Source of the DNA: Pseudanabaena mucicola FACHB-723
Lineage (GTDB): Bacteria > Cyanobacteriota > Cyanobacteriia > Pseudanabaenales > Pseudanabaenaceae
Reading direction: 5' to 3'
Assembly: GCF_014696385.1 (NCBI RefSeq)
Contig: NZ_JACJQB010000008.1
Span: 1-64,000, forward strand
DNA: 64,000 nt
The number at the start of each line of letters is the position of its first letter. Position 1 is the first letter of the stretch. This document shows, piece by piece, positions 1 through 64,000 of this stretch. The notes beneath the pieces were generated by a model, which saw nothing but the letters and a program-made list of their open reading frames with translations, ran no database searches and had not been told where the DNA came from. A program made the translations under genes and the position numbers.

Positions 1-383
1 GCAATCAGACCACTCTGATATTGAAAATCTAGATAGCCAAAAATTAAATTGCCGATTCCCCAAGAGAGAATTCCTAGACCAAGCCCTAACCACACATTGC
101 GACCACTGATGATTTTGGGACTACGCCAATTGCGAAGGCATAGTAAACCTGAAACTGCGATCGCAATCGTTTGAAAAATGTAAGTTCCATATCGATACCA
201 ATTTGGACGAACACTTAAATCTTTGATCACTTTGTCACATTCCTCAGGCTTGATGCCCCCCATACTATCAGTGGGTGCGCTGAGGAAGAGGTAAAACATA
301 AGGGCGAGAATTGCCCATGCGATCGCCGCCCAAATAATCGATTGTGTAGAAATTCCTGATGATGATGACTTGTCTTTATTCAT
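1..383 (-). CDS. Hypothetical membrane protein, C-terminus cut by window edge
   Basis: The frame is open from an ATG at 383-381 to base 1, so about 127 N-terminal residues are visible and the C-terminus lies outside. The protein begins MNKDKSSSSGIS, then has a hydrophobic segment at about residues 15-35. A hydrophilic stretch containing two acidic residues and a Cys follows, then a second hydrophobic segment near residues 65-80 and a Gly/Leu-rich third one near 95-115. I do not recognise the family. The HIP1 octamer inside the frame and the conventional start suggest a resident gene. No function is proposed. Confidence 0.6.
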   Translation of the reverse strand, partial: MNKDKSSSSGISTQSIIWAAIAWAILALMFYLFLSAPTDSMGGIKPEECDKVIKDLSVRPNWYRYGTYIFQTIAIAVSGLLCLRNWRSPKIISGRNVWLGLGLGILSWGIGNLIFGYLDFQYQSGLI

Positions 384-518
384 AGTTAGACCTTGGCGAA
401 ATCTCTAATAAATATAAATTTTTGTAAGTTTTTCTCTAAATATTGCTCACAAATCAATGGTAAGTAGCAGATATGGCGACAGGCTATCACTTATTAATGC
501 CATTAATGCCACAATTAT

Positions 519-1175
519 CTACCGCCACAATTTGCTTTCAGGAATTCTTTTTAACCAAGTCTTTATCGATAATGCCTCTGGTAACTCATTGAGAGCCTCA
601 ATCGCCCCATCCACAAAGCTGTTATTTCCTAGATAAGAAGAGCCTAGACGATGTAGCTCAACGAGAAGAAGTCGTAATTTAGTCTCGTCCCAGTTAGGGA
701 TTTGGACAGTATTCAGGGGATTGATTGATAGCACTTGTTCCAGTGAAGTCATGTTTTCACATTGAGCAAATTTATTTGTTTGCATGAATCTTAATAAATC
801 TTGCTTAAAGGAGTCTGCTTGTCTCACACCAAGAAAATCTTCGACCTCCAAATATACAGATTGCAGTATTAACAAGCCCCCTTGGACAAGATGCGTACCC
901 GCAGACGAACCTCCATGATTTGTGGTCTGCGGTTTATCTAGCTTAACTCTGCCCCATACGCTAAAACGTTTGGGTTCTTCTAATAAGACGCAAGCTTTAC
1001 CCTTGTTATCAGTTAAGTCTCGCCAAAGTGCTAGGGCTTCATCGCGATTATCACCAAATGTGTTGAGTAATCGAAAGGTTTGTCCCTGATACTGCAAAAT
1101 TGGTATTTGCTGATCTCTATTTTGTGGATTCTGAACGTTGACAATTTCAACGTCTTGGCGCTTCAGGATGAACAT
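519..1175 (-). CDS. Conserved cyanobacterial hypothetical protein
   Basis: A soluble protein of 218 residues starting MFILKRQDVEI, with no signal peptide or membrane segment. The N-terminal half contains a motif that reads LWRDLTDNKGKACVLLEEP. From memory it resembles a protein conserved in cyanobacteria and annotated as an Npun_F0813-type family, whose function is unknown. That link cannot be checked here. The C-terminal half looks helical. It stands alone between the membrane gene to its left and an AT-rich gap to its right. The assignment as a real gene is firm because the frame is long and has balanced composition; no role is inferred. Confidence 0.7.
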   Translation of the reverse strand: MFILKRQDVEIVNVQNPQNRDQQIPILQYQGQTFRLLNTFGDNRDEALALWRDLTDNKGKACVLLEEPKRFSVWGRVKLDKPQTTNHGGSSAGTHLVQGGLLILQSVYLEVEDFLGVRQADSFKQDLLRFMQTNKFAQCENMTSLEQVLSINPLNTVQIPNWDETKLRLLLVELHRLGSSYLGNNSFVDGAIEALNELPEALSIKTWLKRIPESKLWR

Positions 1176-1447
1176 GTCTCTATTGTTGACTTAACTGACG
1201 TTACCAGTAGCAACAAATTGTGGCTACTCCATGCCAAGGTTAATAATAATCCCAAAATCACATTAACACCTTGAAATTTAAAATAAAACCTTAACAAAAA
1301 AGCGATCTTTTCTACTCTTGTTCTTTGAATATATTGATATAAGAGCTAAAGCTAAAGCTAAAACCAAAAAATCAATAGGTGAGTTTTGGTGCTTCGCGTC
1401 GCAACTCATATCCTTGTTCTATATTGCGTTGCTATCCTGCAAGCTTC

Positions 1448-2932
1448 TTACGATAGCAGTAAAGATTTTGAAGTTGGGAGTATAGTCAGTAATGCGATTA
1501 TCAGCAAGATTATGCCAATCAAGTCACGATTTGCAGAAATTTCGATACTTTCATTAACGATCAGTGGTTGGGGTGTGGGGAGTAGAAATAATAAGAGGCT
1601 ATACATTTGTAGCCAAGGCTGAGCAATCAACGCGATTGCTAATAATACAATTCGCACAATGCGAGAAATTTTAACTGCTTGGCGATAACCAAACATCGCG
1701 AGGGCAAGATTGCCACCATCGAGATATTGAAATGGTAGTAATTGTAAAGCACTGATGGCGAGTCCAGTCCAACCAGCAAGGGTGAGCGGAGATACACTTG
1801 TAAGCAGATCTATATCATTGATCGTTTTACCTGCGCTAAAAACTGACTGCAATATAGTGATGAAAATAGAATTCCTCACCTCAAAGGTGTTGAGGTAGGG
1901 CAAAAATGATGCTGAGATTGCAGCTTCGTTATTAATTGCGGTGTTAATTGTGTTTGTGGGGATCAGAAACCAGTTGCCCAAAAACAACAGAATTATGGAA
2001 ATCCCTAAACTTGAGATCGCAGTAATTACGGATAATTCAAATAGAAAATGGCGTTGATATTTAGGGTTTTTGGGAATAGCGACGCGATTATGTAAACTGC
2101 CCAGCCAACCAAATCCACTGATGCAGGGCAGAAGGATGGGGGGGCAAAAATTTAATTTATATCTTTTGGTAACTACATATTGAGCAGTTAGGCGGGCGAT
2201 CACAATCAGGGCAATTCCCATTAAATACGAAATGCCTGTTTGTAAATTCGCAAAACTCAAGTCTTCGATATGGCTAATATTTGCACCCACAATCATCACT
2301 GTGAAAGCCGTGACAATCATACTGACACTACTAGCAATCCATTGCTTGCGGTGGTTGACAATGTGGGATTCCTGATTGCTATGGTGGCTGGGAATTAAAT
2401 AAAAACCATAGCTGGTATTATTCCCATGAGTATCTTCATGATTATCTAAATACATGCCACGATTGTCGGGGTGGCTTTCTTGGAGATAGCAGATGAAGCG
2501 ATCACCAAAGTTTTGATAAATATTTTGACTAATGGTGTCGTAAGCATATTGAGAATTTTGCGATCGCAAAGTGCCGTGGCAATAAATCTGAGATTCTCGG
2601 TGCTCTAAACCTTGGTAATGATAAAGCGCTGGGGGGAAACAGGTTTTAAGTTTTTGCTCTTCTTCATGGCTGAGAATGGGAATCGCCTGAACATTAGGAT
2701 TCCAGCACTGATATAGCCAAATTCCTAAGAGATAAGTGGTTACTAAAAAAATTAATGGCAAAGTTAATTGGTAAGTGGTCGTCAAGACAATAGTTATGCT
2801 GGGTAATGCAACTGCTAGAACCCATAGAAAAAATATTTGGGATTGGCTGTCGTTTGAGCGCAATTGCGATCGCAGGTAATAGCCCACCGTGCAGCCCACC
2901 ACCACAAAAATAAAGATTTCTTTAAATCCCAT
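1448..2932 (-). CDS. Polytopic membrane protein, M50/site-2-protease-like, probably catalytically dead
   Basis: 494 residues: hydrophobic segments at about 5-20 and 35-75, a hydrophilic region at 85-205, then several helices to the C-terminus. Near residues 404-411 it reads QYLDGGNL, the position and pattern of the third metal-ligand motif (LDGG) of M50 site-2 proteases. The helix near residues 243-260 reads IARLTAQYVVTKRYKL, which lines up with the HELGH-x-x-AxRxxV helix of S2P/EGY proteases but lacks both His residues and the Glu. Plant EGY3 is a known S2P homologue without HExxH. I infer an S2P-family pseudoprotease; a different polytopic family is possible. It is divergent from dnaB, with a 165-base gap between them. 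Confidence 0.6.
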   Translation of the reverse strand: MGFKEIFIFVVVGCTVGYYLRSQLRSNDSQSQIFFLWVLAVALPSITIVLTTTYQLTLPLIFLVTTYLLGIWLYQCWNPNVQAIPILSHEEEQKLKTCFPPALYHYQGLEHRESQIYCHGTLRSQNSQYAYDTISQNIYQNFGDRFICYLQESHPDNRGMYLDNHEDTHGNNTSYGFYLIPSHHSNQESHIVNHRKQWIASSVSMIVTAFTVMIVGANISHIEDLSFANLQTGISYLMGIALIVIARLTAQYVVTKRYKLNFCPPILLPCISGFGWLGSLHNRVAIPKNPKYQRHFLFELSVITAISSLGISIILLFLGNWFLIPTNTINTAINNEAAISASFLPYLNTFEVRNSIFITILQSVFSAGKTINDIDLLTSVSPLTLAGWTGLAISALQLLPFQYLDGGNLALAMFGYRQAVKISRIVRIVLLAIALIAQPWLQMYSLLLFLLPTPQPLIVNESIEISANRDLIGIILLIIALLTILPTSKSLLLS

Positions 2933-3097
2933 AGCAATACCAAGATAAGGTCAACTTAAACAATTAATCGGTACTGTGACACTTACTTTAAATTAAGCTA
3001 TTGTCTAGCGCCAAAACCAAGAGAGTCCGCAAAATTTGCTGCGCTCTACTACAATCTCTTGGCTTGCTACCTTAACTGTAATGGCAATCTCTCCCCT

Positions 3098-4480
3098 ATG
3101 AGCAAAGACTTTGAATCTATTAGCGATCGCTTACCACCACAAAATATTGAAGCAGAGGAGGCGGTGCTAGGGGGAATATTGATCGATCCAGAGGCAGTTT
3201 CGCGGGTGTTAGATACTTTGCGTCCTGAGATGTTTTATGTCGCAGCTCATCAGGAAATTTTTCGGGCTTGTCTACTACTGCACAATCAATCTAACCCCAC
3301 AGACATGATGAGCTTGACCACATGGCTTAGTGATCGCGATCTGCTCGAAAAAGTTGGCGGACAAACTAAAATTGCCCAACTTTGCGATCGCACCGTTAGT
3401 GCAGTCAATATCGATTTCTATGCCCAACTAGTTGCCGATAAATATGCACGGCGCAAACTTGCCGAAGCCGCTAGAGGTGTAGTTGAAATTAGCTACAGCA
3501 ACGAAATAGAACTTGCCCAACTACTTGATCAATCTGAGCAGAAGATTTTTGCCGTCACCCAATCTCGCGCCCAGCAAGGACTTACTCCTGCTGCCGATAT
3601 TCTCACCAAAACCTTTTACGAATTAGAAAATCGTTTTAATTCCCTTGGCACTGGCAACTCCACTGCCACAGGTTTAATTACAGGATTTTATGATTTTGAT
3701 GCCATGACCAATGGCTTACAGCGATCGGATTTGATTATCCTCGCAGGTCGCCCTTCAATGGGGAAAACCGCTTTTGGTCTAGAATTAGCTCGCAAGATGG
3801 CAGAAATTCATCGATTACCCGTGGCGATCTTTAGCTTAGAAATGTCGAAAGAGCAGTTGGTTTACCGTCTGCTTGCTAGCCAATCTAAGGCGCGATCCAG
3901 TGATTTAGGCATCGATAGTAACCGTCTCCGCACTGGTCAAATCAGCGAAAATGAATGGGGAACGGTGGCGATGGCAATTAGTGGACTGTCGGAACTGCCG
4001 CTATTCATTGATGACACTCCCAATCCTCCCATCACCGAATTGCGTTCCAAAGCCCGTCGTTTACAGTCAGAAAAAGGTGGCGTATTAGGCTTAATTCTGA
4101 TTGATTATTTGCAATTAATGGAAGGGTCAGGGTCGGATAATCGGGTGCAAGAAATATCAAGAATTACGCGATCTCTTAAAGCTTTAGCGCGTGAGTTAAA
4201 TGTACCCGTAATTGCTCTATCCCAATTAAGTCGAGGCGTAGAAGCAAGAACTAACAAGCGTCCCATGCTATCAGATTTGAGGGAAAGTGGAAGTATCGAA
4301 CAGGACGCGGATTTAGTCATAAATTTATATCGTGATGAATATTACAATCCTGAAACTCCCGATCGTGGAGTTGCGGAAATTATTATTGCCAAGCATCGTA
4401 ATGGTCCCGTTGGCACGGTCAAACTACTATTTGAGCCACGCTTAACTAAATTTGAGAATATGGCTTCTGGACGTAGTTAA
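3098..4480 (+). CDS. dnaB: Replicative DNA helicase DnaB
   Basis: Hexameric 5'-3' helicase that unwinds DNA at the replication fork. The N-terminal helical domain opens with LPPQNIEAEEAVLGG, typical of DnaB. The RecA-like ATPase domain has the Walker A motif GRPSMGKT at about residues 217-224 and the Walker B region LILIDYLQLM. Further on are SQLSRGVE and the C-terminal DADLVINLYRDEYY. The ATG at 3098 (MSKDFES) was chosen over a TTG 13 codons upstream because the extra residues are not DnaB-like. At 460 residues it is a normal length without an intein, unlike gyrB in this window. It is not next to rplI, which lies 32 kb away. Confidence 0.95.
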   Translation: MSKDFESISDRLPPQNIEAEEAVLGGILIDPEAVSRVLDTLRPEMFYVAAHQEIFRACLLLHNQSNPTDMMSLTTWLSDRDLLEKVGGQTKIAQLCDRTVSAVNIDFYAQLVADKYARRKLAEAARGVVEISYSNEIELAQLLDQSEQKIFAVTQSRAQQGLTPAADILTKTFYELENRFNSLGTGNSTATGLITGFYDFDAMTNGLQRSDLIILAGRPSMGKTAFGLELARKMAEIHRLPVAIFSLEMSKEQLVYRLLASQSKARSSDLGIDSNRLRTGQISENEWGTVAMAISGLSELPLFIDDTPNPPITELRSKARRLQSEKGGVLGLILIDYLQLMEGSGSDNRVQEISRITRSLKALARELNVPVIALSQLSRGVEARTNKRPMLSDLRESGSIEQDADLVINLYRDEYYNPETPDRGVAEIIIAKHRNGPVGTVKLLFEPRLTKFENMASGRS

Positions 4481-4590
4481 AGTTCAATGGCAAATAAAAT
4501 GGATAAATAAGAGGAGTTACAATTTCGCACATTTATTTCAGAGCGATAACGATATAATTTACCTAAGCTCAACTATCTGACGATAAATCT

Positions 4591-5187
4591 ATGCAAACGT
4601 CTGGTCAGCAATCAGATCCCATTACATTAGTAATCTCCGAAGTTGTTGAGCCAAATCTTGTAGAAGAATATGAAGCTTGGACAAAGGAAATAAATCAATC
4701 AGCTCAACAATTTGAAGGATTTATGGGTGTCGAAGTAATTCGTCCACGTAATCATCATTACCTTGAGTATGTAGTCATCGTAAAATTTGACAACTACGAT
4801 CATTGTAAAAACTGGCTATCATCATCTATTTATCAACAATGGATACAACGATCTAAGCGCTTTATCTCGAAGCGATCGCAACAACATCTTCCCAATGGAT
4901 TAGAACTCTGGTTTACATTACCTAAAAGCACCCTGCCACATCCGCCACAGCCAGCATATTATAAACAGGTGATCATTGGCGTAATTACTGTTTATCCTCT
5001 CATTCTATTAGCTAACTTAATTCTCAATCCATTACTAAAAGGTCTGCCTGATACATTAAGATTACTCATTTCTGTGATATTTGTATCTACATTGCTGACT
5101 TATCCTGTAATGCCATATCTAACTAAACTACTAGAATTTTGGCTATATCCTGCAACACCAAAGAGAGTAAGCAACCGTTCAAAATAA
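4591..5187 (+). CDS. ABM-domain protein with two C-terminal membrane helices
   Basis: 198 residues. The N-terminal 100 residues fit an antibiotic-biosynthesis-monooxygenase (ABM, ferredoxin-like) domain: a strand PITLVISEVVEP, a helix LVEEYEAWTKEI, then GFMGVEVIRP and a strand YVVIVKFDNYDHCKNWLSS. The C-terminal part has two hydrophobic helices at about residues 127-147 and 155-178, so the domain would be tethered to the membrane facing the cytoplasm. ABM-plus-two-helix proteins are common in cyanobacteria; their substrate is unknown, and ABM domains can act as haem- or quinone-modifying enzymes. A HIP1 site lies in the gene. Confidence 0.7.
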   Translation: MQTSGQQSDPITLVISEVVEPNLVEEYEAWTKEINQSAQQFEGFMGVEVIRPRNHHYLEYVVIVKFDNYDHCKNWLSSSIYQQWIQRSKRFISKRSQQHLPNGLELWFTLPKSTLPHPPQPAYYKQVIIGVITVYPLILLANLILNPLLKGLPDTLRLLISVIFVSTLLTYPVMPYLTKLLEFWLYPATPKRVSNRSK

Positions 5188-5249
5188 GAATCAAAAAATG
5201 AACACTTGTCATTTTTAACTAGAACACATTATTAACTTGAGATAAACAA

Positions 5250-6098
5250 ATGGTAAATATTGGCTATCATACAGCAAAGTTACAGGGTAAGTTAATTCGA
5301 TCAATTTATAAATCTAACCTCCCCAATATTGTTAGCCGCCCCATTGCACAATCACGACAAGTTCCCATTAAAGTTTATGCCCTATCCTGTGAGCGGGATT
5401 TACCTGAACAGATTGCTAGTCTACGGTCTTTTCTTAAATATGTCGGCATACCTGACACATTTACAATTATGTCCGATGGAAGCTACACCGAAAATAGTAT
5501 TAAATTACTAAAGCTTGTTCATCCCTGTGTGGAGGTACAGCTCTTAACTAAATTCCAAAGAGATGATTTACCACAATCGGTCTATGCTTATGCATCGCAG
5601 CAAGCAATGGGAAAGAAGCTTGCTGCTCTAATGTCGATCCCCATTGAAGGTGCAACACTTTACACAGATTCCGACATTCTGTTTTTTCAAGGTGCATCGG
5701 ATCTAGCTAATTTAGCCATCTCCAAAGATACACATACTTATTATTTACCTGACTGTAAAAGCTCTCTAGACAAACGGCTGATTTATGAAGATATCGAACA
5801 ACAAGAACCAATTAATGCAGGATTCATTTTGTTCAAAAAAAACTTGAACTGGGATTATGCGATCCAAAGGTTAAGCGATTTACAAGAACTTCCAAACTAC
5901 TTTTCTGAGCAAACAATTGTTAATTTAACTATCAGGCACAATCATGGAATTGCCCTTGCACGCGAAAAATATATTATGAATGTTGATGATCAATTCATTT
6001 ATCCAGATAAATTTGTCACTAAACAGATTGCGATGCGTCATTACGTTAGTGACATCAGACACAAATTTTGGAATAGTGCGATTAAAGAATTTAAATAA
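5250..6098 (+). CDS. GT-A-like glycosyltransferase
   Basis: 282 residues, soluble. The central segment TLYTDSDILFF at about residue 137 holds a DxD motif in the setting usual for nucleotide-sugar and metal binding in GT-A glycosyltransferases. A second conserved-looking stretch, EPINAGFILFKKN, is also typical of GT8-like enzymes, where the second motif reads NAG. No membrane segment is seen. The next gene is a GT-B glycosyltransferase 47 bases on, so this is probably a surface polysaccharide or glycolipid operon. The donor and acceptor cannot be told. The gene is AT-rich and has no HIP1 site. Confidence 0.65.
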   Translation: MVNIGYHTAKLQGKLIRSIYKSNLPNIVSRPIAQSRQVPIKVYALSCERDLPEQIASLRSFLKYVGIPDTFTIMSDGSYTENSIKLLKLVHPCVEVQLLTKFQRDDLPQSVYAYASQQAMGKKLAALMSIPIEGATLYTDSDILFFQGASDLANLAISKDTHTYYLPDCKSSLDKRLIYEDIEQQEPINAGFILFKKNLNWDYAIQRLSDLQELPNYFSEQTIVNLTIRHNHGIALAREKYIMNVDDQFIYPDKFVTKQIAMRHYVSDIRHKFWNSAIKEFK

Positions 6099-6145
6099 AG
6101 TCGTTATTAAAAACAAATCCATATAAAACTAGAAATTAAAATATC

Positions 6146-7561
6146 ATGATAAATAACGAGCAAGAATATACACAAACTGAATCTGAAACATTAATTCCTA
6201 AACGAACTCTGCTCTGTATATCGCATGTTTTTCCGCCCAAAATAAATCCCCTTGCTAACAGGGTTTCCAAACTACTATTAGGATTTCAAAAGGAATGGAA
6301 TATCATCGGCTTAACCGATACAGAAAACGCATTTCTGGATAATTCAACTAAAATTCATTTTGTAAAAGCTTGGACACCTCAATTAATAATTGATGTTTTT
6401 AACAAATTAAAGCTCGGCAAGTTTCTAGATATATTTATTTGGCCAGACAAGTATATCTTTTGGATTTTACCAGCTTTAATTAAAGGATATCAAATTGTAA
6501 AGCAGGAAAAACCTGATGTAATTTTAGTTTTTATGATGCCATATTCTGCAAGCATTATTGGCATTATTCTCAAATGGCTTACAGGAGTACCGTTGATATT
6601 TAACTTAAATGATTCGATTACCTGTACTGATATGCATGCAGCTACTCCTACTTGGATACATCATTGGCTAGAGTTATGTTTAGAATATCTTTATGGTCGA
6701 CATGCCAACGCTCTGGTATATGTTTCTGAAGTTAACTTAGAAATTGCAAAAAAACGTCAATCTATAGACCAACAGCATAAATTTCATTTAATCCGTTGTG
6801 GTATTGATCCATCTGATTATAATTTGCCGATTAATAACGAACCTGATAAATCTCAATTTCAATCAATGAATGACTCATTGGATATTATTTATACAGGTGG
6901 CATGAATGGATGGTATGAGTTTTTAAGCAATAAAGAAGAAAAGAATTATCTCAAACAGCTCTATCGGTATTGGATGGGATTGGGAAAGCACATCAGAGCA
7001 AAGGTTGATTATCGTAGTTCTAGTCCTGTTTTTATTGGTAAAGCAATGCAAAAAGCAATTGCACAAAATCCTAGTTGGCAAGATAAGTTGCATCTAAAAA
7101 TATATGGTAATGGATTTTCAGATGACACTGTGAATCAAGTTTTAGAAATTCAAGGGTTGAAGGATTTAGTTAACGTGTTCGGCAAAACTCCCCATTCTCA
7201 AGTAATTCAAATTGCTAGACAGGCGGATCTATTACTGCTGACTTTACCCGCAAGACCTGATGGGAATTATGGAGGGAGAATTTCAGTCAAGACCTATGAG
7301 TACCTCATGACTGATCGCCCAATATTAGCAGCTATTCCTAAGGGCGAAAACTGGAATTATCTCAATGGTAAAGCGGGCGTATGGATTGTAGATCCTATGG
7401 ATATAGATGCAATGTGTGAAGTGATTAATCTAGTTTTTACGGCGAAGCTATCTGGTTCTCCACTGAGATTTGATCGGACTGCAAGCCATGAAGAAATGAG
7501 TTATACAAGGTTGACTGAGAACTTTTTGCAAATTTTGAATACATTTAAAAAATCTGCATAA
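6146..7561 (+). CDS. GT-B glycosyltransferase (family 4-like)
   Basis: 471 residues. The start ISHVFPPKINPLANRVSKLL matches the opening loop of GT4 enzymes (normally PP..GG..R...L). The C-terminal half has LHLKIYGNGF, then FGKTPHSQVIQIARQADLLLL and SVKTYEYLMTDRPILA, the usual GT-B donor-binding arrangement with an E in the KxxEYL region. A short hydrophobic stretch near residues 125-145 could be a monotopic membrane contact. It lies between the GT-A-like gene and a HAD-family gene, all on the same strand with short gaps. Substrate unknown. HIP1 is absent here too. Confidence 0.8.
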   Translation: MINNEQEYTQTESETLIPKRTLLCISHVFPPKINPLANRVSKLLLGFQKEWNIIGLTDTENAFLDNSTKIHFVKAWTPQLIIDVFNKLKLGKFLDIFIWPDKYIFWILPALIKGYQIVKQEKPDVILVFMMPYSASIIGIILKWLTGVPLIFNLNDSITCTDMHAATPTWIHHWLELCLEYLYGRHANALVYVSEVNLEIAKKRQSIDQQHKFHLIRCGIDPSDYNLPINNEPDKSQFQSMNDSLDIIYTGGMNGWYEFLSNKEEKNYLKQLYRYWMGLGKHIRAKVDYRSSSPVFIGKAMQKAIAQNPSWQDKLHLKIYGNGFSDDTVNQVLEIQGLKDLVNVFGKTPHSQVIQIARQADLLLLTLPARPDGNYGGRISVKTYEYLMTDRPILAAIPKGENWNYLNGKAGVWIVDPMDIDAMCEVINLVFTAKLSGSPLRFDRTASHEEMSYTRLTENFLQILNTFKKSA

Positions 7562-7619
7562 TCAATAAAATTTTCATCTCAAGTTGTTCAACTACATCGA
7601 CCTAGAACAGAATCAATAT

Positions 7620-9623
7620 ATGAATATATGTAGCTTTGATATCTTTGATACAATTTTAACAAGATCGGTATTAACACCATCTGAAGTTTTTTATATATGT
7701 GGTATTCGTGCTTTGCAATTTGGCTGGCTAACCATGTCACCGAAGATGTTTCAGGTTGAACGAGTGAACGCAAGAGATCGATCTTGCAAATTTATTGAAG
7801 GAGGTGAGAATACTCTGGATGAAATCTATGATGAAATTGCTGATGCTCTAGGAATATCCCGAGAAACTATCTCTAAACTAAAGAATCTTGAACTTGAAGT
7901 TGAAAGAGAATTGCTTATTCCTATCCCAAAAGCTTATCAAATGATTGCTAAAGCAAGGCGATTGCATCCTCATGTTTTATTTCTGTCGGACATGTATTTG
8001 CCTGCTGAATTTCTAATTGAGAGGCTAAAACATCATGACTTTTGGCGAGAAGGCGATCGCTTATATGTATCTTCACATTGGCGCAAGTCTAAAGGGAAGG
8101 GTGATCTGTTTTTACAAGTGCTACAAGATTTAAGCTTGCAACCCCAAGAGCTAACTCATATAGGAAATAGTTGGCATTCTGATGTTGCGAAACCAAGATC
8201 ATTAGGGATTAATTCTATTCATTTCAATGATGCAAATCCCAATCGTTATGAAACGATTTTGCAAAAATATGCTGATGCTACGAATGGAATTACATCTAGT
8301 TGGGCGGCGATATCTCGCTATACAAGATTGACAGAGGTTGCAAAGACAAGTAAAGAAGCAATAATTTGTGATGTTGCCGCCTCGGTGGCTGCGCCGATTT
8401 TAACGGCTTATGTGATTTGGATTTTGCAGCAGGCTAGGGCGAAGCAACTGGCACGCATTTATTTTTTAGCAAGAGATGGCGAAATTTTGTTGCAAATTGC
8501 TCAAGAAATTGCGCCAAGGATTTATCCAGAGGTGGAGTTGCGATATCTCTATGTTAGCCGCCAAGCTTTGAGGATGCCAGGGTTAACGACAATTAATAGG
8601 GCGTTTTGGGAATGGATGTTTGATGATACGACTATTTTTACGATTGAGGCGCTGTTAGCGCGGATGTGTGTGGAGAGAGAAACTGCTCGACCAATTTTGG
8701 AGCCGTTAGGATATCCCTATGAGATGTGGCAAAGAAATTTATCGACACAGGAGCGGAAAGCACTCAGAAGTAAACTAGAGCAACACGAACCTTTGCATGA
8801 ATTAGTTCTCAAGATTGCGGAACAGAAGCGTGAGGTTTTAAAAGCCTATTTAGAGCAGGAAAAGATGCTTGATGGGAAAGCGTTTGGTTTGGTTGATGTG
8901 GGTTGGCGCGGTAGTTTGCAAATTTCTCTGGAAAATGTCTTTGAGATATTTGGAACAAGGATGCCCGTTGGATTTTACTTCGCTTTGGATAGACCGACAG
9001 GTGGACTTATTCATAAAGGGGAAGTGCTGGCATTTTTCTTCAATTTGAATAATTCTACAGGGCTTCGCAATGACATCGACTATCGTTATGTTTCGGCAAT
9101 GGAAGTCTTTTGTGCTGGTTGTGAAGGGACAACTCTTGATTATGCTTTGCAGGCGGATAATTCAGTTATTCCTGTTCTGAAACATATCAAGAATCAACCA
9201 GCCTTGGATTGGGGATTGAAGGGTTTTCAGAAATCAGTGTTGAGTTTTGTGCGACGTTTAGTGGCGCGATCAACTGCGGAGATTGATTTTACTATTTCAC
9301 CAAAGCTATTGCGTGAAGCCTTGGATGAAGTGTTTCTCACTTTCAATAATGCGCCAACTCAGGAAGAAGCCGAAGCTTTTAGGGACTGTCCATTTTTTGA
9401 TGATCCCAATGAGCTATATCACTTCTATTGGGCGATGCCTTTGCCCTTGGTTGGGGTTTTAAAGTATGCGATCGCAATGCAAGATGGGTTGAATGTACAT
9501 CGTAATGCTTGGTATGAGGCAAGCGTGCAAGTTAGCTCCCCACTGGTAAAAGCAATTGTACCTTGGGCAAAAGCACAAAGAATGATGCTGAGGCGTGTTA
9601 AAAGGCTATTGAAACGTTTGTGA
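7620..9623 (+). CDS. Large HAD-superfamily protein of polysaccharide loci (COG5610-like)
   Basis: 667 residues from the ATG at 7620 (MNICSFDIFDTILTR); a TTG 36 bases upstream is less likely. The HAD motif I FDIFDT lies at residues 6-11, LFLSDMYLP fits motif II (Ser/Thr) and a later IGNSWHSDVAKPRSLGI fits motif IV (GDxxxxD-like, with N for the first D). The long C-terminal region (about residues 230-667) is not a classic HAD cap; it contains YFLARDGEILLQIA and GLVDVGWRGSLQ, reminiscent of a second phosphatase-like or transferase domain. Such proteins occur in capsule and O-antigen clusters. It follows the two glycosyltransferases, so I infer a role in polysaccharide decoration. HIP1 first reappears at 8055. 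Confidence 0.7.
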   Translation: MNICSFDIFDTILTRSVLTPSEVFYICGIRALQFGWLTMSPKMFQVERVNARDRSCKFIEGGENTLDEIYDEIADALGISRETISKLKNLELEVERELLIPIPKAYQMIAKARRLHPHVLFLSDMYLPAEFLIERLKHHDFWREGDRLYVSSHWRKSKGKGDLFLQVLQDLSLQPQELTHIGNSWHSDVAKPRSLGINSIHFNDANPNRYETILQKYADATNGITSSWAAISRYTRLTEVAKTSKEAIICDVAASVAAPILTAYVIWILQQARAKQLARIYFLARDGEILLQIAQEIAPRIYPEVELRYLYVSRQALRMPGLTTINRAFWEWMFDDTTIFTIEALLARMCVERETARPILEPLGYPYEMWQRNLSTQERKALRSKLEQHEPLHELVLKIAEQKREVLKAYLEQEKMLDGKAFGLVDVGWRGSLQISLENVFEIFGTRMPVGFYFALDRPTGGLIHKGEVLAFFFNLNNSTGLRNDIDYRYVSAMEVFCAGCEGTTLDYALQADNSVIPVLKHIKNQPALDWGLKGFQKSVLSFVRRLVARSTAEIDFTISPKLLREALDEVFLTFNNAPTQEEAEAFRDCPFFDDPNELYHFYWAMPLPLVGVLKYAIAMQDGLNVHRNAWYEASVQVSSPLVKAIVPWAKAQRMMLRRVKRLLKRL

Positions 9624-9691
9624 GATATGCAAAGTTTCGTCTACCATAAGTATATAAATACATAAATAATATAAATATATTCATATTCCCT

Positions 9692-10822
9692 ATGCCCGTA
9701 ATAGAGCAAAATCAAACAAATAATCCCATTTTAGCGGCAGTAAAGCAACGTTTAGATTCGGGAGGTGCTTTATTACCCGATAGCGCCGACAACCTCTTAG
9801 AAGTGGTTGGTATTCTTAAAAGCTATGGAGTGGTTTTAGGCGAATATTATCGAAATCTTACTTATATTTCTGAGTATCAATTCTTGAATATTTTGCCATT
9901 TTGGAAATTTTTTAATGGCAATCTCTCGTTAGGTAAAGTGGCTCGGCATTGGTGGCATGATCGCATTAATTTTGAATTTGCCGAATATTGCATGAAAGCA
10001 ATGTTTTGGCATGGCGGTGGCGGGCTGGACAGGTATCTGGATTCTGATGATTTTAAACAACGTGCCAAAATTGCGATCGCAGCCAAAGTTAAGCGCAATC
10101 CATTTATGGCATTGACCAATCAATTGTTTCCTGACTTTTTGCTAGAGCAGGTACGTCTGATGACCTACTACAGTGCGTTGGGATATTTTTGGTCATTCAT
10201 GTCACCGATGTTTTTAGAACTTAGCGATCGCTATGATCGTGGTGAAATCAAAAGTATTCCTGATGTGGTGCGGCATGTGCAGGATGGCTTAGTGGCAGCA
10301 GCAGCAGTACCCTATATTTACAAAGTGCCGATTAACGGTCAAGATTACGAAATTGTGCCACAGTCAGCAAATTTGAGCTTTTTAATGGATACGGCTGTTC
10401 CCTATGTAGAGGCAGTGTTTTTCCGTTCTTTTCCATTCCGAGGCACAACTTCCTATAACGCGCAGGCGAATCAAATTTCGCCAGAAATTTCGCAATTTAA
10501 TTATGGTGTACTATATGCCGATCCTCTGCCTGTTGGTGGCGCAGGGATTCCGCCGACATTACTCATGCAGGATATGAGACATTTCTTGCCTGACTATTTA
10601 CATAGGTTTTACCAAAATGGCGATCGCGGTGAGGAGGATTTGCTAGTCAAAATCTGTTTGTCGTTCCAAAAATCAATGTTTTGTGTAACCACTGCGGCTT
10701 TGCGTGGTTTAGCTCCCCATCCGCTAGAAACTGAAGATCCTCAACAACAGCAAGCTAATGAGAAATTCCTTGCCCCATGGCTAGATAGACTTTCGCGATC
10801 GCGTTTATATAGTTTGCAATAG
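9692..10822 (+). CDS. CO2 hydration protein (CupA/CupB, ChpX/ChpY family)
   Basis: 376 residues that I recognise as the CO2 hydration subunit attached to specialised NDH-1 complexes (NDH-1MS/MS'), which convert CO2 to bicarbonate in the cyanobacterial carbon-concentrating mechanism. Family features seen: SADNLLEVVGILKSYGVVLG near the N-terminus, EFAEYCMKAMFWHGGGGLDRYL, a VGGAGIPPTLLMQDMRHFLP stretch and the C-terminal FLAPWLDRL. It stands alone, without ndhF3/ndhD3 or ndhF4/ndhD4 beside it; in other cyanobacteria the constitutive CupB copy is the one more often found alone, so CupB is a mild preference. Confidence 0.88.
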   Translation: MPVIEQNQTNNPILAAVKQRLDSGGALLPDSADNLLEVVGILKSYGVVLGEYYRNLTYISEYQFLNILPFWKFFNGNLSLGKVARHWWHDRINFEFAEYCMKAMFWHGGGGLDRYLDSDDFKQRAKIAIAAKVKRNPFMALTNQLFPDFLLEQVRLMTYYSALGYFWSFMSPMFLELSDRYDRGEIKSIPDVVRHVQDGLVAAAAVPYIYKVPINGQDYEIVPQSANLSFLMDTAVPYVEAVFFRSFPFRGTTSYNAQANQISPEISQFNYGVLYADPLPVGGAGIPPTLLMQDMRHFLPDYLHRFYQNGDRGEEDLLVKICLSFQKSMFCVTTAALRGLAPHPLETEDPQQQQANEKFLAPWLDRLSRSRLYSLQ

Positions 10823-10864
10823 TTGTATCCTATTGCGCTCGTCATTCTTGTTACTGCACTTTGC

Positions 10865-10917
10865 AAACCCTAAAATCTGTGGCGCACACTGCGTGTGCGC
10901 CACAGATTTTAGGGTTT
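10865..10917. repeat. Perfect 25-bp inverted repeat with 3-nt loop
   Basis: Left arm 10865-10889, loop TGC 10890-10892, right arm 10893-10917; the arms are exact complements. The centre is GC-rich (GGCGCACAC/GTGTGCGCC) and the outer part AT-rich (AAACCCTAAAATCTGT). No T tract follows on either strand (TTTGGGTTTAA), so it is a poor match to an intrinsic terminator although it lies 43 bases after the CO2 hydration gene. It resembles the palindrome at 51101-51155 in arm length and loop size. Confidence 0.85.
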
Positions 10918-11029
10918 GGGTTTAATTATGCCTAGCTACTTACAAGAAGAGTTTTACTGAGAAATTTTTTTTGTCAAAATGTGTATTTCTAAATACCTGT
11001 ATCCAAATTATTGTAAAGTCAAAGTCTGT

Positions 11030-11180
11030 TCTAGATCTAACGGGGAGCAGCCGTTAGAAGATGAAATGCTTAATTTCAAATAGGGAAAGTTTGGTGAAAG
11101 TCCAACGCTGTACCGCAACTGTAAAAGTGACTAGCCCATTGATCGCCTTTGATCGCTTTAAGTCAGGATGCCTTCTAGAA
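11030..11180 (+). promoter_or_regulatory. Cobalamin (adenosylcobalamin) riboswitch
   Basis: The stretch carries the conserved cobalamin-aptamer blocks in order: a P2-like hairpin CTAACGG...CCGTTAG, then GGGAAAGTTTGGTGAAAGTC, CAACGCTGTACCGCAACTGT, and the B12 box AGTCAGGATGCC at about 11161-11172. It ends 44 bases before the hupE start, so ligand binding probably hides the ribosome-binding site or stops transcription. It implies that the downstream metal transporter, and perhaps cobW and cobG, is repressed when B12 is plentiful. Exact ends of the aptamer are approximate. Confidence 0.9.
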
Positions 11181-11223
11181 CTTTTAATTGCTTAAGTTAA
11201 TTTATATCTGCGAGTTACAGATC

Positions 11224-11904
11224 ATGAATCTCTCCAAAAATCTATCGACCAAATTGGGGTCAGTGCAAACTAAAGCGATTGCGATCGCAATTGCTTTTAG
11301 CTTTTTAGTATTTGCTAGTCCTGCCTCAGCTCATCATCCTATGGGTGGCAGAGTTCCTAGTAACTTTTTTGAAGGCTTCATGTCAGGCTTGGCGCACCCT
11401 GTGATTGGTTTAGATCATCTTGCCTTTATCGTTGCCCTTGGTTTAGTAGCCTCAATCAAGACTCAAGGTATTTTGATTCCCACCTCCTTTGTATTGTCAG
11501 CAATGCTGGGTACTGGGCTTCATCTTCTTGGTGTAAACCTGCCTGTAGTAGAACTAGTTGTTTCCGCCTCCATCTTGCTCTTTGGTGTGTTACTAGCCAG
11601 CAAAAATAGTCCTAACGCTTTAGTAATAATTGGGTTGTCGGCGATCGCAGGGCTATTTCATGGTCATGCCTACGGGGAAGCAATTTTTGGCGCACAAACT
11701 ACCGCTTTAGTTTCCTACTTGGTTGGTTTTACGATCATCCAACTCGTAATTTCAGGGTCAGCATTCTTTGCGGGCAAAAAAGTCCTGAGTGGTGATTTTG
11801 CAGGAGTATCGCCTAATCTACGCTCGGCTGGATTAGTAATTTGTGGCATTGGCGCGGCATATTTAGCGTCCAACATCTCCGCCTTAGTTTTTCCATCTGT
11901 TTAG
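11224..11904 (+). CDS. hupE: HupE/UreJ-family metal permease, probably cobalt
   Basis: 226 residues from the ATG at 11224 (MNLSKNLST). An N-terminal signal peptide ends near FASPASA, directly followed by the metal-binding HHPMGG. Next comes SGLAHPVIGLDHLAFIV, the HupE signature with conserved His and Asp, and later a second motif LFHGHAYGEA. Six or so hydrophobic segments follow the signal peptide. HupE/UreJ proteins move nickel or cobalt; the cobalamin riboswitch immediately upstream, with cobW and cobG downstream, argues for cobalt supplied to B12 synthesis. A longer TTG start at 11188 would lie just after the B12 box and is less likely. Confidence 0.9.
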   Translation: MNLSKNLSTKLGSVQTKAIAIAIAFSFLVFASPASAHHPMGGRVPSNFFEGFMSGLAHPVIGLDHLAFIVALGLVASIKTQGILIPTSFVLSAMLGTGLHLLGVNLPVVELVVSASILLFGVLLASKNSPNALVIIGLSAIAGLFHGHAYGEAIFGAQTTALVSYLVGFTIIQLVISGSAFFAGKKVLSGDFAGVSPNLRSAGLVICGIGAAYLASNISALVFPSV

Positions 11905-11937
11905 TAAATTTTCGGTATTATTCGTGGAAATATCGTA

Positions 11938-11971
11938 GGCATAGGCGGCGTAAAGCACCGTCTATGCTTTC
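11938..11971. repeat. Imperfect hairpin between hupE and cobW
   Basis: GCATAGGCGG and CCGTCTATGC form arms (one G-T pair) around a 9-base loop, 34 bases or so after the hupE stop. There is no clear T tract, so it may attenuate rather than terminate transcription, leaving hupE and cobW possibly cotranscribed under the riboswitch. Confidence 0.4.
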
Positions 11972-12023
11972 CTGTTTACCGCTCCTCCACAGTGGGCATT
12001 TTTTAAAAATTTAGAGAATAATT

Positions 12024-13064
12024 ATGGCAGCGAAAATACCTGTAACTGTAATTACTGGATTCTTGGGCAGTGGGAAAACGACGCTGATCAAAAAACAGTT
12101 ACGAAATAATCAAGGCAAGCGCATTGCGGTACTGGTCAATGAATTTGGTGAAATCGGCATTGATGGCGATCTCCTGCGCTCTTGTCGTGTATGTGATGAA
12201 GACGGGAAAGAAATTACTCCAAATATTGTCGAGCTAACTAATGGTTGCCTCTGTTGCACAGTACAGGAGGAATTCTTGCCAACCATGCAGGAGCTTCTCA
12301 AAATTCGCGATCGCATTGATTGTATTCTCATCGAAACCTCTGGACTAGCATTACCCAAACCCTTAATTCAAGCCTTCCGTTGGCAAGAAATTCGCAATGG
12401 TGCAACGGTTGATGGTGTGATTGCTGTCGTTGATTGCGAGGCAGTTGCTAGCGGCAAATTGGTAGGGGATCTTGATGCTGTAAATGCTCAGCGCCAACTC
12501 GATCCTAATCTCGATCATGAAACGCCTATTGAAGAACTATTTGAAGATCAGTTAGCCTGTGCGGATTTGGTCTTATTAACTAAAACTGATTTGGTGGATG
12601 TTGACGCTCAAAACAAAGTCCATTCATGGCTGAAGCAAGAATTGCGCGAGGGCGTTAAGGTGATTGCCTGTGATGAAGGCAATATTAATCCTGAAATCTT
12701 GTTGGGCTTCAATGCTGCCGTTGAGGATGATCTAGATGCGCGTCCAAGTCACCATGATACCGAGGAAGATCATGACCATGATGATGATATTAATTCCATT
12801 GATATCATTACCGATCGCACCTTTGAGCCTTCGCAATTATTGGCATCCCTCAAACTTGCGATCGCAGATCAGGAAATTTACCGCATCAAGGGCTTTGTGA
12901 ATGTCCCTAATAAGCCGATGCGGATGGTATTGCAAGGTGTCGGCGATCGCCTTGAAACCTCTTATGATCGCCTCTGGGCTAAGGATGAAGCTCGCCAAAC
13001 CCGTTTGGTTTTCATAGGTCAAGGTTTAGTGCGATCGCAAATTGAAGCGGCGTTAAGTTTATAA
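12024..13064 (+). CDS. cobW: CobW-family G3E GTPase
   Basis: 346 residues. Walker A GFLGSGKTT is at residues 12-20. The metal-site motif CLCC is at 75-78 within ELTNGCLCCTVQEE, and TKTD is the G4-like specificity motif. A His/Asp-rich loop near residues 240-255 (HHDTEEDHDHDDD) is likely to bind metal. The CobW C-terminal domain occupies about residues 265-345 (RIKGFVNVPNKPM). G3E GTPases load metals: CobW is linked to cobalt delivery to the cobaltochelatase. Its place between a B12-regulated hupE and cobG supports cobalt rather than zinc as cargo. It starts 119 bases after hupE. Confidence 0.9.
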   Translation: MAAKIPVTVITGFLGSGKTTLIKKQLRNNQGKRIAVLVNEFGEIGIDGDLLRSCRVCDEDGKEITPNIVELTNGCLCCTVQEEFLPTMQELLKIRDRIDCILIETSGLALPKPLIQAFRWQEIRNGATVDGVIAVVDCEAVASGKLVGDLDAVNAQRQLDPNLDHETPIEELFEDQLACADLVLLTKTDLVDVDAQNKVHSWLKQELREGVKVIACDEGNINPEILLGFNAAVEDDLDARPSHHDTEEDHDHDDDINSIDIITDRTFEPSQLLASLKLAIADQEIYRIKGFVNVPNKPMRMVLQGVGDRLETSYDRLWAKDEARQTRLVFIGQGLVRSQIEAALSL

Positions 13065-13065
13065 G

Positions 13066-13166
13066 CCCCTCACCTCCCAGCCCCCTCTCCCATAGGGAGA
13101 GGGGAATAAGCAAAGAGTTGCATTTTCTCCCCCTCTCCCATAGGGAGAGGGGCTAGGGGTGAGGGC
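13066..13166. repeat. Pair of inverted CCCTCTCCC-type palindromic repeats
   Basis: Two copies of the hairpin CCCCTCTCCC-ATA-GGGAGAGGGG (13082-13104 and 13130-13152) lie in one gap. The outer flanks (CCCCTCACCTCCCAGCC and GGGGCTAGGGGTGAGGG) are also near complements, so the whole 100 bases can fold as one large cruciform. Such CCCTCACCCC...CTCTCCC units are dispersed repeats in many cyanobacteria. It separates cobW from cobG and may act on the transcript between them. Confidence 0.85.
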
Positions 13167-13181
13167 AACATCTATATTTTT

Positions 13182-14639
13182 TTGGAATATTCTCAATTGC
13201 AATCTACTACAGCTATTTGTCCCAGTCTCTTTAATGCCACCACTGCCCAAGATGGCATTCTTTCGCGTATCCGTTTTCCTGCGGGATTGATTACTGCCAC
13301 ACAATGCGAAGTTCTCACACAGGTCGTCAAGCAATTTGGTAATGATCAAATTCAAATTACTAATCGCGCGAATCTCCAAATCCGTACCAGTCAAGCTTTA
13401 ATCGAGGAAGTGCTGCTAGATTTTCAAGATTATGGACTTGCCTCTAGCACCGAAAGCACCGATGGCTTGCGAAATATTATGGCTAGTCCCAGTGCAGGGA
13501 TTGATCCCCATGCCAAGATCAATATCATTCCTTTTGTCAAAGCATGGAACTTCTATCTGTCACAACATCCTGAATTAGCGATTCTCTCCAATAAATTTAG
13601 TGTGTGCTTTGATGGTAGTGAAGCCATTAACGTCAGCGATCGCCCCAATGATATTTGTTTAATCGCAGTTGAGATTAATGATGAAATTTACTTTGAATTG
13701 CACTTAGGTTTAGGCGATCGCGGTGACGCTCCAACATCGGTAAATATTTTGATTCCCCATCACCAAGTTTTAGAGGTTTTAGCCGCACTTACAGACTTAT
13801 ACCGTCAATTTACAGAGCAACAACTAGAGCAAAAAACATATTTGCGATCGCGTCCTCCCCGATTAAGAGACCTAATTCATGATTGGGGTGTAGAAAAGTA
13901 TCTTGATCGAGTTGAACAGAAATTAGGTTATGTATTAAGATCCTCATCCCTAGACACTCGCACATTAGGGGAGAGGGGAACAAGAAAGTTAGAAAGTTAT
14001 AGCTATTTAGGGATTCATCCTCAAAAGCAATTAGGGCTTTTCTATATTGGGGTTGTTGTTCCATTAGGAAGATTAACTGCTGCTCAGTTTCAAGGTTTGG
14101 GAAACTTGGCAAAACAATACGGTGGTGGGGCTTTGCGGTTAACACCTTGGCAAAATCTGCTGATTACGAATATTGCGGAAGCTGATATCGAACAGGTAAC
14201 ACAGGAAATTTTGAACTTAGGATTATTTGCTTCCGCAAATCATCCCTATGCCGCAATTACTGCTTGTTCTGGGTTCCAAGGATGTAAGGCAGCCCACACT
14301 GATACGCAATCCGATGCGAAACGAGTTGCCGCCTATTTAGAAAACTGCATCAAACTCGATCAGCCGATTAATATCCATTTCTCAGGCTGTGAAAAGTCTT
14401 GCGCTCAGCACTATCCCAGTGATATTGCGCTAGTGGGCATCCAAGCAAAAGACAGCAATAATTCTGAAGTTTATAGGGTTTACGTTGGTGATGGTGATAC
14501 TAATTTTGGTCGAGAATTATATTCAGAATATGCTGCTCAAGATATTCCGATCTTGATAGCACAAATGTTAGAAAAACATCAAAATCTAAGACAAAATCCC
14601 CAACAAACCTTCAGAGAGTTTATAAATCAAACTTTTTAA
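13182..14639 (+). CDS. cobG: CobG-like precorrin-3B synthase (sirohaem/4Fe-4S reductase fold)
   Basis: 485 residues from a TTG start (MEYSQLQSTT); no better start is visible because the repeat lies just upstream. It has the duplicated nitrite/sulfite-reductase ferredoxin-like half-domains (QITNRANLQIRTSQ in the first, RLTPWQNLLI in the second). The Fe-S/sirohaem ligands are in CSGFQGCKAAHTDT and CEKSCAQHYPSD. The homology and the cob context fit CobG, the O2-dependent ring-contraction enzyme of the aerobic B12 route. Residues about 255-267 look like an in-frame insertion of a palindromic repeat (see findings), absent from the pattern around it. A sulfite-reductase-like function is the alternative. 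Confidence 0.82.
   Translation: MEYSQLQSTTAICPSLFNATTAQDGILSRIRFPAGLITATQCEVLTQVVKQFGNDQIQITNRANLQIRTSQALIEEVLLDFQDYGLASSTESTDGLRNIMASPSAGIDPHAKINIIPFVKAWNFYLSQHPELAILSNKFSVCFDGSEAINVSDRPNDICLIAVEINDEIYFELHLGLGDRGDAPTSVNILIPHHQVLEVLAALTDLYRQFTEQQLEQKTYLRSRPPRLRDLIHDWGVEKYLDRVEQKLGYVLRSSSLDTRTLGERGTRKLESYSYLGIHPQKQLGLFYIGVVVPLGRLTAAQFQGLGNLAKQYGGGALRLTPWQNLLITNIAEADIEQVTQEILNLGLFASANHPYAAITACSGFQGCKAAHTDTQSDAKRVAAYLENCIKLDQPINIHFSGCEKSCAQHYPSDIALVGIQAKDSNNSEVYRVYVGDGDTNFGRELYSEYAAQDIPILIAQMLEKHQNLRQNPQQTFREFINQTF
13942..13984. repeat. Palindromic-repeat relic inside cobG
   Basis: The bases CCTCATCCCTAG...TTAGGGGAGAGGGGAACAAG match the two halves of the CCCTCACCCCTAG/GGAGAGGGG repeat found in the cobW-cobG gap, with a diverged centre. 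They are read in frame as part of cobG without a stop, giving a Ser/Arg-rich stretch between the motifs LGYVLRS and SYSYLGIHPQ. Confidence 0.6.
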
Positions 14640-14731
14640 TACAAATTGTTGATTTAGAGCCTATTAGCTAGCGCATTATTGTATTTTTAGTTTTAACTCT
14701 AAATATATTATTGTGTCTCAGGATTATTAAC

Positions 14732-16648
14732 ATGGGCAAGCGTGTCTATATCGGGCGTTCAGGAATTCCTCTGACCAGAAGACAGTTTTTAATGGCTTTA
14801 GGGGGATTGGGGGGAGCCGCAGTTTTGCAGCGCGGTTTGGTCAGCTTAGGATTACTCGACAATCCCTATGCCCATGCCCAAAGTCCACGCTTCCCCACGG
14901 GAAATATTGGCAATGGGAAGAAGGTAATCGTCATCGGTGCGGGTGTGGCTGGTATCTGTACCGCCTATTTGTTGGCGAATCGGGGCTTTGATGTCAAGGT
15001 TTTTGAAGCGAATAATCGCATGGGTGGGCGATCGCTGACAGTGCGACCAGGCGGAAAGATGCAGGAAGTTGGCGGGGAAATTCAAACCTGTGATTTTATC
15101 AAATCCGATAATGCTCCCAGTCCATACCTCAATGCAGGCCCTGGCAGAATTCCCCATCATCATCAAACTGTTCTCAAGTATTGCCGCGCTTTTAAAGTTG
15201 CCCTAGAACCTTTCATTTTCTTATCCAGTGCTAACCGTTTTCAAAGTAACACTTTGAATAATGGCAAGCCTGTCTTGTTTCGGCAATTGCAAAGTAGCCT
15301 GCACCATGAAATTGGGGAAATCCTCGATAAAACTCCTGGTACGCAGCTAGATCGAGCGCTTGATCAAGTATTAACTGAAGATGATTTTGTGAGAATGTTC
15401 ATTGATGAATATTCGATTAACGATCTGCCCAAAAATGAGCAGCGCCGCCTCCTCCGTGGAGTCTTTGCGGGAGAGTTTGGCGAATATACTGACAGTCTAC
15501 CTAAGCCACCTTCTCGCCTTGCGCGTTTGAGAGAGAGTTTTTATGAAGAATCCTCACGCTTTGGCTCAGATTTCACCAATCAACAGCCACCTTGGGCAGG
15601 AATAAATGAAGGAAATCCATTGCCAATCATTGAATTGGAAGAAATTCTGCGTTCTGGTTTATGGAATGGTGAGATGTTTAATTCCCTTAGAACTGAGTGG
15701 CAAAATTCTTTGCTACAGCCCGTTGGCGGGATGGATATGCTATGGAAAGCATTTTTGGAACAACCTGTCATGGGCAACAAAAAAGTCAAAGACCTTGTGG
15801 TGGTCAATCGCCCCATCACTGCGATTACGCCTGATGCTCAGGGTGTGACTGTTTCCTATGTCGATGGTAGCGATCGCGCCGATTTTTGTGTTTCGACCAT
15901 GACTCCCAAACGACTTGCCGCCGTTGTCCGTAATGCCAGTGAAGATTTCAAGGTTTGTCTCAATGCTTTTCGTTCTGTGCCTGCTACGAAAGTGGGATTT
16001 CAAACCAAAAATCGCTTCTGGGAAGTGGGCGATGACAAAATTTACGAAACTGGGAAAGAATCAATCTATGGCGGCATTAGTTGGATCAAGAATGACTATC
16101 CCACAGAACTCACGCAAGCTTTTCGACAGGAAGCGAATGGCGGCAAGCGATTAGGAACTGAGGATTTTCGCAATCTCTACGCTCAAGCCAGTCCTGAGAT
16201 CCGCAAACAAAAGTGGTCTACGCTAATCACACAGGTTTGGTATCCTTCCAATGGATTTCACGGCGAAAGGGGTGTGCTTACGGGAACTTACAACAACAGT
16301 CGTGCTGCGAGAGCCTTGGGATCTTTGCAAAGTAAAGATCGGATTGACTTGGCGCTTATGGGTGGTGAAAAGCTCCATGCTGGTTACAGCAATAACATTC
16401 GCAAGGAAAGCGCTCTGGTGGTGGCTTGGCAAAATATGCCTTACTTCGATGGTGGTTGGGACAGTCACTCAGGAAGGAAGTCCGAAACTAAGGCTTACTA
16501 TGAGATGCTGAATACTCGCTTTAATCCCTATCTGAATATCTATTGCGCTGGCGACTATATGAGTTATTTACCCGGTTGGATGGAAGGTTCGCTAGGCTCG
16601 GCGGAGATTGTCTGCGATCGCATTTGTGAAAAGGTCAAATCTATTTAA
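14732..16648 (+). CDS. Tat-exported flavin-containing amine / L-amino-acid oxidase
   Basis: 638 residues from the ATG at 14732. The N-terminus carries a twin-arginine signal, TRRQFLMALGGLGGAAVLQ, so the protein is likely exported folded. The FAD-binding Rossmann motif is VIVIGAGVAGICTAYLLANR, followed by EANNRMGGRS. The C-terminal FAD motif is IYCAGDYMSYLPGWMEGSL. This arrangement fits flavin monoamine oxidases, including cyanobacterial L-amino-acid oxidases that deaminate amino acids to keto acids, ammonia and H2O2. The substrate cannot be read from sequence. It follows cobG by 92 bases but has its own gap and terminator. Confidence 0.85.
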   Translation: MGKRVYIGRSGIPLTRRQFLMALGGLGGAAVLQRGLVSLGLLDNPYAHAQSPRFPTGNIGNGKKVIVIGAGVAGICTAYLLANRGFDVKVFEANNRMGGRSLTVRPGGKMQEVGGEIQTCDFIKSDNAPSPYLNAGPGRIPHHHQTVLKYCRAFKVALEPFIFLSSANRFQSNTLNNGKPVLFRQLQSSLHHEIGEILDKTPGTQLDRALDQVLTEDDFVRMFIDEYSINDLPKNEQRRLLRGVFAGEFGEYTDSLPKPPSRLARLRESFYEESSRFGSDFTNQQPPWAGINEGNPLPIIELEEILRSGLWNGEMFNSLRTEWQNSLLQPVGGMDMLWKAFLEQPVMGNKKVKDLVVVNRPITAITPDAQGVTVSYVDGSDRADFCVSTMTPKRLAAVVRNASEDFKVCLNAFRSVPATKVGFQTKNRFWEVGDDKIYETGKESIYGGISWIKNDYPTELTQAFRQEANGGKRLGTEDFRNLYAQASPEIRKQKWSTLITQVWYPSNGFHGERGVLTGTYNNSRAARALGSLQSKDRIDLALMGGEKLHAGYSNNIRKESALVVAWQNMPYFDGGWDSHSGRKSETKAYYEMLNTRFNPYLNIYCAGDYMSYLPGWMEGSLGSAEIVCDRICEKVKSI

Positions 16649-16679
16649 AAAAGGGCGGCGCATTGCGCCGCCCTTTTTT
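16647..16679. terminator. Bidirectional intrinsic terminator after the amine oxidase
   Basis: Perfect 15-bp arms (16647-16661 and 16665-16679) with loop ATT, GC-rich core GGGCGGCGC and A6/T6 flanks on both sides. It sits between the convergent amine-oxidase gene and the DUF5615 gene. The 19-base core is identical to that of the terminator at 36861-36899. Confidence 0.9.
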
Positions 16680-16712
16680 GTCTGCAACAGAAGCAAACGA
16701 TCGCCGTTATTA

Positions 16713-16940
16713 CTAGCCCTGAGTCTTGTTAGGTTGGAAGTTATGCAATCGAATGAAGTCGCTTCGATTAATCGTTAATACAGCGCGGTTTTCAGCGATC
16801 ACAAAGGCTAATACGTCTTCATCGGGAATTCTTTGGTTGGCTTTTCCTGCTTCTTGGACTGTCAAAATATCATGCCCTAGTGCGCGAAGTAGTTTGACGA
16901 CAATTTTGGGAAACTGCTCATCGGCATAGAGACTTGCCAT
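16713..16940 (-). CDS. DUF5615 PIN-like protein, putative toxin
   Basis: 75 residues beginning MASLYADEQFPKIVVKLLRALGHD, with ADE/ADEQ near the start and an LTINRSDFIRLH stretch, the pattern of DUF5615 (Mut7-C/PIN-like) proteins. Typical members have acidic residues that could form a PIN-type RNase active site. It starts one base after the stop of the DUF433 gene upstream, as DUF433-DUF5615 pairs usually do; these are regarded as toxin-antitoxin modules. Activity not shown by the sequence. Confidence 0.8.
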   Translation of the reverse strand: MASLYADEQFPKIVVKLLRALGHDILTVQEAGKANQRIPDEDVLAFVIAENRAVLTINRSDFIRLHNFQPNKTQG

Positions 16941-16941
16941 T

Positions 16942-17268
16942 TTAAGCAGCCTCTTGCCTGTGAATGGCTGCTTCTATCTCGTCAGGATGGGTTTCGGCGT
17001 AACGCCATGCGTTTGCTAAGTCTGTTGCGGATAGGGTGGGATAGTCTTCGAGGATGTAGGCTTCGCTTGCGCCTTGATGTTGGAGGCTTACTAGCAGCCA
17101 TACGGGTATGCGGGTTTGACGAATGCAAGCATCACCGCCCATGACCTTGGGATTTTTTTCGATGCCTTGCCATGTGTTGCTAAGGCTTTGGACTAGGATT
17201 TGGATTGCTTGAGATTTTTCTTCGGGGGTTAGGTTTAGTAGTTGTGGTTGTAGTTCTTTGAGTGTCAT
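16942..17268 (-). CDS. DUF433 protein, putative antitoxin
   Basis: 108 residues. The DUF433 core lies in the C-terminal two thirds: KNPKVMGGDACIRQTRIPVW, then LEDYPTLSATDLANAWRYAETHPDEI. DUF433 carries a helix-turn-helix and is usually the DNA-binding antitoxin partner of DUF5615. The N-terminal 30 residues (LTPEEKSQAIQILVQSL) look like an added helical segment. It is transcribed leftward and translationally coupled to the DUF5615 gene (1-base gap). Confidence 0.82.
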   Translation of the reverse strand: MTLKELQPQLLNLTPEEKSQAIQILVQSLSNTWQGIEKNPKVMGGDACIRQTRIPVWLLVSLQHQGASEAYILEDYPTLSATDLANAWRYAETHPDEIEAAIHRQEAA

Positions 17269-17286
17269 TTTATGTCTCCTTTTCTA

Positions 17287-17360
17287 TGGATAAATCTCGC
17301 AGGTAGTAGAAGCGATCGCTATTTTCTCCATTACTCTTAACTCTTCCCAAATACCCCGAC
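17287..17360. repeat. Diverged direct repeat, copy 1
   Basis: GATAAATCTCGCAGGTAGTA, then GAAGCGATCGC, TTTTCTCC and ACTCTTAACTCTTCCCAAAT, match 18135-18205 at roughly three of four positions. The two copies bracket the VapBC pair. This copy also forms the region upstream of the DUF433 start. Confidence 0.55.
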
Positions 17361-17369
17361 TTTAGCATT

Positions 17370-17780
17370 TCACAATCTCTTTAGTAATTCTTGAACAGTG
17401 TATACAGAGATAGTTGAACTTACAAATCCTTTGGCATCACGGGTTACTATTGCATCTAAATTTTGAGCGATCGCACTATAAATCTGGACAGCATCTTCAA
17501 AATCTGTTAAGCCAGATGCGAATGCTGCCTCTAAGACATTTCGATTGATTGGACAAATAGTCATGGTTTCTAAGGTGCTGGAAACTGCTTCTCTTGCGAG
17601 TTCTAGGCTGTGAGTATGTTTACGCGCAATGTAGAAAATATCGGTCAGGGTTGTAGCGGTTACATAGCAAATGATTTGTCCAGAGTCGATCGCTGCAAAC
17701 AGTTCTTCTGCATCCTTTTTAAAAGGTTCTCTTTCTAACAAAAAATCAAGTAGAACATTTGTGTCAATAAGAACTTTCAT
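17370..17780 (-). CDS. vapC: VapC-like PIN-domain ribonuclease toxin
   Basis: 136 residues. The PIN signature opens with MKVLIDTNVLLDFLLEREPF (Asp at residue 6). Other acidic positions are in ATTLTDIFYIARK (Asp), LTDFEDAVQIYSA (Glu/Asp) and IVTRDAKGF (Asp), giving the usual set of metal-binding acids. PIN toxins cut tRNA or rRNA. Its ATG overlaps the stop of the upstream antitoxin by one base (TAATG), so the pair is translationally coupled. Confidence 0.85.
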   Translation of the reverse strand: MKVLIDTNVLLDFLLEREPFKKDAEELFAAIDSGQIICYVTATTLTDIFYIARKHTHSLELAREAVSSTLETMTICPINRNVLEAAFASGLTDFEDAVQIYSAIAQNLDAIVTRDAKGFVSSTISVYTVQELLKRL

Positions 17781-18007
17781 TAGAGGTATTTTTCCATGCG
17801 ATGCTGTTCTAACATTGATCCGACTTCAGCATCGGTCGGGGCTGGCTGGCTAGTTTTGAGTAAACCTTTCATGCGGCTGATTGCTTGCGATCGCGTAGGT
17901 GTTGAGATTGGAGTTTCTTGAATTGATTCGATGATAGAGCGCACAAGTTCTAGGCGATCGCTTACAGGTAATTTACGCACCTGATTTTTAAGTTCTTGCA
18001 ATAACAT
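17780..18007 (-). CDS. VapB-like antitoxin
   Basis: 75 residues, charged and probably partly disordered: LKNQVRKLPVSDRLELVRSI at the start and a C-terminal QHRMEKYL. Small proteins with this N-terminal helix (LPVSDRLELVRSIIESI) occur upstream of PIN-domain toxins in cyanobacteria. The TAATG overlap with vapC is strong support for pairing. I cannot place it in a named DNA-binding fold from sequence alone. Confidence 0.75.
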   Translation of the reverse strand: MLLQELKNQVRKLPVSDRLELVRSIIESIQETPISTPTRSQAISRMKGLLKTSQPAPTDAEVGSMLEQHRMEKYL

Positions 18008-18357
18008 AGTGTTACTCCAGTTAGGCTGTGTTGCGAGGCTAGTGGGAACAATTTTAACATTTTCAGCAAATGAAAATTATTAGGATCTGCGATCGCGTAT
18101 TTAATTGCTTAATCATCATATTGATAAGTCAAATCGATAAATCTCTCAAGTAGTAAAAGCGATCGCCTTTTCTCCCATCACTCTTATCTTTTCCAAAATA
18201 TCTTAGGCTAATGAGAAAACGTCAATGGCGATCGATTATGTGTAATCATTACTCGCCAGCTACCAAAGGTAGCATAGTGATCACTTTAGTCGAATAAATG
18301 ATTAGTGTATAAAATTTTAACTGAGTCACTATTTTGATAAGTTCGGCAAAGGCAAGC
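18008..18357. other. 350-base gap without a gene; holds repeat copy 2
   Basis: The part nearest vapB should hold its promoter. Bases 18135-18205 repeat the sequence at 17287-17360. The rest is AT-rich, with no hairpin, ORF or RNA gene that I can support. The ABC-3C-like operon ends at its left margin of transcription (18358). Confidence 0.6.
18135..18205. repeat. Diverged direct repeat, copy 2
   Basis: GATAAATCTCTCAAGTAGTA, AAAGCGATCGC, TTTTCTCCC, ACTCTTATCTTTTCC line up with 17287-17360. It lies 128 bases upstream of the vapB start, whereas copy 1 is about 20 bases upstream of DUF433. Confidence 0.55.
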
Positions 18358-20385
18358 TCACTCAATGGGTGCAATAATCCTTTCATCAAACTGACGTAGT
18401 GTGTGTGGAATATTCTCAAGATGTGCTTCAAGAACATCTCTACTTTCACTTGTAGCGATTATTACCTGTTGGTTATATTGCAGTGAATTACTTGCTCTTC
18501 TTAAAAATGCCTCAATGCTAGTCTCACGAGCGCTTTGTTGACGTGGTTCATCTAAGATAAGCAACCCAAGATGATTAGTTTGATGGCTTCTAGAAACTTC
18601 CAACAAACCTAGTAAATAAGCCCAAAAAATTCTAATGTAGTCACTCGCGGACAGATCAAATCTCAAATCAAATCCTTCGTATTCAGGAAAATATGATGTG
18701 CTAGATATTTTGACTTCAGAGATATTTAAACTACTAAAACCATACTCAGTAAGTTGTTGTTGAAAACACATTTCTAAATCCCTAATTTTAGCTGTGTCTT
18801 CATTAGATAGTATTCCTTTGGGAAGACTTCTAATCATTTCTTGAACTTCATTCCACTCATTTGATAGTGGTTCAAAACTACCAAGTAATACATCAATTTG
18901 TTCGCGAACTGACTTAGTATATCGAATTTTATCTTTAAGTCTAATTCTTTCTTCTATAGCAAAATAAGATGGCGAATTATTAGGAGAAGTTAAAGTTGTT
19001 TTAAGAGATCTAATTTCTTCTCTAATATCTGCTGCACGACTATTGATTGCATTAAGCTGTCTTCTTTTAATCTCAAGAGTTTGTATCTCACTTTGACGCA
19101 TTGCTTTAAATATTTTAAGTTGCTCACTAATAAATTCGACATTTTGATCTATTGTCATTGGGTTGCTAACTTCTTGAGGTGCAATCAATGAATCGCTAAT
19201 ATGTTGATGACAAGTTGGACAAGTTCCAGAGTTAACTTGTAAATCTATTGCTGAACCGAGATTTGATAATGTTTGAAGATCTTTATGTTTCGATAATTCT
19301 TCTTCTAAAGAAAAAATTCTAGATTGAAGAGAATCAACACTAACGGTAGAATTTTCAATTTCTTCAAATTTAATTCGTAATTGCATCTCAATATTTAATT
19401 TCTCTATATTTTTCTGCTCTAATTGCTCATTAACAATTTCGGAAATTTCATTAACAACAGGAATTTCTTGGGCTTCCAAAGACGCAAGTTGTTCTTCAAA
19501 ATCTAAAATAGCTTGCCCTATACTTATCCAATCGTTAGCATAAGATACTAAAACTGTTGGTTGAATAGTTGGCGGCCAAATTGATATTGGTTGTGTTGGT
19601 AAATTATCGATAGTTGCATTAATGCTTGCAGTCAGACGATTACATTCTGAGACTTTGTTAGACCAATGAGATTTTAAATTTGCTTCTTGTTGTTTAAGCA
19701 GTACTTTTTGATTAGCAATTTCTTGAGCATCTAAGTTAAAAATAAACTCAAATGCTCTTTTATTCAAATCTTTTATGCGAAAATAAGTTGGAAATCTATT
19801 GCGTAAATTTGACCATCCATGTTTTTGCTCAACAAATAGGAATGGAAATATTGTCTCAATATAAAGTGTGATTTCAGTTTCGTCATAGGTTGGTACTGTT
19901 GGAAGTTGCCATCCAATAAATTCTGCTAAAAAATGGTGAAATCCCCTTTCTCTAGAAGCTGATCCACTTTGCCTTACAAAATAGTCAGTAGAAAGACAAG
20001 AAATATTAGGTTGAGACAATATTGCATCTTCCCAAACAGTAATTAAACGAAAACGATTATTTTGCTGTCCTTTTATTTGACGACGTACTGTTATATTTTT
20101 AGAACCATTTGACACTTCAAGTAACACCTCAGATTCCAAAACTGGATATCTTACATTTTGATATTCAAGAAGATCAGTAACTACTGAAGGTAAAGGAATA
20201 TTATGCTGTGGACTAATCATGCCCTCTAGACCTAAAGCATAAATAATCGACTGTAAACATGTTGACTTTCCCATACTATTATCAGCATGTATAATAAACA
20301 GACCTTCACAAAAAGGTATGTCTACACCAAACAGACCTGCTGATGTAGAAACCCTTATACGAAGATGTCGAATTTGCAAAGACAT
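18358..20385 (-). CDS. Rad50/SMC-like ABC ATPase of an ABC-3C-type conflict operon
   Basis: 675 residues. The N-terminal half-ATPase has IIHADNSMGKSTCLQSI at about residues 31-47, a Walker A with Ala for the first Gly. Long helical segments around residues 225-580 form a coiled coil, interrupted near residue 390 by GTCPTCHQH, a CxxC zinc-hook-like turn as in Rad50. The C-terminal half has Walker B with LGLLILDEPRQQS near residue 608 and the switch-like IIATSESRDVLE. It is the third gene of a tight operon (3-base gap to the preceding gene). Architecture and context fit the ATPase of ABC-three-component systems; a stand-alone SMC-like repair ATPase is less likely. Confidence 0.8.
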   Translation of the reverse strand: MSLQIRHLRIRVSTSAGLFGVDIPFCEGLFIIHADNSMGKSTCLQSIIYALGLEGMISPQHNIPLPSVVTDLLEYQNVRYPVLESEVLLEVSNGSKNITVRRQIKGQQNNRFRLITVWEDAILSQPNISCLSTDYFVRQSGSASRERGFHHFLAEFIGWQLPTVPTYDETEITLYIETIFPFLFVEQKHGWSNLRNRFPTYFRIKDLNKRAFEFIFNLDAQEIANQKVLLKQQEANLKSHWSNKVSECNRLTASINATIDNLPTQPISIWPPTIQPTVLVSYANDWISIGQAILDFEEQLASLEAQEIPVVNEISEIVNEQLEQKNIEKLNIEMQLRIKFEEIENSTVSVDSLQSRIFSLEEELSKHKDLQTLSNLGSAIDLQVNSGTCPTCHQHISDSLIAPQEVSNPMTIDQNVEFISEQLKIFKAMRQSEIQTLEIKRRQLNAINSRAADIREEIRSLKTTLTSPNNSPSYFAIEERIRLKDKIRYTKSVREQIDVLLGSFEPLSNEWNEVQEMIRSLPKGILSNEDTAKIRDLEMCFQQQLTEYGFSSLNISEVKISSTSYFPEYEGFDLRFDLSASDYIRIFWAYLLGLLEVSRSHQTNHLGLLILDEPRQQSARETSIEAFLRRASNSLQYNQQVIIATSESRDVLEAHLENIPHTLRQFDERIIAPIE

Positions 20386-20388
20386 ACA

Positions 20389-20874
20389 TTAAGAAAGTTT
20401 AAATAAACTTTTTGATAGATCAGCAGTAATTAGTTTACCTTTTTGTTTAAGAAAAATTTTTTCTTCTTCTAAACAGTTATTTGTAGCAATTATTTCTTTT
20501 GCGAATTTCTTGCCCTTTGCAGTTAAAGATATAGGCTTATTAGTAGCATTATTCTTTATTTCTACTAGTCCATCAGCAATAGCATATTCAATCGCTCTAG
20601 TGAACCCAGGATCGTATTTAATAAACTCAGCAATAGGGGATGATCTATTTTCTATTAGTTGAGACATTCGCTCCCGATTCTCACTACTTCGGATTGCCCA
20701 ATTCAAAAGGTGTAGACGAGTAAGTGGACTTGTTTGAGCTTTACTACCAATTTCCAAGATTAAAACCAATATTGATAAACCCCAAATCACCCTATATTGT
20801 GGAGATAAAGGTGTGGGTCGTTTCTGGAAAGAAAATGGAACATCTAAATATTCTAATAACTCTTGTATTTCCAT
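20389..20874 (-). CDS. ABC-3C-like middle component (winged-helix-like)
   Basis: 161 residues without membrane segments or known catalytic motifs. The predicted layout is N-terminal helices (VIWGLSILVLILEIGSKAQ, then SPLTRLHLLNWAIRS) and a C-terminal wing-like part (AIEYAIADGLVEIKN, then PISLTAKGKKFAKEI) typical of winged-helix proteins. A small winged-helix protein between an effector gene and an SMC-like ATPase is the hallmark of the middle component (MC) of ABC-3C systems. It is 17 bases after the effector gene as counted from that gene's stop and 3 bases before the ATPase start. The assignment rests mainly on context. Confidence 0.65.
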   Translation of the reverse strand: MEIQELLEYLDVPFSFQKRPTPLSPQYRVIWGLSILVLILEIGSKAQTSPLTRLHLLNWAIRSSENRERMSQLIENRSSPIAEFIKYDPGFTRAIEYAIADGLVEIKNNATNKPISLTAKGKKFAKEIIATNNCLEEEKIFLKQKGKLITADLSKSLFKLS

Positions 20875-20891
20875 AATTTTAAACTATCTGC

Positions 20892-21803
20892 TTAAAAATC
20901 TAACGGACATCTCATTAACCAGTCTGAAATTGCTTCCAAAGAAAGTTTTTTAATTGTTGTGCTTGATAAGTTTGGAGTCACACTTTTGATGTTTTGCTCA
21001 TACTCCTTAAGTGTCTGTCTAAAAAAATTATTTGATGCAGAATCATTAATCAAACTAGTCATAGACAATTCACTTTCATATATAAGTTTGTAGTTGCTCA
21101 GACTAGCATATAGGTCAGGATAGTTATCGCTTAGTTGATTTAATAAATTTTGTCCACTTAAATATTGATCTATTATTAAACGCTTAAAGCTTTCAATCTT
21201 GTCATCGGAAGAAATACCAAGAATTTTCTGTCCCTTAATATCCAAATTTTTAACTAGACCATCATTTAAATTTAGCCACTCTTCACGATTTTTAGAACTG
21301 ATTTCTGTGTCTGGGATATCAATATCTATAACTCCTGAATTAGCAAGTTCATTTCTTTCTTTAGCAAAATGGTCATCTGTCGCAATAAATATTTTAAAGT
21401 CATTTGAAACATATGGAAGATTTAACTCTAATACCTCTTTAGCTTTTTTTGATGCATGTTGTGGCAACAAAGCACTATCAAAAACTGGTACGAGTAGAAT
21501 CCATCGATTGATAACTGTATTACCAAAAAGTTTTATGAATTCATCTTTGTTCTTTATAAACTTGCCAATGTCAGTAGTAATTTTCTTTCGTTGGGCTTCA
21601 TATCTCTGATTTGTTTCATAAGCCTCAGTTGCATAACATTGAAAAACAGCCCCACAACTTGAATAACCTTCAATCCCAAAATCACCCTTATGCTTTGCTG
21701 GTACTTCTTGATAATTCAGTTTGTAGTGTCTTTTGAGTAATAGTTGAATATAAGTTTCCCATTCTTCTCCCTCGTAAAAGCGCATATTTTTTGAAGAACT
21801 CAT
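20892..21803 (-). CDS. Putative nuclease effector of an ABC-3C-type operon
   Basis: 303 residues from the ATG at 21803; a GTG four codons earlier is possible. The first 70 residues fit a restriction-endonuclease-like fold: GEEWETYIQLLLKRHYKLNY (helix with Glu), then HKGDFGIEGYSSCGAVFQCY, which parallels the GxDGGID...(E/Q)xK core of Mrr/REase-type domains, though a Tyr sits where Lys is usual. The rest has a long helical C-terminus (about 200-303) likely to bind the ATPase complex. It is the first gene of the operon. I infer DNA cleavage as effector activity; the atypical third motif leaves this open. No HIP1 site occurs in the gene. Confidence 0.6.
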   Translation of the reverse strand: MSSSKNMRFYEGEEWETYIQLLLKRHYKLNYQEVPAKHKGDFGIEGYSSCGAVFQCYATEAYETNQRYEAQRKKITTDIGKFIKNKDEFIKLFGNTVINRWILLVPVFDSALLPQHASKKAKEVLELNLPYVSNDFKIFIATDDHFAKERNELANSGVIDIDIPDTEISSKNREEWLNLNDGLVKNLDIKGQKILGISSDDKIESFKRLIIDQYLSGQNLLNQLSDNYPDLYASLSNYKLIYESELSMTSLINDSASNNFFRQTLKEYEQNIKSVTPNLSSTTIKKLSLEAISDWLMRCPLDF

Positions 21804-22048
21804 ACTATCTCGCACAAATACTTAACTGATTACTCAAACTTGAATTGTTTAATTTTAGCTTAATTTTATCTAACATGCGATCGTCCTTTACTTTTACCAA
21901 GATTAAAGAGGCGATCGCTACATCCCTAAACCTATCAACAAACAAACGGCGGGCGATCGCAGTCTGCAACAACTGTCACTTGAACTTAATTTCTCTCGCA
22001 AATTTAATCGTCCGCAGCCGATATTTCGTTGGCTTACCATGTAATAAC

Positions 22049-22083
22049 AAAAAGAAGAAATGGCTATGCCATTTCTTCTTTTT
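22049..22083. terminator. Intrinsic terminator downstream of gyrB
   Basis: Perfect 16-bp arms (22049-22064 and 22068-22083) with loop TAT; outer A5/T5 tracts. It lies 55 bases beyond the gyrB stop in the direction of gyrB transcription. The bases on the 22084-22123 side hold nothing else that I can support. Confidence 0.85.
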
Positions 22084-22138
22084 TAAAAGCTTACTGAATT
22101 TAGGTTTGCAATCACAAAACTAATTCTTGAATGATGGA

Positions 22139-25100
22139 TTAGATATCCAAATCCGCAAGCCCTAGCTTAGAACCATAGGTTTCAATAAATTCGCGACGCG
22201 GCGCAACTTTGTCACCCATCAAAATTGTAAAAATGCGATCTGCTTCGGCAGCATCTTCGATGGTGAGTCGTTTTAGCGATCGCGTGGCTGGGTTCATGGT
22301 TGTTTCCCATAGCTGTTGAGGCATCATTTCACCCAAACCTTTAAAACGCTGAATGCTGTAATTGGCATTGGCGGGGAAAGTGGCAATTAACTGCTGTAGG
22401 TCTTGATCGCTGTAACAGTAGCTATGATTTTTACCACGCTCAACTTTATATAGTGGAGGACAGCCGATATAGATGTAACCACGATCGAGAAGTTCGCGTT
22501 GATAGCGATAGAAGAAGGTCAGAAGCAAGGTGCGAATGTGCGCTCCGTCAACGTCCGCATCAGCAAGAAGAATAATTTTGTGATAGCGAAGTTGAGACTC
22601 ATTGAAGTCTTCGCCTTTAATCCCCAATCCACAGCCCGTAATCAAGGCTTGAATTTCATTGTTTTTATAAATCTTGCTGTCATCGGCTCTCTCGATATTG
22701 AGAACTTTACCGCGCAATGGCAGGATTGCCTGATAATGGCGATCACGTCCTTGTTTGGCGCTATTATGCACAAACACACCACTAGCAAGAGCAAAGTTAT
22801 GAGTGTTTGGCACTTCGATGTCATACACATCAATGCGCTCGGTTAGTTTCTCAATCTTGACAATGCGATGATTGTAGTTAGACACTGCTTCCACTGCAAG
22901 ATCAGAATTACCTGCAAAATAGCGATCGCAAAATGTCTCAAATTTTAGAAGAGATTTATCGCGAGTATCAATGCGATAGGCACGATAGGCATCTAAATCA
23001 AGACAACCATTCTCAACCGCAATTTGCTTAAGCGCAGCTAAGGTTTTGCGGTAATAGGTTTCCTGCAAGGCTACCTTGCGCTTTGCCCTGAAGCTATCTG
23101 TCCATTGCTCTTTAGTTTTCACACGTCGCCAATCGATTAGATCAGGATCTTGCCATTGTTGTTGGGCAATTTCTGATAAGCGTTGTTTTGCTTCAGGATT
23201 TTGAGCAAAGAACTCTTTTGTTCTTGTAGATTGCTGCTGACGATGTTCAGGATTGCTCCAATATTCTCGTTGAGACTGATCTAACTGCTGGTGATTTTGT
23301 TGTTGATAATCAGGATTACTTTCATAAAATTCACGCCACTTCGCAGTCATATAGGCTTTGTAATCAGCGTCTTGCCACTGAGCCTTTGCCTGTTGCGAGA
23401 GAACTTCTCTGGTTGCAGGTTCTTGCATTCGCCGACTCATGCGATCGCGAAACTCTACTGTTGTTTTCAACTGACGGCATTTCTCAATCACTTCAGGACG
23501 ATGCAAGGTTTTAGCAATGTGAACCTGATGCAATTGCAAATGCTCTGAAGCTGGCAAACGTTGGAGATTAGTAGGATTATTATTCAGTTTATTGAAATCA
23601 AGATGATGACAATGATCGCCTTCTTCAACTTGGTATACACCGTGATAGCGGTTATACCAATCTGCGATCATGTGCGTGAATAGCCAACCATCGGATTTAG
23701 GATTCCAAATCATCTCATAACCATCAATGGTTACACCTTTATCTGCCTTACTAGAAAGCTTACGGTAGAGAGGCATCAATGAGTCTTCATTTGTCAGTTT
23801 CACTGCCGCCTTATAGGTGCGATCGCGCAGCATAAAAGGATGATCAGGTGTACAAATCAATTGCTCACCATTATCTAGAGTGACACGGATTACTTCAGCA
23901 TCTCGCTTAGTAATTCGCGCATTAATAATTTTTTCAACTCCAATCGTGCCATCATTGCGAATTGTGTAACAGAAGTTTTGCTTACCGGCTTGTTCTTCTT
24001 CTACCAGTTGCTTGAAACTAAGATTACGTCCATCGGCTAGGGCAACCAGCGTATCACCATCAAAACAGCCGCCTGCGGAATCGCCTTCCACGATGAAAAT
24101 TTCTGATTCTTTAGGATCGCGAGAACTACAATCGGCAAGCTTTCCAGGTAAAGTCGAAGACTCTAGCGCCGATTTGCGGCGTACCAACTCACGGGCGCGG
24201 CGAGCGGCTTCGGCAGCATTAAAGGCTTGCAGCGCTTTGTCAATGATTGAGGTTGCGACCGCAGGATGAAATTCTAGATATTCATTGAGAACTTCACCAA
24301 CAAAGGAATCAACAATTCCCCGAACTTCCGTATTCCCTAACTTGGTTTTAGTTTGCCCTTCAAATTCAGGATCAGTAACCTTAACGGAAATTACCGCCGT
24401 TAGACCTTCCCGAACGTTTTCCCCTGCAAGATTAGAATCCCCTTCCTTAATCTTTTTGAGCTTCCTTGCGGTGGCGTTCATGGTGCGGGTAAGCACTGTC
24501 TTCAAACCCTCAAGGTGAGTACCGCCATCAATGGTGCGAATGTTATTCGCAAAGCCAAGTACATTGTCGTTGTAGGAGTCAATGCACCATTGTAGAGCGA
24601 CTTCGACCACCACATTATCGCGTTCCCCATTAACGTAAATAATATCGGGGTGAATTGGTTCTTTCTCACGGGTCATGTAAGCAACATACTCGCGGATACC
24701 ACCTTCATAGCAGAAGATATCGGTGCGGGGTTCTTCGCCTCTGCGATCGCAAAATTCAATTTTTACGCCAGCATTGAGGTAAGCCAATTCCTTGAGACGA
24801 CCAGCGAGAATGTCATATTCAAATTCCGTTTGGGTTGTGAAGATTTGGGGGTCAGGCTTGAAACGCACCTGCGTACCGCGACGAACTTCTTCACTGTGGC
24901 TAGGGATTAACTCGGTAACAGGAACGCCTCTTTCGTAGCGCTGTTTATAGACGGTTTCTAGTCGCCATACCGATACTTCCACCCATTCAGAGAGGGCATT
25001 AACGACCGAAACGCCGACACCATGCAAACCGCCTGATACTTTGTAACCGCCGTCGCCAAATTTCCCCCCAGCGTGCAGGACGGTTAATACTGTCTCAAGG

Positions 25101-25378
25101 GCAGATTTGCCCGTCTTGGGGTGAGTGTCGATGGGGATACCACGACCATTGTCGGATACCTGTACCGAGCCATCGGGCAGCAGCTCAATCAAAATGCGAT
25201 CGCAATGTCCTGCAAGGGCTTCATCAACGCTATTGTCAACGACTTCAAAAACAAGGTGATGTAATCCTTTGGGCCCTGTTGAGCCGATATACATCCCAGG
25301 TCGTTTACGAACTGCTTCTAGACCCTCAAGGACTTGGATCTGATTGGCATTGTATGTTTCTGTAACGATCTCAGGCAT
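22139..25378 (-). CDS. gyrB: DNA gyrase subunit B with embedded intein
   Basis: Supplies the ATPase of gyrase, which introduces negative supercoils. The GHKL ATPase region shows LEGLEAVRKRPGMYIG, VDNSVDEALAG, DNGRGIP and GGLHGVGVSVVNAL. The TOPRIM region begins IFIVEGDSAGG and continues after the intein with SAKQGRDRHYQAILPLRGK and LLADADVDGAHI. Removing the 435-residue intein leaves about 644 residues, normal for cyanobacterial GyrB. The ATG at 25378 (MPEIVTETYNA) is chosen over a TTG four codons upstream. It is divergent from ruvC with 274 bases between them, and ends at a clear terminator. Confidence 0.97.
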   Translation of the reverse strand: MPEIVTETYNANQIQVLEGLEAVRKRPGMYIGSTGPKGLHHLVFEVVDNSVDEALAGHCDRILIELLPDGSVQVSDNGRGIPIDTHPKTGKSALETVLTVLHAGGKFGDGGYKVSGGLHGVGVSVVNALSEWVEVSVWRLETVYKQRYERGVPVTELIPSHSEEVRRGTQVRFKPDPQIFTTQTEFEYDILAGRLKELAYLNAGVKIEFCDRRGEEPRTDIFCYEGGIREYVAYMTREKEPIHPDIIYVNGERDNVVVEVALQWCIDSYNDNVLGFANNIRTIDGGTHLEGLKTVLTRTMNATARKLKKIKEGDSNLAGENVREGLTAVISVKVTDPEFEGQTKTKLGNTEVRGIVDSFVGEVLNEYLEFHPAVATSIIDKALQAFNAAEAARRARELVRRKSALESSTLPGKLADCSSRDPKESEIFIVEGDSAGGCFDGDTLVALADGRNLSFKQLVEEEQAGKQNFCYTIRNDGTIGVEKIINARITKRDAEVIRVTLDNGEQLICTPDHPFMLRDRTYKAAVKLTNEDSLMPLYRKLSSKADKGVTIDGYEMIWNPKSDGWLFTHMIADWYNRYHGVYQVEEGDHCHHLDFNKLNNNPTNLQRLPASEHLQLHQVHIAKTLHRPEVIEKCRQLKTTVEFRDRMSRRMQEPATREVLSQQAKAQWQDADYKAYMTAKWREFYESNPDYQQQNHQQLDQSQREYWSNPEHRQQQSTRTKEFFAQNPEAKQRLSEIAQQQWQDPDLIDWRRVKTKEQWTDSFRAKRKVALQETYYRKTLAALKQIAVENGCLDLDAYRAYRIDTRDKSLLKFETFCDRYFAGNSDLAVEAVSNYNHRIVKIEKLTERIDVYDIEVPNTHNFALASGVFVHNSAKQGRDRHYQAILPLRGKVLNIERADDSKIYKNNEIQALITGCGLGIKGEDFNESQLRYHKIILLADADVDGAHIRTLLLTFFYRYQRELLDRGYIYIGCPPLYKVERGKNHSYCYSDQDLQQLIATFPANANYSIQRFKGLGEMMPQQLWETTMNPATRSLKRLTIEDAAEADRIFTILMGDKVAPRREFIETYGSKLGLADLDI
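22763..24067 (-). other. GyrB intein with HNH-type homing endonuclease region
   Basis: 435 residues inserted between GDSAGG and SAKQG. Splicing residues are all present: Cys1 (CFDGDTLVALADGR, block A), block B CTPDHPFM with Thr and His, block F/G YDIEVPNTHNFALA and FVHN, then Ser+1. The middle holds HCHHLDFNKLNNNPTNL, an HNH nuclease core, and repeats of the form QWQDADY, YWSNPEHR, FFAQNPEAK, QWQDPDL that resemble modular DNA-binding motifs. Length, site and sequence agree with the Synechocystis GyrB intein as I remember it. Three HIP1 sites inside it suggest long residence in a HIP1-bearing genome. Confidence 0.95.
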
Positions 25379-25652
25379 GAAGGTAAACAACTCCAGAAAT
25401 TATGTCGCTTGCAAGAGGGCTTTGAAAAAATCTTTGCAGAAAAAATTTTAGACGCTCTTGATGGTGTTTTTAGGATGGGTTTTGAGTAAAGACTCAAAAA
25501 CACTGTGCCATTATAGCTTAAAAGCCTTGCAGATATATCAAAACCGTCTCAGGTTAAGTTTTTACACAACCGATCCATCCCAGAAAAAGACCAAGCTGGA
25601 AATATTGGCGCTCTATGACCTTAGGGACAAAGATTTTGGTAGGATTACTTGC

Positions 25653-26120
25653 ATGAAAATTTTAGGAATCGATCCTGGTTTAGCAATTGTGGGATTTGGC
25701 TTAATTGAGGTGAATAAACCTGCTGCACCCCAATTATTAGAATTTGGCACAATTGTTACGCCCAAACAAACTCCCATTGGCGATCGGCTCAAGACTATTT
25801 ACGAAGACATCCATACATTGATTGAGCAGTTCCAGCCGCAGGTGGTGGGCATGGAGAAGTTGTTTTTTTATCGGATGGGAAACTTGGTGAATGTGGCGCA
25901 GGCAAGGGGAGTCATTGTTTTGGCTCTGAATCAACATAATATTGAGCCGATTGAGTTTTCGCCGCCGCAGATTAAGCAAGCATTAACTGGGCATGGTAAT
26001 GCCGATAAGAGTGATGTTCAAGAAGCCGTTAAGCGAGAGTTAGCGCTAGATGCGATTCCCCGTCCCGATGATGCTGCCGATGCGATCGCAGCAGCGTTAA
26101 CCTGTTGGTTGATTGCTTAA
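25653..26120 (+). CDS. ruvC: Crossover junction endodeoxyribonuclease RuvC
   Basis: 155 residues from the ATG at 25653. RuvC resolves Holliday junctions as a dimer. Catalytic acids are visible: Asp7 in [10 protein letters not shown], Glu68 in VVGMEKLFF and the C-terminal pair in [13 protein letters not shown] (about 139-143). NADKSDVQ precedes the last motif as in other RuvC proteins. In-frame codons reach back to 25458 but encode no RuvC-like residues, so they were left out. A hairpin follows the stop directly. Confidence 0.95.
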
Positions 26121-26124
26121 AAAA

Positions 26125-26153
26125 TCATTGGCGACGCTTTGCGTCGCCAATGA
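26125..26153. terminator. Terminator between convergent ruvC and argD
   Basis: 13-bp perfect arms TCATTGGCGACGC / GCGTCGCCAATGA around loop TTT. On the minus strand the stem is followed by T6, which fits termination of argD; on the plus strand no T tract follows, so for ruvC it may only stabilise the 3' end. Confidence 0.8.
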
Positions 26154-26168
26154 TAGGGAAAGTTTTAG

Positions 26169-27446
26169 TTAGGACTCAAAACCTGCGATCGCTTTTTCAA
26201 CGATGGCTAAAGCCTGATCAACTTCGGCGGCAGAAACCGTTAGAGGTGGCACAAATCGGACAACCTTCACGCCCGCAGGCACTAACAAAAGCCCATTTTC
26301 AATACCAGCCGCAACCACATCACGGGCTTGGATATTGCTCGCCTCTTGCAAAACTAACCCATCAATCAAGCCCCAACCACGCACCGAGGCAAGATGTTGC
26401 GGATAGCGATCGCAAAGAGCTTGTAAACCAGTTCTCAATTGCTGCCCTCTCTCCCTCGCATTAGCAATCAAGTTTTCGCTGACCATCGTATCGCAAACCG
26501 AGAGCGCCACTGCACAGGCAAAGGGATTACCGCCAAAGGTACTAGCATGATCGCCCGCTTCAAACACATCGCAATGCGCCTTGCACATCATTGCGCCGAT
26601 GGGAATACCACCGCCCAAGCCCTTGGCAGAAGTAAAGATATCGGGCTGAATACCTAGGTTCTCGTAGCCCCAGAGCATTCCACTGCGCCCCATCCCGACT
26701 TGCACTTCATCAATGATCAATAAAATCTTTTTCTGATCGCAAATTTCGCGCACCCGTGAAAAATAAGCCCGATCGCCGGGGTTTACGCCGCCTTCACCCT
26801 GCAATGGTTCGAGCATAATCGCGCAAAGTCTACCCTCATATTTTTGGACAGCAGCTTCTAAGGCGGCAATGTCGTTATAAGGGATGTAGTCAAAACCTGA
26901 AACTAAGGGGGCAAAGTTTTTATGATATTTGGGCTGACCCGTAGCCGTGACCGTAGCAAGGGTGCGTCCGTGGAAACTGGCATTGGCTGTCAAAATCACA
27001 GGATTATCAATGCCGAGTTTGGTGTGGGCATATTTACGCGCTAACTTGATTGCGCCTTCATTTGCCTCTGCACCAGAGTTACAGAAAAAGGCTTTATCGG
27101 CACAGGAATTTTGGACAAGCCACTTTGCCAATTGACCTTGGGGCGCAAAATAAAACAAATTAGAGGCATGGTGCAAAGTTTGGATCTGATCCGTTACCGC
27201 CTTGACCATGGCAGGATGGGCATGTCCCAACGTACAAGTTGCAATGCCAGCCACAAAATCTAAATATTCTTTGCCTGTGCTATCCCAAACGCGGCAACCT
27301 TCCCCGCGCTCTAGGGCGATCGGAAAGCGAGCATAGGTACTCATCACATACTGATTAAACTCGGTAATAGTATCTGCGATCGCAATAGGTGCAACGTTAC
27401 CATCTGCTTGCGGCTGAGATTGTGCTTCTAGCGTAGTTGGAGACAT
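26169..27446 (-). CDS. argD: Acetylornithine aminotransferase
   Basis: 425 residues, a class-III PLP aminotransferase acting in arginine synthesis (N-acetylglutamate semialdehyde to N-acetylornithine). Family marks: FVAGIATCTLGHAHP, AFFCNSGAEANEGAIKLARKY, LLIIDEVQVGMGRSG and the PLP Lys at about 275 in SAKGLGGGIPIGAM, then STFGGNPFACAVAL. A 30-residue N-terminal extension rich in Gln and Ala precedes the core. It is distinct from hemL at the end of the window, which is also class III. Ornithine or GABA aminotransferase activity is possible but ArgD is the usual single copy of this type. Confidence 0.92.
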   Translation of the reverse strand: MSPTTLEAQSQPQADGNVAPIAIADTITEFNQYVMSTYARFPIALERGEGCRVWDSTGKEYLDFVAGIATCTLGHAHPAMVKAVTDQIQTLHHASNLFYFAPQGQLAKWLVQNSCADKAFFCNSGAEANEGAIKLARKYAHTKLGIDNPVILTANASFHGRTLATVTATGQPKYHKNFAPLVSGFDYIPYNDIAALEAAVQKYEGRLCAIMLEPLQGEGGVNPGDRAYFSRVREICDQKKILLIIDEVQVGMGRSGMLWGYENLGIQPDIFTSAKGLGGGIPIGAMMCKAHCDVFEAGDHASTFGGNPFACAVALSVCDTMVSENLIANARERGQQLRTGLQALCDRYPQHLASVRGWGLIDGLVLQEASNIQARDVVAAGIENGLLLVPAGVKVVRFVPPLTVSAAEVDQALAIVEKAIAGFES

Positions 27447-27568
27447 GAATAAAAATGTGATAATGCTACTAGTTTCATTATGGATGATACGAGAGTTTTA
27501 GTAATTAATTCTGTAGTGGAATTAGCGAATCATCATCCTGTACAGCCAAGAAATCCAGTTAGAAAAAT

Positions 27569-29191
27569 ATGCCATACCTGATCCAAAACCAAGGCAGTCC
27601 ATCCCAGCGAGTGTGCAATTTAAAACAGGGGATCAACACGATTGGACGTGGCTTAGATAATAGTATCGTCGTCGAAGATGAAGCTCGCAGTCTGTCGCGA
27701 CATCATGCGGAAATCCAAGTCACCGATAAGGGGATTTATGTCAGCGATCTGGGTAGTAGCAATGGCACATTTGTTAATCAAACCAAAATCATCAAGCAAA
27801 AACTCAATAACGGCGATCTGGTGCAGTTTGGTAGCGTTATCTTTCGATTGACTGACGATGTGGCAACTAGCAATCATCCTTCTTCGTCCCATTCAGGTCT
27901 ATCAATTTTGATGCGTGTTTCCCCCGAAAAATCGCGGGGGCATATGCAAGATTTACTCGATAAGCGGGCAAATACAGGCTCAATGTTGATGATCCAAGGC
28001 ACAGACGAGGTGCAACGGACAGCCGCCAAGTTGAAGGTACTTTTAGAGGTCAGTCAAGAGCTAGCATCACCAGAGGTACACTCTGCTTTGCCTGACAGAA
28101 TTTTGGAGTTACTCAAGCAAATCCTAGTATTTGATCGGGCAGTTTTACTGCTAGTCAATCGAGAAACAGGGCAGCTAGAGCCAACTGCCTATAAATTTAG
28201 TAATGCTAGCAGCACCGCCGATCTCAATTTTTACAGTCGGAAAATCACTAATTTTGTCTTGCAGCAGGGCGATGCGATCATCAGTGACGATGTATCGGGC
28301 GATCGCCGTTTTGACAAGTCCGAGTCCATCATTCAGCAGGCGATCCAAGCTGCCATGTGTGCGCCCTTAAAGCCAAGAGATCAAGCCATCGGTGTACTTT
28401 ATATCGATAGTCTCGCCCAAGGTCATGCCTATCACAAAGAAGATCTAGAGTTTTTGAGTAGTTTGGCAAATCAAGCTGCGATCGCAATTGAGAATGCCAA
28501 TCTTTATCGCAATATGCAAGCGGAAGTAATTCGCCGCACGCGCCTAGAGCGATTTTTCCCTGCCGCAGTTAGCAAAAAAATCGAAGAGGGTTGGGACTTA
28601 AATCGGATTGTCGAAACGGAGATCACGGCTTTGTTTTCAGACATTAGCGGCTTTACAGAAATGACATCAAAAATGCAGCCCCGCAAGGTCTTGGAATTTC
28701 TGAATGAATATTTCAAAGTCATGGTTGAAGATATTGTGTTTCCCTTTGGCGGCACATTAGAGAAATATATTGCCGATGCACTCCTAGCCGTCTGGGGTTC
28801 TCCCTATCAAAAAGATGATGATGCGATCATGGCAGTCAATGCCGCAATCGCCATGCAATGGGCTATGAAGAAACTCAACGAAGATTGGACAGAACAGGGA
28901 CGTGATCTCCAAATCCAAATCCACATTGGTTTAAATACGGGTATGGTTGCCTCTGGCAATATTGGCTCTACTAACCTCATCCAATACACCAATATTGGTG
29001 ACACCATGAATGTCGCCAGTCGGATCTGCACCGCCGCGCAGGCAGGCGAAGTCTTTATCTCGGAAAGCACCTTAGCCAAGATTGCTAGCCATAATCTACC
29101 CATGGAAAAACTAGAGCCGATCTATGTCAAGGGCAAAGCTGAGGCATTACAGCTTTACAGAGTGCTTTGGCAGTCCTGTTCCAAAAATTAA
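27569..29191 (+). CDS. FHA-GAF-adenylate cyclase
   Basis: 540 residues. An N-terminal FHA phosphothreonine-binding domain (about 1-95) shows GRGLDNSIV, SRHHAEIQV and GSSNGTFVN. A GAF domain follows at about 150-310, with VLLLVNRETGQLEPTAY and APLKPRDQAIGVLYID. The C-terminal class III cyclase domain (about 345-535) has metal-binding Asp residues in ALFSDISGFTEM and EKYIADALLAV, and YTNIGDTMNVASRI. Lys in EKY and Thr in GDT fit an adenylate rather than guanylate cyclase. It should make cAMP under control of a phosphorylated partner and a small-molecule or redox input. It is divergent from argD. Confidence 0.9.
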   Translation: MPYLIQNQGSPSQRVCNLKQGINTIGRGLDNSIVVEDEARSLSRHHAEIQVTDKGIYVSDLGSSNGTFVNQTKIIKQKLNNGDLVQFGSVIFRLTDDVATSNHPSSSHSGLSILMRVSPEKSRGHMQDLLDKRANTGSMLMIQGTDEVQRTAAKLKVLLEVSQELASPEVHSALPDRILELLKQILVFDRAVLLLVNRETGQLEPTAYKFSNASSTADLNFYSRKITNFVLQQGDAIISDDVSGDRRFDKSESIIQQAIQAAMCAPLKPRDQAIGVLYIDSLAQGHAYHKEDLEFLSSLANQAAIAIENANLYRNMQAEVIRRTRLERFFPAAVSKKIEEGWDLNRIVETEITALFSDISGFTEMTSKMQPRKVLEFLNEYFKVMVEDIVFPFGGTLEKYIADALLAVWGSPYQKDDDAIMAVNAAIAMQWAMKKLNEDWTEQGRDLQIQIHIGLNTGMVASGNIGSTNLIQYTNIGDTMNVASRICTAAQAGEVFISESTLAKIASHNLPMEKLEPIYVKGKAEALQLYRVLWQSCSKN

Positions 29192-29355
29192 GGAATATTT
29201 TTAATGGAAAAGTAATTTCATCGTAGGTTGCCTGAGTCAATGGTGGAAAGACAACTAAGAGGATTTGTACCAGTATCAAGATTTCTGGATTCCTTCCCAG
29301 TTATTGTCAATTGGGATATTACGATTCCTCTTTCCTGATGGCACTTTTTGCCTTT

Positions 29356-31665
29356 CTACTTTTTACTTGGCAACAGCATCGTTGCTTCGATTTCTTCGCG
29401 GACTTGTTTGCTGACGTAGCTGCGGTTCATGCACTCGACAAGGAGGAGATTGGCTTCATAATATTGATTGAGAAGTTCTGCTTGCTCTTTAGTAAATTGC
29501 CAATCGTGACCGATGTTATATTCGTCAATTAAGAGTTGCCTAAATTCTTCAATCCATTGACGACCATTTTCTCTCCACCAAAAATGGATTTCTCTCAACA
29601 ACTCATCAAATTTATCTTCATCATTAAGTAGGCTATACAACTCTCTAGACAGGGCAGGCAATTTTTTATTTAAACTTGATATTTTACTGCTGTTAGTTAA
29701 ATTTTCTAAATACGAAAGTATCTCTTTTACTCGGCAAGCAACAGATATAACATCTGAAAAATCAATATTGTTATAGATGAATAAAGGAACATACACCCCC
29801 CCATAGGATAAGTTAATAGCTCCCTGAAGTATTTCAGAAAACAGGCAATCCAATATGATCGTTTCTTCATCTAATTTCCATGTAAAACCTAGTTCTTTCG
29901 CAAGTTTTGCACTTCTCCTAGAGCGTCCTTGACGATCGTAAAAACCACAGTATATTGAAAGATCGATGTAAATACTTCTTCTTATATTGGGTTTATATAT
30001 ATTAGGTAGTCTTATAGATTTTGAGTTTAACCATTCTAGAAAATTGTACAGCTTTGGATCTATTCTAGTCATTTCATCAATACAATCTTTCATTATTCGT
30101 AAAAAATTATCCGAGCGCCTTAACATTTCCGCAGTCAGATAAAATACTTCTTTCCATCTGGGATTAGTAATATTTTCTATCAATTTTTCAAAATGTCTTT
30201 CTCGTTCAATTTCTTGCGCTGTGAAATATTCTTGAAAAGTCAAATGGGAAAAAGAATAAATATTTCTTGCCCTTTCCACTAACAATCCATGATGATGCTC
30301 GATCGCTTTTAGCACCGCCTCACTATCCAACCGCAAAGCATCAGGATCGGCGGAGGCATCAGGGAGATTGCAGATATAGTCCTTAATCTGGCGTTGCAAA
30401 TCCTCTTGCCGAAAGAAATATTCACCATTCACAAAGGTATTAAAGGCAATTTGTCCCAGCATATCCTCCTTATTTTGTGGCGACAGATGTTTGTAAATGA
30501 TCTCTCGTTCAATATTGCGCTTGGCATCCCACTTTTTCATCAATACTTCCAAACCTTCCTTATACAGTTCCGATCGCTTCGGCGGGAAGTCGTTACGCTC
30601 ACCAAATACCAAACACAACAGCGTCAGTAACAAAGGACTTTTAGCCAATTCCTTAACAGGTTTATTTCCCTTCAACCTCTCTAACAACCGTTCTGCCTTT
30701 GACTCATCCCTCTCCCGAAACCAATTATTCACAAAGGTTTCAATCTGCCCATCATCAAAATCTGCGACCTCAACTTCCGCAAACTTCTCAAACTGATATT
30801 CTCGCGCCGCAATCCGACAGGTAATCGCAAACCGATTTTTTAGCCAATCCCTCGAAAATTGATCAATATCCTGCTTAACCCGCCGATCATCTTCTTTCTT
30901 CACCTCATCCAATCCATCCAACAGGATCAAGGCTTTACCGTTATCTAACAAATGTTTTGCCACATCCTGCGATACCTTGCGCTTGGCAAATTCTGTCAAA
31001 ATATAATTCTCTAGCGTTGGCTGCCCCCTGTCCTCCGCATAAGCCTTCAGAGTCACAAAGATCGGCACAAGTTCCCCATGAAACCGATCTCCAAGGCAAG
31101 ACATCGCCAAATATTTCATAAACGTGGTTTTCCCTGCCCCCGGTTTACCCAACACCACCAACTTTTGAAATTCTTCAACTGCCTCAAATCCTTGCACCCT
31201 TTCTTGGATTGATCCCACTAAAAAGCGCTCATAACCCTCGCGGTTGTTGTAGTCCTTCAGATCGTAATCGTCATATCTCCGTAGTCTAGTCAAATTATTG
31301 AGAATATTCACATCGGTATAAATTCGATCCAGATCGACAGGTTGCGTCATATCCAACATCCGCATCGTCCCACATCGCTCCGTCACATCCGCCGCGATTT
31401 TTTGCTTCACCTCTTGGACTAGCAGATCAAGGTCATCGTCATTAGCAACATCTTCACCCCTGATATCTCGGCAATCGAGCATGAGGTAATCACAAATTTT
31501 CTCAAAATTATCCTTAGCGATCGCCTCCCCCCGCATCAAAACTGTAATCACTGATCGCGAAATCCCCAAAGCCTCAGTAAGAGATTTTTGCGTGAAATCC
31601 CCCTGTTTCATCGCCTTTTTAATCTGTTTAATACCCTCTTCAGAAGCCCGTAGCGATCTTGCCAT
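29356..31665 (-). CDS. HTH-NACHT NTPase, bacterial NLR-like
   Basis: 769 residues. An N-terminal helix-turn-helix (about 10-65; TQKSLTEALGISRSVITVLM) leads into a linker and a NACHT P-loop domain: Walker A LGKPGAGKTTFMKYLA at about 172-187, Walker B KALILLDGLDEVKK at about 244-257, and a sensor-like NRFAITCRIAAREY. A NACHT-associated helical region follows (KSPLLLTLLCLVFGER, then YSFSHLTFQEYFTAQEI), with a variable AT-rich C-terminal part (about 480-769). Bacterial NACHT proteins include antiphage NLR-like ATPases. The HTH at the effector position suggests DNA binding rather than a nuclease. The gene stands alone. Confidence 0.85.
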   Translation of the reverse strand: MARSLRASEEGIKQIKKAMKQGDFTQKSLTEALGISRSVITVLMRGEAIAKDNFEKICDYLMLDCRDIRGEDVANDDDLDLLVQEVKQKIAADVTERCGTMRMLDMTQPVDLDRIYTDVNILNNLTRLRRYDDYDLKDYNNREGYERFLVGSIQERVQGFEAVEEFQKLVVLGKPGAGKTTFMKYLAMSCLGDRFHGELVPIFVTLKAYAEDRGQPTLENYILTEFAKRKVSQDVAKHLLDNGKALILLDGLDEVKKEDDRRVKQDIDQFSRDWLKNRFAITCRIAAREYQFEKFAEVEVADFDDGQIETFVNNWFRERDESKAERLLERLKGNKPVKELAKSPLLLTLLCLVFGERNDFPPKRSELYKEGLEVLMKKWDAKRNIEREIIYKHLSPQNKEDMLGQIAFNTFVNGEYFFRQEDLQRQIKDYICNLPDASADPDALRLDSEAVLKAIEHHHGLLVERARNIYSFSHLTFQEYFTAQEIERERHFEKLIENITNPRWKEVFYLTAEMLRRSDNFLRIMKDCIDEMTRIDPKLYNFLEWLNSKSIRLPNIYKPNIRRSIYIDLSIYCGFYDRQGRSRRSAKLAKELGFTWKLDEETIILDCLFSEILQGAINLSYGGVYVPLFIYNNIDFSDVISVACRVKEILSYLENLTNSSKISSLNKKLPALSRELYSLLNDEDKFDELLREIHFWWRENGRQWIEEFRQLLIDEYNIGHDWQFTKEQAELLNQYYEANLLLVECMNRSYVSKQVREEIEATMLLPSKK

Positions 31666-31724
31666 TGCTAAACCTCAACCATCTAAAAACTATTTTGGCA
31701 TTTTTTCAAAGTCACGCAAAATCT

Positions 31725-31780
31725 GGGTTCGGCTTCGCTCACCCAACAGATTGATCGAGGGCTGAGCGAAGTCGAAGCCC
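31725..31780. repeat. Inverted pair of a TTCGCTCA-type palindromic repeat
   Basis: 31725-31744 (GGGTTCGGCTTCGCTCACCC) and 31759-31780 (the complement-oriented GGGCTGAGCGAAGTCGAAGC and two more bases) are two related copies facing each other. They lie upstream of the NACHT gene. Short CGCAA-containing repeats also occur at 31713-31721 and 31800-31840. Confidence 0.7.
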
Positions 31781-31882
31781 GTAAAAGTAGCAACAAACTC
31801 GCGCAAGTCACGCAAATCATGCAAAGTCAGTCAAGCATGCATCTTTCATAGTGATTGCATTGTTAATTCAGAGCAAAAAATT

Positions 31883-32065
31883 ATGTCAGTTCAAAGTCAA
31901 GCCCAACTCCAAAAGGAAGTCCCAACTCAAGCGATCGCCCAAGTCGATAGTGTACCTGTCAGCGCTAATCTCGCCTTTGTCCGCGATCCGATCTTCTGGA
32001 CAATTCTTGCTCTTGCCGTATTGGTACGTGTCATCCTCGATCGCCCATCTTCAGACAAAAAGTAA
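31883..32065 (+). CDS. Small single-helix membrane protein
   Basis: 60 residues with a hydrophilic Gln/Val-rich N-terminus (MSVQSQAQLQKEVPTQ), one membrane helix (FWTILALAVLVRVIL) and a short charged tail ending SSDKK. A HIP1 site and a clean ATG are present. A second frame of 90 codons (31851-32123) overlaps it but has no protein-like features. No family recognised; a small single-pass protein of this size is plausible in a thylakoid organism. Confidence 0.5.
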   Translation: MSVQSQAQLQKEVPTQAIAQVDSVPVSANLAFVRDPIFWTILALAVLVRVILDRPSSDKK

Positions 32066-32074
32066 AAACGCCAA

Positions 32075-32128
32075 TATCGCTAAGTTGCTGCTTTGGAATG
32101 ATCTTGATAATGTAACAACTTAGCGATA
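32075..32128. repeat. Inverted repeat with 28-nt loop before the MlaE-like gene
   Basis: TATCGCTAAGTTG (32075-32087) and CAACTTAGCGATA (32116-32128) are exact complements. The loop is long and there is no T tract, so it is not a typical terminator; it could be a small mobile palindrome or an mRNA structure in the leader of the downstream gene. Confidence 0.6.
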
Positions 32129-32200
32129 CATATTCTTCGTCAGCCTTGCAATTAGACGCTTTATATTAAGCTAAGCTAAATTTAGTGATAAATGTAAAAT

Positions 32201-32983
32201 ATGGGAAATTTTGGCAGTTGGATAATTAAGCTAGGGCAGAGTTGTTTGCTGATCGGACAAATCATCACCCATATTTTGATCTATCGTCGCTTTCACTGGC
32301 GCAACACCATTGAGCAAATGTCTATGGTTGGCACAGAGTCTTTGCTGATTACATTAATTACGGCCGCCTTCGTCGGTGCAGTATTCACGATCCAAGTGGC
32401 AAGAGAGTTTATTAACTTTGGCGCACAACAGGCGATCGGGGGCATTTTAGCGATCGCACTTGCCCGCGAGTTAATCCCTGTACTGACTGCCGTGATCATT
32501 GCGGGGAGGGTTGGCTCAGCCTTTGCTGCCGAAATTGGCACCATGCAAGTTACAGAGCAAATTGATGCCCTATACATGCTCCGTACTAATCCCGTTGACT
32601 ATCTGGCAACCCCCCGTGCGGTCGCCTGTATGTTGATGTTGCCAGTCTTGACAATTTTAGGATTTCTCACAGGGATGGCAGGTGGATTATTCCTATCGCA
32701 AGCCATGTATGCGATTCCTTCCACGATGTTTCTTAACTCTATTCAAAACCTACTGAAACCTTGGGACTTAATTGCCGCCTTGATTAAATCCAGCATTTTT
32801 GGGGTTTTAATTGCCGCGATTGGTACAACATGGGGACTAACCACCACAGGCGGTGCAAAGGGTGTGGGCGAGTCCACCACTACCGCCGTAGTCACGGCTT
32901 TACTGGCGATCTTTATCAGTAATTTCTTTTTGTCTTGGGCATTCTTCCAAGGTATTGGCTCAGCATTGACCGCTCAAGTTTAA
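32201..32983 (+). CDS. MlaE-family ABC transporter permease
   Basis: 260 residues with five or six membrane helices and the MlaE (DUF140) signature: FVGAVFTIQVAREFINFGA, ARELIPVLTAVIIAGRVGSA, AEIGTMQVTEQIDAL, then the C-terminal GVLIAAIGTTWGL. MlaE-type permeases work with an MlaF-like ATPase and an MCE (MlaD) protein to move lipids between membranes; the plastid homologue is TGD1. No ATPase or MCE gene lies nearby, so its partners are encoded elsewhere. Confidence 0.9.
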   Translation: MGNFGSWIIKLGQSCLLIGQIITHILIYRRFHWRNTIEQMSMVGTESLLITLITAAFVGAVFTIQVAREFINFGAQQAIGGILAIALARELIPVLTAVIIAGRVGSAFAAEIGTMQVTEQIDALYMLRTNPVDYLATPRAVACMLMLPVLTILGFLTGMAGGLFLSQAMYAIPSTMFLNSIQNLLKPWDLIAALIKSSIFGVLIAAIGTTWGLTTTGGAKGVGESTTTAVVTALLAIFISNFFLSWAFFQGIGSALTAQV

Positions 32984-33012
32984 AAAAAGCCGCGCTGTGC
33001 GCGGCTTTTTTT
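32982..33012. terminator. Bidirectional terminator between MlaE-like and RlmL-like genes
   Basis: 14-bp perfect arms AAAAAAAGCCGCGC / GCGCGGCTTTTTTT with loop TGT. It begins directly at the end of the permease gene and its last bases reach the stop codon of the convergent methyltransferase gene at 33011. Confidence 0.92.
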
Positions 33013-34135
33013 AGTAAAGCTCATATTTCATCAACTGGCATGGCAGCGCCCCATTTAATATGGCAGTGCGTGAGGCGGACTTGAGACCAATTGTTTGCGA
33101 TAGCTCCTTATTCCCACTCAAGACAAAGGCTGTCCATCCCTTGAATCTTTGCTTGAGGACATTTCCTAACTGCTTATAAAAAGCACCCAAATCACTGTCT
33201 CGTCCTAGTCTTTCGCCGTAGGGAGGATTGCAAAACAGTACACCGCTATCGGCAGGCGCAACTACTTCCGACAAATCCAAAGCCGAGAAATAGACATGGT
33301 TAGACAAGCCACAGTTCTTGGCATTGATAATCGCTTGATCGACTACTTCAGGATTGCGATCGCTACCCCAGATTGGCGCAGGCAGAGCATCTAAGCGACT
33401 ATCATCGGCTTCTTGAATTAACTGCTCTAATAAAGTCTGATCAAAATCGAGCCAAGTTTCAAAGCCAAAGCTTTCGCGAAACATTCCAGGGGCAATATTT
33501 AAAGCTTTTAAGCTAGCTTCGAGGGGTAAAGTCCCTGAACCGCAGAGGGGATCGTAAAACATTTGGTCTGGCTGCCACCCTGACATTTGAATTAACGCCG
33601 CCGCAAGGGACTCTTTTAGGGGTGCTGCTCCGACCGCAGGGCGATATCCACGGCGATGCAAACTATTGCCAGAGCTATCGAGACTGACGGTGCAGCCATT
33701 ATCATCAATATGCACACCAATTCTTAAATCTGCGCCCTGAATATCCACATCCGAGCGCTCACCAAATCGCTCCTTTTGCTGGTCAACGATCGCATTTTTG
33801 ACCTGTAGCGCTGTGAAGTGGGTATGGTTAAGCTGATCATTTTTGCCCGTCGCATTGACCGCAAGAGTCATTTCAGGGGTGAGGTATTCTGACCAATCAA
33901 TCGCTTTAATGCCTTGGTATAGGTCATCGGCATCAAGACAATCAAACTGATCGACATGCATCAAAATCCGAAATGGTAGCCTTGCCCAGAGATTGACTCG
34001 ATAGAGCAAATTGCGATCGCCCTCAAAGCTCACCCCACAAAATCCCGCTTCAACATGATTCGCGCCCAGTTCTTCTAATTCCTGAGCCGCCAGAGCTTCT
34101 AGCCCTCTGGCGACCGTGGCAAAATATTGATTCAT
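33011..34135 (-). CDS. THUMP-domain RNA methyltransferase (RlmL/UPF0020 family)
   Basis: 374 residues. It opens with FATVARGLEALAAQELEELG, the usual start of RlmL-type proteins, then a THUMP RNA-binding domain (about 50-160). The Rossmann methyltransferase has DPLCGSGTLPLEA (SAM motif I) and FCNPPYGERLG (NPPY, base-flipping amine methylation). It matches the first half of E. coli RlmL, the 23S rRNA m2G2445 methyltransferase. The second RlmK-like half is absent. Exact target is inferred. It lies 7 bases after dnaA on the same strand, so they may be cotranscribed. Confidence 0.88.
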   Translation of the reverse strand: MNQYFATVARGLEALAAQELEELGANHVEAGFCGVSFEGDRNLLYRVNLWARLPFRILMHVDQFDCLDADDLYQGIKAIDWSEYLTPEMTLAVNATGKNDQLNHTHFTALQVKNAIVDQQKERFGERSDVDIQGADLRIGVHIDDNGCTVSLDSSGNSLHRRGYRPAVGAAPLKESLAAALIQMSGWQPDQMFYDPLCGSGTLPLEASLKALNIAPGMFRESFGFETWLDFDQTLLEQLIQEADDSRLDALPAPIWGSDRNPEVVDQAIINAKNCGLSNHVYFSALDLSEVVAPADSGVLFCNPPYGERLGRDSDLGAFYKQLGNVLKQRFKGWTAFVLSGNKELSQTIGLKSASRTAILNGALPCQLMKYELY

Positions 34136-34142
34136 TAATTTA

Positions 34143-35651
34143 TTAGTTCTTGGTTTGTGCGACCAGATAAATGCGATCGCTAAGTTGTCTTAATAGCTGC
34201 GCGATGTCACCATCAGTAGATTGCAATTGCGCCACCTTTTCACAGCTATACATCACGGTGGTGTGATCTTTGCCGCCCACAGCCTCACCAATTTTGGGCA
34301 AACTGAGATTAGTATGTTGACGCATCAAGTACATCACATATTGGCGAGCTTGGCTGATCTCGCGTCGTCGCGAATTGCCCAATAGGTCGGCAAGATCAAT
34401 ATTCAGCATTTCGGTAACTACGCTCAGCACCATTTCCGCCGAGACTTCTACGGGTTCTTTGGGAGGGTTTAGCACTGGTGCAACATTTTCCACGGTCATG
34501 GGCAAGCCCGAAATCGAAATATAGGCAACCGCACGCACTAAAGCTCCTTCTAGCTCACGAATGTTAGATGTGTAGCTAGCGGCAATGTAGTGGAGGACAT
34601 CGGTGGGGATTTTGAGATTGTCGTATTCGGCTTTTTTCTGCAAGATTGCCATGCGCGTCTCTAGATCTGGCACTTGAATATCGGCAATCAAACCCATCGA
34701 GAAGCGTGAACAAAGCCGCTCTTGTAAACGGGGGATTTGAGCAGGTGGACGATCGCTAGCTAGTACGATTTGCTTGCCAGTTTCGTAAAGCGTATTAAAG
34801 GTATGGAAAAACTCCTCTTGGGTGTATTCTTTGCCCTCAATAAATTGAATGTCATCGACGATCAGCATATCGATTTCGCGATATAGCTCCCGAAATCTCT
34901 GCATACTATCCTTACGAATTGCCGCAATCAGATCATTGGTGAACTGTTCTGTGGAAACATAGGCAATCCGTGCCTTCGGTTCGATTTCTAGGCGGTAATG
35001 GGCGATGGCTTGCATCAAATGGGTTTTGCCCAAGCCCACACCACCACATAAAAATAAAGGGTTAAACTCGCGACCGGGTGACTCGGACACGGCTAGGGCT
35101 GCGGCGTGCGCCATCCGATTTGCTGAGCCGACCACAAACCGATTGAAATTATATTTAATATTGAGATTGCTAGGGCGCGGGGCGTGGCGCTCGGATTGGG
35201 AATTATTCTGTTCAAGTATGGGCGCAGGAATTGCGGCTGCCATGGCCTGCACAGCTTCGGCTGCGATCGCAGTTTCCAGCATCCCATCTTGACTGACGGC
35301 AATGCCATGAATGCTGTCGATCTTGTTTGGGGACTTATGGTCTGGGGTATCAAAACTCAGATCGAGTTCAGGCTGACCATTGGGGGGATCACTGCTGGGG
35401 GCAGCCTCGATATAGATTTCGACGGGATAGCCCAAAATTTCGGTCACGGCTTCAGTAATATTCTGCACATAGTATTTGTGCAGCCAGTTCTTGGCAAAAA
35501 CTGAGGGCGTGAGAATTGTTAAGCGATCAGCCGTAAGCTCATCGGCCACAACTGTCTTGATCCATCCTTCATAGGTGGGGCGACTAAGTTGGCTTTCAAG
35601 CAATTCAAGGACTTGATTCCAGAGAGTTTCTAAGGAAATATCAACAGACAT
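34143..35651 (-). CDS. dnaA: Chromosomal replication initiator DnaA
   Basis: 502 residues. Domain I (about 1-85) interacts with helicase loaders; domain II is a long Ala/Gln/Ser linker (about 88-160). The AAA+ domain III has Walker A GGVGLGKT at 203-210, [15 protein letters not shown] (Walker B) and [12 protein letters not shown]. Domain IV binds DnaA boxes and contains [15 protein letters not shown]. It is not beside dnaN, and no cluster of DnaA boxes is evident in the 98-base gap upstream, so an origin cannot be placed here. Confidence 0.97.
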
Positions 35652-35749
35652 TGTTGGTTGTGGTCAAGGGGGACTAACGGCGGATTACGATCTTATCGCG
35701 TGTACTAAAATTTTGGAGAACTACTTCACAATATTAGAGCTTCAGAACT

Positions 35750-36826
35750 ATGAACATGTTGGAAAATCTGCATTCGGCATCCAAATCAAGCTCTAGATCA
35801 CGCATAGCTCTCACTATAGGCGATCCCGCAGGCATCGGTACAGAAGTAACGCTAAAAGCCCTAGCCGATCGCAATTTATTACAAAGTAATAGCGAGTTCA
35901 CGATCTTTGGCGATCGTCGTCATATTGTAAAAACCTACAGTTTGTTAATAGATAATAGCAATTTCTCTATCGCTGATCCTGATTCTATAAATATTGTCGA
36001 TATTGTTAACAAAGACGATATTGTCTTAGGCTCTGGGGATCGCGCTAGTGGTGCAGCTAGCTTTGCTTATTTAGATGCCGCCATTTCGGGAACCCTTGCA
36101 GGAAATTTTGATGCAATTGTGACTGCACCGATCGCAAAATCAGCATGGAAACAGGCGGGGCATCACTATGCGGGGCAAACGGAGTTGCTGGCGGAACGTA
36201 GCCAAGTTAGTGATTTTGGGATGTTGTTTGTCGGGAGATCGCCCCATACCAATTGGGTATTGCGGACTTTGCTGGCAACGGTGCATATTCCCCTCAGTGA
36301 AGTTAGCAAGCAACTTACACCAAATTTAATTGAGCAGAAATTAGAATTATTGCGACGATCGTTGCTACAAGACTTTGCGATCGCAAATCCACGGATTGCG
36401 ATCGCAGGGATTAATCCCCATAGTGGTGAGCAGGGGCAACTGGGACGCGAAGAATCTGATTGGTTACAACCCCTAATCGAGCGCTACCGCCAACAGCACC
36501 CGAACGTACAAATTACTAACCCGATCCCGCCTGATACGATGTGGGTGAATCCTGCTAAAGCATGGAACAATTGCGATCGCATTCAGCTTGGTTATGATGC
36601 CTATCTGGCGATGTATCACGATCAGGGCTTAATTCCCGTCAAACTTTTGGCTTTTGATCGGGCAGTCAACACCACAATTGGTTTGCCCTTTGTCCGCACA
36701 TCGCCCGACCATGGGACAGCCTTTGATATCGCTGGCAAAGGTATTGCTGACCCTGCTAGTACCATCGCTGCGATCGAATTAGCGATCGAGCTAGCAAAAA
36801 TTCGGACAATGCAAAAAAAGCCTTAA
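35750..36826 (+). CDS. pdxA: 4-hydroxythreonine-4-phosphate dehydrogenase
   Basis: 358 residues; NAD-dependent enzyme of the DXP-dependent pyridoxal phosphate route. Family motifs: [40 protein letters not shown] with the metal-binding His, [28 protein letters not shown] and [18 protein letters not shown] with metal-binding His residues. An ATG two codons further in is an equal start candidate. Divergent from dnaA. Several HIP1 sites. Confidence 0.95.
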
Positions 36827-36860
36827 ACCCTTAAAAGCGATGCTTCACACCACTTTTAAG

Positions 36861-36899
36861 AAATAAAAAAGGCGGCGCATTGCGCCGCCTTTTTTATTT
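36861..36899. terminator. Bidirectional terminator between pdxA and rplI
   Basis: 18-bp perfect arms with loop ATT; the core GGCGGCGCATTGCGCCGCC is base-for-base the same as in the terminator at 16647-16679. A6 and T6 tracts lie on both sides of the GC core. Confidence 0.92.
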
Positions 36900-36904
36900 G
36901 CAAA

Positions 36905-37366
36905 TTATTCAGGGACAACTTGAATTTTGATTGTTGCCGTGACTTCAGCATGAAGCTTGATCGAAACATCAAAAGTACCTGTTTGATTAATTTCAGGAAT
37001 TGTAATGTCGCGGTGATCGATTTCTAGCATCGACTTCGCTGTAATCAACTGAGCAACTTCGCGATCGGTGACAGTACCGAAAATTGAATTACCTTCGCCA
37101 ACTTTCTTCTTGATAATGAAACCACCAATGGTTGAAAGTGCGACCTTACGGCTTTCAGCCTCTTGGCGAATCGCCAACAAACGCTGACGCTCAACTTCTT
37201 TACGTCTTTCAACTTCTTTAACAACACCAGAGGTAGCACGAATAGCTAGACCTTGAGGGATGAGGAAATTTTGAGCATAACCCGGTGCTACAGATACTAA
37301 GTCACCGAGTTTACCTAATTTGGTGACATTTTTGGTCAGCATGACCTGCAAATTACTCTTTGCCAT
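36905..37366 (-). CDS. rplI: Large-subunit ribosomal protein bL9
   Basis: 153 residues. The N-terminal rRNA-binding domain reads VMLTKNVTKLGKLGDLVSV and VAPGYAQNFLIPQGLA, the L9 signature. A charged connecting helix (VEVERRKEVERQR-like, about 50-80) leads to the C-terminal domain with STIGGFIIKKKVGEGNSIFG and TDREVAQLI. Full length. In many bacteria rplI sits next to dnaB, but not here. The 256-base gap upstream contains a near-repeated TGTAGACCCT(G/A)CAAAA at 37425 and 37601 and nothing else that I can support. Confidence 0.96.
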   Translation of the reverse strand: MAKSNLQVMLTKNVTKLGKLGDLVSVAPGYAQNFLIPQGLAIRATSGVVKEVERRKEVERQRLLAIRQEAESRKVALSTIGGFIIKKKVGEGNSIFGTVTDREVAQLITAKSMLEIDHRDITIPEINQTGTFDVSIKLHAEVTATIKIQVVPE

Positions 37367-37622
37367 GTGCTTTTGACTCTTACTCGTTTAAAGATAAAAT
37401 TTGGTTTGACAAGTTCTAACTTCTGTAGACCCTGCAAAACCGACTGTAGATTTTTGATGCCTGTGGCTTTAGAAATCTAAAATCGGTGTCAGAATGAAAA
37501 TTGTTAGCTATGGTCAAACAACGATGTTAGACCTAATATGGATACATTAGGATTTACGGTTTTAACCAGACTCCCTAGTATAGCGAAAAAACTGGCTTTG
37601 TAGACCCTACAAAAAATTTACG

Positions 37623-38714
37623 ATGCAGCGTTGGCAGTTATCCAAAATCTCTGGGCGAATTTTCCCGCTTCTGATCTCAGGTTTGGCAATATCTTTATTG
37701 CCAAGCTGTATCACCAGTCAGCCTCCTAAACCCTTTAGTTCTGAGGCTTTACCGACGGAAGCGATCGCGGAAATCAGTGAAATCCGCAGTTATCCTGTGC
37801 GGGTAAAATATCTCAACTCCGCATCCGCAAGACCTGCAACTGTCGGTGTACCCCTTAAAGTCAATGAAAGTGTCAGCACTGAGGAATCATCAAATGCTCA
37901 GGTGACCCTACGCAGTGGCACAATTATTCGCATTGGTGGCAAATCGAACCTGACCCTCAAACCTAAGAACCAAGTGGAATTTATCTCTGGTAATTTGGTG
38001 GCATGGGCAGATCGCGATCGCAAAGCGCCCGCACAGGTGCAAACCCCCTTTGGCGAAATTTCCAGCAACAACGGCACTATTTATGTAGAAATACCCAACA
38101 AAGCCGCCGAAGATCGTCGCGTGATTGCCCTTGATGGCACAGTTACAGTTTTGCTAAAAGATTCTTCGCAATTGGTCACTTTAAATAAGGGTGAAGAAAT
38201 TAGTATCAAGGCTAATGGCAAAGCCTCTGCCCCAAAACGGATTGATAACGAAGGCGTTAATAAACGCATTGCCAATAATTCCCTACTTTTCGGGTTTAGC
38301 ACTCAATTAGCAAGTCTGTCCCAAATTACATCCGAGTTTGGTGTATCGGCCAGTGTTAAGGAAGCATCTCGCATCGAATTTAGACGATCAGATCTCCCTA
38401 AGCCTGCGGAAAATACCAATCGTAATAAAGTTACTTACACGTCTGGTTCTGTAAATAACGATCCGCCACCACCTGCGGCTGAACCTCAACCACAAGCGAA
38501 GCCCCCAAGTGCTGCTGCTCCTCAGAATGATCCGCCACCTGCGCCATTACCAAGTGAGCCAGCACCCTTGCCAAGTGAGCCAGCACCCTTGCCAAGTGAG
38601 CCAGCACCAAGCGAGCCGATCACCAATAACCCGCCGCCTGTAGCTACGCCGATAGAGCCGCCAGCACCTCAACCAGCTCCCCTAGATCCACCACCTGCAC
38701 CAGTTCAGCCCTAG
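37623..38714 (+). CDS. FecR-domain protein with Pro-rich C-terminus, probable lipoprotein
   Basis: 363 residues. The N-terminus has a hydrophobic stretch (IFPLLISGLAISLLPSC) ending in a Cys that could be lipidated (lipobox-like LLPSC). A FecR domain lies at about 70-195, with VTLRSGTIIRIGGKSNLTL, SGNLVAWADRD and VQTPFGEISSNNGTIYVE. After a helical part the last 90 residues are rich in Pro, Ala and Glu with a tandem LPSEPAP repeat. Stand-alone FecR proteins in cyanobacteria are probably periplasmic or outer-membrane attached; the function is unknown. No TonB receptor or ECF sigma gene is nearby. Confidence 0.82.
   Translation: MQRWQLSKISGRIFPLLISGLAISLLPSCITSQPPKPFSSEALPTEAIAEISEIRSYPVRVKYLNSASARPATVGVPLKVNESVSTEESSNAQVTLRSGTIIRIGGKSNLTLKPKNQVEFISGNLVAWADRDRKAPAQVQTPFGEISSNNGTIYVEIPNKAAEDRRVIALDGTVTVLLKDSSQLVTLNKGEEISIKANGKASAPKRIDNEGVNKRIANNSLLFGFSTQLASLSQITSEFGVSASVKEASRIEFRRSDLPKPAENTNRNKVTYTSGSVNNDPPPPAAEPQPQAKPPSAAAPQNDPPPAPLPSEPAPLPSEPAPLPSEPAPSEPITNNPPPVATPIEPPAPQPAPLDPPPAPVQP
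38547..38609 (+). repeat. Three 21-bp tandem repeats encoding LPSEPAP
   Basis: Units start at 38547, 38568 and 38589 and differ by one or two bases; a partial fourth continues into PSEP. The unit length is a multiple of three, so copy number can change without breaking the FecR protein. Confidence 0.9.
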
Positions 38715-38917
38715 AGATTTGCTGTTCTCAATAAATTAATTACCCTGCGATTTGAGCATAATCGGTGAATGCTCTAGTTTTTGGGCAGGACATTCTCGAA
38801 TTAGAAAAATCTGGAAATTGACGGATTATGGCGTGAATATTTTGCCCCTACATGGAATCTCTGATGACAGATAACACAAATCCTATTTTGACTTTAGAAG
38901 TGGAAGAGCTATAAAAC

Positions 38918-38937
38918 ATTAAATAATTGCGATCGCA
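38918..38937. repeat. 20-bp direct repeat, left copy, flanking a TA-like pair
   Basis: ATTAAATAATTGCGATCGCA is identical to 39621-39640. It includes a HIP1 octamer, but the preceding 12 bases are also identical. The two copies enclose the DUF2283 pair. Confidence 0.6.
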
Positions 38938-38954
38938 GCCCAAAATTATAAAAT

Positions 38955-39176
38955 TCAAAGACTCGCTTGCCCTAATTCCACTGATACCCCATCAAAGCGA
39001 TCGTCATTAGGATGATAAGAAAGCAACTCAATCCCGATTGCTTCATCAGTATCTGCATCTTTAATAAGAATAATTCCATCGTCAAGTTCAGAACAAATTT
39101 GATTTTTACGAGGAGCTTGCCAAAATACAGTTAGCAGTTCCATTTTAGGTTCATAAAAGACTTTTATCTGTGCCAT
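38955..39176 (-). CDS. DUF2283 protein, putative antitoxin
   Basis: 73 residues: MAQIKVFYEPKMELLTVFW at the start, then DDGIILIKDADTDEAIGIE, as in DUF2283 proteins (short beta-rich proteins often paired with RelE-like or DUF4258-like partners). Its start overlaps the end of the upstream gene by 13 bases, which supports translational coupling. The role as antitoxin is inferred from pairing. Confidence 0.75.
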   Translation of the reverse strand: MAQIKVFYEPKMELLTVFWQAPRKNQICSELDDGIILIKDADTDEAIGIELLSYHPNDDRFDGVSVELGQASL

Positions 39177-39466
39177 AATTGCGTTCCTTCCTTAATTGCA
39201 TCGGTTTGATATGCAGTAATTAGAAAACCATCTTCATTTAACCTACGGGCTACCGCCACAACCCAACGTCTTTCCCGTCTTTGCAAATAAAACAAAACCA
39301 CATCAGAGTCGCGCTTACTCTCCCGAATTTCATCTGGCAGTTGTAAAGCCGTTTCTACTAATTCTTCCAAATCTGTAAGATCGGGATGTTTGATGAGTAA
39401 CTTTTGCCAATATTCCTCCGTTGTTCTAACAACAAACCCCAATGGTGTTTTGACTTCAAATTTCAT
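39164..39466 (-). CDS. RelE/DUF4258-like small protein, putative toxin
   Basis: 100 residues: KHPDLTDLEELVETALQLPD, SKRDSDVVLFYLQRRERRWV and DGFLITAYQTDAIKEG. The alternating strands and Arg/Lys-rich strand pair, ending in a conserved-looking ITAYQTD, resemble the BECR (RelE-like) nuclease fold seen in DUF4258 or PBECR proteins. It is upstream of and overlaps the DUF2283 gene. I see no definite catalytic set, so toxin is a context-based call. Confidence 0.6.
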   Translation of the reverse strand: MKFEVKTPLGFVVRTTEEYWQKLLIKHPDLTDLEELVETALQLPDEIRESKRDSDVVLFYLQRRERRWVVAVARRLNEDGFLITAYQTDAIKEGTQLWHR

Positions 39467-39620
39467 GTTTTAATTATCTCATATTGTCTTTTGAGTCATA
39501 GTGCTTAGGGCAATCAGCTAGATAATTGCCTACAATTATGACAGATTAATTCAAAGGGGCAGTAATCCTATAAAATTTCTCCTTGCAGAAATCTATCGCC
39601 GCATTGTCACTAATTAAAAT

Positions 39621-39640
39621 ATTAAATAATTGCGATCGCA
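39621..39640. repeat. 20-bp direct repeat, right copy
   Basis: Same 20 bases as 38918-38937, 155 bases outside the start of the RelE-like gene. A transposon-like target-site duplication is an unlikely length, so shared regulatory or recombination relics are alternatives. Confidence 0.6.
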
Positions 39641-39697
39641 TTAACTGTAATGCGGTGGGGTATGATCCTCAGAGTGCGTTTAGGTAAATAAAAGTCC

Positions 39698-40972
39698 GTG
39701 TTAGACATTAAGCTCGTGCGATCGCAGCCCGAACAGGTGCAAGCTCGCCTCAACAGTCGAGGCAAAGGTTACGACATTAGTAGATTGGTCGAACTAGAGC
39801 AGGAAGTTCGTGCATTAGAAACCCAGCGATCGCATTTGCAAGCCGAAAGCAATGACATCGGTAAGCAAGTTGGCATCAAAATGAAAGCTGGTGCGCCCGC
39901 CGCCGAAATTGAAGCACTCAAGGCAAGATCGCCAGAAATCAAACAACAGCTAGCGGAGCTAGAACCAAAGGAAAAAGCTCTCCGAGAAGAAAGCAATGCC
40001 ATCTTAATGACCTTGCCAAATTTGCCTAGCGAAACGACTCCCATTGGTGCAAATGAGACCGAAAATGTGGAAATTCGCCGTTGGGGTGATGAATATAAAA
40101 CTAATCGCACCGATATTCTGCCCCATTGGGAAATTGGTGAGAAGTTAGGCATTCTCAACTTTGAACGGGCGGTCAAAATTTCACAGGCTCGATTTGTGAA
40201 TCTGATCGGAGCGGGTGCTGCCCTTGAACGCGCCCTGATTCAGTTTATGCTCAATACCCATACTGCCAATGGCTATGTGGAAGTCGCGCCCCCATTGTTG
40301 GTCAATACGGCAAGCATGACAGGCACAGGGCAGCTACCCAAATTTGCGGAAGACCTGTTTAAATGTGCCGAAGATGAACTGTGGCTAATTCCCACCGCAG
40401 AAGTGCCTGTTACGAACTTGTATCGTGATGAAATTTTGGAAGATGAGAATCTGCCAGTGCATCATTGTGCCTATACCCCCTGTTTCCGTCGTGAGGCAGG
40501 GAGCTATGGACGCGATACTAGAGGCTTAATTCGGTTGCATCAGTTCAATAAAGTGGAACTGGTTAAATTTGTGCATCCCGACAAGTCGGCAGAAGAACAT
40601 GAACAACTTGTGCGCGATGCCGAATCAATTCTACAAGCATTAAAACTTCCCTACCGTGTTCTGGAACTTTGCACAGGTGATATTGGCTTTAGTGCTGCGA
40701 AATGCTATGACCTTGAAGTGTGGCTACCTACTGCCAATACCTATCGCGAAATTTCGAGCTGTTCGAATTTCCTCGACTTCCAATCTCGACGCGCGAATAT
40801 TCGCTTTAAGAGCAAAGGCAAAAAAGGAACGGAATTTTTACATACCCTTAATGGTTCGGGCTTAGCGGTCGGACGCACGATGTCGGCAATTCTGGAAAAC
40901 TATCAGCAACCCGATGGAAGGGTATTAATTCCTGAAGTTCTACAGCCTTTAATGAACCGAGAATATCTCTAG
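39698..40972 (+). CDS. serS: Seryl-tRNA synthetase
   Basis: 424 residues from a GTG start ([14 protein letters not shown]). The N-terminal coiled-coil arm (about 25-105) binds the long variable arm of tRNA-Ser. Class II catalytic motifs: motif 2 in [15 protein letters not shown] and motif 3 in [11 protein letters not shown], with [13 protein letters not shown] for serine binding. Standard length. A strong terminator follows. The preceding 231-base gap holds only the direct repeat at 39621. Confidence 0.96.
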
Positions 40973-40973
40973 T

Positions 40974-41000
40974 CAAAAAGCACGCTTAGCGTGCTTTTTG
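40974..41000. terminator. Terminator of serS
   Basis: 12-bp arms CAAAAAGCACGC / GCGTGCTTTTTG with loop TTA, starting 2 bases after the serS stop; T5 follows the stem. The next gene begins 30 bases on and so needs a promoter in or after it, or read-through. Confidence 0.85.
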
Positions 41001-41030
41001 CGTATTAACTTAGCTTACGAGACATAAACT

Positions 41031-41702
41031 ATGGCAACAATCCATCAACTCCATCCAGATAATCCTCAACCGAGAGCGATTTCGCAAATTGTGAATGCTT
41101 TGCGGGGCGGAGCGATTATGCTCTATCCCACGGATACTGTCTATGCTATTGGCTGCGATTTGATGTCAAAGTCAGCCGTGGAGCGTGTCCGTAAACTCAA
41201 GCAGATGTCGAATGATAAGCCTTTAACTTTTTTATGTTCTTCTCTGTCAAATATTGCGGAATATGCGATTGTCTCGAATGCCAACTACCGCAATATGAAG
41301 AGTCTCGTCCCCGGTCCGTTCACTTTCATTCTGCCTGCCACCAAGCTTGTGCCGAAGCTAGTGTTAAACCCTAAGCGCAAAACAACAGGGATTCGCGTTC
41401 CTGACCATGGTGTGTCTCAAACCATTATTGAAGCTTTGGGAAACCCAATTATTTCCACATCAGCAAATTTACAAGAGGATGATTTAGATGATGAAGATTT
41501 TGGGCATCAGGTCAAAAATAAGCAGAATAATGTTTGTGATTTACCAAAGATGGAACTATTCGATCGCTTTTCTAAATTAGTGGATTTAATTGTTGATGAT
41601 GGTTCGGAACATAGCTATGAAGTATCAACGATTCTCGACTTGACCGATGATCTCAATCCACAGATATTACGTCAGGGATTAGGAGTCGTTCCATTTTTGT
41701 GA
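41031..41702 (+). CDS. TsaC/YciO/Sua5-family protein (threonylcarbamoyl-AMP synthase-like)
   Basis: 223 residues. The YrdC-domain motifs are clear: GGAIMLYPTDTVYAIGCDL, KQMSNDKPLTFLCSSL, VPGPFTFILPATK and GIRVPDHGVSQTIIEALGNP with STSAN after it. YrdC/TsaC makes threonylcarbamoyl-AMP for tRNA t6A37; the YciO branch has a similar fold and an uncertain role. The KxR...S set is present in modified form (K in KQMSNDKP). I cannot distinguish the TsaC and YciO branches with confidence, so no symbol is given. Confidence 0.88.
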   Translation: MATIHQLHPDNPQPRAISQIVNALRGGAIMLYPTDTVYAIGCDLMSKSAVERVRKLKQMSNDKPLTFLCSSLSNIAEYAIVSNANYRNMKSLVPGPFTFILPATKLVPKLVLNPKRKTTGIRVPDHGVSQTIIEALGNPIISTSANLQEDDLDDEDFGHQVKNKQNNVCDLPKMELFDRFSKLVDLIVDDGSEHSYEVSTILDLTDDLNPQILRQGLGVVPFL

Positions 41703-41799
41703 TCCCCCTCATCGGCAAAGCCATATAGCTAAATGTAAACAATGATTAAGGATTGCTATATTATGGTGAAATCAAAGCAGATGTTAGAGATCCAGTTTT

Positions 41800-44427
41800 A
41801 TGAGTCGCAAATCTTGGGATAGCTATTTAGAATTAGGTGTTTGGGAAGCTGAAGGAGACAAATCGAAAAAGCACAAGTCTTTTCACCTGCCAGGTGCAAA
41901 GCCCCATTACAACCCCGATCGCCCAGGACAGGTTGAGCATATTGGCTTGGATTTAGAGCTAGACATTGCTGCTCAGACGATCACAGGGGATTGTAAGATT
42001 CGATTGCGCCCTGTGCGCGATGGTGTCACGGACTTGACTTTAGATGCCGTGGCTTTGCGGATTGATCAGGTGTCGATTTACGATCGCATTGAGGCTAAGC
42101 CCGACCCCGACAAGACTAAATGCAGGTTTGACTATGATGGTGAATTTCTCAAAATTTATTTGAATGAGCCAACCAAAGCGGGTGTGCCGATTGAAATTGC
42201 GATCGCATATGCTGCCGAGCAACCCCAACGTGGTATTTACTTTGTAACACCGACGGAGCATCAACCCGATAAACCAACTCAGGTATGGACACAGGGCGAA
42301 GATGAAGACTCCCGTTATTGGTTTCCCTGTTTTGATTACCCCGGTCAGTTGGCAACTTCAGAAATTAAGATTCGCGTTCCCAAGGAGTTGAATGTCATTT
42401 CCAATGGTGAACTGATTGAAGTGAAAGAACATAAAAAGGAAAAGACTTACCATTGGTATCAAAAGGAAGTTCATCCTAGCTATTTGATGACCGTTGCGAT
42501 CGGTGATTTTATTGAAGTTCAGGATGAGTGGAAAGGTAAGCCCGTCACCTACTACGTCGATAAAGCCCGTACTGCCGAAGAAGCAATCTTGACCATGGGT
42601 AAAACCCCAAAAATGATTGAATTCTTTAGTCAGAAATATGGCTATGACTATGCGTTCCCTAAATATGCGCAGGTTTGTGTGGCTGACTTCATTTTTGGAG
42701 GGATGGAAAACACCTCCACAACCCTCCTCACCGATCGCTGTGTGTTAGACCAACGCGCTGCCCTAGACAATCGCTCTAGTGAAAGCCTCGTTGCTCACGA
42801 ATTGGCGCACCAATGGTTTGGCGACTTGGTGGTAATTAAGCATTGGTCACACGCGTGGGTCAAGGAAGGTGCGGCGACCTATGCCGAAGTGCTGTGGACA
42901 GATCATGAATATGGAGCCGAAGAAGCTGCCTACTATTTGCTGGGCGAGGCACGTCGCTATATTTCGGAAGATCGCGATCGCTATCGCCGTCCGATGGTCA
43001 CCCATGTCTATCGCGAAGCCATCGAACTATACGATCGCCATATTTATGAGAAGGGTGGCTGTGTCTATCACATGCTTCGCACTGAGCTAGGTGATGATTT
43101 GTTCTGGAAAGCAATCCACCATTTTGTGCGGACTAATGCCCATAAAACCGTAGAGACGATTGATTTATTGCGAGCAATTGAAGAAGCGACAGGTAAAAAC
43201 TGTATGTTCCTCTTCGATCAATATGTATTCCGTGGTGGACATCCTGAATACAAGATTGGCTATAGCTGGGATGGTGACAATAATTTGGCGAAAGTCACGG
43301 TTACCCAAACTCAAGATGAATTATTTGATCTCAAGATTCCCATTGGCTTTGGTTTTGAAGACGTAGCGGACAGCCAAGTTTTCACAGTGCGCGTATTTGA
43401 GAAGGAGCAGGCTTTCTACTTTCCGTTAAAACAGAAGCCCAAATACATCAGCTTCGATCGCGGTAATAACTATCTGAAACAGGTCACTCTCGAATATGGT
43501 GTGGCGGAACTAAAGGCAGGTTTACAATCTGACCCCGATCCGATCGCTAGAATCTATTGTGCAGAAGCCTTAGCGAAAAAAGGTGGTTTGGAGGCGGCTA
43601 AGGCTCTAGGACAAGCACTTTTAGATGAGAAGTTCTGGGGCGTGCGGGTGGAAATTGCTGAGAATTTGGCAGCGATTAAACTCGATCAAGCTTTTGTCGC
43701 CTTGGCAAAGGGCTTGGAAGATCCTGATGCGAGAGTGCGAACTGCGGTCTTGACTGGACTCGCTCAAAACAAGGTGCAGCAAAGTTTGGACTTGATTAAG
43801 CCGTTTATTAAGAAGGGCGATCCTAGCTATACGGTCGAAGCTACGGCGGCAAGGCTAACGGGTGAGTTGGCGGCGGCTTTGAGTGCTGAGCGTGAACCTT
43901 CAAAGGTGGTGAAATTACTACAAATGGTACTCAAAGAACGTTCAGGCTGGAATGAGGTAGTGCGTTCGGGTGCGATCGCAGGTTTAGCCAAAATCAAAGA
44001 TGCTGATGAAGCTTTGGAAACGGTGCTAGCCTATACGGAGCCAGATGTTCCGCAACCATTGCGCCTTGCCTCAATTCGTGCCTTGGGTGGAATGGGTAAG
44101 TCCCAAACTAAGCCTAAAACTGAACAAATTCTCAATCGTTTGAGTGTGATTGCTCAAGAGACTTTCTTCTTGACCCAAATGGCGGTTGTGGGCGCACTCG
44201 GTCAGATTGACAGTGCGGGGGCAATTGGCGTTTTGCGATCGCTATCGGATTCGACTCCCGATGGTCGGGTGCGCCGTGTTGCCGATGAAGCAATTCAACG
44301 GGTGCAGAAGGCGATTGGCAAAGATGCAGGACTGAAGCAATTGCGCGAGGAACTTGATCAACTGCGTAAGGACAATCAAGATCTTAAGAGTCGTCTTGAG
44401 GCGATCGAAGCAAAATCTAAATCCTAG
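41800..44427 (+). CDS. M1-family aminopeptidase with C-terminal HEAT repeats
   Basis: 875 residues. The M1 N-terminal beta domain (about 40-235) precedes the catalytic part, with substrate motif FGGMENTSTT and zinc site HELAHQWFGD at about 332-341, and the third zinc ligand in WVKEGAATYAEVLW. After about residue 570 come alpha-helical HEAT-like repeats (YCAEALAKKGGLEAAKALGQ, ARVRTAVLTGLAQ, LRLASIRALGGMGK), and a short C-terminal coiled coil (LREELDQLRKDNQDLKSRLE). All zinc ligands are present, so it should be active against N-terminal residues. The HEAT region replaces the usual ERAP1-like C domain, as in TAF2-like proteins. Confidence 0.92.
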   Translation: MSRKSWDSYLELGVWEAEGDKSKKHKSFHLPGAKPHYNPDRPGQVEHIGLDLELDIAAQTITGDCKIRLRPVRDGVTDLTLDAVALRIDQVSIYDRIEAKPDPDKTKCRFDYDGEFLKIYLNEPTKAGVPIEIAIAYAAEQPQRGIYFVTPTEHQPDKPTQVWTQGEDEDSRYWFPCFDYPGQLATSEIKIRVPKELNVISNGELIEVKEHKKEKTYHWYQKEVHPSYLMTVAIGDFIEVQDEWKGKPVTYYVDKARTAEEAILTMGKTPKMIEFFSQKYGYDYAFPKYAQVCVADFIFGGMENTSTTLLTDRCVLDQRAALDNRSSESLVAHELAHQWFGDLVVIKHWSHAWVKEGAATYAEVLWTDHEYGAEEAAYYLLGEARRYISEDRDRYRRPMVTHVYREAIELYDRHIYEKGGCVYHMLRTELGDDLFWKAIHHFVRTNAHKTVETIDLLRAIEEATGKNCMFLFDQYVFRGGHPEYKIGYSWDGDNNLAKVTVTQTQDELFDLKIPIGFGFEDVADSQVFTVRVFEKEQAFYFPLKQKPKYISFDRGNNYLKQVTLEYGVAELKAGLQSDPDPIARIYCAEALAKKGGLEAAKALGQALLDEKFWGVRVEIAENLAAIKLDQAFVALAKGLEDPDARVRTAVLTGLAQNKVQQSLDLIKPFIKKGDPSYTVEATAARLTGELAAALSAEREPSKVVKLLQMVLKERSGWNEVVRSGAIAGLAKIKDADEALETVLAYTEPDVPQPLRLASIRALGGMGKSQTKPKTEQILNRLSVIAQETFFLTQMAVVGALGQIDSAGAIGVLRSLSDSTPDGRVRRVADEAIQRVQKAIGKDAGLKQLREELDQLRKDNQDLKSRLEAIEAKSKS

Positions 44428-44431
44428 CCCC

Positions 44432-44472
44432 AAGTAGAGAATGACGGCGCTTCGCGCCGCCATTCTCTACTT
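44432..44472. terminator. Hairpin between convergent M1 peptidase and GIDE genes
   Basis: 19-bp arms with one mismatch (AAGTAGAGAATGACGGCGC against the complement with G for A) and loop TTC. It overlaps the last codons of the GIDE gene. No long T tract follows, so it is only a possible terminator and also fits the palindromic-element family of this genome. Confidence 0.65.
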
Positions 44473-45261
44473 CTTGGTAATTAATCCGATGATCAATAAA
44501 ATTGCACCGATCGCAAAACAGGCAATTTCGCCATATAAAAAGCCCTTTGCTGCATTGGCAGTTGACTTGGCTAATTCTTCTTCACTCTTGAGCGAAATAA
44601 TAAACTTTTTGTCAGATTGCAATGGCTTCCGCAAAGTGACCTGCCCACCATCATCGGCAGCCGTACCAATGACCAGAACTTGACGATCGCAAGGCAAAAT
44701 TGACTCGGTATAGCGATAACCAAGGGTACGTCTGCCGCCGCCAAGCGAATTAATGGCTAAGCTAAAACCACCAAAACTTATGGAACCACCTGAATTTTCT
44801 TGGCGAAACTCATTTAAAATTTGCACCGTGTCAATATTGCCACCGTCGGGATTGACCACCAGTTCCCCAGAGCGATCTTGCAAAATAAAGGGAATTGATT
44901 GACTATTACTGGATATAGTTTCCGAACTGCGGCGCGTCTCGGTGCGGCTTTTGCCCTCGCTATCAGTGTTCGTTACCTGTTCCTCATATTCCCTGATAAC
45001 CCGCATCGCATAATGTACACAGGGTTCTTGTTTTAGTTCTGAAATCAAAGGTGAGTCACTGCGAATTACTCCACTGACCTTGACATATTCTCGTAAATTG
45101 CCACTACCAATTTCACCCGCAATGGAACTAGCGATCTGCTGTAATTCTGCCACCGTGGAAGGGGTTGCCATGCGAATACTTTTTAACTTGGTGCTGTAGT
45201 TTTTCTGCACAAAAAATAGAATAATTCCCACTAAGAGCAGGATGCCGCCAAAGATTGCCAT
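44467..45261 (-). CDS. GIDE-domain membrane protein (MUL1/E3-ligase-like region without RING)
   Basis: 264 residues with a membrane helix at each end (FGGILLLVGIILFFVQKNY and IACFAIGAILLIIGLI). The middle holds the GIDE/BAM region found beside the RING in eukaryotic MUL1 (MULAN): VSGVIRSDSPLISELKQEPC, IPFILQDRSGELVVNPDGG and ILPCDRQVLVIGTAADDGG. No RING cysteines exist, so it is not a ubiquitin ligase. Bacterial members are proposed membrane-associated proteins of unknown role. The two helices place the GIDE domain on one side of the membrane, the sidedness unknown. Confidence 0.82.
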   Translation of the reverse strand: MAIFGGILLLVGIILFFVQKNYSTKLKSIRMATPSTVAELQQIASSIAGEIGSGNLREYVKVSGVIRSDSPLISELKQEPCVHYAMRVIREYEEQVTNTDSEGKSRTETRRSSETISSNSQSIPFILQDRSGELVVNPDGGNIDTVQILNEFRQENSGGSISFGGFSLAINSLGGGRRTLGYRYTESILPCDRQVLVIGTAADDGGQVTLRKPLQSDKKFIISLKSEEELAKSTANAAKGFLYGEIACFAIGAILLIIGLITKK

Positions 45262-45398
45262 AGTTTTCCAGAAGCCGTTCTTGAGTGCTTGCTATGATTG
45301 TATCAGTCTAGTTTTTACTACGCTCGGCAATGCGTAGCCTAGCAACGGTCATAAATTGTAATCAAACTGTAATTAAGTTGGAATAAAGTAGTGAAATT

Positions 45399-46790
45399 AT
45401 GGTAGCTATCCCTGCTATAGATGTGGACATTAAGACTGCGATCGCAAAACAACGAGCTTTTTTTGCGATAGGAAAAACTAAGGACTATACCTTTAGGGTG
45501 GAGCAACTCAATCGTCTCTCGCAGTTGATTAAAGACAACGATCAGCTTATTTTGGATGCCTTGTATGCGGATTTGCGTAAGCCTGCGATCGAGGCCTTTG
45601 GTAGTGAAGTTTTGATCGCGCTGTCGGAAATCAAATACACACTCAAACATCTCAAAGCTTGGATGCAGCCTCAAAAAGTTAGCACTCCCTTAAACCTATT
45701 TCCGAGTTCTAGTTATATTCATACCGAACCGCTCGGTGTCGTCCTGATTGTTGCACCTTGGAACTACCCATTTAACCTGACAATTCAACCGCTAATTGGC
45801 GCAATTGCCGCAGGTAATTGCGCGATTCTCAAGCCCTCGGAGCATACGCCCCATACTTCTGCGGCGATCGCCAAAATCATTAATGCCAATTTCGATCCTA
45901 GTTTTATTACGGCGATTGAGGGGGGCATTGAGACTAACCAAGCTTTACTTGCCGAAAAATTTGACCATATTTTCTTTACGGGTGGCACGGCGATCGGCAA
46001 AATTGTCATGGCAGCCGCAGCCCAAAATCTCACTCCCGTCACCCTAGAGCTAGGCGGCAAAAGTCCTTGCATTGTTGATGAAACCTGCGATTTAGAAGTC
46101 ACGGCAAAGCGTATTGTTTGGGGTAAGTTCTACAATATGGGACAAACCTGTGTTGCCCCTGACTATCTATTAGTGCAGAAGCAGATCAAACCTGCCCTAA
46201 TTGAGAAGTTATTAGCCTATGTCAAAACCTTCTTTGGCGACAATCCGCAACAAAGCCCCGATTTAGGCAGAATTGTAAATGAGCGCCAATTTGACCGCTT
46301 AATCGGTCTGCTCGATCAAGGCAAAATCTTGATTGGTGGTGACCATGACAGGAGCGATCGTTTTATTGCACCGACGCTAATTGACGAAGTTTCTCCTAAT
46401 TCCAAAGTGATGGCAGAGGAAATCTTTGGCCCAATTTTGCCAATTTTGGAATATGACCAACTCACCGATGCGATCGCATTTGTTAAAGCACAGCCTAAAC
46501 CCTTGGCGTTGTATCTGTTCTCACGCAATAAAAAGCATCAAGAGCAAATTCTGCAAGAGATTTCCTTTGGTGGTGGTTGCCTCAATGACCTGATCCTGCA
46601 TCTGGGTAATCCTGAACTTCCCTTTGGTGGTGTCGGTGATAGTGGCATCGGCGCTTACCATGGCAAGACGAGTTTTGATATTTTCTCTCATCGCAAGAGT
46701 ATTCTCAAAAACTCATTCCGCTTTGATCTAAATTGGCGCTATCCTCCCTATACGATGAGTCTGGATGCATTGAAGAAATTTATCAAATAA
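45399..46790 (+). CDS. Aldehyde dehydrogenase
   Basis: 463 residues, NAD(P)-dependent. Catalytic elements: GVVLIVAPWNYPFNLT-like region (VLIVAPWNYPFNL), ITLELGG-like TLELGGKSPCIVDE with the general-base Glu, and NMGQTCVAPDYLLV with the nucleophilic Cys at about 250; VMAEEIFGPILPI follows. The C-terminal SFDIFSHRKSIL and a hydrophobic tail resemble fatty-aldehyde dehydrogenases of class 3 (ALDH3). It probably oxidises long-chain aldehydes, including apocarotenals in cyanobacteria; the substrate is inferred. Confidence 0.9.
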   Translation: MVAIPAIDVDIKTAIAKQRAFFAIGKTKDYTFRVEQLNRLSQLIKDNDQLILDALYADLRKPAIEAFGSEVLIALSEIKYTLKHLKAWMQPQKVSTPLNLFPSSSYIHTEPLGVVLIVAPWNYPFNLTIQPLIGAIAAGNCAILKPSEHTPHTSAAIAKIINANFDPSFITAIEGGIETNQALLAEKFDHIFFTGGTAIGKIVMAAAAQNLTPVTLELGGKSPCIVDETCDLEVTAKRIVWGKFYNMGQTCVAPDYLLVQKQIKPALIEKLLAYVKTFFGDNPQQSPDLGRIVNERQFDRLIGLLDQGKILIGGDHDRSDRFIAPTLIDEVSPNSKVMAEEIFGPILPILEYDQLTDAIAFVKAQPKPLALYLFSRNKKHQEQILQEISFGGGCLNDLILHLGNPELPFGGVGDSGIGAYHGKTSFDIFSHRKSILKNSFRFDLNWRYPPYTMSLDALKKFIK

Positions 46791-46800
46791 AAAAGTAAGG

Positions 46801-46852
46801 ATAGGCGGCCACGTCACCTATCCGTAGTGGCAATTCATGAATTGCCACTACG
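46801..46852. repeat. Intergenic palindromes, including a perfect 30-base palindrome
   Basis: 46823-46852 reads CGTAGTGGCAATTCA then its exact complement, without a spacer. Just before it, ATAGGCGG...CACCTAT (46801-46822) forms a smaller imperfect hairpin. No T tract, so not a clear terminator; it lies between the aldehyde dehydrogenase and gvpK. Confidence 0.8.
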
Positions 46853-46899
46853 AGGAATGATATACACTGATTTAAGAAACCTGTCCGTGAAATCCCTCC

Positions 46900-47367
46900 A
46901 TGACTGATGATGTTGATAATTTCGCCGATAATTTAGTCGTCAAACCCAAAAAGTCAGGACTAGCACCGCTAATCTTGACCTTAGTGGAATTGTTGCGCCA
47001 GTTAATGGAAGCTCAAGTCATTCGGCGCATGGATGCCGAAAAGCTAACCGAGTCTGAGATTAATCGCGCTGCTGATAGCCTTCAAGCCCTAGAGCAGCAA
47101 ATTTTCAACCTTTGTGAAGTCCTAGATATTGATCCTGAAGACCTTAATCTTGATTTAGGTGAATTTGGAAAACTCCTGCCCCGTCGGGGAGCCTACTATC
47201 CCGATCAATCCTCTAGCGAATCATCGATATTAGAATTGCTCGATCGTCTCATTAGCACAGGCATAGTTTTAGAAGGCGATGTCCAGATTGGGCTTGCGGA
47301 TATTAATTTGATCGATCTCAAACTGAAGTTATTACTCACATCTGGGGATAAGTCGGCATCGTCTTGA
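46900..47367 (+). CDS. gvpK: Gas vesicle protein GvpK
   Basis: 155 residues that match GvpK: LAPLILTLVELLRQLMEAQ, IRRMDAEKLTESEINRAADS, ALEQQIFNLCEVLDIDPEDL then NLDLGEFGKLLPRRG, and the C-terminal ELLDRLISTGIVLEGDVQIG with LADINLIDLKLKLLLTS. GvpK is needed for gas vesicle assembly in organisms that make them. No gvpA/C/N/J/L/F/G/V/W gene lies anywhere in this window, so it is separated from the main cluster. Its end overlaps the convergent larC end by 32 bases. Confidence 0.9.
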   Translation: MTDDVDNFADNLVVKPKKSGLAPLILTLVELLRQLMEAQVIRRMDAEKLTESEINRAADSLQALEQQIFNLCEVLDIDPEDLNLDLGEFGKLLPRRGAYYPDQSSSESSILELLDRLISTGIVLEGDVQIGLADINLIDLKLKLLLTSGDKSASS

Positions 47368-48720
47368 GCAGTTGTAGCCCCGCCACCCTGACGGCTTCTT
47401 GAATTTGGAATAGCGGTAAATTTTGCGATCGCGCTAATTTGGCACAGTCTTCATATTCTGGTTGCACTGTCCAGAAATCGTTTCGCCAAGCAATTTTGAC
47501 CCTTGCCGTACCATATTCGGTAATCACTTCGAGAATTTTGCGATCGAGAATTTTGCGCTGTTGATATCGATAGCGAATACCGAGGGTACTTGTTTCTTGA
47601 AACAGAATTTGCTCGCATACAGATTTGCGATCGCAGGTACAGATCACCGTTAGCAATACACCACTGCGAGACTTTTTCATGCCGATGGCTTGACTATAAA
47701 CATCTAAAGCCCCTGCCTGCAATAGCTGCTCCATCGTGTAGGCAATCGCTTGAGCCGTCATATCATCTACTTGCGTTTCCAAAATAGCGATCGTTTCTTG
47801 TGTCTGTGTATTTCGCAGATTTTGGGTTAGGAGATTAGTGGATTGATTAAGCGCTAGGCGAGCCCTTTTTTTTTATCCTTACCAATCCATAGACGCAAAA
47901 TATTGGGAATTTCTAGATCTTGAGAACCTGCTCCTAGTCCCACTTTTTTGATTTTCATCGGTGGCACTTCCCCAAATTTTTTACAACGGGTGACTGCAAT
48001 TGCTGCACCTGTGGGTGTGACCAGTTCCTTCTTAATTCCATTATCAAAGGTGGTCACGCCGTGCATTTCCCATAGTTTCAAGGTTGCAGGTGCGGGTACA
48101 GGCATCTTGCCATGCTCGCAATTGACATAGCCGCCACCCGCAGGCAAAGCCGAGCAATAAAGATGCTCAATGCCTAACCAAGCCAATCCCGCACAGGTAC
48201 AAACAATATCCACGATCGCATCAATTGCGCCGACTTCATGAAAATGGACAGATTCAGGGGCAATGCCATGCACCGCCCCTTCAGCAATCGCCAGTTCTCT
48301 AAATATGGCGAGACTCCAAACTTCAACTTGTTGAGGTAACTTGGCATTACAGATCAGCTTCTCAATATCGGGTAGATGACGATGTACCCCATGGGAATGC
48401 ACTTGATGCGAAGTTCCTGAATGTTTATGGGAATGGTCATGGGAATGACTATGGGATTGATGATCGTGATCGGAAGTTTGGTCGGAAACTATCGGCGAAA
48501 CCGTTTCATGGGCATGGCTAATTAGTTCAACATGTAATTTGGTCGCTTCCACACCCATGCGCTGCACCAATTCTGTCCATAGTTTCACTTCTGTTTCTAG
48601 ACCCAACTTCTGGACAATTTCCTGTAAATATGTCAAAGGCACACCCGCGCTGACCAGCGCACCTAAACACATATCACCAGAGATTCCTGTTGGACAGTCT
48701 AAATATGCAATGCTTCCCAT
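47336..48720 (-). CDS. larC: LarC nickel-pincer cofactor cyclometallase, read through a -1 frameshift
   Basis: LarC inserts nickel into the NPN cofactor used by lactate racemase-type enzymes. The first frame (48720-47854) gives 288 residues: AYLDCPTGISGDMCLGALV, a His-rich nickel-binding loop at about 105-140 (HSHSHDHSHKHSG), ESVHFHEVGAIDAIVDIV and KKELVTPTGAAIAV, ending ...DKKKGLA at a TAG. The second frame (47866-47336) encodes the LarC2 half (LETQVDDMTAQAIAYTMEQL, then VLLTVICTCDRK and AWRNDFWTVQPEYEDCAK) and has no ATG before its core. The frames meet at a run of nine A (coding strand) at 47874-47866. A -1 shift gives one product of about 461 residues, as in Lactobacillus LarC. Confidence 0.88.
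47866..47874 (-). other. A9 slippery run in larC, probable -1 frameshift site
   Basis: On the coding strand GAT is followed by AAA AAA AAA GGG CTC GCC TAG. Slipping back one base after the A run gives AGG GCT CGC CTA GCG CTT, which runs open into the LarC2 frame. Ribosomal -1 slippage or RNA-polymerase slippage on A9 would both work. Confidence 0.8.
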
Positions 48721-48753
48721 AGAGTCCTCGAGCGGCTTTCTATCTGTATCCTA

Positions 48754-49707
48754 TCATTTCACATCTGCATCATCCATGGCAGCCCTAGCATTGCGCTGCC
48801 AACGCTCGTGCTTAATTCTTCTCAATGCTGATCCTGTAAATCCCTGATCCCATTCAGATTCGGTCATATTGGCTAAATCCTCCAACTGCGGATCGACATT
48901 ATGGGCAAAGGGTTGAAAATCAGATTCCAAAGTTTCTTGAGCAAATCGTTGATTCCATGGGCAAACATCTTGGCAAATGTCGCAGCCCGCCACCCAGTTC
49001 TGTAAATTTTTTGCGATCGCATCTGGAATTTGTGCCGCTTTATTTTCAATCGTATGAAAAGCAATACAGCGATTGGCATCAACCACAAAGGGTTGGGTAA
49101 TCGCACCTGTGGGGCAAGCCTCAATACAGCGCGTACAAGTTCCACAATGCTCTGTGTGTGGTCGATCGGGTTCTAACTCCAAATTCGTGAGCAATTCTCC
49201 TAAAAATAACCAAGAGCCGTAGTCCCTTGTAATCACATTGCTATGTTTGCCAATCCAACCAATCCCTGCTTTTTGAGCAAAAGCTTTTTCTGAGATTGGC
49301 CCTGTATCGACGTAATATCTCGCTTCAATCTGCTCACCCTGTGCCGTCAACCAAGTTGATAACGCCTTGAGCTTTTTTGTTAATACCTTATGATAGTCAC
49401 GTCCCCAACCATAGCGAGAGATTTTGCCAATATTGCGATCGCAACTATGCTGATGTGGTGTGTAGTAATTCAGAGCTACGCATATGACTGACTTTACCCC
49501 CACCATCACCTCGGTAATGTCCTGACGCTTGGGGTTGCTCATCCAATCCATATCCGCGTGATAACCAAGATCTAGCCATGCTTGTAGCCGTTCTGCTTCC
49601 AGCCCAGACTCGGCTCTGGCAATGCCAACCTTCGTAAAGCCCAATTCCTTCGCTTTATTAATGATTGTCTGTTTGATGTCTACTTTGCGGTCAATATCAG
49701 CCACCAC
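48754..49707 (-). CDS. queG: Epoxyqueuosine reductase QueG
   Basis: 317 residues; reduces epoxyqueuosine to queuosine in tRNA wobble position 34 using cobalamin. The catalytic Asp134 lies in YYVDTGPISEKAFAQKAG. Two 4Fe-4S clusters are bound by CGTCTRCIEACPTG (188-201) and CDICQDVCPW (242-251). Start is GTG at 49707 within the end of the upstream DnaJ-like gene (11-base overlap), so the two are translationally coupled. Its need for cobalamin links it to the B12 genes elsewhere in the window. Confidence 0.95.
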   Translation of the reverse strand: MVADIDRKVDIKQTIINKAKELGFTKVGIARAESGLEAERLQAWLDLGYHADMDWMSNPKRQDITEVMVGVKSVICVALNYYTPHQHSCDRNIGKISRYGWGRDYHKVLTKKLKALSTWLTAQGEQIEARYYVDTGPISEKAFAQKAGIGWIGKHSNVITRDYGSWLFLGELLTNLELEPDRPHTEHCGTCTRCIEACPTGAITQPFVVDANRCIAFHTIENKAAQIPDAIAKNLQNWVAGCDICQDVCPWNQRFAQETLESDFQPFAHNVDPQLEDLANMTESEWDQGFTGSALRRIKHERWQRNARAAMDDADVK

Positions 49708-50869
49708 CTAACCACCCAAAAAAACCGCCTTTCTTCTGCTTCTTATCTTGATCTTTTGGTACTTCAGTCGTATTGCCGCCAACTTGATTGATATGTTTCA
49801 GGGCTAACTCTTCTTTAGGATTAATGGCTAAAGCTTGTTTAAAGCTTGTTTTTGCCATGCCCACTAACTTTTGATTCATGTAGACATAACCCAACAGTGC
49901 ATGACATTTACTACTCTTAGGATCAGTTTGCAGAGCTGTACGCAGCTCACGCAGAGCCGATGCCCATAGCTGTTGATTGATATATTCTTCTGCCTGAGTA
50001 ATGTGATGACTAACTGGTTTGCTAGAGTTGAGGTTGCTAGATTGGTTAGCCGTTGATTGACTCAGTGGAGGTTGTTTAGCAGCTTGACCATAACTCCCTT
50101 GATAGCCACTAGCTTGATTGGTTCGATTAGCTTGATTAGCTTGACTGTTATTTGTAGAGGTACTTGCCGCAGAGCTGTTAACACTAGCATTTACAGAACC
50201 ATTTACAGATTTACCCATCGCCATTTTTGACTCACTTTGAGCTTGATAACTCTTGCTTGCCATGCCGTTGCTACTCATCTCTGTCTGGCTCGCTACGTTG
50301 CTAGAACGGATAGCAGCAGAAGAGTTGCTAGGACTAGTTTTATTACTAAGAAGAATAACGTTTGACGAATTAGTATAACCTTCTTGTAATAATATGTGCG
50401 CCAAATTTAGCTCACTAAGCTGATTAATATAATCTAAAGTCTGATCGAGATTTTTGTACTGAATTTGGGCAATTGATTGGATAGTTTGCTCATAATTGAC
50501 ACTATGGGAAGCCTCTAAATACTGTTTTGCAAGATCTGACTGGGGTAAAAATTTTTGATTACGCTTAATCAGTCTTTTACCAAGTAATTTTAAAATGGCT
50601 GAATATTCAGTGCGCTCGCGATCCTGTGACAAAACATTATAAGCAGGGTTAACTAGCTTAGACAGATATTCAGTAGCTTTACGTTTTTCCGCTTCACTAT
50701 ACCCATAGATCACATCGGGATGTAGAGTCTTAGCAATCGTGATGTAGCGCTTCCTTACATAAAAAGATGAGGCTGTGATAGGCAGTCCCAGTACAGCGTA
50801 GTAATCATTATAGTCATATTGACCGATGCCACGATCTATACGAAATTTTCTTGGACTATCCACTATCAA
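49697..50869 (-). CDS. J-domain protein with Ser/Asn-rich linker and TPR domain
   Basis: 390 residues. The N-terminal J-domain (about 19-90) reads DYYAVLGLPITASSFYVRKR and holds the HPD motif (TLHPDV), so it should stimulate a DnaK ATPase. A helical region continues to about 165. A low-complexity linker of Ser, Asn, Gln and Ala (about 190-285; NGSVNASVNSSAASTSTNN) follows, then TPR repeats (AEEYINQQLWASALRELRTA, CHALLGYVYMNQKLVGMAK) and a Gly-rich end GGFFGWLGGG. Start is a TTG at 50869 or a GTG two codons on. It probably recruits a Hsp70 to a client bound by the TPRs. Confidence 0.82.
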   Translation of the reverse strand: MIVDSPRKFRIDRGIGQYDYNDYYAVLGLPITASSFYVRKRYITIAKTLHPDVIYGYSEAEKRKATEYLSKLVNPAYNVLSQDRERTEYSAILKLLGKRLIKRNQKFLPQSDLAKQYLEASHSVNYEQTIQSIAQIQYKNLDQTLDYINQLSELNLAHILLQEGYTNSSNVILLSNKTSPSNSSAAIRSSNVASQTEMSSNGMASKSYQAQSESKMAMGKSVNGSVNASVNSSAASTSTNNSQANQANRTNQASGYQGSYGQAAKQPPLSQSTANQSSNLNSSKPVSHHITQAEEYINQQLWASALRELRTALQTDPKSSKCHALLGYVYMNQKLVGMAKTSFKQALAINPKEELALKHINQVGGNTTEVPKDQDKKQKKGGFFGWLGGG

Positions 50870-51185
50870 TCCTCAGCTTTTATGTTGCATAGACTTTATT
50901 TTCAGGATTCAAGTGGTTCTACACCACAAGACTAGATAATATGCTAATGATAATTAATAGTCATTCTATCTTAACAATCAGATATTTTCCATACAGAAAC
51001 CATTAAATTATCTAGGATTTATCATGATAAAGTCTGATGGCAATCGTAGCTTTTATTCTTAATAATTAATTTCATAATTCTGCGATCGCAAAAATAAATC
51101 AAAACCAAAGAATTAAGTTGCAGCGCTTCGCGCTGCAACTTAATTCTTTGGTTTTATGTCCTAAGCAAAACTTTGATTGCTATAT
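50870..51185. other. 316-base gap without a gene
   Basis: AT-rich; contains the palindrome at 51101-51155 and one HIP1 site at about 51083. The right-hand half holds the promoter region for neither neighbour, since both neighbouring minus-strand genes read leftward; the DnaJ-like gene promoter should lie in its left part. No RNA gene or ORF is supported. Confidence 0.6.
51101..51155. repeat. Perfect 26-bp inverted repeat with 3-nt loop
   Basis: Arms 51101-51126 and 51130-51155, loop TTC, centre GCAGCGC/GCGCTGC, outer part AT-rich. Downstream of the DUF427 gene, but without a T tract beyond the stem other than the stem's own TTTT. Same design as 10865-10917. Confidence 0.88.
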
Positions 51186-51680
51186 CTACCAGCCCCAAGT
51201 TCCGACTTCCCCTTTAAACGGACCAACAATATCGGCTGTAATCCATCCGCCATAAAAATCTCCAGCCTGTGGTGTAATTAGCTCGTCATTGACATAACAT
51301 TCATCCATGAGGCTGCCATAAAAGCTGAGAGAATTTTGAATTTCCCAAAAATTAGGAGTTGGGGCAAAGTATCGCCATGCAGCATTTTTGATGTATCTAT
51401 CCGCAATAGCCACATCATAATATTGACTAATTCCCTTCCATTCGCACATAGTCCGCCGCGAAGTCTCAATCAGATATTCCATTTTGATATCTTCAATGGG
51501 GATGTAATAGCAAGGTGGATGGCTAGTTTCTAATACGCGCTTAGCCTGTTGTGTTTCTGCTAAGACAACCCCATTACAAATAATGCGAATCCGTTTATTT
51601 GTATCTTCCCAAATGGCAGGACGGGGATAGTCCCATACTGATTCTTGACCTAACTGTGGCTCAATTCGTTGGGGGTGCAT
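51186..51680 (-). CDS. DUF427 protein
   Basis: 164 residues of the DUF427 fold: DYPRPAIWEDTNKRIRIICN, ETSHPPCYYIPIEDI, MCEWKGISQYYDVAIA and AAWRYFAPTPNFWEI. The family is a small beta-barrel-like domain, mostly annotated unknown. It begins 4 bases after the stop of the receiver-domain gene, so they form an operon. Confidence 0.85.
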   Translation of the reverse strand: MHPQRIEPQLGQESVWDYPRPAIWEDTNKRIRIICNGVVLAETQQAKRVLETSHPPCYYIPIEDIKMEYLIETSRRTMCEWKGISQYYDVAIADRYIKNAAWRYFAPTPNFWEIQNSLSFYGSLMDECYVNDELITPQAGDFYGGWITADIVGPFKGEVGTWGW

Positions 51681-51684
51681 AGAA

Positions 51685-52107
51685 CTAATTTTGATTCTTG
51701 AGTGATTCGTAGTGCTGCAAGAGATTCTTCAACTTTTCAATTTGAATCGGCTTACTGATGTAGTCATCCATCCCTGCATTGCGACAGATCGATTGATCGT
51801 CCGATGCGGCATTGGCTGTCATGGCAACAATGATAACGGGTGCTACTGCTGATGCTGCTTGCTGCTGTCGAATTTGTTTAGTCGCTTCTAACCCATCCAT
51901 CTCAGGCATTTGCACATCCATGAGAATTAGATCGTAAGACTTATCAGCGATCGCTGTGACTGCTTCTTTGCCATTAATAGCTAAGTCCGCTTGATAGCCA
52001 AGATGCTTGAGTACCCGTAGTGCTACTTTTTGGTTAACAGCATTATCCTCGGCTAACAATATCCTCAAATTAGACAAGGATGGTTCATTGGTGCTGGAAG
52101 TTTCCAT
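51685..52107 (-). CDS. Stand-alone response-regulator receiver domain
   Basis: 140 residues from the ATG at 52107; longer starts are unlikely. A CheY-like receiver: LRILLAEDNAVNQKVALRVL with acidic pocket, DLILMDVQMPEMDGLEA with the phospho-Asp, VAMTANAASDD with the Thr switch and GMDDYISKPIQIEKL with the Lys. The AEDNxVNQ opening is typical of receivers split from hybrid histidine kinases. There is no output domain. It is paired with DUF427 downstream. Confidence 0.9.
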   Translation of the reverse strand: METSSTNEPSLSNLRILLAEDNAVNQKVALRVLKHLGYQADLAINGKEAVTAIADKSYDLILMDVQMPEMDGLEATKQIRQQQAASAVAPVIIVAMTANAASDDQSICRNAGMDDYISKPIQIEKLKNLLQHYESLKNQN

Positions 52108-52231
52108 AGCTAGATGGTGTTGATTTATATCTGGGCAAACAAGCAATTGCGATCGCAAATTTTGGTTGTATCAATACATGCAAGCATGACAACACTTTCA
52201 TGAATAAAAAACACACCAAATTTAGAGTGCT

Positions 52232-52266
52232 CAAAGCCAAAACTGGTATTACCAGCTTTGGCTTTG
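52232..52266. terminator. Possible terminator of gatC
   Basis: 17-bp arms with one mismatch (CAAAGCCAAAACTGGTA / TACCAGCTTTGGCTTTG) and a 1-base loop, immediately after the gatC stop on the minus strand. T tract weak (a TTTTTT run appears only about 25 bases further), so the call is tentative. Confidence 0.55.
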
Positions 52267-52269
52267 GTA

Positions 52270-52560
52270 TTAGCCCATAATTTGAGGTACGCGGAAAAAA
52301 TCCTCTTCACGATCAGGAGCGCAGTCAAGCAGCACTTCGCGATCGGTAAAGGGCTGCAAAATATCAGGACGGGTAATATTTACAGTGTTAACGGCTCTAG
52401 TCGTTGGTTCCACCCCCTCTAGCAAAGGATCAAGCTCATTAAGCTGTTGGAAATAGTCCAAAATGCTATCGAGTTGTTTTGTAAAAGCAATTTCTTCTGC
52501 TTCAGTTAGTTGCAAACGGCCTAAGTGGGCAACGTGACGCACTTGCTCTCTGTCAATCAT
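52270..52560 (-). CDS. gatC: Aspartyl/glutamyl-tRNA amidotransferase subunit C
   Basis: 96 residues: EQVRHVAHLGRLQLTEAEEI, DSILDYFQQLNELD, EPTTRAVNTVNITRPD and the C-terminal DREEDFFRVPQIMG, all diagnostic of GatC. It stabilises the GatCAB amidotransferase that converts Glu-tRNA-Gln (and Asp-tRNA-Asn) to the amidated forms. gatA and gatB are not in the window. Confidence 0.95.
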   Translation of the reverse strand: MIDREQVRHVAHLGRLQLTEAEEIAFTKQLDSILDYFQQLNELDPLLEGVEPTTRAVNTVNITRPDILQPFTDREVLLDCAPDREEDFFRVPQIMG

Positions 52561-52633
52561 AGTTTTGTATATGTATTTAATGATAGGGAAAAGGGCTGAA
52601 GCCCCTTGTTTCGGAAATTTATAAATTTGGAAG

Positions 52634-53146
52634 CTAGAAAAATAGATTAATATCAGCGCGTCCAGTAGTCTTCAGCCAGTTTTGCGCCTCAATATAATTG
52701 TTAGGAGCAAGACGAATTGCTCTGACCCAATGCTCTGCCGCCGTATTGAAATACTCCTCGGCTTGTTCTTCATCTTGGGCATTTTCGCCTTTATGGTGAT
52801 AGATTACTGCCACATTGTTGAGGGCTTGGGGCATCCGTGGATTGAGGTCGATCGCCTGCTCATAAAATTCTAGAGCCTTATCATGATCGCCATTACTAGC
52901 ATGAATCAATCCCATGTTGTAATAAACATAGCTGCGATCGTAAGCGTTTTCTTCAAGCTTGAGCGCTTCTTCGTAGTTGGCTAGGGCTTCGGCATATTCA
53001 CCATCACCTTGAGCCGACATCCCATCGCGATAATAGGCAAAGGCTTCTTTTTCTTTCTGACTGGCAGGAAAGAGTTTTAAAATCGTATCAGCAATAACGG
53101 TAAAGGTTTGATCGACGAAGTTGTCATTACGTTGCGATCTAGGCAT
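52634..53146 (-). CDS. ycf3: Photosystem I assembly protein Ycf3
   Basis: 170 residues with [20 protein letters not shown] at the start, [20 protein letters not shown] and [18 protein letters not shown], then [14 protein letters not shown], matching cyanobacterial and plastid Ycf3. Three TPR motifs (about 35-68, 72-105, 120-153) bind PsaA/PsaD during photosystem I assembly at the thylakoid. Same strand as gatC, 74 bases upstream of it. Confidence 0.95.
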
Positions 53147-53230
53147 AGTTCTTTATAAATTTGCAGTCAATTACTACTCAGCATATCAAAAGCTCGATCT
53201 ATCTGAGGTTGCGTTTTGTGATTTCATCAA

Positions 53231-53271
53231 AATAATTGTTTCGGCGAGCAAAGTCCGCCGAAACAATTATT
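53231..53271. repeat. 16-bp inverted repeat next to the Uma2 pseudogene
   Basis: AATAATTGTTTCGGCG (53231-53246) and CGCCGAAACAATTATT (53256-53271) are exact complements around a 9-base loop. It lies just past the ancestral end of the Uma2-family reading frame on the minus strand. Confidence 0.8.
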
Positions 53272-53275
53272 GGTT

Positions 53276-53845
53276 TTAATTTTGCGAAAACTGCACTTGC
53301 TTGTATAAGTCATCAACTAAGATTTCCAAATTTATAGATTTCAGGAATATTCGGTCTCCTAGCCCATATTCAGCAAATAACCATTTCCCCTTTTGTTCGC
53401 GCTGAAATATTTCTACTGTGGCTTGTTAGACTTGGACTAGGACATATTCTTGCAAGCTCTCAAACTGACGATATTGCGAAAATTTAAAGCCACGATCGTA
53501 GGCTTCGGTGGATGGTGAAAGCACTTCGATGATTAAACAAGGAAATAGCACTAACTGCGGATCGCGATCGCTTTCATCACAGGTAACAACAATATCGGGA
53601 TAGAAATATTTACGATTTCGTTCGACTTGTACCTTTACATCAGATATATAAACTTCACATTGGCGATCGCCAAAAGCATCATCGAGTATTTTAAAAATAT
53701 TGCCACTCACACGGTTATGGTTGCGTGTGCCGTCAGCCATAGCGACAACTTCACCATCAATATATTCATGGCGCATTTCTTGGGTCGATTCCCATGCGAG
53801 ATATTCTTCGTAGCTCATCAAGATGCGATCGGGTAAGGCAACCAT
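53276..53845 (-). pseudogene. Uma2-family putative nuclease with an internal stop codon
   Basis: Codons from the ATG at 53845 give 139 residues of a Uma2 (DUF820) protein: YEEYLAWESTQEMRHEYIDG, KVQVERNRKYFYPDIVVTCD and PCLIIEVLSPSTEAYDRGFK, then QYRQFESLQEYVLVQV and a TAA at 53428-53426. The same frame continues for 50 more codons (QATVEIFQREQKGKWLFAEY, then LKSINLEILVDDLY) to a TAA at 53276, which is exactly the missing C-terminus; the full 190-codon length is normal for the family. The PD-(D/E)xK-like core (E, D, E) lies before the stop, so a truncated protein could fold in part. Confidence 0.85.
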
Positions 53846-53889
53846 AATTTTAATTGCTATATTTTCAATAAGTAGCTAGGCGCAATCCC

Positions 53890-53919
53890 CCAGCCCTGTG
53901 GCGTGTGTCACAGGGCTGG
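53890..53919. repeat. 11-bp inverted repeat upstream of the acetyltransferase gene
   Basis: CCAGCCCTGTG and CACAGGGCTGG with an 8-base loop GCGTGTGT; no T tract. Lies between the divergent Uma2 pseudogene and the acetyltransferase gene. Confidence 0.7.
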
Positions 53920-53961
53920 ATAGTTAACTATACTAAGCATAAGAGCTAGGAGCGATCGCTA

Positions 53962-54594
53962 ATGACAGGAGCCGATCCCAAAGATAAGCACCCAATGAAG
54001 GGATTTCCACAAATCTGCTTTATTAAAAACACCATATCTAATGCCAATATCATTGTTGGTGATTACACCTATTATGACGATCCCGACGACTCGGAAAACT
54101 TTGAACGTAATGTTCTATATCACTTTCCCTTTGTTGGCGATCGGCTGATTATTGGTAAGTTTTGCGCCTTGGCGAGAGGTGTAAAGTTCATCATGAATGG
54201 AGCCAATCACAAATTAGATGGGTTTTCCACCTATCCATTTTATATTTTTGGTAATGGGTGGGAAAAGTCTACTCCTCGTCCCGAAGAGTTTCCATTTAAG
54301 GGCGATACGATCATTGGTAATGATGTGTGGATTGGTTATGAATCAGTGATTATGGCAGGGGTGAAGATTGGCGATGGAGCGATTATTGCCTCAAAATCGG
54401 TAGTGGTGACTGATGTACCTCCCTACAGCATTTTTGGTGGTAACCCAGCTAAGTGCATCCGTCAGCGTTTTGATAGTGAAATAGTTGAGTCGTTACTGGA
54501 AATTGCTTGGTGGAACTGGGATATCGACAAAATCACAAGCAACTTAGACAAGATCCTATCAGCAGATATTGAAGCTCTAAGGTTGTGTAAGTAA
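53962..54594 (+). CDS. Vat/CatB-type hexapeptide-repeat O-acetyltransferase
   Basis: 210 residues of left-handed beta-helix: VGDYTYYDDPDDSENFERNV, IGKFCALARGVKFIMNGANH with the catalytic His, TIIGNDVWIGYESVIMAGVK and IGDGAIIASKSVVV, ending VTDVPPYSIFGGNPAKCIRQ. This is the xenobiotic acetyltransferase family of streptogramin (Vat) and CatB-type chloramphenicol acetyltransferases, which form trimers. Environmental homologues are common and the substrate is uncertain; I would not read it as a resistance gene. ATG at 53962 follows a HIP1 site. Confidence 0.85.
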   Translation: MTGADPKDKHPMKGFPQICFIKNTISNANIIVGDYTYYDDPDDSENFERNVLYHFPFVGDRLIIGKFCALARGVKFIMNGANHKLDGFSTYPFYIFGNGWEKSTPRPEEFPFKGDTIIGNDVWIGYESVIMAGVKIGDGAIIASKSVVVTDVPPYSIFGGNPAKCIRQRFDSEIVESLLEIAWWNWDIDKITSNLDKILSADIEALRLCK

Positions 54595-54595
54595 A

Positions 54596-54629
54596 ATCCA
54601 AAAACATTGCGAAGCAATGCTTTTTGGAT
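54596..54629. terminator. Hairpin between acetyltransferase and ABC-2 genes
   Basis: ATCCAAAAACATTGC and GCAATGCTTTTTGGAT pair with one bulge around loop GAA; it reaches the stop codon of the convergent ABC-2 permease gene. A5/T5 runs are inside the stem, so termination is plausible for both genes. Confidence 0.7.
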
Positions 54630-55411
54630 TAGCTAGAAGCACTGGTGTAAAACTTGAGGGCAAAGCGCCAAAATTGATTGGAGGCATAGAGTAAACCAAT
54701 TGCCAAAAGCATTGAGCCGAAAATCCAAATGGCTTCACCTCGTCCCAATAGGGTCTCGGCGGGAACTGTGGTTAAAAAGGCGATTGGCACAACAAAGGTA
54801 AAGAAAAAACGATAGGAAGCGGGATAAGCTGCCATCGGATATCTCCCCGCCTCCATCAGTCCCCGCAAAACCTCGGTAACGTTATAAATTTTGACAAACC
54901 AAATGCTGGTTGCTCCGAGCATAAACCAAATGCTGTAGAGGCTAATACAACCCAAAAGTAACGGGATGAGGCTGATGAGATAATTACCTAAACTTAGCCC
55001 TAGTTTGTTGCCTGCATAAATCAAAATACCGCAACCAAAGATTAAATTTGGGAATCCCCAAGGTGAGATGGTTCTTGCCGATAGCCAAAACTGACTGCTG
55101 ATTGGCTTTAAAAGTACAAAATCTAATGTCCCTTTTTGGACGTGATCAACGATTTTGCTGAGGTTTGGCGCAAGAAAGGTGCTAGAAAATCCTTCAAGGA
55201 TTGTAAATATGCCCAGCACGACCATTGCTTCTTCCCATTGCCATCCTGCAAAGGTATAGCCAGTGCGGTAAAACAAAAAGAGCCCAAACAAGCTTCCTGC
55301 CAAATTGCCAATACTGCCCAAGGATGCGATCGCAAAATTAATCCGATATTCGAGTTCGGCGGCGATCGCTGTTGACCAGAAAAGTTTTAAGGCTTGTAAA
55401 TATTTGCCCAT
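54629..55411 (-). CDS. ABC-2-type transporter permease
   Basis: 260 residues with six predicted membrane helices (LGSIGNLAGSLFGLFLFY, VVLGIFTILEGFSST, LIFGCGILIYAG, LIPLLLGCISLYSIWFML and two near the C-terminus). VQKGTLDFVLLKPISSQFWL resembles the ABC-2 family with DUF990 (ABC-2-like). A partner ATPase would be expected but none lies within 5 kb. Such cyanobacterial permeases come in two-subunit pairs. The exported substrate is unknown. Confidence 0.82.
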   Translation of the reverse strand: MGKYLQALKLFWSTAIAAELEYRINFAIASLGSIGNLAGSLFGLFLFYRTGYTFAGWQWEEAMVVLGIFTILEGFSSTFLAPNLSKIVDHVQKGTLDFVLLKPISSQFWLSARTISPWGFPNLIFGCGILIYAGNKLGLSLGNYLISLIPLLLGCISLYSIWFMLGATSIWFVKIYNVTEVLRGLMEAGRYPMAAYPASYRFFFTFVVPIAFLTTVPAETLLGRGEAIWIFGSMLLAIGLLYASNQFWRFALKFYTSASS

Positions 55412-55504
55412 ACTTGCCCATATTTACTCATGTTAATTTGCATCACAGGGTTAAACCACAGCAAGGCTATTGTCTAACCCTATGATGTTTGCCATTAATG
55501 AGAC

Positions 55505-55789
55505 TTAGGCGTAACCACGACCTCTAGGGCGATCGTTGCTACGCTCAGCACGAGGCTTAGCCTTATTAACGCGCAGGGTTCGTCCCATCCATTCAGCTTC
55601 GTTTAGTGCTGCGATTGCCGCTTCTTCCTGAGCGTCATCCTCCATATCAACGAAGGCGAAGCCCCGAACCCGACCTGTTTCTTGGTCGGTGGGCAATTGC
55701 ACGCGCTTTACGGTGCCGTAGTCTGAAAAGACGCTTGTTAAGTCGTCCTTAGCAGCTTGATAAGACAAATTTCCAACGTAGATAGTCAC
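55505..55789 (-). CDS. RNA-recognition-motif protein (Rbp family)
   Basis: 94 residues from a GTG start, a single RRM: RNP2 IYVGNLSY at residues 3-10 and RNP1 RGFAFVDM at about 42-49, with a short basic tail RPRGRGYA rather than a long Gly-rich one. Cyanobacterial Rbp proteins bind RNA and many rise in the cold, where mRNA leader structure matters. The 100 bases upstream contain two small hairpins (55833-55849, 55852-55862) that could serve in this way. Confidence 0.92.
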   Translation of the reverse strand: MTIYVGNLSYQAAKDDLTSVFSDYGTVKRVQLPTDQETGRVRGFAFVDMEDDAQEEAAIAALNEAEWMGRTLRVNKAKPRAERSNDRPRGRGYA

Positions 55790-56143
55790 AGTCAGTTCGC
55801 TCCAAAAAAGAGATCGATATAGTAATTTAGCCAGTCTTCGGAAAAGACTCGCTCGATCCGAGATCTCACAAATCCAACCTAAATTTCAGCTTTGGTATAA
55901 GTTTACCGTCTACCCGCATCAATTTGCGTAGGCTGTATTACAAAGCTTTGTGCAAGTAATGGTAAAGAGACGGCAAAGTTGTGAATCGCTGCATAAATTC
56001 CTTGCTGGATGCGGTATTTCTGCTCGGTTGCGATCGCAAATTCTTTTATCACCTAGAATTGTATTCAAAATTTCATTCTAAAGACATAGGTAAAAATAAC
56101 TAAACATAGTGCAGCCTTACAGGGCTTAAAATGGGGGAATAGC
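55790..56143. other. 354-base gap: rbp leader and a doubtful small ORF
   Basis: The left part holds the rbp leader with two small hairpins. Minus-strand 56052-55903 is an open GTG-started frame of 49 codons (MIKEFAIATEQKYRIQQGIY at its start) with no recognised family and no good ribosome-binding site, so it is not listed as a gene. The right part must contain the promoter of the plus-strand FAD oxidase. Confidence 0.5.
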
Positions 56144-57502
56144 GTGATAGAACAGAGTAACTTGGCAAATATGCAAATATCTTTAGAAAATTTGATTGAA
56201 GAATTGTCTGGGCTTGAGGTAATTACGAATCCTGCTCAAGTCGCCAAGCTCTCGGAAGATTACGCGCATTTCAGTCCTGTTTTAGTGCCTTTGCTAGCGG
56301 GCAAGGTTGGGGACTTAGTGGTACGTCCTAGTGATGAAAGCGAAGTGCTAAGGATCGCCAAAACCTGTGTGAAATATAAAGTGCCTCTGACGATCCGTGG
56401 TAGCGGTACAGGTAATTATGGGCAATGTACACCTCTTAGGGGCGGAATCATTTTAGAGACATCGCGACTACAGGAAATTAAATGGATTAAGGAGGGGATT
56501 GCCTCAGTCCAAACAGGCGTAAAACTGGCAGCTTTAGATAAAAGAGCGCAGGAAATGGGTTGGGAATCTCGCATGGTTCCATCGACTTTTAGAAGTGCGA
56601 CGGTGGGCGGTTTTATTGCGGGAGGCAGTGGCGGCATTGGGTCAGTTTTGTATGGACAGTTGCGCGATCGCGGTAACTTGCGGGCTGTCCGTGTCGTTAC
56701 CCTCGAAGATGAGCCGAGAATCATGGAATTGCGCGGGGATGATGTTCAAAAAGTAGCCCATGCCTATGGAACTAATGGCATCATTACGGAATTGGAAGTT
56801 CCCCTCGCACCTGCCTATGGTTGGGCAGAATATGTGGTCTGTTTCGGAGATTTCATGACGGCAGCCCGATTTGGTCAGGCTCTAGGCAATAGTGATGGCA
56901 TTATCAAAAAGATGATCAGTGTTCATGCTGCGCCAATCCCTAATTATTTCACGGCTTTACAGAGCTATATTCCCCAAGATGCTAACTGTGCTTTGGTATT
57001 AGTTGCCGAAAGCGATCGCGAACCATTTTTCAGTCTTGTACAGGAATTTAAGGGTGAAATTTGCTACGAAAAGGGCGCTCATGAAGCGGGAAAAGGACTA
57101 AATCTGATCGAATTTTCTTGGAATCATACGACCCTTCATGCGCGTGCTGTCGATGACTCCCTTACCTATCTTCAAAGCTTATTTTTGAATGATCCGCAAT
57201 TGGAACTTGTCCAGCGCATGTTTACTCATTTTGGTGATGAGGTGATGATGCATTTGGAATTTATTAAGGTAAATGGCAATGTCATTCCTGCGGCAATTCA
57301 ATTGGTGCGCTTTACCGATGCTGAGCGGCTCAATGAAATTATTGCTTACCATGAATCACAGGGCGTATTCATTGCCAATCCCCATACTTACATTCTTGAG
57401 GATGGTGGCATGAAGGTGGTTGATCATAATCAACTTAATTTCAAACGCATGGTTGATCCCCACGGATTGATGAATCCTGACAAAATGCGCGGCTGGCAGT
57501 AG
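56144..57502 (+). CDS. FAD-linked oxidase (GlcD-like, FAD_binding_4)
   Basis: 452 residues from a GTG start; an ATG nine codons in is possible. The FAD-binding PCMH-type domain (about 20-215) shows VVRPSDESEVLRIAKTCV, PLTIRGSGTGNYGQCTPLRG and GGFIAGGSGGIGSVLYG. The C-terminal part (about 220-452) ends HNQLNFKRMVDPHGLMNPDK, the usual end of FAD-linked oxidases such as glycolate oxidase GlcD. The substrate, likely a hydroxy acid or aldonic-type compound, is unknown. It is 88 bases before the Rieske gene, with which it may be cotranscribed. Confidence 0.85.
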   Translation: MIEQSNLANMQISLENLIEELSGLEVITNPAQVAKLSEDYAHFSPVLVPLLAGKVGDLVVRPSDESEVLRIAKTCVKYKVPLTIRGSGTGNYGQCTPLRGGIILETSRLQEIKWIKEGIASVQTGVKLAALDKRAQEMGWESRMVPSTFRSATVGGFIAGGSGGIGSVLYGQLRDRGNLRAVRVVTLEDEPRIMELRGDDVQKVAHAYGTNGIITELEVPLAPAYGWAEYVVCFGDFMTAARFGQALGNSDGIIKKMISVHAAPIPNYFTALQSYIPQDANCALVLVAESDREPFFSLVQEFKGEICYEKGAHEAGKGLNLIEFSWNHTTLHARAVDDSLTYLQSLFLNDPQLELVQRMFTHFGDEVMMHLEFIKVNGNVIPAAIQLVRFTDAERLNEIIAYHESQGVFIANPHTYILEDGGMKVVDHNQLNFKRMVDPHGLMNPDKMRGWQ

Positions 57503-57590
57503 AGGAATCAGCACATCTTGCCAATCCCTTTTTGGGCGATCGCAAGCTACACTATTTACATAACTTTACATTGCGATCAACTTGACTGCT

Positions 57591-59039
57591 ATGACTACAA
57601 ATACTGTGCCTAGAGATAATCTTGGCGGCAAATTTCAATCTGATGCTGATCTGCGATCGCAAACAGCGCCCAACAATTTGGCGGCGGGGGGACAAGATCC
57701 TGAACGCTTTGATTGGCAAGAGGTTTGGTATCCTGTCTTTTATATAGAAGACCTAGACAAGCATAAGCCCGCCCAATTTACATTACTCGAACGAGATCTT
57801 GTGATTTGGTGGGATCGACACAGTAACGCATGGAAAGCCTTTGACGATCGCTGTCCCCATCGTCTTGTTCCTCTTTCTGAAGGTAGAATTGCTGAAGATG
57901 GCTTACTAGAATGTCCCTATCATGGTTGGGCATTTAAAGGTGATGGTAACTGCGATCGCATTCCCCAACAGCCCGAAGGTGGCACTGCCCATTTATCGCC
58001 CCGCGCATGTGTCAAGTCCCTACCGACTGCCGAGCGTCAAGGTTTGCTGTTTATCTATGCTGGCAATCCCGAAAATGCACCCCAAGTTAAAATCCCAATT
58101 ATTGAGCCATTAGAGACTGATACGGAAAAATGGACTCTATTTGGGACTTTTCGCGATCTTCCCTATGATGCCATCACCCTTTTAGAAAATGTGCTGGATG
58201 CTAGTCACCTTCCCTTTACGCACCATAAATCTGTTGGTAATCGCGCCAATGCTGCACCAATGGTTTTGGAAGTTCTCGAAACAGATAAGCATGGCTTTAC
58301 AGGAACTTGGGAAGAAGGCCCCCGCCGTGGCAAACTCGGAACTCAAGATACAACTTTTATTGCCCCCTCATTAATGTGGCATGACCTCACCTCAAAGCAA
58401 TTTGGGCGCACAATCACGGCAGTCTATGCCACACCCACACGCAAGGGTGAATGTCGTTTATTTGCGAGATTTCCCTTCCAATTCAATTCGGCAATTCCGC
58501 GATTCTTCATTGGTATCACTCCCCGTTGGTATTCTCATATTGGACAAAATAGCATCCTCGAAGATGATCAGATTTTTCTGCACTATCAAGAGCGTTATCT
58601 AGCCGAAACTCTCGCCCAAACTGAAGTTAATGGCAACCATGCCAAAGCCTTCTATTTGGCAACTCCCGCCGATGCCTATGTTTCCGAACTACGCAAATGG
58701 GTGAATCGCTATGCTGCTGATCCCTTTGCAGGGCACAGATTAGCAGCACCTTTATCTAAAGAAGTTCTCTTAGATCGCTATCATTCCCATACTTCTAAAT
58801 GTGCGAGTTGCCGCCAAGCTTTGCAAAATGTTCGCAAAATCAAAACCATCAGTCTCGCGATTGCGGCGACTGCTTGGACTGCTAGTCCCTTGCTCAGCAT
58901 ACTCTTTGCACCAGTAAATTTAATGACAACCTTACTCAGTGCGATTCCTGCCACAATTGCGATCGCAGTCTGGCTAGTCTGCAAAAATTTGGAACGGAAA
59001 TTTATCTACGGACAAGAAACCCCGTTACGCAACTTATAG
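57591..59039 (+). CDS. Rieske oxygenase of the pheophorbide a oxygenase (PaO/ACD1/Tic55/PTC52) family
   Basis: 482 residues from the ATG at 57591; a TTG three codons upstream is unlikely. The Rieske 2Fe-2S motif is DRCPHRLVPLSEG (Cys88, His90) and LECPYHGWAFKG (Cys108, His111). The mononuclear iron site is in ENVLDASHLPFTHHKSVGN with its His-His. The PaO C-terminal domain ends with a CxxC motif (KCASCRQAL) and two membrane helices, so it is membrane-anchored. Plant relatives cleave or oxidise chlorophyll breakdown products. The cyanobacterial substrate is unknown and may be a tetrapyrrole. Confidence 0.9.
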   Translation: MTTNTVPRDNLGGKFQSDADLRSQTAPNNLAAGGQDPERFDWQEVWYPVFYIEDLDKHKPAQFTLLERDLVIWWDRHSNAWKAFDDRCPHRLVPLSEGRIAEDGLLECPYHGWAFKGDGNCDRIPQQPEGGTAHLSPRACVKSLPTAERQGLLFIYAGNPENAPQVKIPIIEPLETDTEKWTLFGTFRDLPYDAITLLENVLDASHLPFTHHKSVGNRANAAPMVLEVLETDKHGFTGTWEEGPRRGKLGTQDTTFIAPSLMWHDLTSKQFGRTITAVYATPTRKGECRLFARFPFQFNSAIPRFFIGITPRWYSHIGQNSILEDDQIFLHYQERYLAETLAQTEVNGNHAKAFYLATPADAYVSELRKWVNRYAADPFAGHRLAAPLSKEVLLDRYHSHTSKCASCRQALQNVRKIKTISLAIAATAWTASPLLSILFAPVNLMTTLLSAIPATIAIAVWLVCKNLERKFIYGQETPLRNL

Positions 59040-59064
59040 ACATCACACTTTGCGATTTAAGATA

Positions 59065-59090
59065 AACAAGAGCGCTTTTGCGCTCTTGTT
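59065..59090. terminator. Terminator after the PaO-like gene
   Basis: 11-bp arms AACAAGAGCGC / GCGCTCTTGTT with a T4 loop, followed by T5A on the plus strand. Divides the Rieske gene from the GST gene. Confidence 0.82.
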
Positions 59091-59114
59091 TTTTATGCAC
59101 TATGTTAAAAAATC

Positions 59115-59669
59115 ATGATTAAGCTCTATGGCGGTGCAAGAAGCCGCGCCTCAATCGTCAAATGGTATCTCGAAGAACTGCAAGCTCCTTACGAGTTTCA
59201 ACTGATGAATATGCAGGAAGGAGAGCATTTGCAGCCTGATTTTTTAGAAATTAACCCTTTTGGCAAAGTTCCCGCAATTACCGATGGCGACTTAAAACTA
59301 TGGGAATCAGGTGCAATCTTGCTCTATCTTGCTGAAAAATTTGGCGAATTAAAGACTCCTGAAGCAAAAGCGATCGCAAGTCAGTGGGTATTATTTGCCA
59401 ATGCGACCCTTGGCACTGGTTTGTTTGTAGCTGATAATCGCGAAAAAGAAGCACCTCGTTTATTAAGTGGCTTAAATAAGGTTCTTGAAACCCAGACCTA
59501 TCTCCTCGGTGATACCTTTACTGTCGCTGATGTTGCCGTTGGTTCGATTCTAGGCTATGCCGTCATGATGTTACAAATGTCCTACACTGATTATCCTGCC
59601 GTTGATGCCTATGTAAAACGGATCAATGAGCGCCCTGCGTTTAAAAAAGCAATTTTGGGACAACCTTAA
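59115..59669 (+). CDS. Glutathione S-transferase-like protein
   Basis: 184 residues. The N-terminal thioredoxin-fold part reads MIKLYGGARSRASIVKWYLE and EINPFGKVPAITDGD then LWESGAILLYLAEKFG, with the conserved Pro and the Glu-Ser of the glutathione site. The C-terminal helical half has FTVADVAVGSILGY, the N-capping motif of GSTs. An active Ser or Arg near residue 10 would be the catalytic thiol partner (SRAS). The substrate is unknown; the gene follows the Rieske oxygenase by a terminator only. Confidence 0.9.
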   Translation: MIKLYGGARSRASIVKWYLEELQAPYEFQLMNMQEGEHLQPDFLEINPFGKVPAITDGDLKLWESGAILLYLAEKFGELKTPEAKAIASQWVLFANATLGTGLFVADNREKEAPRLLSGLNKVLETQTYLLGDTFTVADVAVGSILGYAVMMLQMSYTDYPAVDAYVKRINERPAFKKAILGQP

Positions 59670-59679
59670 AAATTTTTAG

Positions 59680-59712
59680 GCAAATAAGCGGGCTTAGCCC
59701 GCTTATTTGCCG
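59680..59712. terminator. Hairpin between GST and FHA-flavoprotein genes
   Basis: 15-bp perfect arms GGCAAATAAGCGGGC / GCCCGCTTATTTGCC with loop TTA. The convergent FHA gene ends 7 bases away; T tracts are short, so it is a probable terminator of medium strength. Confidence 0.8.
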
Positions 59713-59718
59713 CAGGCT

Positions 59719-61794
59719 TTACGGAGCTTGATTAGTAGCCCATTTTAGCCACTGCCCCAACGAACTCAATCCATTGAGATAACCTAACTGGGGGGCGCGA
59801 GATACAATTAAGTTATCCACCGATCGCAAAGCCGCAAACTGTAAGCCCAAAAAACTATCTACCGCCGCATAGGGCCCACCCAAAGTCGCTGCCCCTGCTG
59901 CATATACCTTACCGATATAGGCTCGCCCCTGATTGCGTAGCTCCGCAATTTCAAAGTCATTAGTGACATTGAGTCTGCCCATAGCATTGGTTGGAATGTT
60001 GTAACATTGCAGCAAATCTGCATACAGAGGATTTGTCTCTACTTTGGCATCCAATCCTGTCGCATCAATAATAAAATCTGCGGTTAACTGCAATAGCCCT
60101 TGCATCTGACGTGGACGAATATAAGTAACCGTACGCTGATCAGGCAACCGTTCCACCTTCTCCACATCACCAAAGGTAATTTGATACCAACCTTCCTTTA
60201 GTCCTGTTTGGACAATGTGCTTCCAATCACGGCGATCGGCAGTGGTTGTGCCACCCCAATCCTTGAGCAAAGTATGGCGAGTAGCAGGATCGGACTTTTC
60301 GAGCAGTAGCCGTAAATCGCCACCCCAACAGGCTTTTGGCCAGTTAAAGGGTTGAAACTCGTAATGATTGTCCACATCGCGCTGCGCCTTACCATAGCGA
60401 TTACCTTGAGCTTTGGGCGATCGCATCAAATGCAAGAGATGAATATTTTGCTGTGGAGCTCGTTGACGTATTTCTGAGATGCGCTGCACAATTCGCGAAG
60501 CAACAATGCCACGTCCACGGATTAACACCGTACCGCCATGACTTTCGAGATGTTGATAAATATGCTCATGCTCCTCATAGCCATTGACTACAGAGCGAAA
60601 ATCTAAGGTTTGACTGCGATAAGCCTGTAAATCTGGCAAAAATTGGATCGCCGCATAGCCCACTGCTAAGTGTAAATATCTGACTACTAAAAAAGCATGA
60701 TTACCTTGCCCTAGGGAATATGCGATCGCATAGCGCCCATCATCGGTCTTCCGAATTGAGCGCACCCTGCCATAGCGATAGATCTTGTCCCAGCCAATGC
60801 GTTGGGCTTCACGATCAATCGAATCAAATACATTGCCCGATCGCGGCGTATAGGTTTCCGCCAAATCTGGCTCTGCAAAAACTTGCCAGAGATACTTAGC
60901 CGCTTGCTTGAGTATCCCGCGACTCAAGTCATGCCAAGCCTCGCGCCATGCGTAGCTAGGAAATCCCCAAATATTATCAGGACAGGAATCGGAATTAGAG
61001 CGCAATCTCTCGGACAAAGGAATCTGTGAGTTCAGACAAAGCCGTTTGTAGCGGGCATAGGGCTGTGGCTCTAAACCCAATGACACAATTTGATCCGCCG
61101 CCACCCCAAATATTCGTAAATAGTCTGCCCAGATATAGCTACCCAATCCCCCACCGACTGCCCCATAGGTTGACGCATATACAGGCATTCCTGTTTGCTG
61201 CAAAGCTGCCACCTCGACAACGGGTAATTGAAAAAAGTTGGGCGGAAAATCCTGACCAGTTTGACTAACCTGTGGGCTAGGAGGCTCTTCCCCTTTGGGG
61301 ATTGCTACTGATGGCGGTAAACCTGTTTTAGCATTAAATAAAATTGTTGGAAAACTTGGGGAAACTGAAGCTGTCTGACTTTCAGAATCCCTACTAAGGG
61401 TATTCGCCTGTGAAGTAGTAATTGTTGCTTGATTAGCCGAAACAGGAGCAAAGTCAAAGGCGATCGCAATTTCGTATCGTCCTAGCGTAATGCGATCGCC
61501 TGTGCTTAACACTTGCCGTAATCCCATCGACTGATTTAGCAAAACCCCATTGACCAAAACTCCATTGGTGCTGTTTTGGTCAATCGCCACTAGATTCCCC
61601 TGCTCAATTTTTAGTAACAGGTGATAGCGAGATACCGAGCGATCATTAAGCACTAATGGCGATACCTGTTCTGCATCAAGATAATCTGGCAGAGCCGTTG
61701 CATCCTTACCAATTGCGATCGGTAAATTTAAGCGTATAGATACAGACTGATCAGTGCCTACTTCTAGCCAGCTTAGTTGAACTTCAGACGGCAT
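59719..61794 (-). CDS. FHA domain fused to a putative FAD/NAD(P)-binding oxidoreductase
   Basis: 691 residues. An N-terminal FHA domain (about 20-115): LVLNDRSVSRYHLLLKIEQG and DQNSTNGVLVNGVLL carry the phospho-Thr-binding S-R-x-H and N-G-x-x-V-N patterns. A Pro/Ser/Thr-rich linker follows (about 118-190). The C-terminal 490 residues hold a Rossmann-like GAVGGGLGSYIWADYL at about 210, IRGRGIVASRIVQRI, ADFIIDATGLDAKVE and GKVYAAGAATLGGPY, as in flavin or lysine-hydroxylase-like oxidoreductases (PF13454-like). The FHA would bind a phosphorylated partner and bring the enzyme under kinase control. The reaction is unknown. Confidence 0.72.
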   Translation of the reverse strand: MPSEVQLSWLEVGTDQSVSIRLNLPIAIGKDATALPDYLDAEQVSPLVLNDRSVSRYHLLLKIEQGNLVAIDQNSTNGVLVNGVLLNQSMGLRQVLSTGDRITLGRYEIAIAFDFAPVSANQATITTSQANTLSRDSESQTASVSPSFPTILFNAKTGLPPSVAIPKGEEPPSPQVSQTGQDFPPNFFQLPVVEVAALQQTGMPVYASTYGAVGGGLGSYIWADYLRIFGVAADQIVSLGLEPQPYARYKRLCLNSQIPLSERLRSNSDSCPDNIWGFPSYAWREAWHDLSRGILKQAAKYLWQVFAEPDLAETYTPRSGNVFDSIDREAQRIGWDKIYRYGRVRSIRKTDDGRYAIAYSLGQGNHAFLVVRYLHLAVGYAAIQFLPDLQAYRSQTLDFRSVVNGYEEHEHIYQHLESHGGTVLIRGRGIVASRIVQRISEIRQRAPQQNIHLLHLMRSPKAQGNRYGKAQRDVDNHYEFQPFNWPKACWGGDLRLLLEKSDPATRHTLLKDWGGTTTADRRDWKHIVQTGLKEGWYQITFGDVEKVERLPDQRTVTYIRPRQMQGLLQLTADFIIDATGLDAKVETNPLYADLLQCYNIPTNAMGRLNVTNDFEIAELRNQGRAYIGKVYAAGAATLGGPYAAVDSFLGLQFAALRSVDNLIVSRAPQLGYLNGLSSLGQWLKWATNQAP

Positions 61795-61845
61795 AAGGAC
61801 TTACTAATTCCGACGAGCTTTACATCTTTTTTTGAATTTGGCTAT

Positions 61846-61873
61846 AAAAAAAGGGAGTGCAAATCCCCCTTTT
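61846..61873 (-). terminator. Terminator of the OmpR-type regulator gene
   Basis: On the minus strand the regulator stop at 61890 is followed by AAAAAGGGGG, a 9-base loop, CTCCC and T7. The GC part is short (about 6 bp), but the U tract is long. Confidence 0.75.
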
Positions 61874-61889
61874 TGATCTTTATGTAAGC

Positions 61890-62567
61890 CTAAGAAAGTT
61901 GGCTCAAACGATAACCAACACCATGGATTGTCTCAATCAAGTTATGAGGCGCATCAGCACCCTTTAATTTGTTACGGAGACTCTTGATCGTTGCGTTGAT
62001 TGTATCTTCTCTAGGAGGATCAGTGAGTGACCATACATGCTCTACGATAGTGCCACGCTTTAAAACTTGGCGACCATGATGAAGCAACAACTCCAGAATG
62101 TTGTATTCCTTTGGTGTTAAATGCACAGATTGTCCTGCATAGGACACTTCATGCATTCCGGGATCAAGTTGGAGTTCCCCCCAACGTAAAACAGTTGGTT
62201 CTGCAATCTGAGCGCGACGAGACAAAGCACGAATCCGTGCCATCAATTCAGGCGGATCAATTGGCTTGACGATATAGTCGTCAGCACCCGCATCAAGCCC
62301 CTGAACTTTGTCAGAACTCATATCTAGCGCTGTCACCATCAAAATTGGGATATTGTTCCCATGGGCGCGTAAGCGACGACATAGGTTAATACCATCCAAC
62401 TTCGGCAGCATCACATCTAGCAAGATTAGGTTGTAATCATCGGCTTGAGATTTCTCCCAGCCTTCCTCCCCATCTCTAGCAATGTCTACAACACAATGCT
62501 GACCAGTTAGCACATCGGCTAAAGTATCAGCTAAATTGGCATCATCTTCTACAAGGAGAATTCTCAT
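61890..62567 (-). CDS. OmpR/PhoB-family response regulator
   Basis: 225 residues from the ATG at 62567 (MRILLVEDDANLADTL); an upstream frame back to 62678 has no receiver-like residues. The receiver (about 1-120) has DNLILLDVMLPKLDG-type phospho-Asp (NLILLDVMLPKLDG), TALDMSSDKVQGLDAGADDY and KPIDPPELMAR. The winged-helix DNA-binding domain (about 130-225) has VHLTPKEYNILELLLHHGRQ, DTINATIKSLRNKLKGA and IETIHGVGYRLSQLS. No sensor kinase gene is adjacent. I cannot say which cyanobacterial orthologue this is. Confidence 0.92.
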   Translation of the reverse strand: MRILLVEDDANLADTLADVLTGQHCVVDIARDGEEGWEKSQADDYNLILLDVMLPKLDGINLCRRLRAHGNNIPILMVTALDMSSDKVQGLDAGADDYIVKPIDPPELMARIRALSRRAQIAEPTVLRWGELQLDPGMHEVSYAGQSVHLTPKEYNILELLLHHGRQVLKRGTIVEHVWSLTDPPREDTINATIKSLRNKLKGADAPHNLIETIHGVGYRLSQLS

Positions 62568-63000
62568 TAGATTCGGACAAGTCTTGGTTATTGAAGTTGA
62601 ATAGTAGCTTGCTCGCCAATTAACGGATGCCTTTAACGGGTATATGGAAAACATAAACTGTATAAATTTCGCTAACACGATTCACTACTATCTATTCAAA
62701 TCATATACGAAACGTCGAATGGTTTTTCATATATGCAAAAATTTTAAGTATTATTGCGATTATAACACCCGCAATCATCAAAAAATCGTATTTATTAAGC
62801 CAAAAGCATATACTTTGTAAAGAAACTTGTGGATAGCCAAACTTTTGACCACACTGACTTTGGGTGTTACAAAGCTAAATTATGGCAAACGATGACACTA
62901 GTTACAATTTTCTCTCTGATTTTTGTGACGCTTGGATCGTTGCTGAGTTAAATTGAGTCTATAGAGACCCGAAAACCTTCAATAAATCTTTAATTAGAAA
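62568..63000. other. 433-base gap between divergent regulator and hemL
   Basis: AT-rich, no HIP1 site, no hairpin or ORF of note. Both promoters must lie here. GTTACAA appears at 62865 and AGTTACAATTT at 62902 on the plus strand, but their spacing does not match the RpaB HLR1 box (two direct repeats 2 bases apart), so I call no operator. Confidence 0.55.
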
Positions 63001-64000
63001 ATGACCGCGAACCTAACTACTTTTAAAACAACTGCATCTCAAGAAATTTTTGCAAAAGCCAAAGAGCTAATGCCTGGAGGTGTTAGTTCTCCTGTTCGTG
63101 CCTTCAAATCTGTGGGTGGCGAGCCAATCGTGTTTGATCGCGTTAATGGCGCATACGCATGGGATATCGATGGCAATAAGTATATTGATTACATCGGTTC
63201 ATGGGGGCCTGCGATCGTCGGACATTCTCATCCCGAAGTCATCGAAGCATTACACAAAGCGTTAGAAAAAGGCACAAGCTTTGGTGCGCCCTGTGTTCTC
63301 GAAAATCAACTCGCGGAAATGGTAATTGAAGCTGTCCCTAGCGTCGAGATGGTGCGCTTTGTGAACTCTGGTACTGAAGCCTGTATGTCTGTATTGCGCC
63401 TCATGCGGGCTTTTACAGGTCGTGACAAAATCATCAAATTTGAAGGTTGCTACCATGGTCACGCCGATATGTTCTTGGTTAAGGCTGGGTCTGGTGTCGC
63501 CACCCTTGGCTTGCCCGACTCCCCCGGTGTTCCCAAGTCCACCACTGCCAATACCCTCACTGCTCCTTACAACGATCTTGAAGCCGTCAAACAGTTGTTC
63601 GCCGAAAATCCAGACCAGATATCTGGTGTGATTATCGAGCCAGTAGTTGGTAATGCGGGTTGCATCGTACCTAAGGATGGATTTCTACAAGGTTTAAAGG
63701 ATCTCTGTCATGCCAATGGTGCTTTGTTGGTATTTGATGAAGTCATGACAGGCTTCCGTCTTTCTTATGGTGGCGCACAGGCTCGCTTTGGCGTTACTCC
63801 TGACCTTACGACCATGGGTAAGGTAATTGGTGGGGGCTTACCCGTAGGAGCCTATGGTGGACGTAAAGATATTATGGCAATGGTTGCCCCTGCTGGCCCT
63901 ATGTATCAGGCAGGTACATTGTCAGGGAATCCTTTGGCAATGACCGCAGGCATCAAGACCATGGAAATTCTGAAGCGCGTTGGTTCTTATGAATATCTGG
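63001..64000 (+). CDS. hemL: Glutamate-1-semialdehyde 2,1-aminomutase, 3' part outside the window
   Basis: The frame opens at ATG 63001 ([20 protein letters not shown]) and stays open to the window edge, giving 333 residues of about 430. It makes 5-aminolevulinate for haem, chlorophyll and B12. Motifs: [79 protein letters not shown] and the PLP-Lys region [20 protein letters not shown] (Lys near 273). Distinct from the argD-type class-III aminotransferase at 26 kb. Confidence 0.97.

Follow-up and report, generated by a model that had tools for sequence, protein, structure and literature searches.

Layout of larC in the window

How might a protein that most other cyanobacteria sampled encode in a single frame come to be made from a gene that is written in two? 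The question is raised by larC, which occupies two overlapping reading frames on the minus strand of the window (the whole stretch of DNA that was analysed, 64,000 nucleotides). We read the open frames and their translations, and found that the LarC1 and LarC2 domains are both present, above the curated cut-offs of the respective models (PF01969 and TIGR00299, and NF052512). The features of the locus are collected in table 1. The LarC1 frame, which contains a histidine-rich stretch (HDHDHQSHSHSHDHSHKHS), ends in GGT AAG GAT AAA AAA AAA GGG CTC GCC TAG, and its run of nine A's includes the -1 heptamer A AAA AAA. Ahead of the LarC2 frame stands a TAA whose two A's already belong to the same run (TAA AAA AAA AGG GCT CGC). 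A shift to -1 after the third AAA connects 285 residues from the LarC1 frame to 176 from the LarC2 frame, giving 461 aa. No ATG is found in the window upstream of the conserved ETQVDDM motif of LarC2, and the sole start-like codon before that motif is a TTG located 3 nt upstream, without a Shine-Dalgarno sequence. The preliminary description had already placed the end of the LarC1 frame a few codons after AAA AAA AAA and the LarC2 frame, devoid of an ATG, in the -1 register; both readings were confirmed, with identical coordinates down to 47336. A second copy of larC was not found in the window's genome. The neighbouring gene, of the GvpK type of gas vesicle genes (PF05121, with a C-terminal PF00741 match), is convergent with larC, and the two overlap tail-to-tail by about 30 nt.

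Table 1. Position of the larC features, the convergent gene and the long palindromes within the window
Feature	Position	Strand	Description	Evidence
larC1 frame (0 frame)	47854..48720	-	N-terminal part of LarC, 288 aa, ATG at 48720	Pfam PF01969 positions 1-238, E 8.5e-90; NCBIfam TIGR00299 LarC, E 4.4e-64; PDB match 12bi, E 3.2e-59
A9 slippery run	47866..47874	-	0 frame = AAA AAA AAA; T9 on plus strand	
0-frame stop TAG	47854..47856	-	three codons past A9 run	
larC2 frame (-1 frame)	47336..47872	-	C-terminal part of LarC, without own start codon	Pfam PF01969 positions 226-374, E 2e-49; NCBIfam NF052512 LarC2, E 1.5e-42; PDB 6bwo, E 6.5e-30
larC2 stop	47336-47338	-		
GvpK-type gene	46900-47367			PF05121; PF00741
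Long palindrome	10864-10918			
Long palindrome	16646-16680			
Long palindrome	36861-36899			
Long palindrome	44432-44472			
Long palindrome	51101-51155			
Long palindrome	53231-53271			
Long palindrome	59670-59720			

Conservation of the join within the order

The order, which consists here of one family of eight genera, was represented by 38 genomes; LarC was found in 37 of these and the join was read in all 37. The gene is written in two frames in 34 genomes from seven genera, some of them assembled into one to a few contigs, and in a single frame in the three genomes of genus g2. G015, a genome of the window's genus with 99% completeness, gave no LarC match, and another genome (G024) carries, at about 7 kb from its larC, a second LarC2-like stretch (L116, G024:C17:476400-477500) that is not accompanied by a LarC1 match. 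The preliminary description had proposed to align the join over relatives, and this comparison bore out the reading: a conserved run was found, with LarC2 in the -1 register in 33 of the 34 two-frame genomes, that is in all 25 genomes of the window's genus (window included), among which an in-frame version does not occur, and in 8 of the 9 genomes of the six sister genera.

The run that precedes the change of frame is A9 in 27 of the 33 -1 joins, A10 in four and A6 followed by G in two. Six of the seven genera have an A9 or A10 run. The seventh (g7) has the ribosomal slip heptamer A AAA AAG, and its join reads CCA AAA AAG, directly followed by a stop (G031 and G060; in the latter the two halves are on separate contigs, each at a contig end, and the join was read from the LarC1 contig). 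The 0-frame stop is located 1-37 nt past the run in the -1 joins, and the linker from the run to the motif measures 20 to 125 nt. Its sequence diverges freely (mean identity 36% within the genus) and its insertions and deletions preserve the register. In the four A10 genes (G011, G016, G019 and G022) the linker is adjusted such that LarC2 is still found at -1. The lysine codon AAG is absent from the 28 runs that are in phase 0, compared to 215 of the 680 lysine codons elsewhere in these genes (AAA 68%). One gene of the order deviates: that of G059 (genus g6) has an A8 run and a +1 register, which may be an assembly error since its congener G030 has A9 and -1. Single-frame relatives with an A10 or A8 run, named in the preliminary description as evidence that would speak for an error or a broken gene, were not encountered within the order: the A10 genes are at -1, the A8 gene is at +1, and the single-frame genes of genus g2 that were inspected lack an A run at the corresponding join.

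The run itself is uncommon. In the 3.96-Mb genome to which the window belongs there are 19 isolated A9 runs, both strands counted, and inspection of their surroundings indicated that only that of larC sits in an overlap of two long frames on the same strand. Because A9 runs are rare, the run of larC is unique in such an overlap and the join recurs in more than 30 related genomes, the arrangement exceeds what is expected by chance. Another of the 19 runs (L149, G000:C17:7133-8743) closely follows the stop codon of a 265-aa frame and falls within a 105-aa frame on the same strand; it is not an overlap like that of larC.

Selection on both halves and the proposed expression of larC

We then compared the two halves over 24 genes of the genus. 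The differences at codon positions 1, 2 and 3 amount to 0.151, 0.093 and 0.410 for LarC1 and to 0.162, 0.110 and 0.431 for LarC2. These values indicate that both halves are translated and under purifying selection, and that they are constrained alike; for LarC2, the conclusion that it is translated and selected follows from its differences per codon position.

Given the -1 register in 33 of 34 joins, the conserved run, the selection and the lack of an initiation signal for LarC2, larC is very probably one gene, the halves of which are joined by programmed -1 recoding at the A9 run, whether by the ribosome or by RNA polymerase. A fraction of the expression events would then lead to full LarC of about 461 aa (285 + 176), while the remaining events would yield a 288-aa LarC1 with the tail GLA. 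We infer that the cell makes this fusion and that it is the active form. Across the order, the recoded larC would be an old form of the gene that has been inherited stably. Since gene finders divide genes of this kind, LarC would be scored in these genomes as two partial genes or as missing.

Recoded and unrecoded genes known from elsewhere

The LarC protein of Lactobacillus plantarum is reportedly produced by recoding, as described in the original report on that organism. The preliminary description had assumed that the same device is used here, which the conserved run, the -1 register and the selection on both halves support, and the parallel holds at the sequence level: the plasmid-borne larC of L. 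plantarum Heal19 has an A10 run (GAA AAA AAA AAC TAA) with LarC2 at -1, so that the two systems have in common the gene, the A run, the register of LarC2 and a 0-frame stop right behind the run. The form of the gene varies between plasmids, as that of L. paracasei TCS has an A11 run and one frame, and that of L. plantarum TS12 is a single frame devoid of an A run. A Paenibacillus plasmid carries two separately annotated genes, larC1 and larC2, the second with a Shine-Dalgarno sequence and an ATG of its own, and therefore fusion is not compulsory in every organism.

The LarC family was formerly named DUF111 (PF01969), and under that name the recoding clusters of Antonov et al. 2013 include the same protein family, annotated as two genes, for which E. 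coli reporters gave frameshifting of up to 39% (PMC3711429). Frameshifting in LarC is therefore already known; what is new is its depth in a cyanobacterial order, the mixture of slip sites and the hairpins described below. An open-literature search recovered no paper on larC recoding in this order. Both kinds of slip site that have been described for dnaX, the ribosomal A AAA AAG of E. coli and the transcriptional A9 of Thermus, occur among the larC genes of the order (PMC5009743; PMC3711429), although dnaX yields two needed products in a ratio of about 1:1, a point in which larC may differ. The LarC of Synechocystis sp. PCC 6803 is the same enzyme, and in an E. coli system it supported the insertion of nickel (PMC11796402), but it is encoded in one frame (a single UniProt entry, P72725) and needs no slip site.

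Ribosome or RNA polymerase

Slippage of the ribosome and slippage of the polymerase lead to an identical fusion, and the sequence alone fits both, as the preliminary description had allowed. With the ribosome, the shift would consist of tandem tRNA-Lys slippage on A AAA AAA. With the polymerase, one A would be added to the transcript, and ordinary translation of those mRNAs that carry the extra A would produce full LarC. We favour the ribosome, which seems the somewhat probable agent; the polymerase is a plausible but doubtful one, and a contribution of both is unlikely. The heptamer A AAA AAG of genus g7 is the most shift-prone A-rich heptamer that has been tested in E. coli, where it is the dnaX site (PMC5009743). 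Transcriptional slippage is quoted for An with n>7 in PMC3711429, and the A6 run with which genus g7 retains the device is shorter than that, which favours the ribosome. The frameshifting measured in the E. coli reporters also counts on the side of the ribosome. For the polymerase speak: i) the maintenance over six genera of A9-A10, longer than the heptamer requires; ii) the observation that selection against slippage usually becomes visible at a length of nine (PMC1088944), together with the scarcity of isolated A9 runs in the genome; and iii) the IS elements of Nostoc with A8-A10, for which transcriptional slippage has been proposed (PMC1088944). Yet the A9 run does not single out the polymerase, because frameshifting in E. 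coli rises with run length: the Mg-chelatase constructs of PMC3711429 show 10% at A7, 40% at A9 and 63% at A11, and the rise from A7 to A9 is compatible with either machine. The occurrence of A9/A10 versus A AAA AAG, and of a hairpin versus none, within one order constitutes a natural series by which ribosomal and polymerase slippage could be separated.

Other readings of the split

Points that speak against programmed recoding are the absence of an outstanding downstream structure from the window's own gene, the +1 register of G059 and the separate genes of Paenibacillus. The last of these lends itself to another reading, in which two separate proteins are made, LarC1 stopping at its own stop codon and LarC2 being begun by re-initiation or coupling. 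That reading is improbable for the order. Neither an ATG nor a Shine-Dalgarno sequence precedes the LarC2 motif in the window, the start-like codons in the linkers across the order are sporadic, without a fixed place and almost never accompanied by a Shine-Dalgarno sequence, and the conserved run and constant -1 register would be left unexplained. A separate LarC2 start was rejected on the ground that no consistent start or Shine-Dalgarno sequence exists across the order.

Phase variation, in which replication slippage in the run would toggle LarC on and off between cells, is more improbable still. Long A runs are hypermutable, and the A11 run with one frame in L. paracasei compared to the A10 run with two frames in L. 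plantarum indicates that run length changes in evolution; however, the on state is not represented among the 34 two-frame joins of the order, and the A10 genes have been re-registered so that they stay at -1. Moreover, LarC is a cytoplasmic cofactor enzyme and not a surface antigen. A sequencing error or broken gene is very improbable and was rejected on the basis of conservation and selection: homopolymers are error-prone, and G059 (A8, +1) and a genome from outside the order (G258; -1, no run) are possibly such cases, but more than 30 separately assembled genomes are concordant and both halves are under purifying selection.

A hairpin behind the run in part of the genus

Directly behind the A run, 12 of the genus's 25 genomes (G005-G009, G011, G012, G016-G019 and G022; loci L083-L087, L089, L090, L093-L096 and L099) carry a hairpin of at least 17 bp, which starts 0-9 nt past the run. 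The energies range from about -22 to -46 kcal/mol, with z values of -5.9 to -11.7 in the eleven that were compared with shuffles. Weaker hairpins are found in G010, G013 and G024, and decayed-looking ones in G003 and G014. The hairpin is absent from the window's own larC, in which no downstream structure stands out (z +0.6), and from several sister species. A stimulator, in the form of a downstream structure or an upstream Shine-Dalgarno sequence, is usual in programmed -1 frameshift genes without being compulsory. Its sequence varies between sub-groups, and the larC join gave no Rfam match.

The core of the hairpin has a single exact occurrence in each of the six genomes that were searched, other matches being look-alikes with two mismatches, and on this ground a mobile repeat with a constant sequence was rejected. 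Long palindromes that differ from it in sequence are, however, common between the genes of these genomes, and for that reason an origin of the hairpin from such palindromic elements is possible. Around larC, palindromes of the same score are confined to three places, namely the region upstream of LarC1, the vicinity of the LarC2 3' end and the join itself; the rest of the gene has none. The window contains seven long and near-perfect palindromes with arms of 16-26 bp, several of which have a core like GGCGGCGC...GCGCCGCC (table 1), and similar palindromes flank larC in relatives.

The covariation of the hairpin (4 pairs changed on both sides, in six sequences) was not used as proof, since perfect palindromes can also be maintained by template-switch correction. 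The wobble pairs weakly favour a role on the larC strand, with 16 G-U pairs there versus 5 that would wobble on the opposite strand. Read on that opposite strand, the hairpin followed by T9 resembles an intrinsic terminator. The hairpin could be a stimulator of the shift, an element that is tolerated in a free linker, or an antisense look-alike of a terminator. It is conceivable, though unlikely, that the shift in larC acts as a regulated valve between LarC1 and full LarC which several lineages have reinforced with a palindromic hairpin as stimulator; if true, a palindrome of the intergenic type would have been turned into a frameshift stimulator behind a slip run.

Distribution outside the order and history of the split

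The phylum sample comprised 339 genomes, and by a hand count LarC is present in 162 genomes that belong to the same class but not to the order. In all but three of these LarC forms one stretch. The three are G039, with one open frame, and G152 and G258, where the gene is split at -1. In G152, which belongs to another family, the linker contains an A9 run, and in the tree its LarC clusters with a single-frame protein, apart from those of the order; its split gene may have a separate origin or may be an error in a single genome, and in the former case a further cyanobacterial family may have evolved larC recoding independently. The split in G258 lacks an A run and may be an error. Because the wider phylum is single-frame and the g2 genes that were read have no A run, the distribution is not the pattern of sequencing errors.

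The protein tree requires three changes of state in total. Tentatively, the two-frame form would have been gained once in the ancestor of the order and lost once in genus g2, the third change being that in G152. The history is given as tentative because this basal node received moderate support (81/94), long branches occur in several rows and the bootstrap was still unsettled. In a separate wide scan of named genomes, which included few cyanobacteria, the loci with both halves were single-frame except for three in Verrucomicrobia (L053-L055), where LarC1 and LarC2 lie in the same frame and are split by a plain TAA, which is a different kind of split.

Function of LarC and its partner genes

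The window's genome encodes LarB (E 4.2e-86) and LarE (E 1.3e-93), and hence LarC has a pathway to serve. The genes larE and larB (L132 and L136; G000 contigs C1 and C7) are located on contigs other than that of larC, and no LarA match was found in the genome; in L. plantarum, by contrast, larC is clustered with larA, larB and larE. The combination of larB and larE without larA is a pattern of many cyanobacteria, in which the protein that uses the nickel-pincer nucleotide is unknown (PMC11796402). Full-length LarC is predicted to be the CTP-dependent nickel insertase for this nucleotide. LarC1 alone is presumably unable to complete the insertion of nickel, since it is without the C-terminal domain that was solved in 6bwo; it may nevertheless have a use of its own, for example the binding of nickel via its histidine-rich stretch.
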